This document shows, piece by piece, positions 1 through 64,000 of a stretch of 64,000 bases of DNA. The number at the start of each line of letters is the position of its first letter. Position 1 is the first letter of the stretch. The notes below the pieces were generated by a model. It saw only the letters and a list, made by a program, of their open reading frames with translations. It was not told the origin of the DNA and searched no databases. The DNA is from an uncultured beta proteobacterium (GTDB taxonomy: Bacteria > Pseudomonadota > Gammaproteobacteria > Burkholderiales > Burkholderiaceae_E), in contig CAIZNI010000051.1 in the NCBI GenBank assembly GCA_903934295.1, positions 1 to 64,000 of the forward strand, given 5' to 3'. The position numbers were made by a program, and so were the translations under genes.

Positions 1-125
1 CCTTCACTCGACCCTGTCAAGCGGCTTTCGCTCTTCAGGACTTCTCTCTGCTTGGGCGATCTGCTTGTTTTGCCGACCTGCTTTTGTTACCGCCTGATGA
101 CTGCGGCCGCTGAGCGAAGAAGAAG

Positions 126-155
126 ATTATAGCCTGACAGAAACGATCAGCGCAA
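126..155 (-). promoter_or_regulatory. strong sigma70-type promoter reading leftward out of the window
   Basis: On the minus strand a TTGCGC element (150-155) lies 18 bases before a perfect TATAAT (126-131), so transcription should start near 119 and run off the left edge. The roughly 120 transcribed bases in the window hold no credible reading frame. A perfect minus-strand TTGACA at 15-20 would be the -35 box of a second promoter whose -10 box falls outside the window. Tandem strong promoters with a long untranslated leader are typical of rRNA or other stable RNA operons; that identity is inference. Confidence 0.6.
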
Positions 156-187
156 GTCGGCCCAGCGAACAGCCCGACAGGCCATGT

Positions 188-964
188 CTAGCGATGGTGG
201 AAATCCGGGGCTCGCTTGGCGATGAACGCATCCATCCCCTCCTTCTGGTCCTCGGTCGCGAACAGGGAGTGGAAGCTGCGCCGCTCGAAGAGCACTCCTT
301 CGGCGAGGGGCACTTCGTAGGCGCGATTGATTGCTTCCTTGGCCATCATGACGGAGGGCAGCGAGTACTGGGCGATGGTGAGACCGGCAGCGAGAGCCTC
401 GTCGAGCACCCGGTCGGTGGGAACGACCCGCGACACGAGTCCGGCGCGCTCGGCCTCGTGAGCGTCCATCAGCCGCGCGGTGAGACAGAGGTCCATGGCC
501 TTGGCCTTGCCGACGGCACGGGGCAGTCGCTGCGTGCCGCCGGCGCCGGGGATGACGCCGAGCTTGATTTCGGGCTGTCCGAAGCGCGCGTTCTCGGCGG
601 CGATCACGATGTCGCACATCATCGCGAGTTCGCAGCCGCCGCCCAGCGCAAAGCCCGAGACCGCGGCGATGACGGGCTTGCGGATCCGGGTCAACGTCTC
701 CCAGTTTCGGGTGATGTAGCCCGAGCGGTACACATCCATATAGGACCACCGGGCCATGGCGGCAATGTCGGCACCCGCGGCGAAGGCCTTCTCGTTGCCG
801 GTGATGACGATGGCGCCGATCGCCTCGTCGGCGTCGAAGGCGAGCAGGGCCGCACCCAGCTCGTCCATCAGCTGATCATTCAGGGCGTTCAGCTGGCGGG
901 GGCGATTCAGGGTGATGAGTGCCACGCGGCCTTGGGTTTCGGTGAGGATGAGCTGGTAGGACAC
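188..964 (-). CDS. enoyl-CoA hydratase (crotonase family, PaaF-like)
   Basis: A 258-residue cytosolic crotonase-fold enzyme that should hydrate trans-2-enoyl-CoA to 3-hydroxyacyl-CoA. The oxyanion-hole segment FAAGADI is near residues 61-67. The two catalytic glutamates sit in GGGCEL (E112) and QPEIKLG (E132), the standard pair for true hydratases. The start is GTG at 964, preceded by AGGAG at 7 bases. Length is normal for the family. It stands divergent from paaI-paaK, which suggests a role in phenylacetyl-CoA or fatty acid breakdown; the paa epoxidase genes are not in view, so the exact substrate is open. Confidence 0.85.
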
Positions 965-1021
965 GGGGGCACTCCTGGAGGGTTGGTCGGGCGGTTCGCG
1001 GCACTGCGCCAGGCCTGGGCG

Positions 1022-1135
1022 GACAGCGCTGCAAGGTGTGTTCCGGTCTCATCGCGAGGTCCGTTCCGCTCTTACTGCGAGGCCTGTTCCGGTCTCACTG
1101 CGAGGCCTGTTCCGGTCTTGCAGCGGGGGCTTTCC
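1022..1135. repeat. five tandem copies of a 23-bp unit
   Basis: Five consecutive 23-base units (1022-1044, 1045-1067, 1068-1090, 1091-1113 and a 22-base last copy 1114-1135) lie in the gap between the divergent crotonase and paaI genes. The best conserved part reads CTGCGAGGCCTGTTCC; the outer copies have drifted. Nothing else is recognisable in the 251-base gap. The array lies upstream of paaI and could hold its promoter or be plain slippage DNA. Confidence 0.85.
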
Positions 1136-1215
1136 GGGACCGCAATGGCGCGCGCGATTGTGCCATGCGCGCGTGATACGCTCTTCGGCCCTCAGACGAC
1201 CGGCGGTGAGCGCCC

Positions 1216-1749
1216 ATGGGAACCAGGACCGACAGTTCGCCCGACCAGGGTCCGCCGCACGGTGCGGCGGCAACAGACCAGGGTCCGCCGCGCGGTGCGG
1301 CGGCGGCACCTGGCGTTCCGGATCCGGACAAGGTCTCGCCGGTCGCCCTGGCCCTGTGGGTCAACGACACCGCGTCACAGGGTCTGGGCATGGAACTGCT
1401 CGAGGTGCGCCCCGGCTATGCCCGGATGCGCATGACGGTCAGGGGCGACTTCCTCAACGGGCTGGGGACCTGCCACGGCGGCTACCTGTTCCTGCTGGCC
1501 GACTCCACCTTCGCATTCGCCTGCAACAGCCACAATCAGCGGGCGGTCGCGGCCGGCGCCCAGATCGAATTCATTGCACCCGCGCTGCCGGGCGAACAGC
1601 TCGTTGCCGAAGGCATCGAACGCCATGCGGCCGGGCGAACCGGCTTCTACGATGTGAGTGTCACCCGCCCGGACGGTCGCCTGATCGCGCTGTTCCGGGG
1701 TCGCTCGGCCACGCTCAAAGGCGAGCACATTCCAGGAGCAAACCCATGA
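1216..1749 (+). CDS. paaI: hydroxyphenylacetyl-CoA-type thioesterase PaaI
   Basis: A hotdog-fold acyl-CoA thioesterase of 177 residues that hydrolyses aromatic acyl-CoAs, releasing CoA when phenylacetate catabolism stalls. The family signature is clear: HGG at 87-89 and LADSTFA with the catalytic Asp at 96. The conserved domain begins near residue 42, so the first ~40 residues are an unusual Gly/Pro/Ala-rich extension made largely by a 33-bp tandem duplication (1243-1308). No better start codon lies between the extension and the domain, so ATG 1216 is kept with some doubt. The stop overlaps the paaK start (ATGA), so the two are translationally coupled. Confidence 0.85.
   Translation: MGTRTDSSPDQGPPHGAAATDQGPPRGAAAAPGVPDPDKVSPVALALWVNDTASQGLGMELLEVRPGYARMRMTVRGDFLNGLGTCHGGYLFLLADSTFAFACNSHNQRAVAAGAQIEFIAPALPGEQLVAEGIERHAAGRTGFYDVSVTRPDGRLIALFRGRSATLKGEHIPGANP
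1243..1308. repeat. 33-bp in-frame tandem duplication inside paaI
   Basis: Two adjacent 33-base copies (1243-1275 and 1276-1308) encode the repeated peptide DQGPPxGAAA. Each copy carries an inverted repeat: CCGCCGCAC facing GTGCGGCGG in the first, slightly degraded in the second. The duplication keeps the reading frame and lies outside the catalytic fold. Confidence 0.85.
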
Positions 1750-3104
1750 TGACCAACCGAACCGACGGGCCGCCGCGGTCGCACGGCGGACTCCCCCTGG
1801 ACCCGATCGAGACGGCCAGCCGGGATGAGTTGCGCGCGCTGCAGCTCGACCGCCTGAAATCATCGCTGCACCATGCCTACGACCGGGTGCCGCACTACCG
1901 GATGAAGTTCGACGCCGCTGGCGTGCACCCCGACGACCTGCGCTCGCTCGACGACCTTCGTCATTTCCCGTTCACCACGAAGGCCGACCTGCGCGACACC
2001 TATCCCTTCGGCCTGTTCGCGGTGCCGCGCGACCAGGTGGTGCGCATCCATGCCTCCAGCGGCACCACCGGCAAGCCGACGGTGGTCGGCTACACGCGGC
2101 GCGACATCGACACCTGGACAGAGTTGGTGGCGCGCTCGATCCGTGCTGCCGGCGCGCGAAGCGGCGACATGGTTCACGTCAGCTACGGTTACGGTCTTTT
2201 CACCGGCGGGCTCGGCGCCCACTACGGCGCCGAACGGCTGGGTCTGACGGTGGTGCCCTTCGGCGGCGGGCAGACCGAGAAGCAGGTCCAGCTGATCATC
2301 GATTTCAAGCCCGACATCATCATGGTGACGCCCAGCTACCTGTTGGCGATCGCCGACGAATTCGCGCGCCAGGGGATCGATCCGCGCAGCAGCAGCCTGC
2401 GGCTGGGCATTTTCGGGGCTGAGCCCTGGACCAACGAGATGCGCCGCGAGATCGAGCAGCGGGTCGCGATCGAGGCGGTCGACATCTACGGGCTGTCCGA
2501 GGTGATGGGGCCGGGCGTCGCCAGCGAATGCGCCGAGACCAAGGATGGCCCGACGATCTGGGAAGACCACTTCCTGCCGGAGATCATCCACCCGGAAACC
2601 GGCGAGACGCTGCCCGACGGCGAGTTCGGCGAACTCGTCTTCACTTCGCTCACCAAGGAAGCGCTGCCGATGATCCGGTACCGCACCCGTGACCTGACCT
2701 GCCTGCTGCCGGGCACCGCGCGTACGATGCGGCGGATGCGCAAAATCACCGGGCGATCGGACGACATGATGATCGTGCGTGGGGTGAACGTCTTTCCGTC
2801 GCAGATCGAGGAGCTGATCCTGCAGCGCGCGGAACTGGCCCCGCATTACGTCTGCGAACTCCACAAGGAGGGACCTCTGGACAGTCTGACGGTGCGGGTG
2901 GAGCTGAAGGCCGGCGCCGCGCTCGACGGATCGTCGGCGCACGGGGCGGCGAGCACGCTCGCGCATGCGGAGGCGGCGAGCGCGCTCGCGCATGCGATCA
3001 AGTCTTACATCGGAGTCAATGCGACGGTCCGGGTCGAGCCGGCTGGCGGGATCGAGCGATCGGCGGGCAAGGCGAAACGGGTGGTCGATCTTCGGCCACG
3101 GTAG
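1746..3104 (+). CDS. paaK: phenylacetate-CoA ligase PaaK
   Basis: A 452-residue adenylate-forming ligase that activates phenylacetate to phenylacetyl-CoA with ATP and CoA. The nucleotide-binding loop SSGTTGKPT is at 104-112, and the C-terminal lid carries the GRSDDMMIVRGVNVFP motif typical of PaaK. ATG 1746 overlaps the paaI stop and has GGAG 7 bases upstream; a second ATG follows at 1749. Near residues 401-418 a 27-bp tandem duplication inserts a repeated AAS.LAHA segment in the C-terminal domain, making it slightly longer than usual. The neighbouring thioesterase and crotonase support an aromatic-acid role. Confidence 0.92.
   Translation: MMTNRTDGPPRSHGGLPLDPIETASRDELRALQLDRLKSSLHHAYDRVPHYRMKFDAAGVHPDDLRSLDDLRHFPFTTKADLRDTYPFGLFAVPRDQVVRIHASSGTTGKPTVVGYTRRDIDTWTELVARSIRAAGARSGDMVHVSYGYGLFTGGLGAHYGAERLGLTVVPFGGGQTEKQVQLIIDFKPDIIMVTPSYLLAIADEFARQGIDPRSSSLRLGIFGAEPWTNEMRREIEQRVAIEAVDIYGLSEVMGPGVASECAETKDGPTIWEDHFLPEIIHPETGETLPDGEFGELVFTSLTKEALPMIRYRTRDLTCLLPGTARTMRRMRKITGRSDDMMIVRGVNVFPSQIEELILQRAELAPHYVCELHKEGPLDSLTVRVELKAGAALDGSSAHGAASTLAHAEAASALAHAIKSYIGVNATVRVEPAGGIERSAGKAKRVVDLRPR
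2945..2998. repeat. 27-bp in-frame tandem duplication inside paaK
   Basis: Two adjacent 27-base copies (2945-2971, 2972-2998) differ at two positions and encode AASTLAHAE and AASALAHAI. The frame is kept. It falls in the mobile C-terminal domain, probably in a surface loop. Confidence 0.85.
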
Positions 3105-3109
3105 TGCAC

Positions 3110-3203
3110 GGGCAGACCGCAAGGCCTGCCCCCTTCATACAGGGCTGACCGCGAGGTCTGCGCCTTTCATCCACGGCGGACCGCAGGGTCTGCTTTCATC
3201 ATG
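3110..3203. repeat. three tandem copies of a ~31-bp unit
   Basis: Units of 31, 32 and 31 bases (3110-3140, 3141-3172, 3173-3203) fill most of the gap between paaK and the next gene. They share a core GACCGCRRGGYCTGC followed by a TTTCAT element. The core GCGAGGYCTG is also the centre of the 23-bp array at 1022-1135, so the two arrays may have a common origin. Confidence 0.8.
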
Positions 3204-3245
3204 CAGAACGCGGGCCGACTGTTCGCGCCGCAAACGGGAGAAATG

Positions 3246-4241
3246 ATGTTTCAGGCAATCCTGCTGGAAAAGACCGATGCCGGATTCTCGGCTGGCATTC
3301 GCGAGTTGGACGACGCGGCGCTCACCGCTCAGGCGGGCGACGGCGATGTGGTCGTGCGCATCGGCTGGTCGACCCTGAACTTCAAGGACGGGCTCGCGAT
3401 CACCAACCGCTCGCCGGTGGTGCGCAAGTGGCCGATGGTGCCGGGCATCGATGGCGCCGGTGTCGTCGAATCGAGCGATCACGCCGGCTTCAAGGCCGGC
3501 GACCGGGTCGTCCTGAACGGCTGGGGCGTGGGCGAAACGCATTGGGGCTGCCTGGCCGGCAAGGCACGGCTGAAGGGTCAGTGGCTGGTGCCGCTGCCGG
3601 CGTCGCTGACCGAGCGCGAGGCGATGGCGATCGGCACCGCCGGCTACACCGCGATGCTGTGCGTGATGGCGCTGGAACGCGACGGCGTGCGTCCGGGCGA
3701 CGGTGAGATCCTGGTGACGGGCGCCGCCGGCGGCGTCGGCAGCGTGGCCATCAGCCTGCTGGCGGGTCGCGGCTACAAGGTCGTGGCCTCGACCGGGCGC
3801 ACCGCCGAGGCCGATTACCTGAAGGGCCTGGGCGCCAGCGACATCATTGACCGGGCCACCCTGAGCGAGCCGGGCAAACCGCTGCAAAAGGAACGCTGGG
3901 CCGGGGTCGTCGATTGCGTCGGCTCGCACACGCTGGCCAATGCCTGCGCCCAGACCCGCTACCGGGGCACGGTCGCGGCCTGCGGCCTGGCGCAGGGCAT
4001 GGACTTCACCTCGTCGGTGGCCCCGTTCATCCTGCGCGGGATCCGGCTGGCCGGCGTCGACTCGGTGATGTGCCCGATGCCCGACCGGTTGCTGGCCTGG
4101 GAACGCCTGGCGGCCGAGCTCGATCGCACCCGCCTGGCCTCGATCACCACCGAGATCGCGCTGGGCGATGCCATCGCCGGCGCCGCCGACGTGCTGGCGG
4201 GCCGCGTTCGCGGACGGCTGGTCGTGGACGTGAACCGCTGA
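3246..4241 (+). CDS. YhdH/AcuI-family quinone reductase / acryloyl-CoA reductase
   Basis: A zinc-free medium-chain dehydrogenase/reductase of 331 residues. The N-terminal GroES-like part includes NFKDGLAIT and a PGIDGAG element; the NADPH-binding Rossmann motif TGAAGGVGS is at 158-166. Family members reduce acryloyl-CoA or small enones with NADPH. ATG 3246 is preferred because GGAG lies 5 bases upstream; ATG 3243 is only 2 bases from it. It follows the 31-bp repeat array and is 20 bases before the M61 peptidase, probably in one transcript. The physiological substrate cannot be told from sequence. Confidence 0.85.
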
Positions 4242-4261
4242 GCCGCGCAAGGACAGGCGAG

Positions 4262-6061
4262 ATGAGCCGGATCGCTGCCTACGCCATCCGCTACCGGATC
4301 ACACCCGTCGACCCGCAGGCGCATCTGTTCGAGGTGCGTCTGGAGATCGACCATCCCGATCCGCAGGGCCAGCGGGTGACGATGCCAGCCTGGATTCCCG
4401 GCAGCTACCTGATCCGGGAGTTCGCCCGGCAGGTGGTGTCGATCGAAGCCAGCCAGGGCACCCGCCGCCTGGCACTGCACAAGGTGGACAAGCACACCTG
4501 GCAGGCCCCTGCCTGCCAGGGGACACTGCGGCTGCGTTATCGGGTCCATGCCTGGGACCTGTCGGTGCGCGCGGCGCATCTGGACGAGTCGCACGGTTTC
4601 TTCAATGCCACCTGCGTGTTCCTGCGGGTGGTCGGCCGTGACGCCGAGCCTTGTTCGGTGACGATCGAGGCGCCGAGCGCCGCCAGCGACTGGCGGGTGG
4701 CCACCACCCTGCCCCGGGCCGGCGCGCGCCTGTGGGGATTCGGTCGATACCGGGCCGGCAGCTACGACGAGCTCGCCGATCATCCGGTCGAAATGGGCGC
4801 ATTCACCCACGCCCGATTCGAGGCGGCCGGCGTGCCGCACGACATCGTGATCACCGGCCGCCATGACGCCGACCTGGCGCGCCTGAAGAAGGATCTGACG
4901 GCGGTCTGCGAAGCGCAGATCCGCTTGTTCGAGCCACGCACCGCGCGCGCGCCGTTCGATCGCTATCTGTTCCTTTGCATGGCGGTGGGCGATGGCTACG
5001 GCGGGCTCGAGCACCGGGCGAGCACGGCACTGATCTTTCCGCGCAACAATCTGCCGCATGCGGGCATGACGGGAGTGCCGGAGGGCTACCGCGGGCTGCT
5101 GGCGCTGGCCAGTCACGAGTACTTCCACAGCTGGCATGTGAAGCGGATCAAGCCGGCTGCCTTCGCCCGCTATGACCTGGAGCGGGAGAGCTACACCCGA
5201 CTGCTCTGGGTGTTCGAGGGTTTCACTTCCTACTACGACGAGTTGATGCTCGCGCGCAGCCGCGTGATCGGGGTCGGCGACTACCTGAAAGGCCTGGCCA
5301 GCACCGTCTCGCAGGTGCTCCGGGGCCCGGGCCGCCAGCACCAGAGCGTCGCCGAATCGAGCTTCGACGCCTGGATCAAGTACTACCGCCAGGACGAGAA
5401 CTCGCCCAACGCAATCGTCAGCTACTACGCCAAGGGCGCACTGGTCGCGCTGTGCCTGGACCTCGAGATCCGGAGTCAGACCGCCGGCCGGTACAGCCTC
5501 GACGACGTGATGCGGCTGATGTGGCGACGCTTCGGACGGCATTTCGAGCGCGAGGGCAAGGGACTGGCCGAGGACGCGATCGGGCCGCTGGTGCTGGAAG
5601 CGACCGGGGTCCAGATCGAAAGCCAGCTCCTGGATTGGGCCCATGGCACGGCCGAGCTACCCCTGCAGGCGCTGCTGGCCGGCGTGGGCGTCAGCCTGAC
5701 GCTGAAGGCGCCCGATGAGGAGGCGCCTGCGCTGGGCGTGCGGCTGAGCACCCGGGGAGGCGACCTGACGATCGGTACCGCTTACACCGACCAGCCGGCG
5801 ATGCGCGCCGGCTTATCGGCGGGCGACGTCCTGGTGGCGGTGGATGGACTGCGGGTCGATGAGCGCTCGCTCAAGCAACTGCTGGCCCGCCGCCAGCCGG
5901 GCGATCCGGTGACGGTGCATGCCTTCCGTCGCGATGAGCTTCTGTGCGTGACTGTCAGGCTCGCGGCGGGACCGGCGACAGAGGCCTCATTGAGCCTGGA
6001 CGAAAAGGCCGCCGATCCGGCGGTCCGGTTGCGTCGGGGCTGGCTGGGACACCATGACTGA
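4262..6061 (+). CDS. M61-family metallopeptidase with C-terminal PDZ domain
   Basis: A 599-residue zinc aminopeptidase of the glycyl-aminopeptidase family (M61). The zinc site HEYFH begins at residue 285 and is followed by a glutamate-bearing helix (WVFEGFTSYYDE), the expected third ligand region. An N-terminal beta-rich domain precedes it, and a PDZ-like module (about residues 490-590, with RAGLSAGDVLVAVDG) follows. No signal peptide is visible, so it should be cytosolic. The start ATG 4262 is the first methionine after the preceding stop. The 3' end overlaps the next gene by 8 bases. Confidence 0.88.
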   Translation: MSRIAAYAIRYRITPVDPQAHLFEVRLEIDHPDPQGQRVTMPAWIPGSYLIREFARQVVSIEASQGTRRLALHKVDKHTWQAPACQGTLRLRYRVHAWDLSVRAAHLDESHGFFNATCVFLRVVGRDAEPCSVTIEAPSAASDWRVATTLPRAGARLWGFGRYRAGSYDELADHPVEMGAFTHARFEAAGVPHDIVITGRHDADLARLKKDLTAVCEAQIRLFEPRTARAPFDRYLFLCMAVGDGYGGLEHRASTALIFPRNNLPHAGMTGVPEGYRGLLALASHEYFHSWHVKRIKPAAFARYDLERESYTRLLWVFEGFTSYYDELMLARSRVIGVGDYLKGLASTVSQVLRGPGRQHQSVAESSFDAWIKYYRQDENSPNAIVSYYAKGALVALCLDLEIRSQTAGRYSLDDVMRLMWRRFGRHFEREGKGLAEDAIGPLVLEATGVQIESQLLDWAHGTAELPLQALLAGVGVSLTLKAPDEEAPALGVRLSTRGGDLTIGTAYTDQPAMRAGLSAGDVLVAVDGLRVDERSLKQLLARRQPGDPVTVHAFRRDELLCVTVRLAAGPATEASLSLDEKAADPAVRLRRGWLGHHD

Positions 6062-7160
6062 CTTCGCACAACCCCCAGCGCCACAGGCTGCAGACACCGC
6101 CGGCCGCCGGCGGCTGCTGGGCGCGGGTGCCGCCCTGGCGGCATTGCTGGTCTCGGGCTGCGGCACGGGAGCCCTCGGCAGGCGCGCGCCCGAGCGCGCC
6201 GCGGATGCGTCACCGGCCCGGACAACCGCCGGCGGCGGAGCGCCCGCCGCGGCGATGGCCGACGCCAGCGCGGGCGGCTCGCCCATCGAGGTCATCGACG
6301 CCGACTGGCTGGACACCCGCCGTGACCGGACGGTGCCGATCCGCCTGTTCCTGCCGGTCCGGCCGGGCAAGGCGCCGCTGGTGATCTTCTCCCACGGACT
6401 GGGCGGGTCGAGAAGCGGATACAACCACCTGGGTCGCTACTGGGCGTCGCAGGGCATCGCCACGCTGCACACGCAACACGTCGGCAGCGATCGGGCCGTC
6501 TGGGGATCGGGCGGACTGGCGGTGCTGGGCGCCCTGAAAGCCGCGGCGACCCCCGACCAGGCGATCGCGCGCGTCCTCGATGTGCGCTTCGCCCTCGATC
6601 AGGCACTGTCGCAGGCGCCGTGGGCCGATCGCCTGGATGCGCGGCGGATCGGCGTGGCCGGCCACTCCTTCGGCGCCAACACCGCGCTGCTCAGTTGCGG
6701 AGCCCGGTATCGCGAGGCCGGCGGGCGCATCGCCACCTTCGGTGATCCGCGCATCCGCGCCACGGTCGTGCTGTCGGCACCGGCGCTGCCCAATGACCAG
6801 GACCCGCTGTTCGCCTATGGCGCGATCGGCGTGCCCAGCCTGCACCTGACCGGTACCCAGGACGCCACGCCGATTCCCGGCCTGACCACGCTGCCGCAGG
6901 AGCGGCGCGTGCCCTTCGACTCGATCGCGGCCGGACCACGCTACCTGGGTATCTTCGAAGGCGGCCGGCATTCGATGTTCAACGACTGGTCGCGCGACGA
7001 GACCAGTCAGGCGATCAAGGCGGAAACCCGGGTGCTGACGCTGGCGTTCTGGCGCTCGGTGTTCGAACAGGACCCGGCCGCGGCGGCGCTGCTGCGCGCG
7101 CCGACCGGGGGTCGGCCCACGCTGAACGCCTTGCTGACGACCTGGGAAGCCCGGGTCTGA
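6054..7160 (+). CDS. lipoprotein alpha/beta hydrolase (dienelactone-hydrolase-like)
   Basis: A 368-residue exported hydrolase. The N-terminus has an arginine cluster (AGRRRLL, 16-22), a hydrophobic stretch and a lipobox LVSGC with Cys36, so it is probably a lipoprotein, perhaps Tat-exported. An Ala/Gly-rich linker leads to the alpha/beta-hydrolase domain with IFSHGLGG (oxyanion region) and the nucleophile elbow GHSFG (Ser205); GGRHSMF near the end gives the likely catalytic His. Related proteins are annotated as predicted dienelactone hydrolases, but the substrate is unknown. It overlaps the M61 peptidase gene by 8 bases. Confidence 0.8.
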   Translation: MTDFAQPPAPQAADTAGRRRLLGAGAALAALLVSGCGTGALGRRAPERAADASPARTTAGGGAPAAAMADASAGGSPIEVIDADWLDTRRDRTVPIRLFLPVRPGKAPLVIFSHGLGGSRSGYNHLGRYWASQGIATLHTQHVGSDRAVWGSGGLAVLGALKAAATPDQAIARVLDVRFALDQALSQAPWADRLDARRIGVAGHSFGANTALLSCGARYREAGGRIATFGDPRIRATVVLSAPALPNDQDPLFAYGAIGVPSLHLTGTQDATPIPGLTTLPQERRVPFDSIAAGPRYLGIFEGGRHSMFNDWSRDETSQAIKAETRVLTLAFWRSVFEQDPAAAALLRAPTGGRPTLNALLTTWEARV

Positions 7161-7178
7161 CCGGCCCCGCGCCGCCGT

Positions 7179-7982
7179 TCAGGCAAACAGCGCGGCGAGC
7201 GCGGCGCCCGGGTCGGGCGCGCGCATGAAGGCCTCTCCCACCAGGAAGGCGTGGACGTCGTGCGAGCGCATGCGCAGCACATCGTCGCGCGACAGAATCC
7301 CGCTCTCGGTGACGACCAGCCGATCGCCAGGAATCCGGTCGAGCAGATCGATGGTGTTCTGAAGCGACACCTCGAAGGTGCGCAGATTGCGGTTGTTGAT
7401 GCCCACCAGCGGCGTCGACAGGCGCAAGGCGCGATCGAGTTCGGCCGCGTCATGCACCTCGACCAGCACATCCATGCCCAGGCCGCGCGCGCAGGCCTCG
7501 AGTTCCTGGAGTTGGGCATCGGCCAGCGCCGACACGATCAGCAGGATGCAGTCGGCGCCCCAGACGCGAGCCTCCCAGACCTGATAAGGGTCGATCAGGA
7601 AATCCTTGCGCAGCACCGGCAGGCGGCAGGCCGCGCGCGCGGTGCGCAGGAACTCGGGAGAGCCCTGGAAAAACTGCATGTCAGTAAGCACTGACAAGCA
7701 GGCAGCGCCGCCCTGCTCATAGCTGGAAGCGATTACGGGTGGATCAAAATCGGCGCGCAGAATGCCTTTGCTGGGGCTGGCTTTCTTGATCTCGGCGATC
7801 ACCGCCGGCTGGCCCTGCGCGATGCGCGCACGCATCGCCGCCTCGAAACCGCGCGCCGGGCCCGCCGGACCGGTGTCGGCGGTTTCGGCCTGCCGGCGCA
7901 AGCTCGCATCGGGAACCTGGCGGCGGGCCAGCGCGAGTTCCTGGCGCTTGACGTCCAGGATGCGGTCGAGAATGTCGGACAT
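7179..7982 (-). CDS. trpC: indole-3-glycerol-phosphate synthase TrpC
   Basis: A 267-residue TIM-barrel enzyme that closes the indole ring of tryptophan, turning carboxyphenylaminodeoxyribulose 5-phosphate into indole-3-glycerol phosphate with loss of CO2. Signatures are [13 protein letters not shown] (catalytic Lys), [18 protein letters not shown] and TESGI. It is stand-alone, not fused to TrpF. It is the last gene of trpE-G-D-C, 24 bases after trpD. Confidence 0.95.
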
Positions 7983-8006
7983 GGCGGCTCTGCAACGGGG
8001 GAAGGT

Positions 8007-9050
8007 TCAGGACTGGCCAGCGCCACCCAGGCGCTGGGTGACCGCCACGAACTGGTCGAGCCGGGCGCGCGCCGCGCCGCTGGCGATGGTGGCGCGGGCC
8101 AGCGCGATGCCGTCCTGGATCGAGGCGGCGAGGCCGGCGGCATAGAGCGCGGCGCCGCTGTTGATCACCACGATCTCGCGCGGCGTCCCCGGGACATCGC
8201 CGAGTGCCTCGAGCAGCATGACGCGCGACTCGGTCGCATCGGCCACCCGCAGGCTGCGGTTGGACATCATCGACAGCCCGAAGTCCTCGGGATGGATCTC
8301 GTATTCGCGCACCTGGCCGTCGCGCAGTTCGCCCACCAGCGTGGCCGCGCCGAGCGAGATCTCGTCCATCCCGTCCTTGCCCCAGACCACCAGCGCGTTG
8401 CGCGCGCCCAGGCGCTGGAGCACCCGGACCTGAATGCCGACCAGGTCGGGGTGGAACACGCCCATCAGGATGTTGGGCGCGCCAGCCGGATTGGTGAGCG
8501 GGCCCAGGATGTTGAAGATCGTGCGCACGCCCAGTTCCCGGCGCACCGGCCCGACGTTCTTCATCGCGGGGTGGTGATTGGGCGCGAACATGAAACCGAC
8601 GCCGGTCTCGCGGATGCACTGCGCCACCTGCGCGCAGTCGAGCATGATGTTCACGCCCAGCGCCTCGAGCACGTCGGCGCTGCCGGACTTCGACGAGACG
8701 CCGCGGTTGCCGTGCTTGGCCACGGTGGCACCTGCCGCCGCGGCCACGAAGGTGGAAGCGGTGGAAATGTTGAAGGTGTGCGAGCCGTCGCCGCCGGTGC
8801 CGACGATGTCGATGAAATGCGGCCCGCCGTCGACCTCGACCTTGTTGGCGAACTCGCGCATGACCTCGGCAGCGGCGGTGATCTCGCCGATGGTTTCCTT
8901 CTTGACCCGCAGGGCGACCAGGATGGCCGAGGTCATCACCGGCGACATCTCGCCGCTCATGATCATTCGCATGATCTTGAGCATCTCGTCGTGGAAGATC
9001 TCGCGGTGATCGATGCAGCGGGCGAGCGCTTCCTGGGCAGTGATCGGCAT
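8007..9050 (-). CDS. trpD: anthranilate phosphoribosyltransferase TrpD
   Basis: A 347-residue enzyme that transfers phosphoribose from PRPP to anthranilate. The PRPP loop [14 protein letters not shown] is present, as are [15 protein letters not shown] and the anthranilate-contacting NHHPAMK. It is not fused to a glutamine amidotransferase; that role is filled by the separate trpG directly upstream, 13 bases away. Length is normal. Confidence 0.95.
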
Positions 9051-9063
9051 GACGGACGTTCTT

Positions 9064-9627
9064 TCAGCGGCGCAGGAAATTGCGCAGCAGCGCGTGACCG
9101 TGTTCGGTCAGGATGGACTCGGGATGGAACTGGACGCCTTCAATCGGCAGGCTGCGGTGGCGCACGCCCATGATCTCGCCATCAGCGGTTTCGGCGGTCA
9201 CCTCCAGGCAGTCCGGCAGGCTGGCGCGCTCGATCGCCAGCGAGTGGTAGCGGATGACGGTGAACGGATCGGGCAAGCCCTCGAACACCCCCTTGCCGGT
9301 GTGGTGGATGAGCGATGTCTTGCCATGCATGAGTTCGCGCGCACGCACGATCCGGCCGCCGAAGGCCGCACCGATCGCCTGATGCCCCAGACACACGCCG
9401 AGCATCGGCAGACGGCCGGCGAAATGGCGCAGCAGCGGCACCGAGATGCCGGCCTCGTTGGGCGTGCAGGGCCCGGGGGAGATCACGATGCGCTCGGGCG
9501 CCAGCCGCTCGATGTCGGCCAGCGAGATCGCGTCGTTGCGCACGGTGAGGACTTCCTCACCGAGTTCGCCGAAGTACTGCACCAGGTTGAAGGTGAAGCT
9601 GTCGTAGTTGTCGATCATCAGCAGCAC
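9064..9627 (-). CDS. trpG: anthranilate synthase glutamine amidotransferase subunit TrpG
   Basis: A 187-residue class I glutamine amidotransferase supplying ammonia to TrpE. The nucleophile lies in [11 protein letters not shown] and the His/Glu pair in VQFHPESI. The reading frame is open further upstream, but the conserved protein starts at [13 protein letters not shown] 9627 is chosen because an AAGGAG ribosome site stands 7 bases before it, immediately after the trpE stop. It may also serve folate synthesis (PabA role), as is common. Confidence 0.93.
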
Positions 9628-9638
9628 GGCGGGGCTCC

Positions 9639-11111
9639 TTACTGCAGTCCGGACTGGACGAGTTCGGCGGCACGCAGCACGGCGCGCGCCTTGTTCTCGG
9701 TCTCCTGCCACTCGCTCTCGGGCACCGAGTCGGCCACCACCCCGGCAGCCGCCTGCACATAGAGCATGCCGTCCTTGATCACCCCGGTGCGGATCGCGAT
9801 GGCCAGGTCGAGATCACCCATGAACGAGATGTAGCCGCAGGCGCCGCCGTAGATGCCGCGCTTGGTGGGCTCGAGTTCGTCGATGATTTCCATCGCCCGG
9901 ATCTTGGGCGCCCCCGACAGGGTGCCGGCCGGGAAGGTCGCGCGCAGCACATCGATCGGACCCATGCCGGGTTTGAGGATGCCCTCGACGTTGGAGACGA
10001 TGTGCATCACGTGCGAGTACTTCTCGATGGCCATCTGGTCGGTGACCCGGACGCTGCCAGTGCGCGCGATGCGGCCGATGTCGTTGCGGGCCAGGTCGAT
10101 GAGCATCACATGCTCGGCGCGCTCCTTGGGATCGGCGAGCAGTTCGGCCGCCAGTTCCTGGTCACGCTCGGGCGTGCCGGCGCGCGGGCGGGTGCCGGCG
10201 AGCGGGCGGATGGTGATGCGATCGCCATCGGGCATGCGCTCCTGGCGCACCAGGATCTCAGGCGAGGCGCCCACCACATGGAAGTCGCCGAAGTTGTAGA
10301 GATACATGTAGGGCGAGGGGTTGATGGTGCGCAGCGCCCGGTACAAGGTGAGCGGGGAATCGCGGAACGGCTTGCGCAGCACCTGCCCGATCTGCACCTG
10401 CATCATGTCGCCGGCGGCGATGTATTCCTTGGCCTTGAGCACCGCGGCGAGGTACTGATCGCGCGGAAAATCGCGTTCGGTGGGGGTGTCGAAGCTGCCC
10501 CCGGAGTCAGGGACATCAACCGGCCGGCGCAGCATCACCTTGAGTTCGCTCAGGCGGCGGTTGGCCTTCTGGTAGGCCTCAGGCACCGACGGGTCCGCGT
10601 AGACCATCAGGTAGATCTTGCCGGACAGGTTGTCGACGATCGCGAGCTCTTCGGTGAGCAGCAACAGGATGTCGGGCACGCCGATCGGGTCGGGCTTGTT
10701 CAGGCCGGCCAGCCGCGGCTCGATGTAGCGGACGGTGTCGTAGGCGAAATAGCCGGCCAGACCGCCGCAGAATCGCGGCAGGCCGGGGCGCACCGCGACC
10801 TTGAAGCGCTTCTGGTAGGCATCGACAAAATCGAGCGGGTTGCCCTGGTGGCGTTCGATGACCTTGCCGTCGCGCACGACTTCGGCGCCGTCGGCGGTGG
10901 AGCGCAGCAGCGTGCTGGCGGGCAGACCGATGTAGGAGTAGCGCCCGAAACGCTCGCCGCCCACCACCGACTCGAGCAGGAAGCTGTTGGGCTTGTGCGC
11001 CAGCTTGAGGTAGAGCGACAGCGGCGTGTCGAGATCGGCGAAACACTCGAGCAGCAGCGGAATCCGGTTGAAGCCCTGGGCGGCGATCGCCTTGAATTCG
11101 ATTTCGGTCAT
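9639..11111 (-). CDS. trpE: anthranilate synthase component I TrpE
   Basis: A 490-residue chorismate-using enzyme producing anthranilate with TrpG. The tryptophan feedback element LLES appears in [10 protein letters not shown], and the catalytic core carries [21 protein letters not shown] and [17 protein letters not shown] 11111 gives the conserved start [18 protein letters not shown]; 14 further codons upstream are open but have no family support and a poor ribosome site. The gene follows a 300-base leader with a Trp-rich peptide, indicating attenuation control on top of feedback inhibition. Confidence 0.95.
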
Positions 11112-11258
11112 GCGATTTCTCTGGAAGGGGATCGGTATTCGATCCGCTGGCATCCGGCCGGTCGGGCCGGGCAGGCATTCAGGGGGGTGTCGGGGCTGGG
11201 CCCCTGAAACGGTCGGGGCGGCGCCGGAAAATGCACGGCACGGACCCGGGGCGTCTGG
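11112..11258 (-). promoter_or_regulatory. trp attenuator region between trpL and trpE
   Basis: The 147 bases between the leader stop and trpE hold GC-rich self-complementary segments on the minus strand: GGGGC-CCA-GCCCC and the overlapping CAGGGG...CCCCTG (about 11180-11206), which cannot form together. This is the arrangement expected of competing attenuator structures. No clear run of U follows, so a canonical intrinsic terminator is not evident; termination might be Rho-dependent or act through occlusion of the ribosome site. Confidence 0.45.
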
Positions 11259-11330
11259 CTAGCTGCGCCAGCACCACCAGCGCCAGGACCGCCAGTCCTG
11301 ACCGAGAGACGTTTCACGCAGCAGATGCAT
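11259..11330 (-). CDS. trpL: trp operon leader peptide TrpL
   Basis: A 23-codon open frame on the minus strand, ATG at 11330 and TAG at 11259, lies 147 bases before trpE. Its last eleven codons read WRSWRWWCWRS, so five of 23 residues are Trp, with one adjacent pair. Such clustering just before the stop is the hallmark of a ribosome-stalling leader peptide that senses charged tRNA-Trp. The Shine-Dalgarno is weak. A CTGGC...GCCAG inverted repeat spans the last Trp codon and the stop, as expected for the pause hairpin. Expression itself cannot be shown from sequence. Confidence 0.8.
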   Translation of the reverse strand: MHLLRETSLGQDWRSWRWWCWRS

Positions 11331-11415
11331 GATCGGGGGCAAGTTGCAAAGACTCGGACGGGGGGTGGAGAGGGTGTCGAGAGGGCCGACGCCGCGCCGG
11401 TTGGACCGGCTCGAC

Positions 11416-12099
11416 TTACCGCGACAGATGAATCAGATCGGCTGCCTCGGACAGCGAATCGACTATAGCATCAACATCCAGGGCCTGCACCGGCGCGCCC
11501 TCGTTGTAACCGTAGGGCACGATGAAGACCGACATGCCGGCCGCGCGGGCGGCGATCGCATCGTTGAGCGAGTCGCCGATGGCCACCGTGGTCGACGGCG
11601 ACGCCCCCAGTCGCGCGGCCGCGTGCAGCAGCGGCCGCGGATCGGGCTTCTTGTGGGGCAGCGCATCGCCACCCTGGATGAATTCGAAATAGCGCGCCAG
11701 ATCGCGGCGCGCCAGCAGCGGGTCGGCGAAGGCCTGCGGCTTGTTGGTGACGCAGGCCAGGCGCAGGCCAGCCGCGCGCATCGCTTCGAGGCCTTCCCGG
11801 ACACCGGCATACAGGGCCGAATGCTGGCCGTTGGTCTGCGCGTAGTGACCGAGGAAGATCGACAGCGCCCGCGCGTGCTCGGTCGGGTCGGCGCGACCGT
11901 CGGCGCGACCGGTGAGCACGCGATGAACCAGCACCTCCGAGCCCCTGCCGACATACTCGGACACCTGGCGCTCGGGCAGCGGCTCACGACCCAGGTCAGC
12001 CTGCATGAGATTGACCGCGGCCGCGAGATCGGCAGCGGTGTCGAGCAAGGTGCCGTCGAGATCGATCAGGACGGCCTGCGCGGCGAAGGACGCTGACAT
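11416..12099 (-). CDS. gph: phosphoglycolate phosphatase Gph
   Basis: A 227-residue HAD-superfamily phosphatase that dephosphorylates 2-phosphoglycolate. Motif I is LIDLDGTLLD with both aspartates; motif II lies at ACVTNKP and motif IV at GDSLNDAIAA. It sits 6 bases after rpe and before the trp genes, the rpe-gph-trpE order common in beta- and gammaproteobacteria, so it is probably cotranscribed with rpe and reads into the trp leader. Confidence 0.92.
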   Translation of the reverse strand: MSASFAAQAVLIDLDGTLLDTAADLAAAVNLMQADLGREPLPERQVSEYVGRGSEVLVHRVLTGRADGRADPTEHARALSIFLGHYAQTNGQHSALYAGVREGLEAMRAAGLRLACVTNKPQAFADPLLARRDLARYFEFIQGGDALPHKKPDPRPLLHAAARLGASPSTTVAIGDSLNDAIAARAAGMSVFIVPYGYNEGAPVQALDVDAIVDSLSEAADLIHLSR

Positions 12100-12105
12100 C
12101 GGGGG

Positions 12106-12813
12106 TCAGGCCGAGGCGCCCTGCGCACTGTCGCGCAGACGGCTCATCACTTCCGAGTAGCCGCCGCCGGGGTCGGGCGCCCCGAACACCGCGGAGCCGG
12201 CCACGAAGGTATCGGCGCCGGCGGCGGCCACTTCGGCGATGTTGTCGACCTTGATGCCGCCATCGACCTCGAGCCAGATGTCCTGGCCACCCTGCGCCTT
12301 CCAGGCGTCGATGCGGGCGCGCACCGCGCGGATCTTGTGCAGGGTCGAGGCGATGAAGCGCTGGCCGCCATAGCCCGGGTTCACCGACATCAGCAGCACG
12401 ATGTCGATCTTGTCCATCACATGGTCGAGCCAGGCCAGCGGCGTCGCCGGATTGAAGACCAGCCCGGCCTTGCAGCCGTGATCGCGGATGAGCGACAGGG
12501 TGCGGTCGACGTGGTCGGACCCCTCGGGATGGAAGGTGATGAGATTGGCGCCGGCCTTGGCGAAGTCGGGCACCAGGCGGTCGACCGGACGCACCATGAG
12601 GTGCACATCGATGGGAATGGTGGCGTGGGGGCGGATCGCCTCGCAGACCAGCGGACCGATGGTGAGGTTGGGGACGAAATGGTTGTCCATCACGTCGAAG
12701 TGCAGAAGGTCGGCACCGGCGGCCTGCACCGCCCGGACCTCCTCGCCGAGCCGGGCGAAATCGGCCGACAGCAGACTGGGAGCAATTCGACAAGGGCGAG
12801 ACGCTGTATTCAT
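12106..12813 (-). CDS. rpe: ribulose-phosphate 3-epimerase Rpe
   Basis: A 235-residue TIM-barrel epimerase interconverting ribulose 5-phosphate and xylulose 5-phosphate. Key features are [16 protein letters not shown], the metal-binding [12 protein letters not shown] and HLMV, and LEVDGGIK near the C-terminus. It is the first gene of the leftward rpe-gph-trp block and diverges from apaG, so a promoter should lie in 12814-12894. The ribosome site is poor. Confidence 0.95.
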
Positions 12814-12894
12814 GTGGAGGAGCCGGCTTGGGACTAAACTCGCATTTTAGCCGTGCGCCCGGTTTTCCCGAGCGCGGCACCCCAGAAAACGCCC

Positions 12895-13275
12895 ATGAGT
12901 GATCGCAAGTACCAGCTGAGCATCACGGTTCAGCACCGTTATCTGGCTGAGCAGTCCGATCCCGGCAACGGCCAGTTCGCCTTCGCCTACACCGTGCGCA
13001 TCACCAACGCCGGCAGTGTCGCGACCCAGGTGATCAGCCGCCACTGGGTGATCACCGACGGCAACGACAAGGTGGTCGAGGTCAAGGGGCTCGGGATCGT
13101 CGGTCACCAGCCGCTGCTGGCGCCCGGACAGAGCTTCGAGTACACCAGCGGCAGCCAGTTGGCGACGCCGGCCGGCACGATGCAGGGCAGCTATTTCTGC
13201 GTGGCCGACGACGGCGAGCGATTCGAGGCGCCGATCCCTGCGTTCTCGCTCTCGATGCCACGCACGCTGCACTGA
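12895..13275 (+). CDS. apaG: ApaG domain protein
   Basis: A 126-residue immunoglobulin-like beta-sandwich protein of the ApaG/CorD family. The conserved GxGxxG-like loop appears as VKGLGIVGHQPLLAPGQSFEYTSG (positions about 61-85). The frame is open upstream, but ATG 12895 gives the conserved start SDRKYQLSITV. Its biochemical role in bacteria is unsettled; it is linked to cobalt/magnesium tolerance. It diverges from rpe. Confidence 0.92.
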   Translation: MSDRKYQLSITVQHRYLAEQSDPGNGQFAFAYTVRITNAGSVATQVISRHWVITDGNDKVVEVKGLGIVGHQPLLAPGQSFEYTSGSQLATPAGTMQGSYFCVADDGERFEAPIPAFSLSMPRTLH

Positions 13276-13299
13276 AATCTGCACTGAGGCGCTGCAACT

Positions 13300-13326
13300 G
13301 ACCGGCGGACGCGTGAACCGCCGGTC
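13300..13326. other. 9-bp inverted repeat between converging apaG and a small gene
   Basis: GACCGGCGG (13300-13308) faces CCGCCGGTC (13318-13326) across a 9-base loop, just after the apaG stop and before the stop of the 27-aa gene on the other strand. A second palindrome, GAGCCGCGGCTC, follows at 13336-13347. Neither is followed by a U-run, so a terminator role is uncertain. Confidence 0.4.
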
Positions 13327-13345
13327 GCTGCGGGTGAGCCGCGGC

Positions 13346-13429
13346 TCAGCGCTTGCCGCGCATGGTCCACCAGACCAGCAGCATCACCACGGCGAGGACG
13401 CCGAATGCTTCAAGGTAAATGACCCACAT
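13346..13429 (-). CDS. 27-aa single-span membrane peptide, function unknown
   Basis: A short frame with ATG at 13429 and stop at 13346. The product MWVIYLEAFGVLAVVMLLVW continues to WTMRGKR. It is one hydrophobic helix of about 20 residues with a positively charged C-terminus, fitting an N-out inner-membrane peptide. A perfect GGAGG lies 8 bases before the ATG, and a TAGAAT-like -10 box lies about 20 bases further up. It diverges from mltA. I recognise no family with certainty; the ribosome site and the hydrophobic pattern are the grounds for calling it. Confidence 0.6.
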   Translation of the reverse strand: MWVIYLEAFGVLAVVMLLVWWTMRGKR

Positions 13430-13469
13430 CTGTCGCGCCTCCGAATCGGTGAATTCTATCGTCGCGCGA

Positions 13470-14492
13470 GTGGCCCTCATCCCGACGTTGCCGATCGGTC
13501 GCGTCCGGGTGCTGCTGGCGCTGTGGGTGACGCTGGTGCTGATCGGCTGCTCGACGGGCGCGAGCGCACCGCAACCCGACCTGCAGGCCGATGCGCTCGA
13601 CGGGCTCGACGCCGCGATCGCGGCGCAATGCGCGCTGGCCCGACCGCCGGAACCGTGGCCCGCGCTGTGCCCGCAGTGGCGACTCGAACGCGGCGACCTG
13701 CGGGCCTGGCTGACCCGCCGGTTCGAGGCGCGCGCGTTGCGCTCGCCGCAAGGCCGCGACGAGGGCCTGATCACCGGCTACTACGAGCCGGAGATCGAGG
13801 GCAGTCGCACCCGTGAGTCGGCCGCCCAGGTGCCCCTGCTCGCGCGCCCGGCGCCCGCGTCGGCCGAGGCACGAATGACCCGGACCGAACTCGAGACCGG
13901 CGCGCCGGCCGCGCTGAAGGCGCTCGTCTGGATCGACGACCCGGTCGATGCGTTCTTCGTGCAGGTGCAGGGCTCCGGACGCGTGCGCCTGCGCGACGGG
14001 TCGGTGATGCGGGTCGGCTATGCCGGCGACAACGGCCACCCCTACCGGGCGATCGGGCGCGACCTGATCGAGCTGGGCGAACTGAGCGCCGAGACGCTGA
14101 GCGCGCAGGCCATCGCGGACTGGCTGCGCCGCGACCCGGCGCGGGGTCGCGAGCTGATGCGGCGCAATCCGCGCTATGTCTTCTTTCGCGAGCTGCCGGC
14201 GGGGCTGCGCGCGAGCGACGGTCCGATCGGCTCGATGGGGGTTGCGCTGACCGCGCTGCGCTCGGTGGCGGTCGACCCCCGGGCGGTGCCGCCGGGCTCG
14301 CTGCTGTGGCTCGAAGTGGCCGATCCGCGTGGCGGGGTGCTGCGTCGACTGGTGGTCGCACAGGACGCCGGGGCGGCGATCATCGGATCGCCACGGGCTG
14401 ATCTGTACTGGGGTACGGGCGCGCAGGCCGGCCAATGGGCCGGTCAGATGAAAAGCACCGGACGTCTGTGGCTGATGCAGCCACGCCCCTGA
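13470..14492 (+). CDS. mltA: membrane-bound lytic murein transglycosylase A (MltA)
   Basis: A lytic transglycosylase that cleaves peptidoglycan glycan strands to 1,6-anhydromuramyl products at the outer membrane. A signal sequence ends in the lipobox LIGCS, so it is a lipoprotein. The MltA barrel has EGLITGYYEPEIEGSR, VQGSGRVRL and NPRYVFFRE; the C-terminal 3D domain holds the catalytic Asp region AQDAGAAI and ADLYWGTG. The start is uncertain: GTG 13470 gives a normal signal peptide of about 27 residues, whereas the longest frame (13419) would overlap the small gene on the other strand. Confidence 0.88.
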   Translation: MALIPTLPIGRVRVLLALWVTLVLIGCSTGASAPQPDLQADALDGLDAAIAAQCALARPPEPWPALCPQWRLERGDLRAWLTRRFEARALRSPQGRDEGLITGYYEPEIEGSRTRESAAQVPLLARPAPASAEARMTRTELETGAPAALKALVWIDDPVDAFFVQVQGSGRVRLRDGSVMRVGYAGDNGHPYRAIGRDLIELGELSAETLSAQAIADWLRRDPARGRELMRRNPRYVFFRELPAGLRASDGPIGSMGVALTALRSVAVDPRAVPPGSLLWLEVADPRGGVLRRLVVAQDAGAAIIGSPRADLYWGTGAQAGQWAGQMKSTGRLWLMQPRP

Positions 14493-14531
14493 GCGTGGCG
14501 GGCGGCGCCTCAGCCGCGCCGCCATGACGCG

Positions 14532-15287
14532 CTACGAGCGCGAGTTCTCCTCGAGCATCTTCTCGAAGCGGTCAGCGGGCACATAGCCCTGCAGTCGCTT
14601 GCCGTTGCCGAAGAACACCGTCGGCGTGGCCGAGACGGTCAGCTTCTGGGACAGTTCCTTGATCTTGGCCAGCACGGTGTCGCAGGTGCCGCCGTTGCCC
14701 GGGACCTTGCCGTTCACCATGAGGTCATTCCAGGCGGCGACCTTGTCGGCGGCGCACAGCGCCTTGCGGGCCTTGACTTCGGAGTCGGGCGCCAGGATGG
14801 CCACCGGGAAGGTGTAGATGGTCACGTCCTTGAGCGCGAGGAGGTCCTTGCGCATGGTGCGGCAATAGCCGCAGTTCACATCCTCGAAGACCGCCACCAC
14901 CCGCTTGCCGGTGCCGATGACCTGCTTGAGCGCGAGGTTCAGGGGCAGGTCCTTGAAGTTGATGCTGAGGAGTTCGTCGGTGCGCTCGCGGGTCAGGTTG
15001 CGGCCGGTCTTGAGCTCGATCATCGCGCCGTCGACGAAACCGTACTGGCCCTTTTCGTCGACGTAGATCAGATCGGTGCCCAGACGCACCTCCCAGACAC
15101 CGGGCATCGGCGTGCGCCGCACATCGTCGACCTTGTAGCGGCCCTTGAGCCACCCCTCGATCGCGGTGCGCAGACTGGCCGCGGTGTCGCCCGGCGCCTG
15201 CGCCAGGGCGGACGGCGACGCGAACGGCAGCAAGCCGGCGAACGCGATCGGCAGCAGCAGACCGGAGAGGCGGCGAATCAGCGACAT
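14532..15287 (-). CDS. dsbC: periplasmic thiol:disulfide isomerase DsbC
   Basis: A 251-residue periplasmic disulfide isomerase. An N-terminal signal peptide (LIRRLSGLLLPIAFAGLLPF) is followed by the dimerisation domain and a thioredoxin fold with the active site CGYC in VNCGYCRTM. Homodimeric DsbC repairs wrong disulfides, kept reduced by DsbD. ATG 15287 is taken as the start; a TTG five codons upstream is less likely. It is 41 bases downstream of the ubiquinone hydroxylase stop. Confidence 0.92.
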   Translation of the reverse strand: MSLIRRLSGLLLPIAFAGLLPFASPSALAQAPGDTAASLRTAIEGWLKGRYKVDDVRRTPMPGVWEVRLGTDLIYVDEKGQYGFVDGAMIELKTGRNLTRERTDELLSINFKDLPLNLALKQVIGTGKRVVAVFEDVNCGYCRTMRKDLLALKDVTIYTFPVAILAPDSEVKARKALCAADKVAAWNDLMVNGKVPGNGGTCDTVLAKIKELSQKLTVSATPTVFFGNGKRLQGYVPADRFEKMLEENSRS

Positions 15288-15327
15288 GGAGCGGTCTTTC
15301 AAGGGTGGGGAGGGGGAGCGGTCGCGC

Positions 15328-16557
15328 TCAGGATACCGCGTGGCGAATGAGGCGTCGGCGCAGCCAGCCGGTGGCGGCGACCGCCTGCCAGCCGAGTTCG
15401 CGCACCGCCCGCAAGGGTTGCAGCAGTGGTGGCAGGCCGGGCTGCTGTTCCGGGTCGAACAGGCGCTGCAGGCCGTCGGTGGTCCATTTCATGGCCAGGA
15501 CCGGCTCGCGGCGGGCGCGCTCGTAGCGGCGCAGCAGCAGTCGCTCGCCCAGGTCGCGGAAGGGTTCGCGCGCGGTGATCACCGCCAGCAGTTCGCCGAC
15601 ATCGCCCAGGCCCAGATTCATGCCCTGTCCGGCCAGCGGATGCACCACATGGGCCGCATCGCCCAGCAGCACCGCGCGGGGACCCGCCATGTGCTCGGCG
15701 ATGACCCGGTGAAGCCGGTGGCAGCGCGCCGGCTCCGTCGCCCGCAATTCGCCCAGCGCGTATTGCGACACCTGCGACACGCGGGCGGCCAGGGCCGGCG
15801 GGTCGAGCGCCATCAGTTCATCGGCCAGCGCCGGCGGGGCCGACCAGACGATGCTGCAGCGCTGGCCGGGCAAGGGCAGCAGGGCGAGGATGCCGTGATC
15901 GCCGAACCACTGGTAGGCGCAATCGGACGGCAGGTGCGCGGTTTCGAAGTTGGCCACCACCGCCCGCTGCGGGTATTCGAAGGCATCGGCGGTCATGCCC
16001 AGCAGGCCGCGCACCGGCGACTGCGCGCCGTCGGCCGCCACCAGCAGCCGCGCGCTCAGGCGGGCGCCGTCATCGAGGACGACCTCGATCCGGTCGGCGA
16101 AGGGGTCGACCGCAACGACACGCTGCCCGAACACCTGCACGCCGGCGAAACCGAGCCCGCGGTCCAGGGCCTGCATGAGGTTGCGGTTCTCGAGGGTGAA
16201 GGCCAGGGCTTCGGTCTGCGCGGACTCGGCGTCGAAATGCAGTTCCGGCGCGGACGGGCCGGCATTCGGATAGATCCGCATGTCGCGCACCGCCGCCACC
16301 CGGTCGGCGTCGAGCGCCTGCCAGACGCGCAGCCGCTCGAGCAGCGCCCGGCTGGCCGGCGACAGCGCATAGATGCGGGCATCCCAGTCATCGGGCGGCG
16401 TCGGCTCGGCGGCGACGGGCGGGCCGGCGAGCGCCACCCGCAGCCCCGCCTGGGCCAGCCCCAGCGCGGCGGCACAGCCGATGGCGCCGCGGCCGGCGAC
16501 GATCACATCGTGAACCGACACCGGCCCGACCGGCGTCGCGGAGGGTTTGAAAGTCAT
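15328..16557 (-). CDS. UbiH/UbiF-family FAD monooxygenase (ubiquinone biosynthesis)
   Basis: A 409-residue flavoprotein hydroxylase of the UbiH/UbiF/COQ6 family that adds a ring hydroxyl during ubiquinone synthesis. The FAD motifs are visible: VIVAGRGAIGCAAALGLAQ near the N-terminus, LVAADGAQSPVR in the middle and LLGDAAHVVHPLAGQGMN near residue 300. The first loop has GRGAIG in place of the usual GGGxxG. The frame is open 66 codons upstream, but ATG 16557 starts the conserved protein. A TATAAT lies only 6 bases before this ATG, which would make the mRNA leaderless. Which ring position it hydroxylates cannot be decided. Confidence 0.85.
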   Translation of the reverse strand: MTFKPSATPVGPVSVHDVIVAGRGAIGCAAALGLAQAGLRVALAGPPVAAEPTPPDDWDARIYALSPASRALLERLRVWQALDADRVAAVRDMRIYPNAGPSAPELHFDAESAQTEALAFTLENRNLMQALDRGLGFAGVQVFGQRVVAVDPFADRIEVVLDDGARLSARLLVAADGAQSPVRGLLGMTADAFEYPQRAVVANFETAHLPSDCAYQWFGDHGILALLPLPGQRCSIVWSAPPALADELMALDPPALAARVSQVSQYALGELRATEPARCHRLHRVIAEHMAGPRAVLLGDAAHVVHPLAGQGMNLGLGDVGELLAVITAREPFRDLGERLLLRRYERARREPVLAMKWTTDGLQRLFDPEQQPGLPPLLQPLRAVRELGWQAVAATGWLRRRLIRHAVS

Positions 16558-16609
16558 GCGGGAATTATAGGCATGGGGCACACTGGGGGCGCCCAATCCC
16601 GAGGCCCGC

Positions 16610-17593
16610 ATGAGCCAACTCGACCGCCTCACCCGAATCCGTGCGCTGCTCGAGGGCCGCGCCGTGGTCCCGCGCAACACGCTGCTCTCGGAACTCGAGA
16701 TCTCCTGGGCGACGCTCAAGCGCGACCTGGTGTTCCTGCGCGACCGGATGAACATGCCGGTCGAGTTCGACCGGGAGCGGGGCGGCTATCGGCTCGGCGT
16801 GGCCGCCAACGGCCCGCAATACGGGCTGCCGGGCCTGTGGTTCAACGCCCGGGAAATCGTCGCGCTGCTGACCATGCACCGGCTGCTCCAGGATCTGGAC
16901 AGCGGCGGCCTGCTCGGCCCCCATGTCGAGCCGCTGATGGAACGGCTGCGCTCGATGCTGGGTGCCTCGCAGGCCAGCGCCGACGAGGTGATGCGCCGGG
17001 TGAAGGTCATCACCGCCCACAACCGGCCGGTGGCGCCGCGCTGGTTCGAGGTGCTGGGCAGCGCGCTGGTGCAGCGCCAGCGGGTCGAGATCGACTACTT
17101 CACCCGGTCGCGCAACGAGCACGGGCGGCGCGAGATTTCGGCGCAGCGGCTGGTGCATTACCGCAACGCCTGGTACCTGGAGGCCTGGTGCCACCGCAGC
17201 GGCGCGCTGCGGGTCTTTGCGATGGACGCGATCGAAGGCGCGCGACTGATCGAGCGCCGCGCCCGCCAGGTCGCGCCGGCGACCCTGGACCGCGAACTCG
17301 GCGAGGGCTATGGCATCTATCGCGGCAAGGCGACCGCGCTGGCGGTGCTGCGCTTCAGCGCCGACGCGGCGCGCTGGGTCCGTGCCGAAGTCTGGCATCC
17401 GCAACAAAGCATCACCGAACTCGATGACGGGGGGCTGGAACTGCGGATTCCCTTCGGCGCCGCCCAGGAGCTCGAGATGGACATCCTGCGACACGGCGAG
17501 CAGGTCGAGGTGCTCGAGCCGCCGGCGTTGCGCGACCGGATCGCCGGCCGGCTGGCCGCCGCCGCCCGGGCGTATGCGAACCGGCGGGGATGA
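16610..17593 (+). CDS. WYL-domain transcriptional regulator (YafY/PafC-like)
   Basis: A 327-residue DNA-binding regulator. An N-terminal winged helix (SQLDRLTRIRALLEG, residues 2-16, with a helix-turn-helix through about 60) precedes a WYL domain around residues 145-230 that carries the defining WYLEAWCHR, and a C-terminal WCX-like extension. WYL domains are thought to bind nucleic acid or nucleotide ligands. It diverges from the ubiquinone hydroxylase with 52 bases between starts, so a shared control region is possible. The target is unknown. Confidence 0.85.
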   Translation: MSQLDRLTRIRALLEGRAVVPRNTLLSELEISWATLKRDLVFLRDRMNMPVEFDRERGGYRLGVAANGPQYGLPGLWFNAREIVALLTMHRLLQDLDSGGLLGPHVEPLMERLRSMLGASQASADEVMRRVKVITAHNRPVAPRWFEVLGSALVQRQRVEIDYFTRSRNEHGRREISAQRLVHYRNAWYLEAWCHRSGALRVFAMDAIEGARLIERRARQVAPATLDRELGEGYGIYRGKATALAVLRFSADAARWVRAEVWHPQQSITELDDGGLELRIPFGAAQELEMDILRHGEQVEVLEPPALRDRIAGRLAAAARAYANRRG

Positions 17594-17659
17594 GCTATAA
17601 TCCAGGACTGTTTGACGGACGAGACACCATCTGTTTCGACCGGTCGGCCCTGTGCCGAA

Positions 17660-17735
17660 GGCCAAGTAGCTCAGTCGGTAGAGCAGCGGATTGAAAATCC
17701 GCGTGTCGGTGGTTCGATTCCGCCCTTGGCCACCA
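17660..17735 (+). tRNA. tRNA-Phe (GAA)
   Basis: A complete 76-base cloverleaf. The acceptor stem GGCCAAG pairs with CTTGGCC; the D arm has AGCTCAGTCGGTAGAGC; the anticodon stem-loop GCGGATTGAAAATCCGC shows anticodon GAA; the T arm is GGTTCGATTCC. The 3' CCA is encoded. It stands alone and is followed by a strong terminator. Confidence 0.97.
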
Positions 17736-17750
17736 CCCGAATTCTGTTGC

Positions 17751-17780
17751 AAGGCCACTTTCTGAAGTGGCCTTTTTCTT
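17751..17780 (+). terminator. intrinsic terminator of tRNA-Phe
   Basis: A perfect 10-bp stem, AAGGCCACTT against AAGTGGCCTT, closes on a TCTG loop (17761-17764) and runs into TTTTTCTTT. It lies 15 bases after the tRNA 3' end. Confidence 0.92.
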
Positions 17781-17880
17781 TGATGCAGGTTCTTTGGTGC
17801 AGGTTCACGCGCGCCTGGCGCAGGCGGCTTCACCCGGCGGCGCCCCCTGCCCTCCACCCTCGACTGCCGGGAGTGACCGC

Positions 17881-19656
17881 TTGCTGACCCTCGACCAGAT
17901 CAACACTGCCACGCCCGATGCGCTCGTCGCGCTGCTCGACGGCCTCTACGAACACTCGCCCTGGGTCGCGCGCGATGCTGCGGCGCGGCGGCCCTTCGCC
18001 AGCCTCGCTCAGCTGAAACTCGAACTGAACGAGGCGGTGAAACGCGCCGGCCGCGAGGCGACGCTCGCACTGATCCGCGCGCATCCGGAACTCGCCGGCC
18101 AGGCCCTGACGGACGAAACCCTCACCGACGCCTCGCGCAGCGAACAGCACCAGGCCGGCCTGACCGCCTGCACGCCCGAACAGCGCGAACGCCTGCGCCA
18201 GCTCAACGCCGACTACCAGGCGCGCTTCGGTTTCCCCTTCGTGCTCGCGGTGCGCGGGCCCCGGGGCCTGGGGCTGGACAGCGCCGAGATCATCGCGACC
18301 CTGGAACGGCGCCTCGACAACCATCCCGACTTCGAGCTGGCCGAGAGTCTTCGCAACATTCACCGGATCGCGGAAATCCGGCTCGATGAGCGCGTCGGTC
18401 ACACGCCCGTGCTGGGCAACCGGGTGTGGGACTGGGCCGAGGAACTGGCCACCCACAGCGACCCCGGCTATGCCGAGCGCGGCGAACTCACGGTGACCTA
18501 TCTGACCGACGCCCACGGGGCTTGCGCGCGACAGCTGTGCGACTGGATGCGCGACGACTGCGGATTCGACGAGGTCGGCATCGACGCGGTCGGCAATGTG
18601 GTGGGCGTGTATCACGGCACGGACCGAGGCGCGAAGCGGCTGCTGACCGGCAGCCACTACGACACGGTGCGCAACGGCGGGAAATACGACGGCCGCCTGG
18701 GCATCCTGGTGCCGATGGCCTGCGTGCGCGAGTTGCACCGCCAGGGCCGGCGCCTGCCGTTCGGCATCGAGGTGGTCGGCTTCGCCGAGGAAGAGGGCCA
18801 GCGCTACAAGGCGGTCTTTTTGGGGTCGGGCGCTCTCACCGGGCATTTCGACCTGCGCTGGCTCGACCAGCGCGACGCCCAGGGCATCGCGATGCGCGAG
18901 GCGATGGCCGCGGCCGGGCTGCGGATCGCCGACATCCCCGGGCTGCGGCGTAATCCCGCGGGCTACCTTGGCTTCGTCGAGGTGCACATCGAGCAGGGCC
19001 CGGTGCTCAACGAAATCGACCTGCCGCTGGGGATCGTGACCTCGATCAACGGCAGCGTGCGCTGCCTGGGCGAGATCATCGGCGTGGCCAGCCACGCGGG
19101 GACGACGCCGATGGACCGGCGCCGCGATGCCGCCACCGCAGCGGCCGAACTCGCCCTGTTCGTCGAGAAGCGCGCCGGCGCGCTGCCCGAACTGGTGGCC
19201 ACCATGGGCATGCTCGAAGTGCCCAGCGGCTCGATCAACGTGGTTCCGGGCCGCTGCCGGTTCAGCCTCGACATCCGGGCCACCACCGACGCGGTGCGCG
19301 ATGCCTGCGACGCGGATGTGCGCGCCGAACTGCAGCGCATCTGCGAGCGGCGCGGGCTGCACTACCGGCTGGAGGAGACGATGCGGGCCGCGGCCGCGCC
19401 GTCGGCGCCGGACTGGCAGCAGCGCTGGGAAGGCGCGGTGACGGCGCTCGGCCTGCCGGTGCACCGCATGCCCAGCGGCGCGGGCCACGATGCGATGAAG
19501 CTGCATGAAACGATGCCGCAGGCGATGCTGTTCATGCGCGGGCTGAATGCGGGCATCAGCCACAACCCGCTCGAATCGATCACCAATGACGACACCGAAC
19601 TCTGCGTTCAGGCGTTCGCCCGACTGATCGAGGACCTGGGTGAGGAACAGTCATGA
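17881..19656 (+). CDS. fused OHCU decarboxylase (UraD) - allantoate amidohydrolase (AllC)
   Basis: A 591-residue two-domain purine-catabolism enzyme. Residues 1 to about 170 match UraD: RAHPELAG with the catalytic His68, SEQHQAGL with Glu88, and NADYQARFGFPFVLAVRG. Residues about 175-591 match M20-family allantoate amidohydrolases: GSHYDTV and GGKYDG (metal ligands), EEEGQRY, HIEQGPVL and GAGHDAM. UraD yields S-allantoin from OHCU; AllC splits allantoate to ureidoglycine, ammonia and CO2. The intervening allantoinase is not in the window. TTG 17881 is chosen: GGGAG lies 7 bases upstream, and earlier in-frame starts fall in the tRNA terminator or lack a ribosome site. Its stop overlaps the next start. 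Confidence 0.88.
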   Translation: MLTLDQINTATPDALVALLDGLYEHSPWVARDAAARRPFASLAQLKLELNEAVKRAGREATLALIRAHPELAGQALTDETLTDASRSEQHQAGLTACTPEQRERLRQLNADYQARFGFPFVLAVRGPRGLGLDSAEIIATLERRLDNHPDFELAESLRNIHRIAEIRLDERVGHTPVLGNRVWDWAEELATHSDPGYAERGELTVTYLTDAHGACARQLCDWMRDDCGFDEVGIDAVGNVVGVYHGTDRGAKRLLTGSHYDTVRNGGKYDGRLGILVPMACVRELHRQGRRLPFGIEVVGFAEEEGQRYKAVFLGSGALTGHFDLRWLDQRDAQGIAMREAMAAAGLRIADIPGLRRNPAGYLGFVEVHIEQGPVLNEIDLPLGIVTSINGSVRCLGEIIGVASHAGTTPMDRRRDAATAAAELALFVEKRAGALPELVATMGMLEVPSGSINVVPGRCRFSLDIRATTDAVRDACDADVRAELQRICERRGLHYRLEETMRAAAAPSAPDWQQRWEGAVTALGLPVHRMPSGAGHDAMKLHETMPQAMLFMRGLNAGISHNPLESITNDDTELCVQAFARLIEDLGEEQS

Positions 19657-19949
19657 GCCCGGTGCAGCGAGCCGGGGAAGGCCTGGTGCCCGTGGAACCC
19701 GTGGCCAGCGTGCCGGCCGTCAAGCCGGTGCGCCGGCTCAACCCCCGCAAGCTCCTGCTCAGCAAGTGGACCGCGACCGAACCGCGCCACAAGGAAAAAC
19801 ATTTTCTGGTCACGCGGGTGATCGAGCCCGATCCGCCGCAGGGCCGGATCGAGCTGATCGAGCTGCAGGCGGTTCATTCCGGGCGCAGCACCACCCTGGC
19901 GTGGCGCGAGCTGACCGACCCGCTGCGCTGGCACCAGGGGTGGCGTTAG
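19653..19949 (+). CDS. small Trp-rich conserved protein (TIGR02450-like)
   Basis: A 98-residue protein whose core, NPRKLLLSKWTATEPRHKEK, matches the small Trp-rich family called TIGR02450; it has Trp at LSKWTA, LAWREL, LRWHQ and GWR. The first ~25 residues are a non-conserved extension. It starts within the uraD-allC stop (ATGA), so the two are coupled, but the family function is unknown and a link to purine breakdown is only positional. Confidence 0.75.
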   Translation: MSPVQRAGEGLVPVEPVASVPAVKPVRRLNPRKLLLSKWTATEPRHKEKHFLVTRVIEPDPPQGRIELIELQAVHSGRSTTLAWRELTDPLRWHQGWR

Positions 19950-19959
19950 CCGGGAATGC

Positions 19960-20949
19960 TCACTCCGGCTCGAAACCGGCCGCCTTCATCGAGGCGGCAA
20001 AGCTGACCAGATCGCGCGACTGGCGTGCCGCGAACTCCGCGGGCGTGGAGGTCTGCACTTCCAGGCCCAGGCCGATCAACCGCTGGCGCATCTCGGGCGC
20101 CTCGACGACCGCACGCAGTTCCTTGTTCCAGAGATTGATCAGGGCCGGACTCATCTTGCCCGGGGCATAGAAGCCGTAGAAGCCCTCGCTGGCCAGCTTC
20201 GGATAGCCGAGCTCGGAAATGGTGGGCAGATCGGGCGCCGCGGTCGCGCGCTTGGGTGCCGAGATGGCGATGATGCGCAGCTTGTCGCCGCGGTGGTGGG
20301 TGAGGAAATCCGTCAGGCCGCCGCAGCCGGCGGGCGCGTGGCCGGCCGACAGATCGGCGATCAGCGGCGCGGCACCCTTGTAGGCGACCGGCTCGAGCGG
20401 GGTGCCGATGGCCTGGCCGATCTCGACGCCAAAGAAATGGGTGGAACTGCCCATCGCGGTCGAACCGAAGCTGGCGCGGCGCGGGTTTTTCTTGAGCCAC
20501 TCGATGTACTCGGGCAGCGAGCGCACCCCGAGGGTGGGCGACACCACGAAGACGGTGGACACCGTGCCGGTCAGGCCGATGGTGGCGAGGTCCTTTTCCA
20601 GATCGTAGGGCTGGCTTTTCTTGGTGACCTTCTGCGCCACCGTGGCGGCACTGGGCGCGTACATGATGACCGAGCCGTCGGCCGGCGCGTTCTTGAGCGC
20701 CTCGCAGGCCAGCGCGCCGCTCGCGCCCACCCGGTTCTCGACGATGACGTTGGCGCCCAGGCGCTCCTTGAGCTTCTCGGCAATGATGCGACCCATCACA
20801 TCGGTGCCGCCGCCGGCGGGGTAGCCGACCAGCATGCGGATGGTGCCGGTGGGCAGCGATTGCGCGAGCGCACTGCGCGGCAGGGCCGCGGCGGCGGCAG
20901 CGCCGGCCGCGAGGGTGAGGGCTTGGCGCCGGGTGGTGCTGAAGGTCAT
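19960..20949 (-). CDS. Bug-family (TctC-like) periplasmic solute-binding protein
   Basis: A 329-residue tripartite tricarboxylate transporter receptor. The signal sequence has a twin arginine (TTRRQALTLAAG) and ends at ALAQ, suggesting Tat export. The mature part starts TIRMLVGYPAGGGTDVMGR, the diagnostic ligand-loop region of Bug proteins, and later has APSAATVAQK and GSSTHFFG. No tctA/tctB membrane genes adjoin, as is usual for the many orphan Bug genes of Burkholderiales. ATG 20949 has GGAG 7 bases upstream. The ligand is unknown. Confidence 0.9.
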   Translation of the reverse strand: MTFSTTRRQALTLAAGAAAAAALPRSALAQSLPTGTIRMLVGYPAGGGTDVMGRIIAEKLKERLGANVIVENRVGASGALACEALKNAPADGSVIMYAPSAATVAQKVTKKSQPYDLEKDLATIGLTGTVSTVFVVSPTLGVRSLPEYIEWLKKNPRRASFGSTAMGSSTHFFGVEIGQAIGTPLEPVAYKGAAPLIADLSAGHAPAGCGGLTDFLTHHRGDKLRIIAISAPKRATAAPDLPTISELGYPKLASEGFYGFYAPGKMSPALINLWNKELRAVVEAPEMRQRLIGLGLEVQTSTPAEFAARQSRDLVSFAASMKAAGFEPE

Positions 20950-21236
20950 CGAAAGGCTCCGGTTGGTGTTTTGACTAACGAAATATTGAATCGGCGACGC
21001 TCCTGCGTGGACGCCGTGGCACATCGCCGCGATGCTAACTCGGCCGGCACCGGGTTTCGCCGCGCCGAGGGTTTACTGGCGCGATGTCGGCCGGCCGACC
21101 GGTTCCGCTTTCGGCGTTCCGAACGCCGCGCCTGAGCGAGCGGGTCGGCGGGCAGGCGCCACATCCCGCGCACCACACGGGATGGCGCGGCTCGCGTTAG
21201 GCTATTGCACCCCAGCATCCCCCGCGGAGAAACGAC
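20950..21236. other. 287-bp divergent intergenic region
   Basis: This gap lies between the divergent Bug and panE genes. It should hold both promoters. I see an AT-richer stretch at about 20965-20990 and a good panE ribosome site (GGAG, 7 bases before ATG 21237), but no promoter pair that I would defend and no gene. Confidence 0.5.
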
Positions 21237-22226
21237 ATGTCCGACACTGCCCCCGTCACCGTCCCCTGGCCCCGAGTCTGCGTCTTCGGCGCCGGTGCGG
21301 TCGGCTGCTATTTCGGCGCGCGGCTCGCGCAGGCAGGCGCCGAGGTGACGCTGGTGGGGCGCGGCCCGCATGTGGACGCGATCCGCGAACACGGGCTGAT
21401 CCTGGAGAGCGCAGGCACCCGGGCGGTGATCCAGGTTCAGGCCAACACGTCGCCCGACGCGGCTCGCGAGGCGGACCTGGTGCTGTTCTGCGTGAAGAGC
21501 CGCGACACCGATCTCGGTGCCCGGACCCTGGCGCCGCTGCTGCGCCCCGGGGCAGTGGTGGTGAGCCTGCAGAACGGGGTCGACAACGTGGCGCGGATGC
21601 GCGAAGCCGCCGGGCTCGATGCGCTGGCGGCGGTGGTTTATGTGGCCTGCTCGATGAGCGGACCCGGGCAGGTGCGTCACGCCGGCCGGGGCGACCTGAT
21701 CCTGGGCGCGGTGGCGGGCGGAACGGGCGGGACGGGCCGGATGGGCGGGATGGGCGGGATGGGCCGGACCGACGATGCGACGATCGCGCGGATCGCGGCC
21801 TGCTTCGAGCGCGCCGGCGTGCCCTGCCCGGTGTCGGCCGATGTGCGGGTCGACCTGTGGGTGAAGTTGGTGATGAATTGCGTGTTCAACGCGATCTCGG
21901 CACTGGGCCGATCGAACTACGCCCGGCTGGTCGACGATCCGCTGGTGCGCGAAGTGATGCGCGATGTGATCGTCGAATGCGAAGCGGTGGCGCGCGCCGA
22001 TGGCGTGCCCCTGACAAACGGGGACGAACTGCACGCGGCGGCGATGCGGCTGGGCGCCGCGATGGCGCAGGCAACCTCGTCGACCGCCCAGGACCTGGCC
22101 GCCGGGCGCCCGACCGAGATCGATTCGCTCAACGGCTACATCGCCCGACGCGGCGCAGCACTGAACGTGCCGGTTCCGGTGAACCGCGCGCTGCAGGCGC
22201 TGGTTCGGCTCGTCGAATCGCGCTGA
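21237..22226 (+). CDS. 2-dehydropantoate 2-reductase (PanE/ApbA family)
   Basis: A 329-residue NADPH-dependent ketopantoate reductase-family enzyme, the class that makes pantoate for coenzyme A. The dinucleotide motif GAGAVGCYFG is at 18-27; LFCVKSRDT, VVSLQNGVDN and WVKLVMNCVFNAISAL (catalytic Lys region) are all present. Residues about 161-178 are an odd Gly-Gly-X insertion, coded by six 9-bp repeats, at the linker where the reductase half meets the helical half. Paralogues of this family in catabolic contexts use other 2-oxo acids, so the PanE role is not certain. Confidence 0.85.
   Translation: MSDTAPVTVPWPRVCVFGAGAVGCYFGARLAQAGAEVTLVGRGPHVDAIREHGLILESAGTRAVIQVQANTSPDAAREADLVLFCVKSRDTDLGARTLAPLLRPGAVVVSLQNGVDNVARMREAAGLDALAAVVYVACSMSGPGQVRHAGRGDLILGAVAGGTGGTGRMGGMGGMGRTDDATIARIAACFERAGVPCPVSADVRVDLWVKLVMNCVFNAISALGRSNYARLVDDPLVREVMRDVIVECEAVARADGVPLTNGDELHAAAMRLGAAMAQATSSTAQDLAAGRPTEIDSLNGYIARRGAALNVPVPVNRALQALVRLVESR
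21716..21769. repeat. six tandem copies of a 9-bp unit inside the panE-like gene
   Basis: Six 9-base units of the form GGGCGGGAT/C follow one another and encode a collagen-like run of Gly-Gly-Thr, Gly-Gly-Met and Gly-Arg-Met/Thr triplets. The frame is kept. Confidence 0.85.
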
Positions 22227-22308
22227 TCCGGGCGGTGGCGCAGGCATAATTGACCCGATCTGGCGGCCACGCCGAAAATTTCATAAGATAAAATCACAGG
22301 AGGATTCG

Positions 22309-23283
22309 ATGAAAGCGCTGCTCTGCAAGCAATACGGTCTGCCCGACACGCTGGTGTACGAGGACGTGGCCGATCCGGTGCCCGGCGAAGGCGAGATCGT
22401 GGTCGACATGAAAGCCGCCGGCGTGAACTTCCCCGACGTGCTGATCATCCAGAACAAGTACCAGTTCAAGCCCGCGCTGCCGTTCTCGCCGGGCGGCGAA
22501 CTGGCCGGGATCATCTCGTCGGTGGGCCCTGGCGTGTCGCACCTGAAGGTGGGCGACCATGTGATCGGCTCGACCGGATGGGGCGCGTTCAGCGAGAAGG
22601 TGAAGGTGTCGGCCGCCAAGACGATTCCGATCCCCAAGACCATGCCCTTCGACACCGCGGCGGCGTTCATCCTGACCTACGGGACCTCGTATCACGCGCT
22701 CAAGGACCGGGCGGAACTCAAGGCCGGTGAAACCCTGCTGGTGCTGGGCGCCGCCGGTGGCGTGGGCCTGGCCGCGGTCGAGATCGGCAAGGCCTTCGGG
22801 GCGCGCGTGATCGCGGCTGCCTCGACCGAAGAAAAGCTGGCGGTGTGCCGCGAGCACGGCGCCGACATGACCATCAACTACAACACCGAAGACCTGCGCG
22901 CCCGGCTCAAGGAGCTGACCGGTGGCAAGGGCCCCGACGTGATCTATGACCCGGTGGGTGGTCAGTACGCCGAACCCGCGTTCCGGTCGATCGCCTGGCG
23001 CGGACGCTTCCTGGTGGTCGGCTTCGCCAACGGCGAGATCCCGAAGCTGCCGCTGAACCTGATGCTGCTCAAGGGCGCCTCGGTGGTCGGCGTCTTCTGG
23101 GGCATGTTCACCTCGACCGAGCCCCAGAACTACCGCCGCGACGTGCAGGAAATGTTCCAGCTCGTCGCCGAAGGCAAGCTGCGCCCGCACGTCTCGGCGA
23201 GCTATCCGCTGGCCCAGGGCGCGCAGGCCCTGAACGACATGATGAACCGCAAGGTGGTCGGCAAGGTGGTCATCACCAGCTGA
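22309..23283 (+). CDS. NADPH:quinone oxidoreductase family protein
   Basis: A 324-residue medium-chain reductase without structural zinc ligands. The N-terminal part has PGEGEIVVDMKAAGVNFPDV and FSPGGELAG; the NADPH site is LGAAGGVGLAAVEIGKA near residue 145. Family members reduce quinones or enoyl thioesters. AGGAGG stands 5 bases before the ATG, the best ribosome site in this neighbourhood. A possible promoter, TTGACC at 22250, has only a weak partner. It is followed at 37 bases by the cupin and crotonase genes, which suggests a small catabolic operon. Confidence 0.88.
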   Translation: MKALLCKQYGLPDTLVYEDVADPVPGEGEIVVDMKAAGVNFPDVLIIQNKYQFKPALPFSPGGELAGIISSVGPGVSHLKVGDHVIGSTGWGAFSEKVKVSAAKTIPIPKTMPFDTAAAFILTYGTSYHALKDRAELKAGETLLVLGAAGGVGLAAVEIGKAFGARVIAAASTEEKLAVCREHGADMTINYNTEDLRARLKELTGGKGPDVIYDPVGGQYAEPAFRSIAWRGRFLVVGFANGEIPKLPLNLMLLKGASVVGVFWGMFTSTEPQNYRRDVQEMFQLVAEGKLRPHVSASYPLAQGAQALNDMMNRKVVGKVVITS

Positions 23284-23320
23284 CCGCGGCACCGGCCAGC
23301 CCATCACCCAGGAGGATGCG

Positions 23321-23689
23321 ATGCGATTCAATGTGAGCCACGCCGCCAGCGGCGAATTCAAGGCCGACGGCCTGCGCCCCTACTTCGAGTATCGCGACCT
23401 CGGGGTGAACGATGCCACCGACGGCGCGGCCGTCATGCACGTGATCCGCGCGCGCGGCGGACACCAGGCCGGGGGCGACTGGCATCGGCATGGCGTGCAG
23501 TTGCAGCTGGTGTATGTGCTGCGGGGCTGGGTGCGCTTCGAGTACGAGGGCCAGGGTGAGGTGCTGCTGCAGGCGGGCTCGTGCGTGCATCAGCCCCCGG
23601 GCATCCGGCACCGCGAGATCGAGCACTCGGCCGACCTGGAACTGATCGAGATCGTGCTGCCGGCCACGTTTGAAACGAGTCCGGCATGA
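23321..23689 (+). CDS. cupin-domain protein
   Basis: A 122-residue single-domain cupin. The first cupin motif is visible as GGDWHRHGVQLQLVYVLRGW and the second as GSCVHQPPGIRHREI; two or three histidines could bind a metal. Small cupins of this kind may be isomerases, dioxygenases or sensors, and no substrate can be given. AGGAGG precedes ATG 23321. The stop overlaps the crotonase start (ATGA). Confidence 0.8.
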   Translation: MRFNVSHAASGEFKADGLRPYFEYRDLGVNDATDGAAVMHVIRARGGHQAGGDWHRHGVQLQLVYVLRGWVRFEYEGQGEVLLQAGSCVHQPPGIRHREIEHSADLELIEIVLPATFETSPA

Positions 23690-24489
23690 GCGCCGACCCC
23701 GAGCGCATCGTCACCATCGAACGGCAGGACCGGATCGCGATCGTTCGCTTCGACCGCGGGGACCGCGCCAATGCGATGTCGCTGGAACTGTGCCGCCAGC
23801 TCACCCAGGCCGCGCGCAGCTTCGAGAACGACGCGACCGTGTCGGCGGTGATCCTGACCGGCTCGGCCAGCAACTTCAGCCTGGGCGCCGACCTCAAGGA
23901 CGAGGAACTGTCGAAATCGCGCAAGCTGCCGCTGGCGCAGCGCCGGCTGGCGCTGCAGACCGGTGGCCGCATGTGCCGCGCCTGGGAGGAGATCGAGGCG
24001 CTGACGATCGTCGCGATCGAGGGCTGGTGTGTGGGCGGCGGCGCGGCGCTGTCGGTGGCCTGCGACCTGAGGGTCGCCTCGCGCACCTCGACCTTCTATG
24101 TGCCGGAGATCGAGCGGGGGATGAACCTGTCGTGGGGCGCGGTGCCGCGCATCACGAACCTGGTGGGGCCCGCCAAGGCCAAGCGGATCATCATCCTGTC
24201 GGAAAAGCTGGCGGCACCGACCGCGCTCGACTGGGGACTGGCCGACAGCCTGAGCGAGCCGGGCGACGCGTTGAAGAGCGCCCTGGAATGGGCGCAGCGC
24301 GCCGCCGATCTGCCGCCGGTGCAACTGCGCATGATCAAGCAAGCCATCAACGCCAGCGCCTTCGCGCTGGACCGGGCGGTCAGCCACGCCGACTTCGATC
24401 AGTTCGCGCTGGCCGCATCGTCGGGCGACTTCGAAGAGGGCACGCGATCGTTCCTCGAGCGCCGCCCGCCGCGCTACACCGGCGCCTGA
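23686..24489 (+). CDS. enoyl-CoA hydratase/isomerase family protein
   Basis: A 267-residue crotonase-fold protein. The oxyanion elements are present (SNFSLGADLKD and WCVGGGAALSVACD) and YVPEIERGMNLSWGAVPRI carries a glutamate in the second catalytic position, but the first position after GGG is Ala-Ala rather than Cys-Glu. It may therefore be an isomerase or another crotonase reaction rather than a classical hydratase. It is coupled to the cupin gene by a 4-base overlap. Confidence 0.82.
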   Translation: MSADPERIVTIERQDRIAIVRFDRGDRANAMSLELCRQLTQAARSFENDATVSAVILTGSASNFSLGADLKDEELSKSRKLPLAQRRLALQTGGRMCRAWEEIEALTIVAIEGWCVGGGAALSVACDLRVASRTSTFYVPEIERGMNLSWGAVPRITNLVGPAKAKRIIILSEKLAAPTALDWGLADSLSEPGDALKSALEWAQRAADLPPVQLRMIKQAINASAFALDRAVSHADFDQFALAASSGDFEEGTRSFLERRPPRYTGA

Positions 24490-24506
24490 GCCGGGATGCG
24501 CCGCAC

Positions 24507-24653
24507 TCAGACGAGCAGGCTGCTGGCCAGCAGGATGCCCACGCAGGCGAAGGCAATCAGCCGATCGACGCTCAGGCGGCTCGACGGCGACACCGGGGCT
24601 TGGCGCAGGACAGGCTTGCGGGTGTTTGAAGGGGCTTGGCAGAACGCGGTCAT
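24507..24653 (-). CDS. 48-aa single-span membrane peptide, function unknown
   Basis: A short frame with ATG at 24653 and TGA at 24507. A basic, Ser/Pro-rich N-terminal half is followed by one hydrophobic helix (IAFACVGILLASSLLV) reaching the C-terminus, a tail-anchored layout. GGAG lies 6 bases upstream of the ATG. It diverges from gcr and its stop is 18 bases from the converging crotonase stop. I recognise no family. Confidence 0.5.
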   Translation of the reverse strand: MTAFCQAPSNTRKPVLRQAPVSPSSRLSVDRLIAFACVGILLASSLLV

Positions 24654-24736
24654 CGGTCTCTCCTCAGTGAAGCGCCAGCTTGCGCCCCCCGGGGCTCAAT
24701 GGATGAGCCCGGGCGCGACACAGCGGATTTCCCTGA

Positions 24737-26752
24737 ATGCGTGAGTTGGAGCGACTGCTGGCCTGGCTGGTCCAGCGCGAGAGCAGCCAGGACAGCGACT
24801 GGCTGATCGAGCTCGTCGGTCTGCTGCGACCGGCGAAAGGCGAGGCCGATCAGGCCGCCGTCGAGCGCATCGACGCCTTGTGCGAACGCCTGCAGGCGTC
24901 GCCGGAACTGGCCAGGGCGCTGGCACGCCACTTCTTCACCCTGTTCACCGGTCGCCGGCAGCGCCACCTGCTGGCCGAGACCGGCGTCATCCTCGAATCG
25001 GGATTCTCGGCCGGCCTGTTGAGCCGACTCACCCGGCGAGTGCTGCCGGAAGTGCCCGATCAGCGCCTGTGGGTCGATCTGATGGGAATGGTCTTCTCAC
25101 AGCGCACCGACGGAGGCTGGGTGGCGGCGGTGGGCGCGGCACGCTGGGCGCGACTGCTGGCGCTGCTGCGCGATGCCGGCGCCGACGAGGCCGATGTGCA
25201 CCGCGGTCAGGCGCAACTGCGCGCCGAGACTCTGCGGGCACTGAGCCTGCTCGCGCACCGGCTGGCCACCCTGGGCAACGACGCGGCGCTGCTGCGCTAT
25301 TACACGCCGCCGGAGCGGCACGACTCGCCCTTCCTGGCACAGGCGGCCGCCCTGCTGGACTGGTGCGCGCGGGCCGGCGCAGCGGCGCTCGAGGGGGCGG
25401 CGCTCGAAGAGGCGTCCACCGAGCCGGTCCTCGATCGGATCGCGCAGTGCGAACAGGCCCTGGCGCAGGTTCGGCAACTGGCCCACGAACAGGGCACCAG
25501 CGTGGCGCTGACCCGCCTGCTGCTGCAGGCCCGCCAGAGCACCCGGCGCATCCGGACCTTGCTGGCGATCGTCGAGGCGCAGGACCGGCAGGCATCGAAC
25601 GCCGACATCGCGCGGCTGTTCGTGAGTCTGGTCGAAGGCGAATGCGCGCGCCGAAGCCTGCGCAAGCTCTGGTCCCGCAGCACCGACATGCTGGCCCTCC
25701 AGGTGACCGAGAACGCCAGCCGCACCGGCGAGCACTATGTGAGCGAAACCCGGCGGGAGTATTGGGCAATGGCCCGTTCGGCAATGGGCGCCGGCGTGAT
25801 CGTGGGATTCATGGCCCTGGCCAAGATCCTGCTGGCGCGCCTGCACCTGCCGCCATTCTGGGAGGCCTTCGCCTTTGGCCTGAACTACGCGACCGGGTTC
25901 GTGCTGATCCACCTGCTGCATTTCACCGTGGCCACCAAGCAGCCGGCGATGACCGCCGCCCGGATCGCCGCAGTGGTCGACGAAGAGCGTGACCGCGGCG
26001 GATCGCTGGAGCGGCTCGCACGACTCACCGCGCAGATCTCACGGACCCAGTTCATCGCGATCCTGGGGAACGTCGTGCTCGCCTTTCCGGTGGCGATGGC
26101 GCTCGGCTGGCTGTGGATCGAGGCCTTCGGCGCGTCGGTGACCGATGCGGCGAAATCGGCAAAGCTCCTGGGCGACATCCATCCCTGGCACTCGGCAGCA
26201 CTGCCCCACGCCGCGATCGCGGGCGTCTGCCTGTTCCTGGCCGGCATCATTTCGGGTTACTACGACAACCGCTGCGTGTACGCGCGGATTCCGCAGCGCA
26301 TCGCCAGTCTGGCCTGGCTGAGCCGGCTGATCGGCCCCCCTCGCAGCACCCGGTTGGCGGCTTATGTCGAACACAACCTGGGCGCGATCGCCGGCAATGT
26401 GGCCTTCGGCTTCATGCTGGGTTTTGTCGGCTTCTTCGGGCACATCCTGGGAATGCCGCTGGACATCCGGCACGTGACCTTTTCAGCCGCGAATCTGGCT
26501 TTCGGCCTGGTCGGCGCGGGGTTTGCGGTCAGCGCACCGGAGGTCGCGATCTGTCTGGCGGGACTGGTGCTGGTCGCCCTCGCCAATCTGGGCGTGTCCT
26601 TCGTGCTCGCCCTGCAGACTGCCCTGAAAGCGCGCGGCTTGCGGCTCCAGGGCGTGCGGGAGTTCGTGCGGGTATTGGGCGCCGAGTGGCGGCGCCACCC
26701 GGGCAGCTTCGTGGTGCCGCCCCGCGGCAGCGAGGAACGCCAGCCGCACTGA
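24737..26752 (+). CDS. Gcr-type 'site-specific recombinase' family membrane protein
   Basis: A 671-residue protein matching the SpecificRecomb family (Pfam PF10136), named after the neisserial gcr gene. Residues 1 to about 330 are soluble and helix-rich. The second half has about six membrane spans, including MGAGVIVGFMALAKILLARL, AAIAGVCLFLAGIISGYYD-like and FVLIHLLHF segments, with a GNVAFGFMLGFVGFFG core. No tyrosine or serine recombinase catalytic set is visible, so the family name looks misleading and the true role is unknown. It converges on ubiJ. Confidence 0.8.
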   Translation: MRELERLLAWLVQRESSQDSDWLIELVGLLRPAKGEADQAAVERIDALCERLQASPELARALARHFFTLFTGRRQRHLLAETGVILESGFSAGLLSRLTRRVLPEVPDQRLWVDLMGMVFSQRTDGGWVAAVGAARWARLLALLRDAGADEADVHRGQAQLRAETLRALSLLAHRLATLGNDAALLRYYTPPERHDSPFLAQAAALLDWCARAGAAALEGAALEEASTEPVLDRIAQCEQALAQVRQLAHEQGTSVALTRLLLQARQSTRRIRTLLAIVEAQDRQASNADIARLFVSLVEGECARRSLRKLWSRSTDMLALQVTENASRTGEHYVSETRREYWAMARSAMGAGVIVGFMALAKILLARLHLPPFWEAFAFGLNYATGFVLIHLLHFTVATKQPAMTAARIAAVVDEERDRGGSLERLARLTAQISRTQFIAILGNVVLAFPVAMALGWLWIEAFGASVTDAAKSAKLLGDIHPWHSAALPHAAIAGVCLFLAGIISGYYDNRCVYARIPQRIASLAWLSRLIGPPRSTRLAAYVEHNLGAIAGNVAFGFMLGFVGFFGHILGMPLDIRHVTFSAANLAFGLVGAGFAVSAPEVAICLAGLVLVALANLGVSFVLALQTALKARGLRLQGVREFVRVLGAEWRRHPGSFVVPPRGSEERQPH

Positions 26753-26764
26753 CACCGACAGGCC

Positions 26765-26792
26765 ATCGGCGCAGGGCTATCGGCGCAGGGCC
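26765..26792. repeat. 14-bp tandem duplication between gcr and ubiJ
   Basis: ATCGGCGCAGGGCT (26765-26778) is repeated at once with one change (26779-26792), then followed by CGCCTGCGCCGG. It lies between two converging genes; no U-run marks it as a terminator. Confidence 0.7.
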
Positions 26793-26834
26793 GCCTGCGC
26801 CGGGCTCAGACCTCGGGAACCAGACGCGGCGCGG

Positions 26835-27599
26835 TCAACACGTCGGCCCGCTGGCGCTCGGCCGCGCTGGCGGGTGGGGGGCCAGTCGGGCGGCGCGCTG
26901 CTCGAGGCGGCGCAGACGGTCATCGAGCGCCTGGAAGTCGCCCCGCAGCCCCTCGACACGGGACCGGGACACGACCGGCGCCTCGCCGCTGGCTACCTGC
27001 CGGCTGAACGACGCGAGGGGTTGCGACGCCCGCTCCCGCAGGCCCTGGACGCCTGCCCGCAACAGCCCGAAGACCCGGTGCGCGGCCACATCGCCCAGAA
27101 CCCGGCTGAGGTCTTCCTCGGCGTCCCAACGCAGATCACGGGCCAGTTCGCCCAGCGTGGCTGCGAGCATCACATCGCCCTCGACCCGCAGATGGCGGGA
27201 CAACCCGTCGACGCCTTCCCTGGCCGCGGTGAACAACGCATCGGCAGAGGCGATGAGCAACAGCGTGGCCCGGGGCTCGGCATCGAAGGCGGCCGCTTCG
27301 AAGAAGCCTTCGGAAGTGATGCGTAGCCGGACTTCCGGCGGCGGAAGTCCGGTTGGCAGGATTGCGGGAAGACCGAATCCGGCGCCGGCCTGGAGCCCGA
27401 CGCGGACGGTGCTGCCGGCGTGCATGCGCAGCCGTTCACGCGCCCAGCCCTGCTGGCGCAACAGGTGCTCGAAGGCAGCGACCAGCGCGCGCAGCGCCTG
27501 CGCCTGCAGGCGCGCTGCCGTGTCAGCGGCCAGCGCCTGCAGAGGGCTGGCCGGCCGATCATCCGGACCGGGCAAGTCCTGGCCCGGCGGGACTGACAT
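26835..27599 (-). CDS. ubiJ: ubiquinone biosynthesis accessory factor UbiJ (SCP2 domain)
   Basis: A 254-residue cytosolic protein with an N-terminal SCP2 lipid-binding domain (LLLIASADALFTAAR, VEGDVMLAATLGELARDLRWDAEEDLSRVLGD) and a C-terminal coiled-coil region (FQALDDRLRRLEQRAARL). UbiJ binds polyprenylated ubiquinone intermediates and helps organise the soluble Ubi complex. Context supports the call: it is the last gene of DUF971-ubiE-tim44-ubiJ. The usual downstream partner ubiB is absent; gcr converges instead. Confidence 0.85.
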   Translation of the reverse strand: MSVPPGQDLPGPDDRPASPLQALAADTAARLQAQALRALVAAFEHLLRQQGWARERLRMHAGSTVRVGLQAGAGFGLPAILPTGLPPPEVRLRITSEGFFEAAAFDAEPRATLLLIASADALFTAAREGVDGLSRHLRVEGDVMLAATLGELARDLRWDAEEDLSRVLGDVAAHRVFGLLRAGVQGLRERASQPLASFSRQVASGEAPVVSRSRVEGLRGDFQALDDRLRRLEQRAARLAPHPPARPSASGPTC

Positions 27600-27607
27600 G
27601 GAATCGA

Positions 27608-28594
27608 TCAGGACAACTGCTGGATACCGGCCAGCAGCCAGCCTGAACCACCGGCAACCGGCTTCGTCAGGTTCCAGACCTCATCGAACGGGGTCGCCGC
27701 ATCGTGCTCCGATTCCCGGATCATCCCGTTGAAACGCACGCTGGCCACGTACTCGAGACCTTGCGTCTCGACGCTGAGCAACTCGGCGTTGAGCTGGACG
27801 ACGTCGGTGCGCTGCGCCGCGGCGCCTCGCTCGGTGATCTGGCGGGCGAGCTCAGGGTAGAGCTCGTCGGCAGTGAACTCCCGCAGATCCGACAGGCTGG
27901 CGGCATCGAAAGCAGCCTGCAGGCGAACGAACTGCTGGCGCGCGCCCTGCAGGAACCCGTCGACGTCGAATCCGGCGGGAATCCGCGAGGCCACCGAGTT
28001 CGGCTCGGCCGAAGCGGCGAAACCGGATCCGGCCAACGCCGGACGACCAAAGGACGGCTCACCGGTCCGGGCAGCACCCGGCCAGGATTGACCCTGATTG
28101 GCCTGATAGTTCACCGACGCCTCGGATCCCATCGGGGCGCTGCCGTAGCCGGCACCGGCCGCAGCCGGTCGCGCACCGCCCGCCGCGCGACGCGACATGA
28201 TCAGGCGATAGACCACGAATGCCGCCATCGCCAGCAGGGCGATCATCAGGAAATTCATCATGAATTCAGCCATTTGGGCGCCCATGCCGAGGTGACTGAA
28301 CAGCGCGGCCAGGCCCAGACCAGCGGCCAGACCCGCCAGCGGGGCCAGCCAGCGGTTGCGCGCCGGCTGCGCGGCCGCCGCCGCAGCGGGAGTGCCGGGC
28401 CGGGCGGCAGCCGCCTGGCTGGGCGCCTGCTGCGACTGCGAGACGCCTTGCTGGGGTGTCGCGGCCGGCGGCGCCGACTGCGACTGACGACCGACGTTGC
28501 GGCCACCGCCCACGCGCGCTGCCTCCGCGTCGGCAGCGATCAGGGTGAATCCGATGACGACGGTTGCCGCCAGGCCTGCGATTCGATTTCTCAT
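27608..28594 (-). CDS. Tim44/TimA-like domain membrane protein
   Basis: A 328-residue membrane protein. The N-terminus is a signal or anchor (IAGLAATVVIGFTLIAADAEA). A Gln/Ala/Pro-rich linker follows, then two hydrophobic helices (LAPLAGLAAGLGLAALFSHL and FLMIALLAMAAFVVYRLIM). The C-terminal ~150 residues form a Tim44-like domain (ASRIPAGFDVDGFLQGARQQ onward), which in other systems binds membranes or substrates. ATG 28594 has GGAG 8 bases upstream. It sits 8 bases before ubiJ, suggesting a role in the ubiquinone machinery, but this is positional. Confidence 0.82.
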   Translation of the reverse strand: MRNRIAGLAATVVIGFTLIAADAEAARVGGGRNVGRQSQSAPPAATPQQGVSQSQQAPSQAAAARPGTPAAAAAAQPARNRWLAPLAGLAAGLGLAALFSHLGMGAQMAEFMMNFLMIALLAMAAFVVYRLIMSRRAAGGARPAAAGAGYGSAPMGSEASVNYQANQGQSWPGAARTGEPSFGRPALAGSGFAASAEPNSVASRIPAGFDVDGFLQGARQQFVRLQAAFDAASLSDLREFTADELYPELARQITERGAAAQRTDVVQLNAELLSVETQGLEYVASVRFNGMIRESEHDAATPFDEVWNLTKPVAGGSGWLLAGIQQLS

Positions 28595-28675
28595 TTGCGA
28601 GTCTCCGTGTTGAGTCATGTGAGTCGTGCAGATGCCGACTTTCTTTCATATCCGCCAGCCCGAGGCTGACGAGGA

Positions 28676-29434
28676 TCAGATTCGAACGCCCTCATGCAAG
28701 GCCACCACGCCCGCAGTCAGATTGAAGAACCGCACGCCCGAGAGACCGGCCGATTGCATCATCGAGGCCAGGGTTTCCTGGTCAGGATGCATGCGAATCG
28801 ATTCGGCCAGGTAACGATAGCTGTCGGCGTCGCCGGCCACCCGGCTGCCCATCCAGGGAAGAACCTTGAAGGAATAGGTGTCATAGAGCGGCTCCAGCGG
28901 CTTCCACACCTTGGAGAACTCCAGGACCAGGAGCCGCCCGCCCGGCTTGAGCACCCGGCTCATCTCGGCCAGCGCCGCCTCCTTGCGGGTCATGTTGCGC
29001 AGTCCGAACGCCACCACGCAGCGGTCGAAATAGCCCGACGGGAACGGCAGGCACTCGGCGTTGCAGCGCACCACCGGCTGGGCCTGTCCGTCATCGAGCA
29101 GGCGGTCGCGGCCGATCGACAGCATCGATCCATTGATGTCGGTGAGCCAGGCTTCGCCGGTCGGGCCGACACGGCGGGCAAACTGGCGCGAGAGGTCGGC
29201 GGTGCCGCCGGCCACTTCAAGCACCCGCATGCCCGGTCGCAACGCCGCCTGGGCGACGGTAAAGGCCTTCCAGACCCGATGCAGGCCGACCGACATCAGG
29301 TCGTTCATCCGGTCATAGCGCGAGGCGACCGAATCGAAGACCTGGCCGACCCGGGACGCCTTCTGGGCCTCGGGAACGTTCTCGAAGCCGAAATGGGTCT
29401 GGGCCGGATGCCCGGAACCGGTCGGGTCGCTCAT
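28676..29434 (-). CDS. ubiE: ubiquinone/menaquinone C-methyltransferase UbiE
   Basis: A 252-residue SAM-dependent methyltransferase that C-methylates the demethoxyquinol ring in ubiquinone synthesis. The family signature [16 protein letters not shown] is near the N-terminus; the SAM site [12 protein letters not shown] and the loop FGLRNMT are present. The start overlaps the stop of the DUF971 gene (ATGA). Confidence 0.95.
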
Positions 29435-29859
29435 GGGCCGCTCCGACGCGCTTCGGTGGCCTGCAGCGGCGCCGTGACCGGCACATCGGGATCGCGGCTG
29501 GCGCCCGCCTGCTGGAGCCGCTCGAGATAGTCCGGCCAGACGCTGGCTTCATTCATGCCGAGCCAGTGGAGGTAATCCCAGGAAAAAAGACCGGTGGAAT
29601 GCCCGTCGGAGAAATGCGGCTGCACCGCGTAATGGCCCACCTGATCGAGGCTGACGATGTCCACCCCGCGCTTGCCGGTCTGGAGCACTTCCTGGCCAGG
29701 CCCATGACCGCGCACCTCGGCCGAGGGGGAATTGACCCGCAGGAATTCGAAGGAAAGCCGGAAGATGCGACCGTCATTGAACTCGATCTCGAGCACCTGC
29801 GACTGCTTGTGCACGACGATGCGAGTGGGCAATGCGGAAGATTTGTCGAGACCGGCCAT
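29431..29859 (-). CDS. DUF971 / gamma-butyrobetaine hydroxylase N-terminal-like protein
   Basis: A 142-residue protein of the DUF971 family, named for likeness to the N-terminal zinc-binding domain of gamma-butyrobetaine hydroxylase. Conserved stretches are [38 protein letters not shown] and [10 protein letters not shown]. No catalytic 2-oxoglutarate domain is attached. Start choice between ATG 29859 and ATG 29871 is open. It is translationally coupled to ubiE; a part in Fe-S or quinone metabolism has been suggested for relatives but is not shown here. Confidence 0.8.
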
Positions 29860-29994
29860 TGGGGAAACCATGCACAGGAAAGGCGGCGCCTGCCGCCAAC
29901 AGGAGCGCACGCATGACGGCGCCCGTTTCCATGTTAGCCGAATCGGCCGACGACGCCAGGAAGACCCGACTGCCGACTCGCCTGATCGGCGCCC

Positions 29995-31671
29995 TCAGCT
30001 CTCGAGGCGATGGATCAGCACCCGCTGGAAACCGATGCCGGTCTCGACCACCGAATCGATCCGCAGCCGGCTGTCGCGGGCCGGTTCACGCAGGGTGAGC
30101 GTGGGCTGACCGGTCAGGCGTCCGGTCGGCAGCAGCAGCGTCTCGGGTTCGCCCGCGGCGGCCAGCAGGACCGCGTCATGAAAGAAGGGATCGTCGCCAC
30201 CGCGCACCGCCACCAGCGCGGGCGCGCCCGACCACGCCGCCACCCCGATCCGCTGGCGTGCCGGCAACGAGAGATCGGGATTCAGGCGCTGCGACAGGGA
30301 TACCACCCGACCGCAGATGAAAGGCGCTGCCCGGACGTCTCCGGCAAAAAAGCCGGGCAGATCAACCTGGGCGGGGGGCACCAGCGTCACCAGATCGCCC
30401 AGGGCGATCGGGGCGGCGAATTCGCGCTCAAAGTACGAGCACTCGTGCTCGATCGCCACCCACGTCATCCGCTCGGCCTGACTCGCCCAGCGGGCCAGCA
30501 GATCCTCGGCGGGCGGCTCACCCAGCGCCTCCCGGATGACCGAGTTGGCCTCGAAACGTCCGTACACATACGACTGACTGACGGCGGGGCGCCCGTCGCC
30601 GATCGGTCCGGAGGACTCGCGGAATTCGGGGCCGCGAACCGGTGGCGGGTTGCCAGGGGACGCCTCCAAGCGGGGAAATCCGAATCGCAGGCGCATCTCG
30701 CCCAGCCGGCTGGCGAGCAGGGGCACCTGCACGCGGCCAGCCGCCCACCCGCGACCCAGGCGATCGAAAAGCATCCGGGTTCCAGCCAGCGTCATCCCGC
30801 GCGGCAGACCCATCGCACCGGCGGCATCGAGCGTGCCCACTTCCTCGCGCCGGGCCTGCAGGCGGCGCATCAGCTTGTGGTTCTCCAGTCGCACCGAGTA
30901 ACGGGTCGACAGACCCAGGACGGGGCCATTGGGGCTGGAAACCGTCAGATAACCCGGCTCGAGCCGGAAGCCGACCCTGGCCGCCCAGCGCCGGGCGAGC
31001 CGGGCCACCAGCCGATGTTCGGGTTCGGTCTGCCCGTCGGGCCCCGCGAGAGCGGACAGCAGCGGACAGACGAACAACGCGCGCGCCGTCGGCGAAGGCA
31101 GCAGCGGGCATTCGTCGGGTAGCGCCACATCCAGAAAGGAACTGGCCCGGATGGCGGCGGCGTAGGTGCACAGCAGGTCCCACTCTTCGGAGACGACCTC
31201 CATCCGGTTGGCCTGCAGAAACAGGATCAGCCGGCATTGATAGTCGAGCGCGCGCACCAGCGGCAGGATCGCGCGCAGCGTGTGGGTGGTTCCCGGAATC
31301 ACCGTGTGGCTGGGGGCGTCGCTGTCGTCCTGCAGTTGCGTGTGCAGGCGCGCGAACAGGTCTCGCCCCTGCGCCAGGGCGCCCGCGACGGTGGCCGCCA
31401 TGTGACGGCAAGGCTCGGGCATGGGGAAGACGGCACCCCGCAACCCGGCTGCCCGGCTGTCGAGTTCGCGCACGTGCACCGCGCGGACCTGCTCGGCAAT
31501 CTCGAACAACAGGTCGGGCGCCTGACGCGACTGCGCCAGGCTGCGCAGCAGACGCTCGATCGCCGCCAGGTGATCGCCCCCTTCCTGAACGAGGTGGCCC
31601 AGCCACTCGCGACAGGACGCGGCGTCGCGCACCTTGATGCGACCGGTTTCAGCAGAAATGAGCGCTTGCAT
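29995..31671 (-). CDS. 558-aa conserved-looking cytosolic protein, not identified
   Basis: A long, unbroken frame with codon use like its neighbours. No signal peptide or membrane span is visible. The first half is alpha-helical with many Arg/Leu repeats (RLLRSLAQSRQAPDLLFEIA). The second half contains SQSYVYGRFEANSVIREALG and a beta-rich C-terminus with LGDLVTLVPPAQ, IGVAAWSGAPALVAVRG and LLLPTGRLTGQPTLTL. The tail resembles PilZ-type or flavin-barrel folds in rhythm, but neither the RxxxR nor the DxSxxG c-di-GMP motif is present, so I do not assign it. It is a single gene with about 150 bases to the SDR stop upstream. Confidence 0.6.
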   Translation of the reverse strand: MQALISAETGRIKVRDAASCREWLGHLVQEGGDHLAAIERLLRSLAQSRQAPDLLFEIAEQVRAVHVRELDSRAAGLRGAVFPMPEPCRHMAATVAGALAQGRDLFARLHTQLQDDSDAPSHTVIPGTTHTLRAILPLVRALDYQCRLILFLQANRMEVVSEEWDLLCTYAAAIRASSFLDVALPDECPLLPSPTARALFVCPLLSALAGPDGQTEPEHRLVARLARRWAARVGFRLEPGYLTVSSPNGPVLGLSTRYSVRLENHKLMRRLQARREEVGTLDAAGAMGLPRGMTLAGTRMLFDRLGRGWAAGRVQVPLLASRLGEMRLRFGFPRLEASPGNPPPVRGPEFRESSGPIGDGRPAVSQSYVYGRFEANSVIREALGEPPAEDLLARWASQAERMTWVAIEHECSYFEREFAAPIALGDLVTLVPPAQVDLPGFFAGDVRAAPFICGRVVSLSQRLNPDLSLPARQRIGVAAWSGAPALVAVRGGDDPFFHDAVLLAAAGEPETLLLPTGRLTGQPTLTLREPARDSRLRIDSVVETGIGFQRVLIHRLES

Positions 31672-31776
31672 GGGAGGGCATAGTCCAGTGTCGGGTCCGG
31701 GTGGACGCAATCTGAACGAAGCCTTGCCCCCTGCCCCTGAACTAGCGCACGCCCGGACCGACTGAAGCCTGGAAAG

Positions 31777-31794
31777 CCGACGAACGGTCGTCGG
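31777..31794 (-). terminator. hairpin downstream of the SDR gene
   Basis: On the minus strand CCGACGA and TCGTCGG form a 7-bp stem with a 4-base loop, followed by CTTTCC. It is about 30 bases past the SDR stop. The U-run is short, so this is a weak candidate. Confidence 0.35.
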
Positions 31795-31824
31795 TTCGCC
31801 CTGAACGGACGACCGCCGACCCGG

Positions 31825-32592
31825 TCAGAACTTGGTGTAGCCGCCGTCGATCAGCATCTGCTCACCGGTCATGTAGGACGAGGCATCGCTCATCAGCCAC
31901 ACCGCGGCACCGCCGAAGTCATCGATCGACCCCCAGCGGCGCGCCGGGATGCGCGGCATCACGTTGTCGCGGAAGCGGTCATTGTTGAACGAGCGCTCGG
32001 TCATGTCGGTCTCGATCCAGCCCGGCAGGATGGAGTTGACCCGGATCTGGTGGCGGGCGAGCTCGACCGCCAGCGCCCGGCACATCGAGGTGACCGCGCC
32101 CTTGGAGGCGCCGTAGTGGCTGTTGCGGGCAGCGCCCTCGACCGCGGCGGTGCTGGCGGTGGCCACCAGCGACCCCCCACCGCCGCGCTCGGCCATGTGG
32201 CGGGCGGCCGCGCGGAAGGTCAGGAAGACACCGTCGAGATTGACCTTGAGCACGCGCTGAAATTCGGCATAGGGCATCTCGATCAGCGGAGTGCCCTTGG
32301 AGGAGACACCGGCATTGGCAAAGCAGGCATCGACCCGGCCCATGCGCGACAACGAGTCGGCGAACGCGCGATCGACCGCGGCCTCGTCGGACACGTCGCA
32401 CACCAGCGAATCGACCTTGCCGCCGCCGGCAGCCAGTCGCTCGCGCGCGGCCTCGGTCTTGGCGGGGTTGGAGCCCCAGATGGTGACATGGGCGCCGCTG
32501 TCGAGCAGCGCGCGCGCCATGCCGAAACCGATGCCGCCGTTGCCGCCGGTGATGACCGCGGTGCGGCCGGTGAGATCGAAAGGCTTGTACAT
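31825..32592 (-). CDS. short-chain dehydrogenase/reductase
   Basis: A 255-residue classical SDR. The NAD(P) loop TGGNGGIG is at 15-22, the NAG motif is at FANAG near 91-95, and the catalytic YxxxK is Y160/K164 with Ser nearby. The C-terminus AAVWLMSDASSYMTGEQMLIDGGYT is typical of FabG-like and gluconate-type SDRs. AGGAGG is seen 8-9 bases before ATG 32592. The substrate cannot be inferred; it stands alone between the 558-aa gene and the DUF3683 gene. Confidence 0.88.
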   Translation of the reverse strand: MYKPFDLTGRTAVITGGNGGIGFGMARALLDSGAHVTIWGSNPAKTEAARERLAAGGGKVDSLVCDVSDEAAVDRAFADSLSRMGRVDACFANAGVSSKGTPLIEMPYAEFQRVLKVNLDGVFLTFRAAARHMAERGGGGSLVATASTAAVEGAARNSHYGASKGAVTSMCRALAVELARHQIRVNSILPGWIETDMTERSFNNDRFRDNVMPRIPARRWGSIDDFGGAAVWLMSDASSYMTGEQMLIDGGYTKF

Positions 32593-32653
32593 GTTGAAGG
32601 TCTCCTCCTGGGGGAAGAGACGATTCTAGATCAAGCCGTCCGGGCGTCCCCCG

Positions 32654-35600
32654 CTAGACGAGAACCCGTTCGATGCCGCCGTCATTGGCGCGCGCCACAT
32701 AGTCGGCCATCCAGTTCTCGCCGAGCAGATGGCGTGCAATCTCGACCACGATGTAGTCGGCCTGCACGCCGGTGTCGCCCTCGTATCGGGACAGACCCTG
32801 CAGACAGGACGGGCACGACGTCAGGATCTTGACCGGACCGTCGAACACCTCGGGCGGCGTCTGCGGGCGCGACAGCGAAACGGCGCCCGACAGATCGGCC
32901 GACGCCGCACCAGCACCCGCCACCGTCTCACCCGCCACCGTCGCACTCGCGGCCCGGATCGGCAGCGCCCGCAACGCCTGCGCGCCCTTGCGCATTTCCT
33001 CTTCCTTGCGAAAGCGCACCTGGGTGGAGATGTCCGGGCGCGACACCGCGAGCGTGCCGCTCTCGCCGCAGCAGCGGTCGTTGCGCTCGATCTTGCCGTT
33101 GACCGCCTCGTTCATCAGGGTGTTGACCACCTTGTTCGAGGCGTAGGTCTTCATCGGGGTGTGGCAGGGCTCGTGATACAGGTAGCGCGTGCCGGTCACG
33201 CCCTCGAGCTGGACGCCCTTTTCCATCAGGAATTCATGGATGTCGATGATGCGGCAGCCCGGAAAGACCTTGTCGAACTGGTAGCCCTGCAACTGGTCAT
33301 AACAGGTGCCGCAACTGACCACCACCGTCTTGATGTCGAGATAGTTCAGCGTGTTGGCGACCCGGTGGAACAGAACCCGATTGTCGGTGATGATCTGCTC
33401 GGCCTTGTCGAACTGCCCGGAACCGCGCTGCGGGTAACCGCAGCACAGGTAGCCCGGCGGCAGCACGGTCTGGACCCCCACCTCCCAGAGCATCGCCTGG
33501 GTCGCCAGCCCGACCTGCGAGAACAGCCGCTCGGACCCGCAGCCGGGGAAATAGAACACCGCTTCGGCATCGACGCTGGTGGCCTTCGGGTCGCGGATGA
33601 TCGGCACGTAGCGGGCGTCCTCGATGTCGAGCAGCGCGCGGGCGGTCTTGCGGGGCAGGTTGCCCGGCATCTTCTTGTTGATGAAGTGGATGACCTGGGA
33701 CTTGATCGGCGCCTTGCCGACGGTGGCCGGCGGCTTGGCGGTCTGGCGTCGGGCGAACTTGCCCAGCAGGTCATGGGCGAAGCGCTGCACCTTGTAGCCC
33801 ACCCCCACCATCGCCGCGCGGGTCGCGTTGATGGTGTCGGGATCCTTGGCGTTCAGGAAAAACATCGCCGCCGCATTGCCGGCATTGAACTTCTTCTTGC
33901 CCATCTTGCGCAGCAGGTTGCGCATGTTCATCGACACATCGCCGAAGTCGATGTCGACCGGGCACGGTGCCTCGCACTTGTGGCAGACGGTGCAGTGGTC
34001 GGCGACGTCGGAGAACTCGTCCCAGTGCTTGATCGACACGCCGCGCCGGGTCTGTTCCTCATACAGGAAGGCCTCGACCAGCAGCGAGGTCGCCAGGATC
34101 TTGTTGCGCGGCGAGTAGAGCAGGTTGGCCCGCGGCACGTGCGTGGCGCAGACCGGCTTGCACTTGCCGCAGCGCAGGCAGTTCTTGACCGAGTCGGTGA
34201 TGGCCCCGATGTCGGAGGCCTGCAGAATCAGCGATTCGGCGCCCATCAGCCCGAAACTGGGCGTGTAGGCGTTGCGCAGGTCGCCCCCGGCCAGCAGCTT
34301 GCCGCGGTTGAAGCGGCCCTGCGGGTCGATGCGCTGCTTGTAGTCGCGGAACTCGGCCAGTTCCTCGTCGGTGAGGAATTCGAGCTTGGTGATCCCGATG
34401 CCGTGCTCGCCCGAGATCACGCCGTCCAGCGACCGGGCCAGCGCCATGATGCGCGCCACCGCCGCCTCGGCCTGCTTGAGCATCCCGTAGTCGTCGGAAT
34501 TGACCGGCAGGTTGGTGTGCACGTTGCCGTCGCCGGCGTGCATGTGCAGGGCCACGAACACCCGGCTGCGCAGCACCCGCTGATGGGTTTCATCGCACCG
34601 GCGCAGCAGCGGCTCGAACGACTGCCCCTGCAGGATGCGCGCGAGCGGCTCGCGAACCTCGGTCTTCCACGAGATGCGGATGCTGCGGTCCTGCAGCAGA
34701 CCGAACAGCGTGGCGGCGGGATCGTCGGCGATCCGGACGTCGGCCAGGGCCTGCGCCGCACCCAGCCCCAGCGCGGGCATCACCTCGCGCAACTGCGCGA
34801 GCGGCCGGTCGATGTTGTCGAGCAGGAACTGCCAGCGGGCGCGCGTCGCCGCCACCAGGTCGATCGCCTGGCGGGTGCGCTCGATGACCAGTTCGCCCGC
34901 CGGCAGACGCTCCGCATCGGCATCGGCGGGGGGCGCGTCGTCGCTCAGGAACAGCGGGTCGAGTTCGTCGAGCAGGCGCAGCTTGTTGCGGGTCGACAGC
35001 TCGATGTTGATGTGTTCGATGCCGTCGGTGTATTCACCCATCCGCTCCAGCGGAATGACGACGTCCTCGTTGATCTTGAAGGCATTGGTGTGCCGGGCGA
35101 TCGCGGCGGTGCGCGAGCGGTCTAGCCAGAAGGTCTTGCGCGCCTGCGGCGAGACGGCGGTGAAGCCCTCGCCGGAGCGCCCGTTGGCCATGCGCACCAC
35201 CTCGGAGGCGGCGCGGGCGACCGCGCCGTCGTCGTCGCCGACGATGTCCCCGATCAGGACCATTTTGGGCAGGCCACCCCGGCGCGATTTGGTGGTGTAG
35301 CCCACCGCCCGCAGGTAGCGTTCGTCCAGGTGTTCGAGACCGGCCAGCAGCACTCGCGGGGGCGCATCGGGACCGCCGGCGGCCGCGGCACGCGACAGGC
35401 CGTCCAGGTAATTCTTGATCTCGACGATCGAGGGAACCGCCTCTTTCGGCTGGCCGAAGAACTCCAGGCAAACGGTGCGGATGTGCGGCGGCATCCGGTG
35501 CAGCACCCAGCGCGCCGAGGTGATCAGGCCGTCGCAGCCTTCCTTCTGGATGCCCGGCAGGCCGGCCAGGAACTTGTCGGTGACGTCTTTGCCCAGCCCG

Positions 35601-36775
35601 ACCTTGCGAAACCGCCGGCCGGCAATGTCGAGCCGCTCGCGGCGGATCGGCTCGCCGCGCATCGTTCCGTCGGCGCCCAGCTGGTCCGGCGAATACCAGC
35701 ACAGGTCGAAGCTGGCGACCGGCGCCTCGTGGATCTTGCCCAGGTTGTGGCCGACCCGGGTGACTTCGAGCCAGTTGCCCTGCGGGTCGACCATGCGCCA
35801 CCAGGCGAGGTTGTCGAGGGCGGTGCCCCAGAGCACTGCCTTCTTGCCGCCGGCATTCATGGCGATGTTGCCGCCGATGCACGACGCCTCCAGCGAGGTG
35901 GGGTCGACCGCGAACACCAGGCCAGCGCTCTCGGCCGCCTCGGTGACCCGCTTGGTGACCACGCCGGCTTCGGAGAAGATGGTGGCGACGTCGTGATCGA
36001 GTCCCGGCAAGCGGGTCTGACGGACCGCGTCCAGGCGCTCGAGCTTTTCGGTGTTGATCACCACCGACATCGCGGTCAGGGGCACCGCCCCGCCGGTGTA
36101 GCCGGTGCCGCCGCCGCGCGGGATGATGGTCAGCCCCAGCTCGATGCAGGCCGACACCAGCGGCGCCATCTCGGCCTCGCTGTCGGGCATCAGCACCAGG
36201 AAGGGGTACTCGACCCGCCAGTCGGTGGCGTCGGTGACGTGGGAGACGCGCGACATGCCGTCGAAACGGATGTTGTCGGCGTGGGTGTGCCGCGACAGCA
36301 GCCGGGACGCGCGTCGACGCAGGCGATCGGCGTCGGAGAATTCGCGCTCGAAGGCGCCGACCGCATCGACCGCCAGACGCACCAGCCGCTCGACGCGTTC
36401 GGCGCGGACCCGCGCGACCGGGTCGTCGTTGCCGTCCAGGTCGCGGGTGCGCCGCCGGTCGATCTCGCCCAGCCGATGATGCAGGGCCTCGATCAGCAAC
36501 CGGCGCCGCTTCGGGTTGTCGATCAGGTCGTCCTGCAAGTAAGGGTTGCGCCGAACCACCCAGATGTCGCCCAGCACCTCGAAGAGCATGCGCGCCGAGC
36601 GGCCGGTACGGCGCTCGCCGCGCAACTCGCCCAACAGGCGCCAGGCGTCGTCGCCCAGCAGGCGCGCGACGATCTCGCGGTCGCTGAACGAGGTGTAGTT
36701 GTACGGAATTTCGCGCAGGCGGGCCGGACTCTCGGCATCGGCGTGCAGGGCGGACAACGGCAGCGGCGCGTTCAT
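32654..36775 (-). CDS. giant FAD/Fe-S oxidoreductase (DUF3683, D-lactate-dehydrogenase-like plus CCG domains)
   Basis: A 1373-residue multidomain protein. An N-terminal DUF3683 region (about 1-190) precedes an FAD-binding_4 domain ([15 protein letters not shown] near 225), a FAD-oxidase C-terminal domain ([14 protein letters not shown] near 745), two 4Fe-4S motifs ([11 protein letters not shown] near 865 and [14 protein letters not shown] near 930), and two CCG heterodisulfide-reductase-type modules (CCGYPQRG near 1110 with CGTCY near 1155; CCGESG near 1235 with CPSC near 1320). It should oxidise a 2-hydroxy acid and pass electrons through its clusters. ATG 36775 is preferred over a TTG five codons earlier. 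It is monocistronic and divergent from no gene. Confidence 0.88.
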
Positions 36776-36857
36776 CGGAATTTCAGTCAAAAAGGCATTC
36801 TAGCGTGCGCTCTCTTGCAGCGCAGCAATCCTGCCCGGACGGCAGGGGAACCGGCGG

Positions 36858-37352
36858 TCAGCCGGTGAAAGGCTGCAGAAGCCAGCGCCACCAGCCGTCC
36901 GGCACCCACAGCAGCAGGCCGGTCATCACGCTGTAGCGAATCACCCGGCCGATCGCGATCCACATCACGCAAGGCCAGAACGGCAGGCGCAGCCATCCCG
37001 CCACCGTGCACATCGGATCACCGATCACCGGCAGGAAGGACACCAACAGCGCCTTGGGGCCGAGCCGCTCGAACCAGGCCAGGTAGCGGGCGGTGCCGGT
37101 CTTGCGGGCCAGCGCCGCCTTGGCGCCGCGGCCCATCCAGTAATCAACCATGCCGCCCAGGGTGTTGCCCAGGGTCGCCACCAGCACCACCACCCAGAAC
37201 TGGTCGGGATTGAGCTTGGCGTAGCCGAACACCGCCGGTTCGGATCCGAGCGGCAGCAAAGTAGCCGACACGAAGGCGATGACGAACACCGACGACAGCC
37301 CATTGCGCGGCAGCGCGAACCAGCCGATGACCTGATGAACCAGACTTTCCAT
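36858..37352 (-). CDS. yqaA: YqaA-family inner-membrane protein (DedA/SNARE-associated superfamily)
   Basis: A 164-residue membrane protein related to DedA. Hydrophobic segments include SSVFVIAFVSATLLPLGSEP, FWVVVLVATLGNTLGGMVDY and the amphipathic loop FLPVIGDPMCTVAGWLRLPF, which contains the conserved VIGDP element of YqaA. ATG 37352 is chosen; 27 more codons upstream are open but unsupported. Relatives are thought to move lipids or proton-coupled solutes across the membrane; the specific role is not known. Confidence 0.85.
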   Translation of the reverse strand: MESLVHQVIGWFALPRNGLSSVFVIAFVSATLLPLGSEPAVFGYAKLNPDQFWVVVLVATLGNTLGGMVDYWMGRGAKAALARKTGTARYLAWFERLGPKALLVSFLPVIGDPMCTVAGWLRLPFWPCVMWIAIGRVIRYSVMTGLLLWVPDGWWRWLLQPFTG

Positions 37353-37456
37353 GGCGATCGAGTCTAGCAGCGCGCGCCCCGGCGCAAGGACATGGCCGCC
37401 CCGGGCACTAGAATGATGGGTTCGCAGCCTCACCTGTCCGTCAGATTCGGCCCCCC

Positions 37457-38980
37457 ATGACCGCCCACTACCTCAAGCGCATCCTGACCGCCCGCGTCTA
37501 CGACGTCGCCCGCGAGTCGCCACTCGATGAAGCGCCGCAGTTGTCGGCGCGGATCGGCAACCGGCTGCTGCTCAAGCGCGAGGACATGCAGGACGTCTTC
37601 TCCTTCAAGCTGCGCGGCGCCTACAACAAGATGGCCAACCTCAGCGCCGAGCAGATCGCGCGCGGGGTGATCGCGGCGTCGGCGGGCAACCACGCCCAGG
37701 GCGTCGCGCTGGCCGCCAGCCGTTTGGGCTGCCGGGCGGTGATCGTCATGCCGGTCACCACCCCCCAGGTCAAGATAGACGCGGTTCGCGCGCGCGGCGC
37801 CGAAGTGGTGCTGCAGGGCGACAGCTACAGCGACGCCCATGCCCACGCCCTCACGGTGCAGGCCCGCGAAGGCCTCACCTTCGTCCACCCGTTCGACGAC
37901 CCGGATGTGATCGCCGGCAACGGCACCATCGGCATGGAAATCCTGCGCCAGCATCAGGCGCCGATTCACGCCATCTTCGTGGCGATCGGGGGCGGCGGAC
38001 TGATCGCCGGCGTCGCCGCCTATGTGAAGCAGGTGCGCCCCGAGATCCGGATCATCGGCGTGCAGGCAACCGATTCCGATGCCATGGACCGCTCGCTCAA
38101 GGCGGGCCGGCGCGTCGCGCTGGCCGATGTCGGGCTGTTTTCGGACGGCACCGCGGTCAAGCAGGTCGGCGAGGAAACCTTCCGCCTGTGCTGCCAGTAT
38201 GTCGACGAGATCGTGCTGGTCGACACCGATCAGCTGTGCGCGGCGATCAAGGATGTCTTCCAGGACACCCGCTCGATCCTGGAGCCGGCCGGCGCGATGG
38301 CGATCGCGGGGGCCAAGGCCTACGCGGAGCGCGAAGGCCTGCGCGACGAGACCCTGGTGGCGATCGCCTGCGGCGCGAACATGAACTTCGACCGGCTGCG
38401 CTTCGTGTCCGAGCGCGCCGAGATCGGCGAGCAGCGCGAGGCGGTGTTCGCGGTCACCATCCCCGAGGAAAAAGGCAGCTTCCGGCGGTTCTGCGAAACC
38501 GTCGGCGCGCGCAACGTGACCGAATTCAACTACCGGATCGCCGACGCCCGCCAGGCACACGTCTTCGTGGGCATCCAGATCCAGCGGCGCAACGACGCGA
38601 TCGACATCGCCAACGGCTTGCGCGCCGCCGGTTTCGCCACCCTGGACCTGACCGACGACGAACTGGCCAAGCTGCACATCCGCCACCTGGTCGGTGGCCA
38701 TTCGCCGCTGGCGCGCGACGAACTGCTCTACCGCTTCGAGTTCCCCGAGCGCCCCGGGGCGCTGATGAAGTTCCTCTCCAGCATGAGCCCGAACTGGAAC
38801 ATCTCGCTTTTTCATTACCGCAACCACGGCGCCGACTACGGCCGCATCCTGGTGGGCATCCAGGTGCCCGAAGGCGAGAAACAGGATTTCCGGAACTTCC
38901 TGTCCGGCCTGGGTTATGCCCATCAGGACGAGAGCCAGCACCCGGCCTATCGCCTGTTCCTCGGGGCGAGCGAGGCCTGA
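37457..38980 (+). CDS. ilvA: threonine ammonia-lyase, biosynthetic (IlvA)
   Basis: A 507-residue PLP enzyme that deaminates threonine to 2-oxobutyrate, the first step of isoleucine synthesis. The PLP lysine is K51 in SFKLRGAYNKM; the phosphate-binding GGGGLIAG lies near 176. Two C-terminal ACT-like regulatory domains (about 330-507; EKGSFRRFCETVGARNVTEF and FEFPERPGALMKFL) mark the isoleucine-inhibited biosynthetic form. A TAGAAT -10-like box is at 37409-37414. It diverges from yqaA. Confidence 0.95.
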   Translation: MTAHYLKRILTARVYDVARESPLDEAPQLSARIGNRLLLKREDMQDVFSFKLRGAYNKMANLSAEQIARGVIAASAGNHAQGVALAASRLGCRAVIVMPVTTPQVKIDAVRARGAEVVLQGDSYSDAHAHALTVQAREGLTFVHPFDDPDVIAGNGTIGMEILRQHQAPIHAIFVAIGGGGLIAGVAAYVKQVRPEIRIIGVQATDSDAMDRSLKAGRRVALADVGLFSDGTAVKQVGEETFRLCCQYVDEIVLVDTDQLCAAIKDVFQDTRSILEPAGAMAIAGAKAYAEREGLRDETLVAIACGANMNFDRLRFVSERAEIGEQREAVFAVTIPEEKGSFRRFCETVGARNVTEFNYRIADARQAHVFVGIQIQRRNDAIDIANGLRAAGFATLDLTDDELAKLHIRHLVGGHSPLARDELLYRFEFPERPGALMKFLSSMSPNWNISLFHYRNHGADYGRILVGIQVPEGEKQDFRNFLSGLGYAHQDESQHPAYRLFLGASEA

Positions 38981-39101
38981 TGACCCGGACCGGCGGCAGA
39001 CGCCGACAGCGGGGCGCCGGACACAGGATGCGGGTGGAGATGCGAAAATCCATCGCGATCGATAGCACCGAGTGTCAAGTTAGCGTTACAATTCTTGTGT
39101 C

Positions 39102-40364
39102 ATGTATTTACTCACTCTCGGTCTGAACCACACCACCGCGCCCGTCGCGGTGCGCGAGCGGGTGTCGTTCCCGGGCGACGGGCTGCGCGAGGCACTGGCC
39201 GACATGCGGACCAGTCTGAGCCGGCTGGTGCCCGAAGGCGCCATCCTGTCGACCTGCAACCGGACCGAGATCTACTGCGCCACCGACACGCCCGGCGAAG
39301 TGCCCGAAGCGGTGTCCAGCTGGCTGTCGCAGCGCCAGGGATTGCCCGCCAGCCAGCTCGATTCGCACCTGTACGTGCTGCCCAATGGCGAGGCGGTCCG
39401 CCACACCTTCCGGGTCGCCGCAGGGCTCGACTCGATGGTGCTGGGCGAACCGCAGATCCTGGGTCAGATGAAGGAAGCGGTGCGGGTCGCGCAGGATGCC
39501 GGTGCACTCGGCACTCACCTGCACCAGCTCTTCCAGCGCTCGTTCGCGGTCGCCAAGGAAGTCCGCTCGACCACCGAGATCGGCGCCCACTCGGTCTCGA
39601 TGGCGGCCGCTGCGGTGCGGCTGGCCAAACGCATCTTCGAGGACCTGCGCGAGACGCGGGTTCTGTTCGTGGGCGCCGGCGAGATGATCGAGTTGTGCGC
39701 CACCCACTTCGCTGCCCAGCACCCGAAGTCGATCGTGGTGGCCAACCGCACCCCGGAACGGGGCGAGAAACTCGCGCGTCAGTTCAATGGCAGCACCCTG
39801 CGCCTGAACGAGCTGCCCGAATCGCTCGAAAAATTCGACATCGTCATCTCCTGCACCGCCAGCATGCTGCCGATCATCGGACTGGGCATGGTCGAGCGCG
39901 CGACCCGTGCCCGCCGGCGCCGGCCGATCTTCATGGTCGATCTGGCGGTGCCGCGCGACATCGAACCCGAGGTCGGGCGCCTGGACGACGTGTTCCTCTA
40001 CACCGTCGACGACCTGGGCAAGGTGGTTCAGAGCGGCGCCGAGAGCCGCCGGGCGGCGGTGGCGCAGGCCGAGGCCATCATCGAGACCCGGGTCGATTCG
40101 TTCATGCAATGGATGGTGGCGCGCCAGGCGGTGCCGGTGATCCGCCAGCTGCACGCGCGCGGTGAGGCCCTGAAGCTGGCCGAACTCGAGCGCGCGCGCC
40201 GGATGCTGGCCCGGGGCGACGACCCTGCTACAGTGCTGGAAGCGCTGGCTCAGGGGCTGACCAGCAAGTTCCTTCACGCGCCCACGTCGATGCTGCAACG
40301 TCCCGACGAAGACCACCCTCACCTGGTCCGACTGCTCGACAAGGTATTCCCCGGACGCGACTGA
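39102..40364 (+). CDS. hemA: glutamyl-tRNA reductase HemA
   Basis: A 420-residue NADPH-dependent enzyme that reduces glutamyl-tRNA to glutamate-1-semialdehyde, starting haem synthesis. The catalytic Cys is C52 in [25 protein letters not shown] and [17 protein letters not shown] are family signatures; VGAGEM begins the NADPH domain. A TACAAT at 39087-39092 puts the likely start of transcription about 3 bases before the ATG, with a poor -35, so the mRNA may be nearly leaderless. It opens the hemA-prfA-prmC-grxD run. Confidence 0.95.
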
Positions 40365-40413
40365 AGGCGCTGTCGGCGTCTGTCCACTCTCCGGGCCCTG
40401 GCCCTGCCGTCCC

Positions 40414-41496
40414 ATGAAACCGTCCCTGCTGGCCCGGCTCGAAAACCTCGAGCAGCGCCTCGCCGAAGTCAATCTGCTGCTGTCCAGCGAACAGGCGGCG
40501 CGCGATCTCGATGCGCTGCGCCGGCTCAACCGCGAGCACGCCGAGCTGTCCCAGGTGGTCGAGCACCTGCAAGCCTGGAAACAGGCCGGCGCCGACCAGG
40601 CGACCGCACAGGCGATGCGCGAAGACCCCGAGTTGCGCGCCTTCGCCGATGAGGAAGCGTCGGCGGCCGCCGCCCGCCAGGCCCAGGAGGAGTCACTGCT
40701 GGAGCGCCTGCTCCTGCCCAGGGACCCCAACGACGAACGCAACGTGATTCTCGAGATCCGCGCCGGTACCGGGGGCGACGAATCGGCGCTGTTCGCTGGC
40801 GAACTGCTGCGCATGTACCTGCGGCTGGCCGAACGGCTGGGCTGGCAGACCGAGCTGATGTCCGAGAGCGCCGCCGATCTGGGCGGCTACAAGGAGGTCA
40901 TCCTGCGGATCGCCGGCAACGGCGCCTATTCGCGGCTCAAGTTCGAGTCCGGCGGCCACCGCGTCCAGCGGGTGCCCCAGACCGAGGCCCAGGGCCGCAT
41001 CCACACCTCGGCCTGCACGGTCGCGGTGATGGCCGAGGCCGACGAGCTGGGCGATGTGAAGATCGACCCCGAGGAACTGCGGATCGATGTCTTTCGCGCC
41101 TCGGGCGCGGGCGGCCAGCACGTCAACAAGACCGAATCGGCGGTGCGGATCACCCACCTGCCCACCGGCATCGTGGTCGAGTGCCAGGACGATCGCTCCC
41201 AGCACCGCAACCGCGACAAGGCGATGAAGGTGCTCGCGACCCGGCTGCGCGACCGCCAGCAGCGCGAGGCGCACTCCCGCGAGGCGGCGCACCGCAAGTC
41301 GCTGATCGGCTCGGGTGACCGGTCCGAGCGCATCCGCACCTACAACTTCCCCCAGGGCCGGCTCACCGATCACCGGATCAATCTGACGCTCTACAAGCTC
41401 GACCGGGTGATGGACGGGGATCTGGACGAGATACTCAGCGCGCTGAGCATGGCCCACCAGGCCGAGCAACTGGCGGCGCTCGCCGAGGCGACTTGA
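40414..41496 (+). CDS. prfA: peptide chain release factor 1
   Basis: A 360-residue class I release factor reading UAA and UAG. The GGQ motif lies in [13 protein letters not shown] near residue 233, and the codon-reading tripeptide is PQT in [14 protein letters not shown] (PAT in E. coli). It lies 49 bases after hemA and directly before its own methyltransferase gene prmC, the normal pairing. Confidence 0.96.
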
Positions 41497-41533
41497 ACGG
41501 CGCAAGACAGGCCCCCGACGGGAGCCATCCTTC

Positions 41534-42463
41534 ATGAGCATCGCGCCCGATGCCCCCTCGCCACCCGGCGACGCGCAGGACGCGCGCCCACCGGCGCGAT
41601 CCTTCGATCAGCTGATTGCCGGCTGCGGCCTGCCGCGCCTGGAAGCCCGCGCCCTGCTGACGCTCGCGACCGGCCGGCCCCGGGAATGGCTGATCGCGCA
41701 CGGGGACGAGGCGGTTGATGCAGCGGTGGCGGACCGCTTCGACGATCTGGCGGCGCGACGCCGGGCGGGCGAGCCGATCGCGTATCTGACCGGTTATCGC
41801 GAATTCCGCGACCTGCGCTTCGAAGTCAGCCCGGCGGTGCTGATCCCCCGTCCCGAAACCGAGGGGCTGGTCGACCTGATCGGCGAACTGGCGCCCCCTG
41901 CGGCGCGGGTTCTCGATCTGGGCACCGGCAGCGGTGCGATCGCGGTGGCGCTGGCGCATGCCCGCCCCGACCTGCGCCTGGTCGCCAGCGACCGCTCGGC
42001 GGCTGCGCTGGCGATCGCGCGCCGCAATGCCGCAGCGCTGCTGGGCCCCCGAGCCGGCGGCACGATCGACTGGCGGGAAGGCAGCTGGTGGGCGGTCGCC
42101 GGCGCTGGCGAGCGCTTCCAGGTGATCGTCTCCAATCCCCCGTACATCGCCGAACGCGACGCGCATCTGACCCGCGGCGATCTGCGCTTCGAGCCGCGAC
42201 AGGCGCTGGCCGCCGGAACCGACGGCCTGGACGACCTGCGGCGGATCGTCGCCGGCGCGCCGGCACACCTCACCGAGGGCGGCTGGTTGCTGCTCGAGCA
42301 CGGCTGGGACCAGGCGGGCGCGGTGCGCGCGCTGATGGACGACGCCGGGTTCACGGACGTGCGCACCGTGCCCGATGCGCAACATCATGATCGGATCACG
42401 CTCGGGATGGCGCACGCACGCGCGGGCGATGGCGGACGCCTGCCCGATCCTGGCCTAGAATGA
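41534..42463 (+). CDS. prmC: release factor glutamine methyltransferase PrmC
   Basis: A 309-residue SAM enzyme that N5-methylates the GGQ glutamine of release factors. The SAM motif VLDLGTGSGAIAVALA and the catalytic NPPY in VSNPPYIAE (near residue 200) are both present, as is the N-terminal LIPRPETEGLVD. The extreme N-terminus (about 25 residues, rich in Pro and Ala) is not conserved. It is 37 bases downstream of prfA. Confidence 0.95.
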   Translation: MSIAPDAPSPPGDAQDARPPARSFDQLIAGCGLPRLEARALLTLATGRPREWLIAHGDEAVDAAVADRFDDLAARRRAGEPIAYLTGYREFRDLRFEVSPAVLIPRPETEGLVDLIGELAPPAARVLDLGTGSGAIAVALAHARPDLRLVASDRSAAALAIARRNAAALLGPRAGGTIDWREGSWWAVAGAGERFQVIVSNPPYIAERDAHLTRGDLRFEPRQALAAGTDGLDDLRRIVAGAPAHLTEGGWLLLEHGWDQAGAVRALMDDAGFTDVRTVPDAQHHDRITLGMAHARAGDGGRLPDPGLE

Positions 42464-42489
42464 GCGTTCTGTTCTTACGGAGACACGCC

Positions 42490-42810
42490 ATGGACGCCAA
42501 AGAATTCATCCAGAAAACGGTTACCGACAACCCGGTGGTGCTGTTCATGAAAGGCACGGCCCAGTTCCCCCAGTGCGGCTTTTCCGGTCGCGCCATCCAG
42601 ATCCTGAAATCCTGCGGTGTGCGCAATCTCGTCACCGTCAATGTCCTGGAAGATGACGAGGTTCGCCAGGCAGTCAAGGACTTCGCCAACTGGCCGACGA
42701 TTCCGCAGCTTTATGTGAACGGCGAATTCGTCGGCGGCTCGGACATCGTGTCCGAGATGTACCAGTCCGGCGAACTGCAGAAGATGCTGCCCCAGCAAGC
42801 TGCGGCCTGA
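42490..42810 (+). CDS. grxD: monothiol glutaredoxin GrxD
   Basis: A 106-residue CGFS-type glutaredoxin that carries and delivers 2Fe-2S clusters. CGFS is in QFPQCGFSGRA near residue 30; TVNVLEDDEVRQ, WPTIPQLYVNGEFVGGSDI follow the family. ATG 42490 has GGAG 7 bases upstream; an earlier in-frame ATG at 42460 overlaps prmC and is rejected. It closes the hemA-prfA-prmC run. Confidence 0.95.
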   Translation: MDAKEFIQKTVTDNPVVLFMKGTAQFPQCGFSGRAIQILKSCGVRNLVTVNVLEDDEVRQAVKDFANWPTIPQLYVNGEFVGGSDIVSEMYQSGELQKMLPQQAAA

Positions 42811-42876
42811 TCCAGTGGTAAACGGGCCTCGCGGTGACGCGGGCCCGACGCGAGACCATCCCAGGGAGGGATTTCG

Positions 42877-43302
42877 ATGAAAATTCTGGTCGCCACCGAT
42901 GGTTCGAAAAACGCGCTTCGGGCGGTCAAGTACGCCGCCAAGCTGGTCGATGCCCTGAAAGCGTCGTCGGTCATCACCCTGATCAGCGTGCATGACGACG
43001 TCGCCCTTCGCCACGCCGAGCGATTCGTGGGCAAGAAGGCGGTCGCCGACTACCTGCGCGATCTCTCCGAGACCGACCTCGCCGATTCGCGCAAATCGCT
43101 CGACAAGGCAGGCATTTCCCATGACATGATCATCCGCACCGGCAACATCGGCGCCGAGATTGCCGCCGCGGCACTCGAAGGCAAGTTCGACCTGATCGTC
43201 CTCGGATCCAAGGGACGCTCGGCGCTCAAGGACCTGCTGATGGGATCGGTCGCGCAGCGCGTGATGGAGATGGCCAAGGTACCCGTCCTGATGGTGAAGT
43301 AG
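42877..43302 (+). CDS. universal stress protein (UspA family)
   Basis: A 141-residue single-domain Usp with the ATP-binding signature: MKILVATDGS at the start, then LIVLGSKGRSALKDLLMGSVAQRVM matching G-2x-G-9x-G-S. It should bind ATP. A GGAGGG site lies 8 bases before the ATG. The next gene starts only 6 bases after its stop, so the two are cotranscribed. Confidence 0.92.
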   Translation: MKILVATDGSKNALRAVKYAAKLVDALKASSVITLISVHDDVALRHAERFVGKKAVADYLRDLSETDLADSRKSLDKAGISHDMIIRTGNIGAEIAAAALEGKFDLIVLGSKGRSALKDLLMGSVAQRVMEMAKVPVLMVK

Positions 43303-43307
43303 GCGTC

Positions 43308-43652
43308 ATGCGCCTGCTGCTGGGCTGGGCGATCAACGCGCTGTCGCTGATGGCGCTCACCTGGCTGGTGCCGGCGATTCGGATCAGCGGATTCGGGACC
43401 GCCCTGGTGGCGGCGCTGGTACTGGGGCTGCTCAACGCCCTGATCCGCCCGATCCTGCTGCTGCTGACACTGCCGATCAACCTGCTCACGCTGGGTCTGT
43501 TCACCTTCGTGATCAACGGCGCGCTGTTCTGGCTGAGCGCCCGTTTCATCGAAGGCTTCGCGGTCGACAGCTTCGGCTGGGCGATGGTGGGCGCTGCGGT
43601 CTACAGCCTGATCAGCTGGGCGGTGAGCCTGCTGGTGACACGACGCCCCTGA
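43308..43652 (+). CDS. small membrane protein of the phage-holin-IV-like (PF04020) family
   Basis: A 114-residue protein with three to four hydrophobic helices: LGWAINALSLMALTWLV, ALVAALVLGLLNALIRPIL, LLTLGLFTFVINGALFWLS and VGAAVYSLISWAVSLLV. It matches the widespread bacterial family nicknamed phage holin 4, members of which are chromosomal and not lytic. It is coupled by 6 bases to the universal stress gene. Confidence 0.8.
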   Translation: MRLLLGWAINALSLMALTWLVPAIRISGFGTALVAALVLGLLNALIRPILLLLTLPINLLTLGLFTFVINGALFWLSARFIEGFAVDSFGWAMVGAAVYSLISWAVSLLVTRRP

Positions 43653-43654
43653 AC

Positions 43655-43717
43655 TGAGCTGGTAACGGCGGGCCCTGAGCCGGTAACGGCGGGCCCTGAG
43701 CCGGTAACGGCGAGTCA
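43655..43717. repeat. three tandem copies of a 21-bp unit
   Basis: Units 43655-43675, 43676-43696 and 43697-43717 read TGAGCYGGTAACGGCGGGCCC with few changes; the last copy ends inside the stop region of the converging TauD gene. They fill the whole gap between the two genes. No hairpin-plus-U terminator is seen. Confidence 0.85.
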
Positions 43718-44599
43718 GGCGGCCTGATCGACCGTCATCGCGGTCCCGGCAACCGTGGTGCGCCGTACGTCGCGCGGCTGGCTGTCGTCATAGCGTCGAA
43801 CCCGGTGCATGGTCTGGCGGTTGTCCCACATGATGAGGTCGTTCAGCCGCCACCGGTGGACATGGACGAATGCCGGCTGGGTGGCGTGCTCATTGAGGTC
43901 ACGCAGCAGGATGCGGGCCTCCGGGGTCGGCATGCCGAGGATGCCGCCGGCATGGGACGACAGATACAGCGACTTGCGCCCGGTCACCGGGTGAACACGC
44001 ACCAGCCGCTGCAGGACCGGCTTGAACAGCGCCCGCTCCTCGTCGGTGAACTCGGGAAAACCGAGTGCGCCGCGCGAATGCATCAATGAGTGTTCGCAGA
44101 CCAGATCCTCGATCTCGGCCTGAAGATCGCTGTCGAGTGCATCGTAGGCCGCCCGCATGTCGGCGAATTCGGTGTTGCCGCCGGTGGGGTTCACGATGCG
44201 GGCCGACAGCAGCGAATACTTGGCCGGTATCGCCCGAAATGAGCTGTCGGAATGCCAGAGCATGTTCCCGATGTTGAACAGGCGCTGGCGGCTGTCGCGG
44301 GCCAGTGGTTTGCCATCCTTGTCCAGATTGGACACGTCGTTCATGCCGACCTGGATGCGCCGGTCCTCGGGCTTGACGGGAATGTTGCCCCCGCGCGCGT
44401 TCTCGAGTTCGCCGAAGTGGCGGCTGAACGCCATCTGCTGCTCGTCGGTGAGCGGCTGATCGCGAAAGACCAGGATCCCGAAACGGTCCATGCCCGCCTC
44501 GATGGCGGCCACCGCTTCGCTGTCGAGCGGCTGCGAAAGCGTCACGCCGCTGACCTCGCCGGCGAAACAGGAATGGAGCTGACGGATCTGGATGGACAT
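43715..44599 (-). CDS. TauD/TfdA-family 2-oxoglutarate-dependent dioxygenase
   Basis: A 294-residue non-haem Fe(II) oxygenase. The iron site HxD is H116/D118 in MLWHSDSSF, the distal His is H265 in QTMHRV, and the 2-oxoglutarate-binding Arg is in DVRRTT near 279. Family members oxidise taurine, 2,4-D and other acids; VFRDQPLTDEQQMAF and the RGNIPV-like insert resemble the 2,4-D type more than taurine enzymes, but the substrate is unknown. It is monocistronic. Confidence 0.88.
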   Translation of the reverse strand: MSIQIRQLHSCFAGEVSGVTLSQPLDSEAVAAIEAGMDRFGILVFRDQPLTDEQQMAFSRHFGELENARGGNIPVKPEDRRIQVGMNDVSNLDKDGKPLARDSRQRLFNIGNMLWHSDSSFRAIPAKYSLLSARIVNPTGGNTEFADMRAAYDALDSDLQAEIEDLVCEHSLMHSRGALGFPEFTDEERALFKPVLQRLVRVHPVTGRKSLYLSSHAGGILGMPTPEARILLRDLNEHATQPAFVHVHRWRLNDLIMWDNRQTMHRVRRYDDSQPRDVRRTTVAGTAMTVDQAA

Positions 44600-44935
44600 G
44601 GCAGGCGCTCGCGGTGCACGGGTTGGAAACGACGGCGCGTCGAACGGAACGACGGGCTACCCCGATCCTACGACTGGCAGGACCCGCAGAACAACCGGCT
44701 CAAGCGGACAAGTTCCAGTTCTGCCGCCATTTCATCGCGCCGCCGTGCCGCGCAATGCGCACCGTCTGCGGCGATGAGCGCTGCACCGATTGGTGATAAA
44801 ACGCACATCCGCGGCTGAGCGCACGCCCTCTTTCCATCGGCCCCTCTCCACCAACGCCAGCAAAGCGTGCGAAACTTCCGATGAAGCGCCGCTGGGCGCC
44901 GACAAACGGTTCACCGCAAACGGCAGGCAGGATCC
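44600..44935. other. 336-bp intergenic region, no gene recognised
   Basis: This stretch lies between the divergent TauD and DUF3135 genes. The short frames in it have no homologue-like pattern and no ribosome sites. It should hold both promoters, and an AT-richer patch occurs near 44785-44800, but no convincing -35/-10 pair is present. I see no RNA gene. Confidence 0.5.
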
Positions 44936-45232
44936 ATGCAAAAGTTCGACTTCGATGAATGGGCAGCGCTCTATCAGCGCGATCCGGCAGCGTTCGAGGC
45001 GCGCCGCCAGGCGGTCCTGGCGCTGGAACTGGCCAAGGCAGGCCCGGTGCTGGCTGCCCGCGCCAAGGATGCCCTGGGAAAATTCGAGGCGCAGGTCGCC
45101 GGCAAGGACGACGCTGCCCGGATCGAAACCTCGATGCTGTGGATGGCGGCGTCGATGCGCCAACTGGCCGGTCGCATGCAGGACCTCGGCCAGGCCTGCG
45201 TCGAGCTCAATCAGCGCACGCTGCCCCGCTGA
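44936..45232 (+). CDS. small DUF3135-like protein
   Basis: A 98-residue helical cytosolic protein. The start FDFDEWAALYQRDPAAFEAR is characteristic of the DUF3135 family of beta- and gammaproteobacteria. The remainder is amphipathic helix with Met/Gln/Leu-rich faces (MLWMAASMRQLAGRMQDLGQ), suggestive of helix bundling. Function is unknown. It ends 21 bases from the 3' end of the converging tRNA-Thr. Confidence 0.7.
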   Translation: MQKFDFDEWAALYQRDPAAFEARRQAVLALELAKAGPVLAARAKDALGKFEAQVAGKDDAARIETSMLWMAASMRQLAGRMQDLGQACVELNQRTLPR

Positions 45233-45253
45233 CGCGGCCGGGGCATTCTTGAC

Positions 45254-45329
45254 TGGTGCCGACTGCCTGACTCGAACAGGCGACCTACCGCTTACAAGGC
45301 GGTTGCTCTACCAACTGAGCTAAGCCGGC
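45254..45329 (-). tRNA. tRNA-Thr (TGT)
   Basis: A complete 76-base cloverleaf on the minus strand: acceptor GCCGGCT pairs with AGTCGGC (one G-U), D arm AGCTCAGTTGGTAGAGC, anticodon stem ACCGC/GCGGT around loop CTTGTAA with anticodon TGT, T arm CTGTTCGAGTCAG, discriminator A and encoded CCA. Its 5' end is 8 bases after the sspB stop, so it has no room for its own promoter except within sspB and is probably processed from the sspA-sspB transcript. Confidence 0.96.
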
Positions 45330-45337
45330 AAGAAACT

Positions 45338-45970
45338 CTATTTCACCCGCGTCAGATGCGGCGGACCGCTTCGACGCGGCGTGGGCGACTCCGGAGGCGG
45401 CGTGTCCTCGGGGGTTACTTCCTGATCCGATCCACTGTCCGCCCGCGGGGTTGCCTGCAGCACCGGCGCGCCCACGATACCCGCCGGTGCCGGTGCTGGC
45501 GCTGTCGGTGATCCGGCGACCGGGGCTGCACCGACCGGTGCCGAGGGAACCGGCGCCAAGGATCTCAAGGATGAGCCGGCACCCGACTTGGGCGCAGCCA
45601 CCTCGCGGGGTCCGCTGGAGGTGCGGGGCGGCGGCGGTGGCTCGACCACCGCCAGTGACTTGGGCACATCGAAGGCCATGCCATGACCGTTCTCAGCCGC
45701 GTAGATGGCCGAGACATTGGCGACCGGCACCGAGATGTTGCGCGGCACCCGGTTGAAGCGCGCCTCGAACTCGATCACGTCGTTGCCCAGAACCAGTCGG
45801 TTGGTGGCCTCGATCGACAGATTCAACACGATCTCGCCCGCGCGCACGAACTCCTGCGGCACCTCGGTGTTCTCGTCGACCACCACCGCGATGTGCGGCC
45901 GGTACCCGTTATCGGAGCACCATTCGTGGATCGCGCGGATCAGGTAGGGCTTGGTCGACGGTTCAGTCAC
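45338..45970 (-). CDS. sspB: ClpXP specificity-enhancing factor SspB
   Basis: A 210-residue adaptor that tethers ssrA-tagged proteins to ClpXP. The folded substrate-binding domain is residues 1 to about 110 (TKPYLIRAIHEWCSDNGYRP, VLNLSIEATNRLVLGND, FEARFNRVPRNISVPVANV). A Pro/Ala-rich linker of about 70 residues leads to the C-terminal ClpX-binding tail, here SGPPHLTRVK. It follows sspA as usual; the tRNA-Thr gene begins 8 bases after its stop. Confidence 0.92.
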   Translation of the reverse strand: MTEPSTKPYLIRAIHEWCSDNGYRPHIAVVVDENTEVPQEFVRAGEIVLNLSIEATNRLVLGNDVIEFEARFNRVPRNISVPVANVSAIYAAENGHGMAFDVPKSLAVVEPPPPPRTSSGPREVAAPKSGAGSSLRSLAPVPSAPVGAAPVAGSPTAPAPAPAGIVGAPVLQATPRADSGSDQEVTPEDTPPPESPTPRRSGPPHLTRVK

Positions 45971-46004
45971 TTCGGTCTTCCGGCTGGGCTCGCCTGCATG
46001 AACT

Positions 46005-46619
46005 CTAGCGCCGCATCACCTTCTCGGACGGCGTCAGCGCCTCGATGTAGGCCGGCCGCGAGAAGATGCGCTCGGCATAGCGCAGCAGCGGCGCGGTGGT
46101 CTTGGGCATCTCGATGCCGTAGTGATCCAGGCGCCAGAGCAGCGGCGCGAGCGCGACGTCGAGCATCGAGAAATCTTCACCCAGGATGAACTTGTTCTTG
46201 ATGAAGATGGGCGTGAGCTGGGTCAGGCGATCGCGGATCTGCTGGCGCGCCTTGTCCATCTGCTTGGACGCGTCCTTGTGGTGATCGCGACGCTCGAGCT
46301 GCTGCACATGCACGAACAGTTCGCGCTCGAAGTTGAACAGGAACAGACGGGCCCGGGCACGCATCACCGGATCGGCGGGCATCAGCTGAGGATGCGGAAA
46401 ACGCTCGTCGATGTACTCATTGATGATGTTCGACTCGTACAGGATCAGATCCCGTTCGACCAGGATCGGCACCTGACCGTAGGGATTCATGATCGAGATG
46501 TCCTCGGGCTTGTTGTAGAGATCGACATCGCGGATCTCGAAGTCCATGCCCTTTTCGAACAGCACGAAGCGGCAGCGCTGGCTGAACGGGCAGGTCGTGC
46601 CCGAATACAGAACCATCAT
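46005..46619 (-). CDS. sspA: stringent starvation protein A (GST-fold, SspA)
   Basis: A 204-residue glutathione-S-transferase-fold protein that associates with RNA polymerase and supports stationary-phase and acid survival. The N-terminal thioredoxin-like domain has LYSGTTCPFSQRCRFVLFEKG, and YGQVPILVERDLILYESNII is the GSH-site region. Two adjacent ATGs offer starts (46619 or 46616). It heads the sspA-sspB pair, after the petC terminator. Confidence 0.93.
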   Translation of the reverse strand: MMVLYSGTTCPFSQRCRFVLFEKGMDFEIRDVDLYNKPEDISIMNPYGQVPILVERDLILYESNIINEYIDERFPHPQLMPADPVMRARARLFLFNFERELFVHVQQLERRDHHKDASKQMDKARQQIRDRLTQLTPIFIKNKFILGEDFSMLDVALAPLLWRLDHYGIEMPKTTAPLLRYAERIFSRPAYIEALTPSEKVMRR

Positions 46620-46653
46620 GGCGAGCGGCTCCCAGTAGAAGTGTGGATGTTCT

Positions 46654-46694
46654 TGAAAAGAAATCAGGGTGAACCGGCAGCCGGCTCACCCTGA
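46654..46694 (-). terminator. intrinsic terminator of petABC
   Basis: On the minus strand, 17 bases after the petC stop, TCAGGGTGAGCCGG pairs with CCGGTTCACCCTGA (14 bp, one G-U) round a CTG loop and is followed by TTTCTTTTC. This is a textbook Rho-independent terminator separating petABC from sspAB. Confidence 0.92.
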
Positions 46695-46710
46695 GCGGAT
46701 CCGAAAAGAC

Positions 46711-47577
46711 TTACTTGACGTCCTTCCAGTATTCCCGATTCAGCCACCAGGCCAGCCCAGCGAAGACGGAAAGGAACAGCAGGACCCAGACACCGAGCTG
46801 GGTCCGGGTGCGGGCGGACGGATCGGACATGAAGGTCAGGTAGGCCACCAGATCGGCGATCGCCTCATCGTACTGGGGCTGCGTCAGCTTGCCACCTTCC
46901 GCCTTGCCCAGCGTGAACTCCCGCTTTTCATGGTGGTTGGGGCCTTCGAGCTTCTCGGTCGCCTCGGAGCGCTGGCCGCTGGTGTCGAAGGACACGGTCG
47001 TCTTCTGGAAGCCGGTCACCGCCCGGGTCTTCTCATCCTTGATCGGCTTGATCTCCTCGATCCGGACGCCGCGGGTCCCCTGCAGTTCCCAGAGCACATG
47101 GGGCATGCCGACGTTCTCGAAGACCGCATTGTTCCAGCCGGTCGCACGGGTGGCGTCCCGGTAGTAGGCGCGCAGATAGGTGTAGAGCCAGTCGGAACCG
47201 CTGCCTGCACCGGAGGCGCGCGCGCGGGAGATCACCGAGAGGTCCGGCGGAAGGGCGCCGAACCATTCCTTGGCGTCGGTCGCCGACAGCGCGACCTTCA
47301 TCGGCTCGCCCACCTTATCGGCGCTGAACAGCAGATTCTTGCGGATCTGCTCTTCGGTCAGGCCGATGTCCTGGAGCCGGTTGTAGCGCATCGACGAGGC
47401 GCCGTGGCAGTTCAGGCAATAGTTGACGAACACCTTGGCGCCGTTCTGCAAGGCGGCAACGTCGGTCAGCTTCTCGACCGGAAAATGATCGAGCGGGTAT
47501 CCCGCTCCGGAAGCCTGGGCCAGCGAAAGGCCCAGGGCCAGCGGCAGTGCCGCGAGGAACTTGCGGAAGGTCTTCAT
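46711..47577 (-). CDS. petC: cytochrome c1, bc1 complex (PetC)
   Basis: A 288-residue haem protein that takes electrons from the Rieske centre to soluble cytochrome c. A signal peptide (FLAALPLALGLSLAQASG) precedes the haem site CLNCH in FVNYCLNCHGASSMRYNR; the C-terminus has one membrane anchor (VWVLLFLSVFAGLAWWLN). Two ATGs abut (47580, 47577); the second has better spacing from the AGGGG site. Last gene of petABC. Confidence 0.95.
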   Translation of the reverse strand: MKTFRKFLAALPLALGLSLAQASGAGYPLDHFPVEKLTDVAALQNGAKVFVNYCLNCHGASSMRYNRLQDIGLTEEQIRKNLLFSADKVGEPMKVALSATDAKEWFGALPPDLSVISRARASGAGSGSDWLYTYLRAYYRDATRATGWNNAVFENVGMPHVLWELQGTRGVRIEEIKPIKDEKTRAVTGFQKTTVSFDTSGQRSEATEKLEGPNHHEKREFTLGKAEGGKLTQPQYDEAIADLVAYLTFMSDPSARTRTQLGVWVLLFLSVFAGLAWWLNREYWKDVK

Positions 47578-47593
47578 CATGTGCCCCTTGGCC

Positions 47594-49015
47594 TCAGTGC
47601 GCCTCGAAGGTGACCCGATCGGGCACCTTCTTGAACTCGCCCATCGCGCTCCACCACGGCATCAGCAGGAAGAAGCTGAAGTAGAGCAGCGTGCCGACCA
47701 TCGAGAACAGTTGCCCGGCCGCCGAGGGCGCGAGCACCCCGAAATAGCCGAGGATCAGGAAGATCGAGACGAACAGGGCATAGACGTACTTGTGCCAGTC
47801 GGGACGATAGCGGATCGATCTCACCGGACTGTTGTCGATCCAGGGCAGCGCGAAGAAGATCATGACCGACGCGCCCATCGCGACCACGCCCCAGAACTTG
47901 GCGTCGATGAGGAAGAAGCCCGCGATCAGGACGGCGCTGATCGCCGGACCGAGCACCTTGGCCAGCGCGCTGCGGGCACTGGCGACGATCAGCAGCGAAT
48001 AGACCACCAGGAAGGGCGTCATCCAGTACATCAGGAAGTCGTCGGTAATGGCACGCAGGACCGAATAGAACGGCGTGAAATACCAGACGGGCGCGATGTG
48101 AGCCGGGGTCTTCAGCGGATCGGCGGGAATGAAGTTGTTGTACTCCAGGAAATAGCCGCCCAGTTCCGGGGAGAAGAACACCACCGCCGAGAAGAAGATC
48201 AGAAAGATCGACACCCCCATGATGTCGTGCACGGTGTAATAGGGGTGGAAGGGGATGCCATCGAGCGGCTTGCCGGTGGCGTCCTTGCGGTCCTTGATGT
48301 CGACGCCGTCGGGATTGTTGGAGCCGACCTCGTGCAGCGCGACGATGTGCGCGGCGACCAGACCGAGCAGCACCAGCGGCACCGCGATCACATGGAACGA
48401 GAAGAACCGGTTCAAGGTCGCGTCGCTGACCACGTAGTCGCCCCGGATCCAGACCGACAGGTCCGGACCGATGAAGGGAATCGCCGCGAACAGGTTCACG
48501 ATGACCTGCGCGCCCCAATACGACATCTGACCCCAGGGCAGCAGGTAGCCCATGAAGGCCTCGGCCATCAGGCACAGGAAGATCGCGCAGCCGAACACCC
48601 AGATCAGTTCGCGCGGCTTGCGATACGAGCCATAGATCAGCCCGCGGAACATGTGCAGGTAGATCACGACAAAGAACGCCGACGCGCCGGTGGAGTGCAT
48701 GTAGCGCACCAGCCAGCCGTAGGGCACGTCGCGCATGATGTACTCGACGCTGGCGAACGCGACCGGGATGCCCGACGAGTTGAGCGACGCATCAGGCTTG
48801 TAGTGCATGACCAGGAAGATGCCGGTCAGGATCTGGATGACCAGCACCAGCATCGCCAGCGAGCCGAAGAAGTACCAGAAGTTGAAGTTCTTCGGCGTGT
48901 AGTACTCGGAAAGATGCGCTTTCCAGGTGGAGGTCAGCGGGAAGCGAGCGTCAACCCAGGCCAGTGCCTTGTCGACGGCCGGCGCATTGGGAGCCAGTTG
49001 CTTTTCAATAGCCAT
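47594..49015 (-). CDS. petB: cytochrome b, bc1 complex (PetB)
   Basis: A 473-residue integral membrane subunit with eight or so transmembrane helices, carrying two b-type haems and the quinol sites. The Qo signature PEWF-like element is present as APVWYFTPFYSVLRA near residue 315 (PVWY rather than PEWY). Haem-ligand histidine pairs lie in HSTGASAFFVVIYLHMFRG and FFSFHVIAVPLVLLGLVAAH. The frame is open 12 codons upstream but ATG 49015 matches the family. Middle gene of petABC. Confidence 0.95.
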   Translation of the reverse strand: MAIEKQLAPNAPAVDKALAWVDARFPLTSTWKAHLSEYYTPKNFNFWYFFGSLAMLVLVIQILTGIFLVMHYKPDASLNSSGIPVAFASVEYIMRDVPYGWLVRYMHSTGASAFFVVIYLHMFRGLIYGSYRKPRELIWVFGCAIFLCLMAEAFMGYLLPWGQMSYWGAQVIVNLFAAIPFIGPDLSVWIRGDYVVSDATLNRFFSFHVIAVPLVLLGLVAAHIVALHEVGSNNPDGVDIKDRKDATGKPLDGIPFHPYYTVHDIMGVSIFLIFFSAVVFFSPELGGYFLEYNNFIPADPLKTPAHIAPVWYFTPFYSVLRAITDDFLMYWMTPFLVVYSLLIVASARSALAKVLGPAISAVLIAGFFLIDAKFWGVVAMGASVMIFFALPWIDNSPVRSIRYRPDWHKYVYALFVSIFLILGYFGVLAPSAAGQLFSMVGTLLYFSFFLLMPWWSAMGEFKKVPDRVTFEAH

Positions 49016-49031
49016 GATGGGTTTCCTTCGC

Positions 49032-49637
49032 TCAGGCCTTCTTGTCTTCACCGATCAGGATTCGAGAATCGCTGAGGTAGGTGTGCGGGGGAACCTCGAG
49101 GTTGTCTGGCGCGGGCTTGTTCTTGAACACCCGGCCGGCGAGATCGAAGGTCGAGCCGTGGCAGGGACACAGAAATCCACCGGTCCAGTCATCGGGCAAC
49201 GAGGGCTGGCCGCCGGGGGTGAACTTCTCGGACGGCGAGCATCCCAGATGCGAGCAGATACCGACCACCACCAGGAATTCCGGCTTGATGGAACGGTGAA
49301 CGTTCTTGGCGTAGTCCGGCGTCGGATAAGCCTTGCGGTCGGAGGCCGGATCGGCGAGCTGCGACTCGGTCTGCTTGAGCGTGGCGAGCATTTCGGGCGT
49401 GCGTCGCACCACCCACACGGGCTTGCCGCGCCACTCGACCCGTTTGAGATCACCCGGCGCCATGGCGCCGATGTCGACCTCGACCGGCGCACCGGCGGCC
49501 AGCGCACGCTCTGAAGGCTTCAGGCTCTTCAGGAAAGGCCAGGCGACCGTGGCGCCGCCGGCTGCCCCCACCGCGCAGGTGGTGAGAAGCGCGCTGCGGC
49601 GGGTCGGGTCGTCTGGAAGCAGGGAGGAATCGCTCAT
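49032..49637 (-). CDS. petA: Rieske iron-sulfur protein, bc1 complex (PetA)
   Basis: A 201-residue Rieske protein. The N-terminus has a twin-arginine signal-anchor (DPTRRSALLTTCAVGAAGGA), so it should pass through the Tat system. The 2Fe-2S ligands are in CSHLGCSP and CPCHGSTFD, both with the expected Cys and His, plus the disulfide cysteines. It heads petABC, 16 bases before petB. A TAAAAT sits about 85 bases upstream as a possible -10 box, without a clear -35. Confidence 0.95.
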   Translation of the reverse strand: MSDSSLLPDDPTRRSALLTTCAVGAAGGATVAWPFLKSLKPSERALAAGAPVEVDIGAMAPGDLKRVEWRGKPVWVVRRTPEMLATLKQTESQLADPASDRKAYPTPDYAKNVHRSIKPEFLVVVGICSHLGCSPSEKFTPGGQPSLPDDWTGGFLCPCHGSTFDLAGRVFKNKPAPDNLEVPPHTYLSDSRILIGEDKKA

Positions 49638-49971
49638 GACGGGTTTCCTGATGACGTATCGCTCTGGAAGGGTTCGGCACAGGCGCTGCGGAAAGCTTCA
49701 GCGCCAGGACAACGGGAGATTTTAGCTTATTGCGGTGCGCAAGAGAAACACGCGACTGCGCGACGCGGGAATTCCGGGCTGTCGGCCAGCGGATCGGGCG
49801 GGTGTCGGGCGGGTTGTGCGCCGCAGCGACGCTGCGAACCATGGAACGATTCAAGTCCGCCGACACCAGCGCGGTAGGCGTGCTATTTTCACCCTCGCGT
49901 CGGCAGGGGTTGGCCTGCCTGCCGCTGCGCCATCCCGTCCACCCGACAACCCACCTTCCAGGAGCCGTTTC
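49638..49971. other. 334-bp divergent intergenic region between petA and mscL
   Basis: No gene is recognised. On the minus strand TAAAAT (about 49724) may be the petA -10 box. On the plus strand the mscL ribosome site AGGAG is clear at 49960-49964, but no good mscL promoter stands out. Longer frames run through the gap in front of mscL but lack ribosome sites or family resemblance. Confidence 0.5.
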
Positions 49972-50415
49972 ATGTCGATGTTGAGCGAATTCAAGACCTT
50001 TGCGTTGCGGGGCAACGTGATGGACCTCGCGGTGGGCGTCATCATCGGCGCCGCCTTCGGCAAGATCGTCGATTCGATGGTCGGCGACCTGATCATGCCG
50101 GTCATCGCCGCCCTGCTGGGCGGCAAGCTCGATTTCAGCAGCTTGCTGGTGCCACTCGCACAGGTGCCCGCCGGCACCGCCATGACGCTGGACGCGCTCA
50201 AGAAGGCCGGCGTACCGGTCTTCGCCTATGGCAGCTTCATCACCATCCTGGTGAACTTCATCATCCTCGCGTTCATCATCTTCATGCTGGTGAAGGCGAT
50301 CAACCGCTGGCAGGTCGCCGACACGCCCGCCGCGGAACCGGCGCCGCCGCCGGCACCGCCGGCCAGCGAAGTCCTGCTGGCGGAAATTCGCGACCTGCTG
50401 AAGACCCGGGGCTGA
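49972..50415 (+). CDS. mscL: large-conductance mechanosensitive channel MscL
   Basis: A 147-residue inner-membrane channel that opens under membrane tension to release solutes in osmotic downshock. The first helix [20 protein letters not shown] with the pore glycines, and the second helix [20 protein letters not shown], match the family; the C-terminal bundle ends [15 protein letters not shown] 49972 has GGAG 7 bases upstream; the frame is open far upstream but unsupported. Confidence 0.95.
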
Positions 50416-50434
50416 AACCCCGCGGCTGAAGAAA

Positions 50435-50456
50435 CGGGCGCCGCCCGGCGCCCGTG
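50435..50456 (-). terminator. hairpin terminator between converging mscL and nif3-like genes
   Basis: ACGGGCGCC (50435-50443) pairs perfectly with GGCGCCCGT (50448-50456) across a 4-base loop. On the minus strand it is followed by TTCTTC directly after the stem, fitting termination of the nif3-like gene; it may also act on mscL. Confidence 0.6.
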
Positions 50457-50459
50457 CGC

Positions 50460-51206
50460 TTACACCGGGTTCGGGTCGTCGATGAACCGGTGCGACACCC
50501 CGAAGGCCTGAACCAGGTGCTCGCCCAGCGCCTGAACCCCGAACCGCTCGGTGGCGTGATGGCCGGCCGCCAGATACGCCACACCGAGCTCCCGGGCCAG
50601 GTGCGTGGTGCGCTCGGAAATCTCCCCGCTCACGAACGCGTCGGCCCCGACATCGGCGGCCTGCTGGAGCATGTCCTGAGCGGCACCGGTGCACCAGGCG
50701 ATTCGACGGATCCGGCGACGTCCGGCGGCGATCACCAGGGGTTCGCGCTGCAGGACGCCGGCCAGCGCACCCGCCACCGCCGCCAGCGGTCTGGGTGCGT
50801 CGAAGTCGTGCCAGCAGCCCAAGCCCGCCTCGCCGAAGCGACCCGCCACCCCCCAGCCGAGCCGGGCCCCGAGCTGGCTGTTGTTGCCGACCTCGGGATG
50901 CACATCCAGCGGCAGGTGGTAAGCGAACAGGTTCAGTCGATGGGCCAGCACCAGCGCCAGCCGCTCGCGGCGCGGCCCCAGGATTCGCGGATCCTCTCCC
51001 CGCCAGAACCAGCCGTGATGAACCAGCAGCGTGTCGGCACCGGCCCGCACCGCGCCCCGGATCAGGGCGAGGCTGGCGGTCACGCCGCTGACCACCGACG
51101 ACACCCGGGGGCTGCCTTCCACCTGCAGTCCGTTTGGGCAATAATCCTTGAACCGCGGCACGTCCAGAAAAAGATCCAGATGCCGCTCGACCCGGCCCCT
51201 GGGCAC
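50460..51206 (-). CDS. Nif3-like dinuclear metal centre protein (YbgI/DUF34 family)
   Basis: A 248-residue protein of the NIF3 family, hexameric with two metals per subunit; relatives are linked to GTP cyclohydrolase regulation or tRNA/DNA metabolism but the reaction is unsettled. Signatures are FKDYCPNGLQVEG, LLVHHGWFW (metal His pair), AYHLPLDVHPEVGNN and SGEISERTTHLARELGVAYLAAGHHATER (C-terminal metal site). GTG 51206 is chosen by comparison with the family's short N-terminus. It diverges from the protease gene with only 43 bases between starts. Confidence 0.88.
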   Translation of the reverse strand: MPRGRVERHLDLFLDVPRFKDYCPNGLQVEGSPRVSSVVSGVTASLALIRGAVRAGADTLLVHHGWFWRGEDPRILGPRRERLALVLAHRLNLFAYHLPLDVHPEVGNNSQLGARLGWGVAGRFGEAGLGCWHDFDAPRPLAAVAGALAGVLQREPLVIAAGRRRIRRIAWCTGAAQDMLQQAADVGADAFVSGEISERTTHLARELGVAYLAAGHHATERFGVQALGEHLVQAFGVSHRFIDDPNPV

Positions 51207-51249
51207 ACCCCCCGCGGCCCCCGTCTTCTCATTCCTCGCTGGCTGCCCC

Positions 51250-52431
51250 ATGCTTCGTAACCTCTGGCTGACGTTTGCGCAGGCCATCACTGTCCTGCTG
51301 GCGGCCCTGTTCATCCTGGGGACCTTCCGGCCGCAGTGGCTGCCGGCGCGCCTGGCCGGACAGCCTTCCGCGGGCGGCATGAGTGCCGAAACAGCCGGCG
51401 CAATCCAGGCACCCGGCGGGCGGCGCGAAAACCCGATTCTTTCATACGGCGACGCCGCACGCCGGGCAACCGCCTCGGTGGTGAACATCTTCACCACCAA
51501 GGAAGTGCGCATGCCGCGCGACCATCCGCTGCTCAACGACCCGCTGTTTCGCCGCTATTTCGGCGAGCAGTTCAGCCAGCGTCAGCAAAGCTCCAGTCTG
51601 GGCTCGGGCGTGATCGTGTCGGCCGACGGGCTGGTGCTGACCAACCACCATGTGGTCGAGTCGGCCGATGAGATCGAGGTGCTGCTCTCCGACGGCCGAC
51701 GGGCCCGGGCCAAGGTGGTCGGCAGCGACCCGGAAACCGACCTCGCGGTGCTGCGGATCAACCTGCAGGGGCTGCCGGCGATCGTGTTCGGCAACGCCGA
51801 AACCGCCCGTGTGGGCGATGTGGTGCTGGCGGTGGGCAACCCGTTCGGCGTCGGCCAGACGGTGACCATGGGCATCATCAGTGCCCTGGGCCGCAACCAG
51901 TTGGGCATCAACACCTTCGAGAACTTCATCCAGACCGATGCCGCGATCAATCCGGGCAATTCGGGCGGCGCCCTCGTCGACACCGACGGCCGGCTGCTGG
52001 GCATCAACACCGCGATCTATTCGCGCAGCGGCGGCTCGCTGGGCATCGGCTTCGCCATCCCCGCGTCGACGGTGCGCCAGGTCATGGATCAGATCGTCAC
52101 CAGCGGCAGCGTCACCCGCGGTTACATCGGCGTCGAACCCCAGGACGTCACCCCCGAACTGGCCGAGGCCTTCAAGCTGCCCCGCAAGGCAGGCGCGATC
52201 ATCGCCGGCGTGGTGCGGGGCGGACCGGCGGACAAAGCGGGCGTGAAGGTGGGCGACATCCTCGTCGCGGTCGAGGGCCAGGCGGTGACCAACACCGCGA
52301 CCATGCTCAACCTGATCGCGCAGATCAAGCCCGGCTCGACCGCCAGTTTTCGCTTCGTGCGCGAAGGCAAGGAATTCGACCTGCCGGTCAGCGTCGGCAA
52401 ACGCCCCCGGCCCGCCGCCCGGCAGGAGTGA
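51250..52431 (+). CDS. DegS/DegQ-type periplasmic serine protease (S1C, one PDZ)
   Basis: A 393-residue trypsin-fold protease. One N-terminal membrane helix (TFAQAITVLLAALFILGTF) anchors it with the rest in the periplasm. The triad is His in LTNHHVVESADE, Asp in DPETDLAVLRI and Ser in NPGNSGGALVDT; a single PDZ domain follows (GYIGVEPQDVTPELAEAF onward). The single PDZ and anchor are like DegS, which senses misfolded porins and cuts anti-sigma-E; whether it is the sigma-E protease or a DegQ-like quality-control enzyme cannot be told. Confidence 0.9.
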   Translation: MLRNLWLTFAQAITVLLAALFILGTFRPQWLPARLAGQPSAGGMSAETAGAIQAPGGRRENPILSYGDAARRATASVVNIFTTKEVRMPRDHPLLNDPLFRRYFGEQFSQRQQSSSLGSGVIVSADGLVLTNHHVVESADEIEVLLSDGRRARAKVVGSDPETDLAVLRINLQGLPAIVFGNAETARVGDVVLAVGNPFGVGQTVTMGIISALGRNQLGINTFENFIQTDAAINPGNSGGALVDTDGRLLGINTAIYSRSGGSLGIGFAIPASTVRQVMDQIVTSGSVTRGYIGVEPQDVTPELAEAFKLPRKAGAIIAGVVRGGPADKAGVKVGDILVAVEGQAVTNTATMLNLIAQIKPGSTASFRFVREGKEFDLPVSVGKRPRPAARQE

Positions 52432-52464
52432 GGCGGGCGGCCGCTCGACGCGGCGGCACAGCGA

Positions 52465-53247
52465 TCAGACCGACGGATCCTTGTCCTTGGCGACGTCGGT
52501 GGCCGGCTCGGCCGGCTCGTCCGGCGCCTTGCTGCGCGCCTTCACGAAGCCCGCCATGATGATGCCCAGCTCATAAAGCAGGCACAACGGCACCGCCAGC
52601 ATGAACTGCGAGAGCACATCGGGCGGCGTCAGCACCGCGGCCACCACGAAGGCGCCCACCACCACATAGCGACGCGCCTCGCGCAACTGCTGGGTGGTCA
52701 CCATGCCGAGCTTCACCAGCAGCATCTCGACCACCGGCACCTCGAAGGTCAGCCCGAAGCCGAAGAAGATCGCGAGCGTGAAGTCCCAGTACTTCTGCAA
52801 GTCCTGCATCACGTCGGCGCCGGTGGACGAGGCAAAGCTGTAGAAGAACTTGTAGGCCGCCGGCAGCACGAAGAAATAGGCGAAGCTGATGCCCACCACC
52901 AGGAAGAACACGCTGGAGAAGATCAGCGGCACCGCGAACTTCTTCTCGTGCTCGTACAGGCCGGGCGCCACAAAAGCCCAGGCCTGGTAGAGCACCCAGG
53001 GCAGCGCCAGCAGCAGCGCGGTCAGGAAAGCCACCTTGGTGAGGGTGAAGAACGCACCCGCCTGGTCGGTGAAGATGGGCCGGGTTCCGGGCGGCAGCGA
53101 CTGATAGAGCGGCTGCGAGAGGAACTTCATGATCTCGCCGCTGAAATAGAAGCAACCCCCGAACAGGATCAGCACCAGGATCAGCGACTTGATCAGGCGA
53201 TCGCGCAGCTCGACCAGATGGGAAACGAAGCTCTCTTCCTGGCTCAT
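52465..53247 (-). CDS. tatC: twin-arginine translocase subunit TatC
   Basis: A 260-residue six-helix membrane protein that recognises twin-arginine signal peptides. The start SHLVELRDRLIKSL and the loop FEVPVVEMLL are diagnostic. Its helices are clear (for example VFFLVVGISFAYFFVLPAAY). The C-terminal tail is charged. ATG 53247 gives the conserved start; 14 further codons are open. Last gene of tatABC, 54 bases after tatB. Confidence 0.95.
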   Translation of the reverse strand: MSQEESFVSHLVELRDRLIKSLILVLILFGGCFYFSGEIMKFLSQPLYQSLPPGTRPIFTDQAGAFFTLTKVAFLTALLLALPWVLYQAWAFVAPGLYEHEKKFAVPLIFSSVFFLVVGISFAYFFVLPAAYKFFYSFASSTGADVMQDLQKYWDFTLAIFFGFGLTFEVPVVEMLLVKLGMVTTQQLREARRYVVVGAFVVAAVLTPPDVLSQFMLAVPLCLLYELGIIMAGFVKARSKAPDEPAEPATDVAKDKDPSV

Positions 53248-53301
53248 GGGGTCGGGGTCTTTACGCCTGGGAAGAAACCGGAGGGCCATCGATCGGGCCG
53301 T

Positions 53302-53721
53302 TCAACGACGCGGCTTGGGCAACTTGCGCCCGAGCTGACGGGCGCGCTCGACGCGCCGGTCTTTGAATCGGTCGCGGGCACGACGGGCTGCGTAGATCTT
53401 GTCCCAGTCGGTTCGCGGCTCGTCAGCCGCGCCCGAGGCCGCATTCGAGAGCCCGTCCAGGCTGGCCTGGGCATCGGACACCACCGACTGCATCGACCCC
53501 TGGAGACTCTGGGCTGCCGACGTGACCTCGGTCTGCAGCTTGCGCAGATCGTCGAGTTCCATCTGGCGATTGATGTCGGTCTTCACATCGCTGACGTAAC
53601 GCTGCAGCTTGCCCAGCCACTGGCCTGCCTGACGGGCAACGCGCGGCAGACGCTCGGGTCCCAGGACCACAAGCGCCACGACGGCGATGATCATCATCTC
53701 GGATAGGCCGATGTCGAACAT
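53302..53721 (-). CDS. tatB: twin-arginine translocase subunit TatB
   Basis: A 139-residue protein with one N-terminal helix (MFDIGLSEMMIIAVVALVVL), the GPERLP motif directly after it, and a long amphipathic helix (RVARQAGQWLGKLQRYVSDV). It forms the receptor complex with TatC. It lies 133 bases after tatA, an unusually wide gap holding a stable hairpin. Confidence 0.93.
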   Translation of the reverse strand: MFDIGLSEMMIIAVVALVVLGPERLPRVARQAGQWLGKLQRYVSDVKTDINRQMELDDLRKLQTEVTSAAQSLQGSMQSVVSDAQASLDGLSNAASGAADEPRTDWDKIYAARRARDRFKDRRVERARQLGRKLPKPRR

Positions 53722-53824
53722 GCAGGGTGGGGGGGATGAAATCCGGAAAAGCGGGAACGCGGAACCCGGTCAGGGCGATGAAGAACGGAACCACCGGAGC
53801 GAGCGGCGCGGCGATTGACCAGAA

Positions 53825-53847
53825 CCGCCCGGCCGCAGACCGGGCGG
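53825..53847 (-). other. 8-bp hairpin between tatA and tatB
   Basis: CCGCCCGG (53825-53832) and CCGGGCGG (53840-53847) pair perfectly across a 7-base loop, 7 bases after the tatA stop on the minus strand. The following sequence is not a U-run, so a mRNA-stabilising or attenuating role is more likely than strict termination. Confidence 0.5.
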
Positions 53848-53854
53848 CGAGCGA

Positions 53855-54073
53855 TCAGGCCTTGGGTTTGGCGTCGACGTCGATGGTCTTGGCGCTCTCG
53901 TTCGCGGTCGCGCTGTCGGCGGCTGCCTTCTCGGTGCCCTCCTTGACGCCTTCCTTGAATCCGCGAACCGCTCCGCCAAGATCCGAGCCGATGTTGCGCA
54001 GCTTCTTGGTTCCGAAGACCAGCATGATGATGACGAGCACGATCAACCAGTGCCAGATGCTCAAGCTTCCCAT
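53855..54073 (-). CDS. tatA: twin-arginine translocase subunit TatA
   Basis: A 72-residue pore-forming Tat subunit. The single helix [20 protein letters not shown] with the conserved FGTKKL hinge is followed by an amphipathic helix ([20 protein letters not shown]). ATG 54073 starts the conserved protein; 15 upstream codons are open. It precedes tatB and follows hinT in the his-tat block. Confidence 0.95.
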
Positions 54074-54134
54074 GGGTGACTCCTGTTGCATGCGCAGGGA
54101 GGTCGCTTGTCGCGGCACACCCTGGCGTGTTGCT

Positions 54135-54494
54135 TCATTGTTGGCGGTTCATTCCGGACCCCAGCGGATCCGGACCTCCCAGCACATGGACGTGTAAATG
54201 ATACACCTCCTGCCGACCCACTCTGCCGTTGTTGATAACCACCCGGAAGCCATCATCCGCCCCCTGTTCGCGCGCCAGCTGCCCGGCCATGCCGAGCATC
54301 CGGCCCAGGACCTGCTGGTGACGCAGATCGCCGTCATAGAGATTGTCGATGTGCACCCGGGGGATGATCAGGAAGTGCACCGGCGCGCTGGGGTGGATGT
54401 CGTGGAAGGCGATGATCTCGTCGTCTTCATAAATCCGGCGGGAGGGAATCTCGCCGCGGACGATGCGGCAGAACAGGCAATCGGGCTTGTGCAT
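54135..54494 (-). CDS. hinT: histidine-triad nucleotide-binding protein (HinT)
   Basis: A 119-residue HIT-family purine nucleoside phosphoramidase. It starts with [20 protein letters not shown] and ends with the triad [10 protein letters not shown]. It sits 13 bases after hisE, the common hisE-hinT-tatA order of Burkholderiales; its link to histidine synthesis is positional. Confidence 0.93.
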
Positions 54495-54507
54495 GGGTCA
54501 ACCTCGT

Positions 54508-54855
54508 TCAGGCAGCGGGCTCGGGCGGTGGGGACGGGCGACGGGCGGCTTTCTCCTGCAGACCGGACAGGCCCTCGCGGCGGGCGAGTTCGGCGATCAC
54601 GTCCTCAGGGCGCAACTGGAAGTGCGCGAGCATCACCAGGCTGTGAAACCAGAGGTCGGCGGTTTCGCTGACGATGCGCGCCGGGTCGCCGTCCTTGGCG
54701 GCCATGACCGTCTCGGTGGCCTCCTCGCCGATCTTCTTGAGAATGGCGTCCGGCGCGCGGGCAAACAGCCGCGCCACATAGGACCGATCGGGATCGCCGC
54801 CGCGGCGCGATTCGATCACATCGGCCAGCCGGGCCAGGAAGTCGTCGCCGTTCAC
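54508..54855 (-). CDS. hisE: phosphoribosyl-ATP diphosphatase HisE
   Basis: A 115-residue all-helical pyrophosphatase, second step of histidine synthesis. Its MazG-like core has [19 protein letters not shown] and [14 protein letters not shown] with the metal-binding Glu residues. GTG 54855 overlaps the hisI stop (GTGA). A Pro/Ala tail ends the protein. HisE and HisI are separate here, not fused as in enterics. Confidence 0.94.
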
Positions 54856-55391
54856 TTGTAGATGTCCTCGGGATCGCGGATGACCGGGTCGGTGATCGTC
54901 CAGCGGCCGTCCTGCAACCGGTGAAAGAAGCACGACTGGCGGCCGGTGTGGCAGGCGATGCCCCCGCCCTGCTCGACCTGCAGAAGGATCACGTCGGCAT
55001 CGCAGTCCAGGCGCAGTTCGCGCACCCGCTGCACATGGCCGGATTCCTCGCCCTTGCGCCAGAGCCGCCCGCGCGAGCGCGAAAAATACACCGCACGACC
55101 GGTAACCGCGGTCTCCTGGAGCGCCTCGCGGTTCATCCAGGCCACCATCAGGATGCGCTGGCTGAGGGCATCCTGGGCGATCGCCGGCACCAGACCGTCG
55201 CGATCCCAGCGAACCGCATCCAGCCAGTCGCTTCTGAGCAGGCCCTCGCCCGGAGCGGTCGAGGCACCGGCGGAGGGCGCAATGGCGCAAGACGCGTCCG
55301 CGGGGGAAGCGCCGTCGGGGGAAGCACCGTCGGGGGAAGCGCCATGCGCGCCTTCGCCGCAGGCCCCGTGCGGATCGCTCGGCAGGCTCAT
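54852..55391 (-). CDS. hisI: phosphoribosyl-AMP cyclohydrolase HisI, with repeat-bearing N-terminal extension
   Basis: A 179-residue zinc enzyme opening the adenine ring of PR-AMP. The core (from about residue 55: [66 protein letters not shown]) is normal. The first ~50 residues are extra, partly made of 15-bp repeats coding GASPD units. An internal start nearer the core is not obvious. It overlaps hisF and hisE by 4 bases each. Confidence 0.9.
55291..55350. repeat. four tandem copies of a 15-bp unit inside hisI
   Basis: Units 55291-55305, 55306-55320, 55321-55335 and 55336-55350 read GAAGCRCCGTCGGGG in the two middle copies and are degenerate at both ends. On the coding strand they give the repeated pentapeptide GASPD. 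The frame is kept and the repeat lies in the N-terminal extension. Confidence 0.8.
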
Positions 55392-56149
55392 TCCAGTCGC
55401 ACCGGGATGCCGCGATCGGCCATGAACTGCTTGGCCTGGCGCACGGTGTATTCGCCGAAATGAAAGATGCTGGCGGCCAGCACCGCATCGGCACGACCTT
55501 CGGTGACGCCGTCGGCCAGGTGCGCGAGCGACCCGACACCGCCCGAGGCAATGACCGGGATCGCGACCGCGTCCGACACCGCGCGGGTCAGCGCCAGGTC
55601 GAAGCCCTGACGGGTGCCGTCACGATCCATGCTGGTCAGCAGGATCTCGCCGGCGCCCAGCCGTTCGACTTCGCGCGCCCAGTCGACGACCGCCATGCCG
55701 GTGGCGCGCCGCCCGCCGTGGGTGAAGACTTCCCAGCGGCCCGGGGCGACCGCCTTCGCGTCGATCGCCACCACGATGCACTGGGCGCCGTAGCGCGCCG
55801 AGGCATCGGCCACCAGCCGCGGGGTCTGGACCGCGGCGGTGTTCATCGAGATCTTGTCGGCGCCAGCATTGAGCAGCCGGCGCACATCCTCGACTTCGCG
55901 AACGCCGCCACCCACCGTGAGGGGGATGAAGACCTGTTCCGCCACCGACTCGATGACGTGCAGGATGATGTCGCGCGCATCGGACGAAGCGGTGATGTCG
56001 AGGAAGGTCAGCTCGTCGGCGCCCTGCTCGTCATAGCGGCGGGCGATCTCGACCGGATCGCCGGCATCGCGCAGCTCGAGGAAGTTGACCCCCTTGACCA
56101 CCCGGCCGGCGGTCACGTCGAGGCAGGGGATGATGCGCTTGGTGAGCAC
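55388..56149 (-). CDS. hisF: imidazole glycerol phosphate synthase cyclase subunit HisF
   Basis: A 253-residue TIM barrel that joins PRFAR and ammonia to form imidazole glycerol phosphate and [25 protein letters not shown] at the start and the barrel aspartates ([13 protein letters not shown]) are present. It starts at GTG 56149, abutting the hisA stop with no gap. It works with HisH. Confidence 0.95.
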
Positions 56150-56896
56150 TCAGGACTCGCCGTTGAGCTCGTCGGCCCGCGCCTGCGCGGACCGGAACTC
56201 GAGCTTGCCCTCGTAGATCGCGCGTCCGAGGATGGCCCCCTCGACGCCCTCCTGCTCGACCGCGCACAGCCGGTCGACATCCTCGATGCCGGCCACGCCG
56301 CCGGAGGCGAAGACCGGGACCTTGAGTTCGCGCGCCAGCCGGACGGTGGCCTCGATGTTCACGCCCGAGAGCATGCCGTCGCGACCGATGTCGGTGTAGA
56401 CGACCGCTTCGACGCCGTAGCTCTCGAACTTGCGGGCGAGGTCGAGCACATCGTGGCGGGTGAGCTTGCTCCAGCCGTCGGTGGCGACCTTGCCGTCGCG
56501 CGCGTCGAGCCCGACGATGATCTGACCGGGGAACGCGGTGCAGGCGTCCTGCAGGAAGCCGGGATTCTTGACCGCCGCCGTGCCGATGATCACGTAGCTG
56601 ATGCCACCGTCGAGGTAGCGCTCGATGGTGTCGAGGTCGCGGATGCCCCCGCCCAGCTGCACCGGGATCCGGTCGCCGACCGCCTGGACGATCGCCTTGA
56701 CCGCCGCCTGGTTGCGCGGCTTGCCGGCCACCGCGCCGTTCAGATCGACCAGATGCAGACGCCGGGCACCCTGCTCGAGCCAGTGCCGCGCGACGGCGGC
56801 GGGGTCTTCGGAGAAGACGGTTTCGTCGGCCATGTCGCCCTGGCGCAGGCGAACACAACGGCCGTCCTTGAGGTCGATCGCGGGGATCAGCAGCAT
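56150..56896 (-). CDS. hisA: ProFAR isomerase HisA
   Basis: A 248-residue TIM-barrel Amadori isomerase (ProFAR to PRFAR). [20 protein letters not shown] carries the first catalytic Asp, and [14 protein letters not shown] the second. It follows hisH by about 37 bases and abuts hisF. Confidence 0.95.
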
Positions 56897-56933
56897 GATG
56901 AGTGATGGGTGGGAGAGCGAGGCGGCAGAGCGC

Positions 56934-57572
56934 CTAGGGGTTCCAGTCGACGAAATTCCGGTAAAGGCGCAACCCGTTGGCCGCGCTTTTTTCGGGATGG
57001 AACTGGGTGGCGAAAATATTATCCCGCGCCACGGCGCAGGTAAAGGATGAGCCGTGCTCGGTGGTGGCCGCGGTCAGGCCGGACTCGGCCGGCACCACGT
57101 AGTAACTGTGGACGAAATAGAAGTAGGCGTCATCCGGCACACCGGCCCACAGCGGGTGGGCGCGCTGCTGGCGGACCCGGTTCCAGCCCATGTGCGGAAC
57201 CTTCAGCCGGGCGCCGTCGGGCAGACGCATCGCGGCCGGATCGAAGCGCAGCACCTGGCCCGGCAGGATGCCGAGCCCGGGGGTGTCGCCCTCGGCGCTG
57301 TGCTCGAACAGCATCTGCTCGCCGATGCAAACGCCGAACAACGGCTTGTTGCGGGCGGCGCGCAGCACCGCCTCGCGCAGGCCGGCGGCTTCCAGGAAAC
57401 GCATGCAATCGGGCATCGCGCCCTGCCCGGGGAACACCACCCGGTCGGCGGCGTCGATCTCGGCAGCGACCGACGAGACGAGCACCCGGGCGTCAGGCGC
57501 GACATGCTCCAGCGCCTTGGCCACCGAGCGCAGATTGCCCATGCCGTAATCGACGACCGCGATGGTGGTCAC
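56934..57572 (-). CDS. hisH: imidazole glycerol phosphate synthase glutaminase HisH
   Basis: A 212-residue class I glutamine amidotransferase giving ammonia to HisF. The nucleophile is in [11 protein letters not shown], with FVHSYYV and [10 protein letters not shown] completing the site. The frame runs further upstream, but GTG 57572 begins the conserved [16 protein letters not shown]. It ends in FVDW-type family sequence. Confidence 0.94.
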
Positions 57573-57609
57573 GACAGAACCCGCGAAACAGACACCGGCA
57601 ACGACACGC

Positions 57610-58203
57610 CTAGAGCGCCTCTTTGGTGGAAGGCAGACGCCCGGCCATCCGGGGATCGGGCTCGAGCGCCATGCGCAGCGCCCGGGCGAACGCCTTGAAG
57701 ACGGTTTCGCACTGGTGGTGGGCGTTGTCACCGCGCAGGTTGTCCACGTGCAGGGTGACCAGCGCGTGATTCACGAACCCCTGGAAGAACTCGTGGGCGA
57801 GATCGACGTCGAAGCTGCCGATCATGCTGCGGGTGAAGGGCACCTGCCAGACCAGGCCGGGACGGCCGGAGAAATCGATGACCACCCGCGACAGCGCTTC
57901 GTCCAGCGGGACATATGAATGCCCGTAACGGCGGATGCCGGTCTTGTCGCTCAAGGCCCGCGCCACCGCCATGCCCAGCGTGATGCCGATGTCCTCGACG
58001 GTATGGTGACCGTCGATGTGCAGATCGCCGGTCGCCTCGACCTCGAGATCGACGAGCCCGTGACGCGCGATCTGATCGAGCATGTGGTCCAGGAACGGCA
58101 CGCCGCTGGCCAGGCGCTGGCGGCCGGTGCCGTCGAGATCGATGCGCACGCGCACCTGCGTTTCGGCGGTGTTGCGGACGACTTCGGCGCTGCGTGAGCT
58201 CAT
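57610..58203 (-). CDS. hisB: imidazoleglycerol-phosphate dehydratase HisB
   Basis: A 197-residue manganese enzyme, monofunctional (no histidinol phosphatase domain). [26 protein letters not shown] and [14 protein letters not shown] hold the metal histidines. Its start overlaps the hisC stop (ATGA). A separate histidinol phosphatase is not in the window. Confidence 0.95.
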
Positions 58204-59351
58204 GGTCTGCCGGGAAGAAGGGACATCAGGGCGGCGAACAGGCGGGCATTCTCGTCGGGGGTACCGACCGTCAGGCGCAGGCAGTCAACCAGTTTCGGGT
58301 GCATTTTACCCACGTCCTTGACCAGTATGCCGCGCTCGCGCAAGGCCCGGAAGATCGCGGGGCCGTCGGGCATGCGCGCCAGCACGAAGTTGGCCTGCGA
58401 GGCGAAGGGCCGAACGCCCGGCAGCCGGCCCAGTTGCTCATGCATCGTCCGCCGGGCCGTGCGCAGGGCATCGGCCTGGGACCGGAGCACCTCGATGTGC
58501 TCGAGCGCGAACAGCGCCGCCGCTTCGGTGAGGCTGTTGATGTTGTAGGGCGGACGCACTTTCTCGATCTGTTCGATCCACCCGGGCGCGCCGGCCAGAT
58601 AGCCCAGGCGAAGGCCCGCCAGACCCAGCTTGGAGACGGTGCGCAGCACCAGCAGATTGGGGAAATCGGCCAGCCGCGGCATCCAGCTCGCCTGGGCAAA
58701 GGGCTGATAGGCCTCGTCGATGACGACCAGGCCCGGCGCGGCGGCGACGATCGCGGCAATCGCCTCGTCATCGAAGCGGTTGCCGGTCGGGTTGTTCGGA
58801 TAGGCAATCCAGATCAGCGCCGGGCGTTCGCGCTCGATCGCGGCCAGCATCGCCCCCGGGTCGAGCGAAAAATCGTCGCGCAGGTCGACACCGACGAAAC
58901 GGCTGCCGGCCAGACGCGCCGACAGCTCGTACATCACGAAAGAAGGCACTGGCGAGAGGACACAGGCACCCGGACGTGCGGTCAGCACCGACAGCAGGGT
59001 GATGAGCTCATCGGATCCGTTGCCCAGCACCAGCGCGGCACCGGGATGCACGCCCAGCTGCCGCGTGATCGCCGACTTCAGCTCGCGATAGGCGGGCGCC
59101 GGATAGCGGTTCAGGGCCACCGCCCCCAGCCGGTCGGCCAGTGCCTGGCGCAACGGTTCGGGCAGCGGGTAGGGATTTTCCATCGCATCCAGCTTGAGCA
59201 GGCCTTGCGAGGACGGCACCGGGTAGGCGGCCATGGCCGCGATCTCCGGGCGGACCACCGCCTGCAGCAGCGCCGGATCGGGAGACGGCAGCGGCGGGCT
59301 CGCCGACTCGACGGACGGCAACAGCGGGTTGCCCGGAGGGTCCGATGTCAC
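58200..59351 (-). CDS. hisC: histidinol-phosphate aminotransferase HisC
   Basis: A 383-residue fold-type I PLP transaminase. [12 protein letters not shown] near residue 55 and [11 protein letters not shown] bind substrate and cofactor; [17 protein letters not shown] and [15 protein letters not shown] (PLP lysine) are the core motifs. The first ~30 residues are a Pro/Ser-rich extension from GTG 59351, and the true start may be later. It overlaps hisB by 4 bases. Confidence 0.93.
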
Positions 59352-59369
59352 CGCCGCCCCGCCCGCCAG

Positions 59370-60674
59370 TCAGGCCGCATCGGGACCGAGTCGGTATTCG
59401 GCACTGCGGGCGTGTGCCTGCAGGCCCTCGCCATGCGCCAGCACCGAGGCGATCGCCCCCAGCTTGCGCGCGCCTTCGGCCGACACCTCGATGAGGCTGG
59501 AGCGCTTCTGGAAGTCGTAGACCCCCAACGGCGAGGAGAAGCGCGCGGTGCGCATGGTGGGCAGAACGTGATTGGGCCCGGCGCAATAGTCGCCCAGCGA
59601 CTCGGACGAGTACGGGCCGAGGAACATCGCACCCGCATGACGGATGCGGTCGGCCCAGACCTGCGGGTTCAGCGTGGCGATCTCGAGGTGTTCGGGCGCG
59701 ATCCGGTCGACCAGGTCGCAGGCCTCCTCGAGGCTGCGCACCTGGATCAGCGCGCCCCGGTCAGCCAGCGAACGGGCGATCACTGCCTGGCGGGGCATCT
59801 GCGGCAGCTGCCGGGCGATCGATTCGCGGACCCGCGCGATGAAGCCGGCATCGGGGCACAGCAGGATCGCCTGGGCGAGCTCGTCGTGCTCGGCCTGCGA
59901 GAACAGATCCATCGCGATCCAGTCGGGATCGGCATGACCGTCGCACAGCACCAGGATCTCGCTGGGTCCGGCGATCATGTCGATGCCGACGGTGCCGAAC
60001 ACGCGTCGCTTGGCCTCGGCCACCCACGCATTGCCCGGGCCGACGATCTTGTCGACGGCCGGCACGGTGGCGGTGCCGTAGGCCAGCGCCCCGACCGCCT
60101 GCGCGCCGCCGATGGTGAACACCCGATCGACCCCGGCAATGCGCGCCGCGGCCAGCACCATGGCGTTGCGCACGCCGTCGGGCGTGGGCACCACCATCAC
60201 CAGTTCGGCCACGCCGGCCACCTTGGCGGGCAGCGCATTCATCAGCACCGACGACGGGTAGGCGGCCTTGCCGCCGGGCACATACAAACCGACCCGGTCG
60301 AGCGGCGTCACCTTCTGGCCCAGACGGGTGCCGTCGGGCTCGGTGTAGGACCAGGACTGGGCGCGCTGGTGCTCGTGATAGGTCCGCACCCGGTCGGCGG
60401 CGGCCTCGAGTGCCTCGCGCTGCGCAGCGGGCAGCCCGGCCAGCGCCGCGTCGAGCTCGGCCATCGACAGCTCGAGCCGGCTCGCGTCGGCGATGTCGAG
60501 CCGATCGAACTGTCGGGTGTAGTCGAGCACCGCGGCATCGCCCCGGCTGCGCACGTCGCGCAGGATGCCGGCGACGGTGCGCTCGATCGACTCGTCCTGC
60601 CCGGGCTCGTGGGCCAGCAGGGCGGCCAGCCGGGGCTCGAAGTCGGCGTCCCGGGTGTCCATCTGATGAATCAT
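59370..60674 (-). CDS. hisD: histidinol dehydrogenase HisD
   Basis: A 434-residue zinc enzyme that oxidises histidinol to histidine in two NAD-dependent steps. [46 protein letters not shown] and the catalytic [20 protein letters not shown] region are present. ATG 60674 overlaps the hisG stop (ATGA); ATG 60662 is an alternative. Confidence 0.95.
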
Positions 60675-61339
60675 GCAGCCCCCTGCGCGGCAGCCGAGAC
60701 CGCCTGTTCGATGCGCGCCAGCAGCGGCTCGAGACGAGCCGCGCGGGTCTTGAGCGACGCCTGGTTGACCACCAGCCGCGCCGAGATCGACATCATCTCC
60801 TCGACCTCGACCAGGTGATTGGCGCGCAGCGTGCTGCCGGTGCTGACCACATCGACGATGGCGTCGGCCAGGCCGACCAGCGGCGCCAGTTCCATCGAGC
60901 CGTAGAGCTTGATCAGGTCGACGTGGACACCCTTGGCGGCGAAATGCTGACGCGCGGTCTCGAGGTATTTGGTGGCCACCCGCAGCCGGGCACCGCGGCG
61001 CACCGCCTGGGCATAGTCGAAGCCCTCGCGCACCGCCACGCACAGCCGGCACAGCCCGATGCGCAGGTCGATCGGCTGGTAGAGGCCGTCGCCGCCGTGC
61101 TCGAGCAGGACGTCCTTGCCCGCCACGCCGATGTCGGCCGCGCCATACTGCACATAGGTCGGGACGTCGCTGGCGCGCACGATGATCAGTTGCAGGCCGG
61201 GGTCGCCGGTGGGCAGGATCAGCTTTCGCGAACGGGTCGCCTCGGGATCGACCGCGATGCCGGCGGCGGCCAGCAGCGGGACGGTGTCGTCGAAGATGCG
61301 GCCCTTGGAGAGGGCGAGCGTGATCGGTTTGTCGGTCAT
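60671..61339 (-). CDS. hisG: ATP phosphoribosyltransferase HisG (short form)
   Basis: A 222-residue short-form HisG, first committed step of histidine synthesis. It lacks the C-terminal regulatory domain and so depends on a HisZ partner, which is not in this window. [16 protein letters not shown] and DLVSTGST-like [13 protein letters not shown] (PRPP loop) are present. ATG 61339 has GAGG 5 bases upstream; a GTG seven codons earlier overlaps murA and is less likely. Confidence 0.94.
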
Positions 61340-61346
61340 TGGGGCC

Positions 61347-62847
<1,501 letters not shown>

Positions 62848-62860
62848 GATGGACAGGTCT

Positions 62861-63616
62861 TCAGTGCCGAAGCTTGTAGCCGGTCTTGAGCATCCAGAGG
62901 GCAACCGAGGAGACCGCGGCCAGGGTCGCGCAGACAATCGCCAGGCTGACGAGCGGCGGGACATCGGACTGGCCGATGAACCCATAGCGAAACCCGTCAA
63001 CCAGGTAGAAAAAGGGGTTCAGGTGCGAAATCGCCTGCCAGAACGGTGGCAGCGAGTGCACCGAATAGAACACGCCGGCCAGGAAGGTGGCGGGCCCGAT
63101 CACGAAGCTCTGGACCGCCGCCATCTGGTCGAATTTCTCGGCCCAGATGCCGGCGATCAGTCCCATTGTACCGAGAATGGCGCAACCCAGCAGGCCGAAC
63201 AGCAGTGCCCAAAGGGGCGCCGGGAAAGGCGGCATCGCGAAGAAAAGGGTGATCGCGAAGACCCCCAGACCCACCGCCAGCCCCCGGACCACCGCCGCCC
63301 CGACATAGGCCGCGAAGAGGTCGCGCACCGACAGCGGCGGCAGCAGCACGAACACGATGTTGCCGGTGACCTTGGATTGCACCAGCGACGAGGAGGCGTT
63401 GGCGAAGGCGTTCTGCTGCATCGCCATCATGACCAGGCCCGGCACGAGGAACGCGGTGTAACCGATGCCCGGGAAGGCCTCGACACGGCCCTGAAGGGCG
63501 TTGGAGAACACCAGCAGATAAAGGACCGTCGAGATCACCGGCCCGGCGACGGTCTGGTAGACCACTTTCCAGAACCGCAGGATCTCCTTGCGAAACAGGG
63601 TCGAGAAGCCGCTCAT
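62861..63616 (-). CDS. ABC-2-type transporter permease
   Basis: A 251-residue six-helix permease (PF01061-like). TLFRKEILRFWKVVYQTVAG opens it, and membrane segments include VISTVLYLLVFSNALQG, FLVPGLVMMAMQQNAFA and GPATFLAGVFYSVHSLPPFW. It overlaps the upstream ATPase stop by 4 bases, so the pair forms one exporter. The YadH/YadG-like family is poorly characterised; with murA and ibaG nearby an envelope-lipid substrate is possible but unproven. Confidence 0.88.
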   Translation of the reverse strand: MSGFSTLFRKEILRFWKVVYQTVAGPVISTVLYLLVFSNALQGRVEAFPGIGYTAFLVPGLVMMAMQQNAFANASSSLVQSKVTGNIVFVLLPPLSVRDLFAAYVGAAVVRGLAVGLGVFAITLFFAMPPFPAPLWALLFGLLGCAILGTMGLIAGIWAEKFDQMAAVQSFVIGPATFLAGVFYSVHSLPPFWQAISHLNPFFYLVDGFRYGFIGQSDVPPLVSLAIVCATLAAVSSVALWMLKTGYKLRH

Positions 63617-64000
63617 GTCGCCTCCTGGCGCATGATCCGAAGGAAGACTTCCTCGAGATCGGTGTGGGTCATCTCCATTTCGTCGACCGTGCACCCCGCT
63701 TCGCGCAGGCGCGCCAGAACCGGCTCGACCTCCGAATAGGCGGCCACCGTCAGCCGGTATCGACCATCGCTGGTCAGCCCGCCCGGGCATCTTGCCTGCA
63801 GGTCGTCGGGCATCGGCCGGCCGGACAGGCGCAGCACCAGGGTGCCGCCCTTGAAGCGCCCGATCAGGTTGGCGGTGTGGTCGAGCGCCACCACCTGGCC
63901 CTGCTTGAGCATCGCGATGCGCCCGCACAGGGCCTGCGCCTCTTCCAGGTAGTGCGTGGTCAGCACGATGGTGTGGCCCTCCCGGTTCAGCCGACCGATG
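63613..64000 (-). CDS. ABC transporter ATP-binding protein, 5' part beyond the window
   Basis: The last ~128 codons of an ATPase are visible; the gene continues past the right edge. HTIVLTTHYLEEAQALCGRI contains the H-loop His and the region after Walker B; ALDHTANLIGRFKGGTLVLRL begins the C-terminal accessory domain. It overlaps the permease start by 4 bases. Walker A and the signature motif are outside the window. Confidence 0.9.
   Translation of the reverse strand, partial: IGRLNREGHTIVLTTHYLEEAQALCGRIAMLKQGQVVALDHTANLIGRFKGGTLVLRLSGRPMPDDLQARCPGGLTSDGRYRLTVAAYSEVEPVLARLREAGCTVDEMEMTHTDLEEVFLRIMRQEAT

Follow-up and report, generated by a model that had tools for sequence, protein, structure and literature searches.

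A short reading frame between gph and trpE, on the minus strand of a 64,000-nt stretch of Burkholderiales DNA (hereafter the window, meaning the whole stretch that was analyzed), is, judging by comparison with relatives, a genuine Trp leader that has been conserved and that belongs to a known kind. Our analyses suggested that this leader, trpL, probably senses tryptophan shortage and most likely works like an attenuator by way of a variant output step; the terminator of a classical E. coli-type attenuator was not recognized in the genus of the window. In addition, the trp unit seems to have a promoter of its own in the end of the upstream gene gph.

Organization of the Locus

The genome to which the window belongs has a size of 4.6 Mb. 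In profile searches, rpe, gph, trpE, trpG, trpD, and trpC matched Pfam or NCBIfam families (Table 1). On the minus strand, rpe and gph are followed by a gap of 85 nt, trpL, a second gap of 147 nt, and then trpE, trpG, trpD, and trpC in that order. The earlier note had described a 23-codon frame with five Trp codons and a TAG stop, situated after gph and 147 nt before trpE, and translation of the strand reproduced this description exactly.

Table 1. Features of the trp locus and its upstream neighbors in the window.
Feature	Position (strand)	Remarks
rpe (upstream neighbor)	12106..12813 (-)	ORF; TIGR01163 above cut-off
gph	11416..12099 (-)	ORF; phosphoglycolate phosphatase models above cut-off; 3' end carries the promoter element
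Predicted extended -10, TGCTATAGT (TGnTATAGT)	11462..11470 (-)	gph codons GAT-GCT-ATA-GTC; conserved
trpL leader ORF	11330..11259 (-)	23 codons, TAG stop; translation MHLLRETSLGQDWRSWRWWCWRS*
trpL Trp codons (all five: codons 13, 16, 18, 19, 21)	11268..11294 (-)	Span of codons 13-21
Leader-trpE gap	11112..11258 (-)	C-rich; hairpin with U tract not found
trpE	9639..11111 (-)	Start ATG 11111 by homology to relatives; longer ATG frame from 11153
trpG	9064..9711 (-)	ORF and family match; start uncertain
trpD	8007..9050 (-)	ORF and family match
trpC	7179..7982 (-)	ORF and family match

Conservation and Coding Pattern of the Leader

Loss of the frame or of its Trp codons in close relatives, which the earlier note had named as a refuting observation, was not observed: all 8 assessable loci of the window genus keep both, with three to five Trp codons (three in L003, L005, and L006). 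Of the 10 genus genomes, 2 lacked a match to trpE and stand outside this count. The variation at genus level affects two of the five Trp positions. Among 23 sequences of the window clade, RWWCW was kept in 20, and the two earlier Trp positions varied. The wider comparison started from 168 trpE upstream regions, from which L017 was left out because it had no trpE start, and merging of identical regions left 156 distinct ones. A Trp leader is present in 119 of these 156 by the final labels, a number that, like all locus counts given here, ignores shared ancestry, that contains two loci assigned as leader-bearing by hand (L140 and L145), and that includes two doubtful cases, namely L156, whose ORF lies far upstream, and L165, in which the wrong ORF was scored and a better one is visible. 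The trpE start assigned by the script was misplaced in L143 and L156. Presence of the leader goes together with a longer gap between gph and trpE, the median being 228 nt in loci with a leader (n = 108) versus 13.5 nt in leaderless loci (n = 32); gph touches trpE in most of the latter, and their gap reaches at least 90 nt in 8 of the 32.

Several other upstream regions showed features of their own. Three loci scored as leaderless (L158, L159, and L095) contain, by eye, short ORFs whose only Trp lies toward the C-terminus (MSRLFMPLTLFAWR is one example), and these are perhaps shrunken leaders. The last 200 nt before trpE in L030 hold several repeated near-copies of the trpE start, GAATTCAGGGCGCTCGCGGCGC. 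Outside the order, several of the class-level loci L170-L198 carry short ORFs that close with Trp-Arg motifs some 50 nt ahead of trpE.

Leaders of the Oxalobacteraceae type share the core AW[LP]WRRWQ, which was found in 67 of the 69 loci L042-L110. A set of 68 such leaders (L042-L110 minus L064 and L095, plus L014) was picked by peptide motif, so the fixed Trp codons in this set are partly an effect of selection. The codon between Trp codons was Leu in 64 of the 68 (CTA 28, CTG 17, CTT 16, CTC 3) and Pro in the others (CCC 4), and synonymous variation of the Leu codon is what would be expected if the leader frame is translated in these relatives. CGA, CGC, and CAA within the core were each invariant (68/68), which hints at a constraint on the RNA besides the coding constraint. 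In the 23 window-clade sequences, the synonymous and nonsynonymous pairwise codon differences were 211/547 in the leader frame and 149/581 and 155/586 in the other two, a comparison that is a weak test when taken alone.

The searches of Rfam, Pfam, and NCBIfam yielded no family for the window leader, although most of the Burkholderiales loci in the comparison carry a comparable leader ahead of trpE. The Rfam model Trp_leader (RF00513) did not match the window at its gathering score, a search of Rfam to E 1 with L001 and the loci of ten relatives gave just two weak and unrelated matches, and the two leader peptides that were searched matched no Pfam or NCBIfam family.

A Promoter Element in the End of gph

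The extended -10 element predicted in the 3' end of gph would place the RNA start near 11455, 124 nt upstream of the trpL ATG. Its gph codons read GAT-G[GC]T-ATA-GTN in 87 of the 99 leader loci in which the site could be placed. ATA occurred at the same site in 2 of 22 leaderless loci (Fisher p about 1e-12, with shared ancestry ignored), and its share of the other Ile codons in the gph ends was 74 of 393. ATA is missing from 12 leader loci, 11 of which belong to the sister genus g7. In 9 of these 11, a TATAGT element lies at the gph stop or behind it, and in 7 of the 9 this element is preceded by TTGACG or TTGACC at a distance of 16 or 19 nt. Placement of the gph end was unreliable in L009. 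Of the 95 leader loci with long flanks, 93 contain TGnTATA[GA]T ahead of trpE, and, as a control, none of the 95 contains it within the first 520 nt of trpE. The motif was also absent from the 400 nt next to trpE in all 29 class-level loci from outside the order, these 29 alone being considered from the matched loci. Both the element and the leader are present in L165, where gph was not detected in a stretch of 811 nt. One of the predicted distances from RNA start to leader was -248, so some pairings of element and leader are wrong.

A simple sigma-70 consensus scan listed no promoter between 5000 and 20000 of the window, the extended -10 element included. The element went unlisted owing to its poor -35 region (best 2 of 6), and extended -10 promoters are known to tolerate a poor -35. 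On the strength of its conservation, the trp unit seems to possess a promoter of its own in the gph end, and such an element eases the puzzle that trpEGDC lies behind rpe and gph.

The codon choice of gph at 11416-11472 (minus strand) itself seems constrained by the promoter of the next operon. We regard this as a clear example of how a promoter element can be preserved within a coding frame through an otherwise less used codon.

Translation Start of the Leader

Computed Shine-Dalgarno binding of -4.5 kcal/mol or stronger was found at 2 of 119 leader starts. The trpE starts reached this value in 98 of 119 cases, and sites drawn at random from these regions did so in 16 to 34%, depending on the group. 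Within the window genus, a Shine-Dalgarno site precedes trpE in 5 of 8 loci. Leader starts were computed to be slightly more open than average. Shine-Dalgarno-like matches were also fewer at leader starts (L042-L110, and positions 11331-11350 of the window) than at random sites. Because the leader starts lack a Shine-Dalgarno site, translation of trpL is not assured, and the question is raised how a leader that requires translation manages without such a site. An RNA beginning directly at the ATG, of the Sinorhizobium meliloti type, would offer no explanation with the predicted RNA start so far upstream, unless another promoter exists.

Termination Signals and RNA Structure

A strict scan for a hairpin with a U tract, which together with its shuffles replaced an earlier loose terminator scan, found none between leader and trpE in the 8 loci of the window genus (shuffles 1/40). 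The same scan was positive in 1 of 13 loci of g7 (shuffles 2/65), in 1 of 18 further loci (shuffles 4/90), and in 37 of 68 Oxalobacteraceae-type loci (shuffles 64/340); all of these counts are lower bounds, since some terminators visible in relatives were overlooked. No RNA structure shared among the genus loci was found. For g7, the RNAalifold covariation term was unfavorable at +0.65 in an alignment of 12 loci, from which L112 and L114 had been left out.

Twenty-four Oxalobacteraceae-type leaders, taken from the 68 partly for having a visible terminator, align with a hairpin followed by five or six U. In their 7-pair helix, 21 cells were changed on both sides, a number equalled by 0 of 500 shuffles, and the covariation score was likewise reached by 0 of 500; its 4 covarying pairs were matched in 42 and its pair types in 251 of the 500. 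A candidate antiterminator pairing in these relatives hardly varies, and none was identified in the window genus. Elsewhere in the window, ordinary terminator-like sites occur, one of which, a terminator with a U tract, lies directly behind a tRNA.

Proposed Mechanism and Alternative Explanations

In the mechanism that we propose, RNA would start at the extended -10 promoter inside the gph end, as its conservation suggests, and ribosomes would translate trpL and, under a shortage of charged Trp-tRNA, halt at its Trp codons. With the ribosome stalled, RNA polymerase would continue into trpE; with ample tryptophan, the leader would be finished and transcription would end early. A classical intrinsic terminator would bring about the early stop in Oxalobacteraceae-type relatives, and in the window genus, since no terminator is recognizable there, the stop probably occurs through Rho or a U-poor hairpin. 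We consider it likely that this whole model, comprising promoter, leader stalling, and early stop before trpE, is right, and with it that trpL, trpE, trpG, trpD, and trpC form one unit of which the ORF is the leader. More tentatively, the window genus and g7 could have kept the Trp sensor and exchanged the output, combining a leader without a Shine-Dalgarno site and a promoter located within the gph frame or immediately after it with Rho or another step in place of the intrinsic terminator that Oxalobacteraceae-type relatives retain. The reading of the earlier note is supported in part: the Trp leader itself stands, being kept in 8 of 8 genus loci, and attenuation of the trp genes in this genome may apply, but a hairpin with a U tract was recognized at none of the 8 genus loci and the leader start has no Shine-Dalgarno site.

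A reading frame rich in Trp codons might also arise by chance, or as an out-of-frame artifact without function. The six frames of the window together hold 1,968 stops, and at 2 of them five Trp codons fell within the preceding 12 codons. When order-2 Markov sequence of the same composition was simulated (30 x 64 kb) and Trp codons were counted in the last 12 codons before each stop, none of 59,085 stops reached five, and the maximum was four. The alternative frame across the Trp cluster of trpL reads LAVLALVVLA, and one further short frame of the window that holds five Trp codons, MWWWAPSWWPRC (52667-52629, minus strand), is an out-of-frame reading within a 274-aa frame (52465-53289, minus strand) that presumably resembles TatC. 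This second cluster is a useful false-positive control: clusters of five Trp codons can be artifacts, and comparison with relatives was therefore needed for trpL. Unlike that cluster, trpL occupies the space that separates gph from trpE and is conserved, both in the window genus and across the wider set of upstream regions, and the Leu codons between the Trp codons change synonymously in relatives. A chance origin was thus rejected by simulation and conservation, and an artifact of the hydrophobic frame was rejected on the codon pattern of relatives; we regard an origin of either kind as very improbable. Control by TrpR or TRAP was also discarded, neither gene being found in the window genome (G000; no match to PF01371 or PF02081).

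Granting that trpL is a true leader, the output step could take several forms. In Rho-dependent attenuation, completion of the leader would leave the C-rich RNA behind it free of ribosomes so that Rho could load, which a ribosome stalled on the Trp codons would prevent. A Rho gene is present in the window genome, no intrinsic terminator was found in the genus, and the surplus of C over G along the window gap is 11-18 per 78 nt, compared with a 99th percentile of 16 for the window minus strand; however, this excess is inconsistent within the genus, the median of the per-locus maximum being 11 (8 loci), or about the 95th percentile of the window. We consider this route plausible, although short of probable. 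A classical attenuator whose degenerate, U-poor hairpin was missed by the scan is possible but somewhat doubtful. The leader region of the window can fold into stable hairpins (z -1.90, with 5 of 100 shuffles equally stable), the classical form is present in Oxalobacteraceae-type relatives, the strict scan passed over several relatives in which a hairpin with a U run can be seen, and a hairpin ending in TTTCC-like tails occurs in several sister-genus loci. Set against such a hairpin are the scan results for the genus and g7, T runs of at most 4 in the gap of all 8 genus loci, the unfavorable covariation term of g7, and the ordinary U-tract terminators that the genome does have, such as the one behind the tRNA. 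Finally, stalling might alter a fold that hides the trpE start; translational control has a precedent in antibiotic-resistance leaders, and a leader without a terminator could act in this way. Yet the computed opening of the trpE ribosome site in the window was 0.70 with the ribosome stalled at Trp and 0.69 with the ribosome at the stop, the change was no larger than 0.1 in 18 of 20 loci, and the other two shifted in opposite directions. As the fold is nearly equally open in both ribosome positions, a hidden trpE start is unsupported, and we consider translational control improbable.

Comparison With Known Systems

Trp leaders with attenuation are textbook biology, and attenuation is the mechanism of E. 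coli trpL. The window leader resembles E. coli trpL (RF00513) in being a short ORF with Trp codons clustered near the stop, directly before trpE. It differs in having no Rfam match, no recognized intrinsic terminator, and no Shine-Dalgarno site, and in having gph upstream; E. coli trpL has a Shine-Dalgarno site and two Trp codons, compared with five in the window leader. Outside the enterics, trpE and trpGDC of Pseudomonas putida are reportedly regulated by attenuation, going by the title of the 2001 article of Olekhnovich and Gussin. The sources covered by our literature search contained no paper on a Burkholderiales trp leader or on a promoter inside gph, and an earlier report of such leaders is possible; the 2004 work of Vitreschak and the 2008 work of Merino are likely places for a list of betaproteobacterial trp attenuators.

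The trpL (peTrpL) RNA of S. meliloti begins at the ATG and hence has no Shine-Dalgarno site (PMC7298713). It likewise encodes a Trp leader peptide before trpE, but it belongs to an attenuator with a terminator (PMC7298713). The RNA start predicted for the window leader lies 124 nt before the ATG. In the cys operons of Mycobacterium, conserved Cys leader peptides occur with no conserved terminator, and the authors propose Rho as a weak prediction and suggest Rho for terminator-less leaders in Actinobacteria (PMC1262725). These leaders are like the window trpL in their regulatory codons near the stop and in having no conserved terminator; they differ in amino acid, operon, and phylum.

The Oxalobacteraceae-type trp leaders have the same position between gph and trpE, the promoter element in gph, and no Shine-Dalgarno site, but differ from the window leader by their core, AWLWRRWQ, and by the hairpin with a U tract that many of them carry. 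Taken together, the loci form a natural series in which a terminator is present, none is recognizable, or the leader is lost together with the gap, and this series may help to show in what way the output of an attenuator is altered while the sensor stays.
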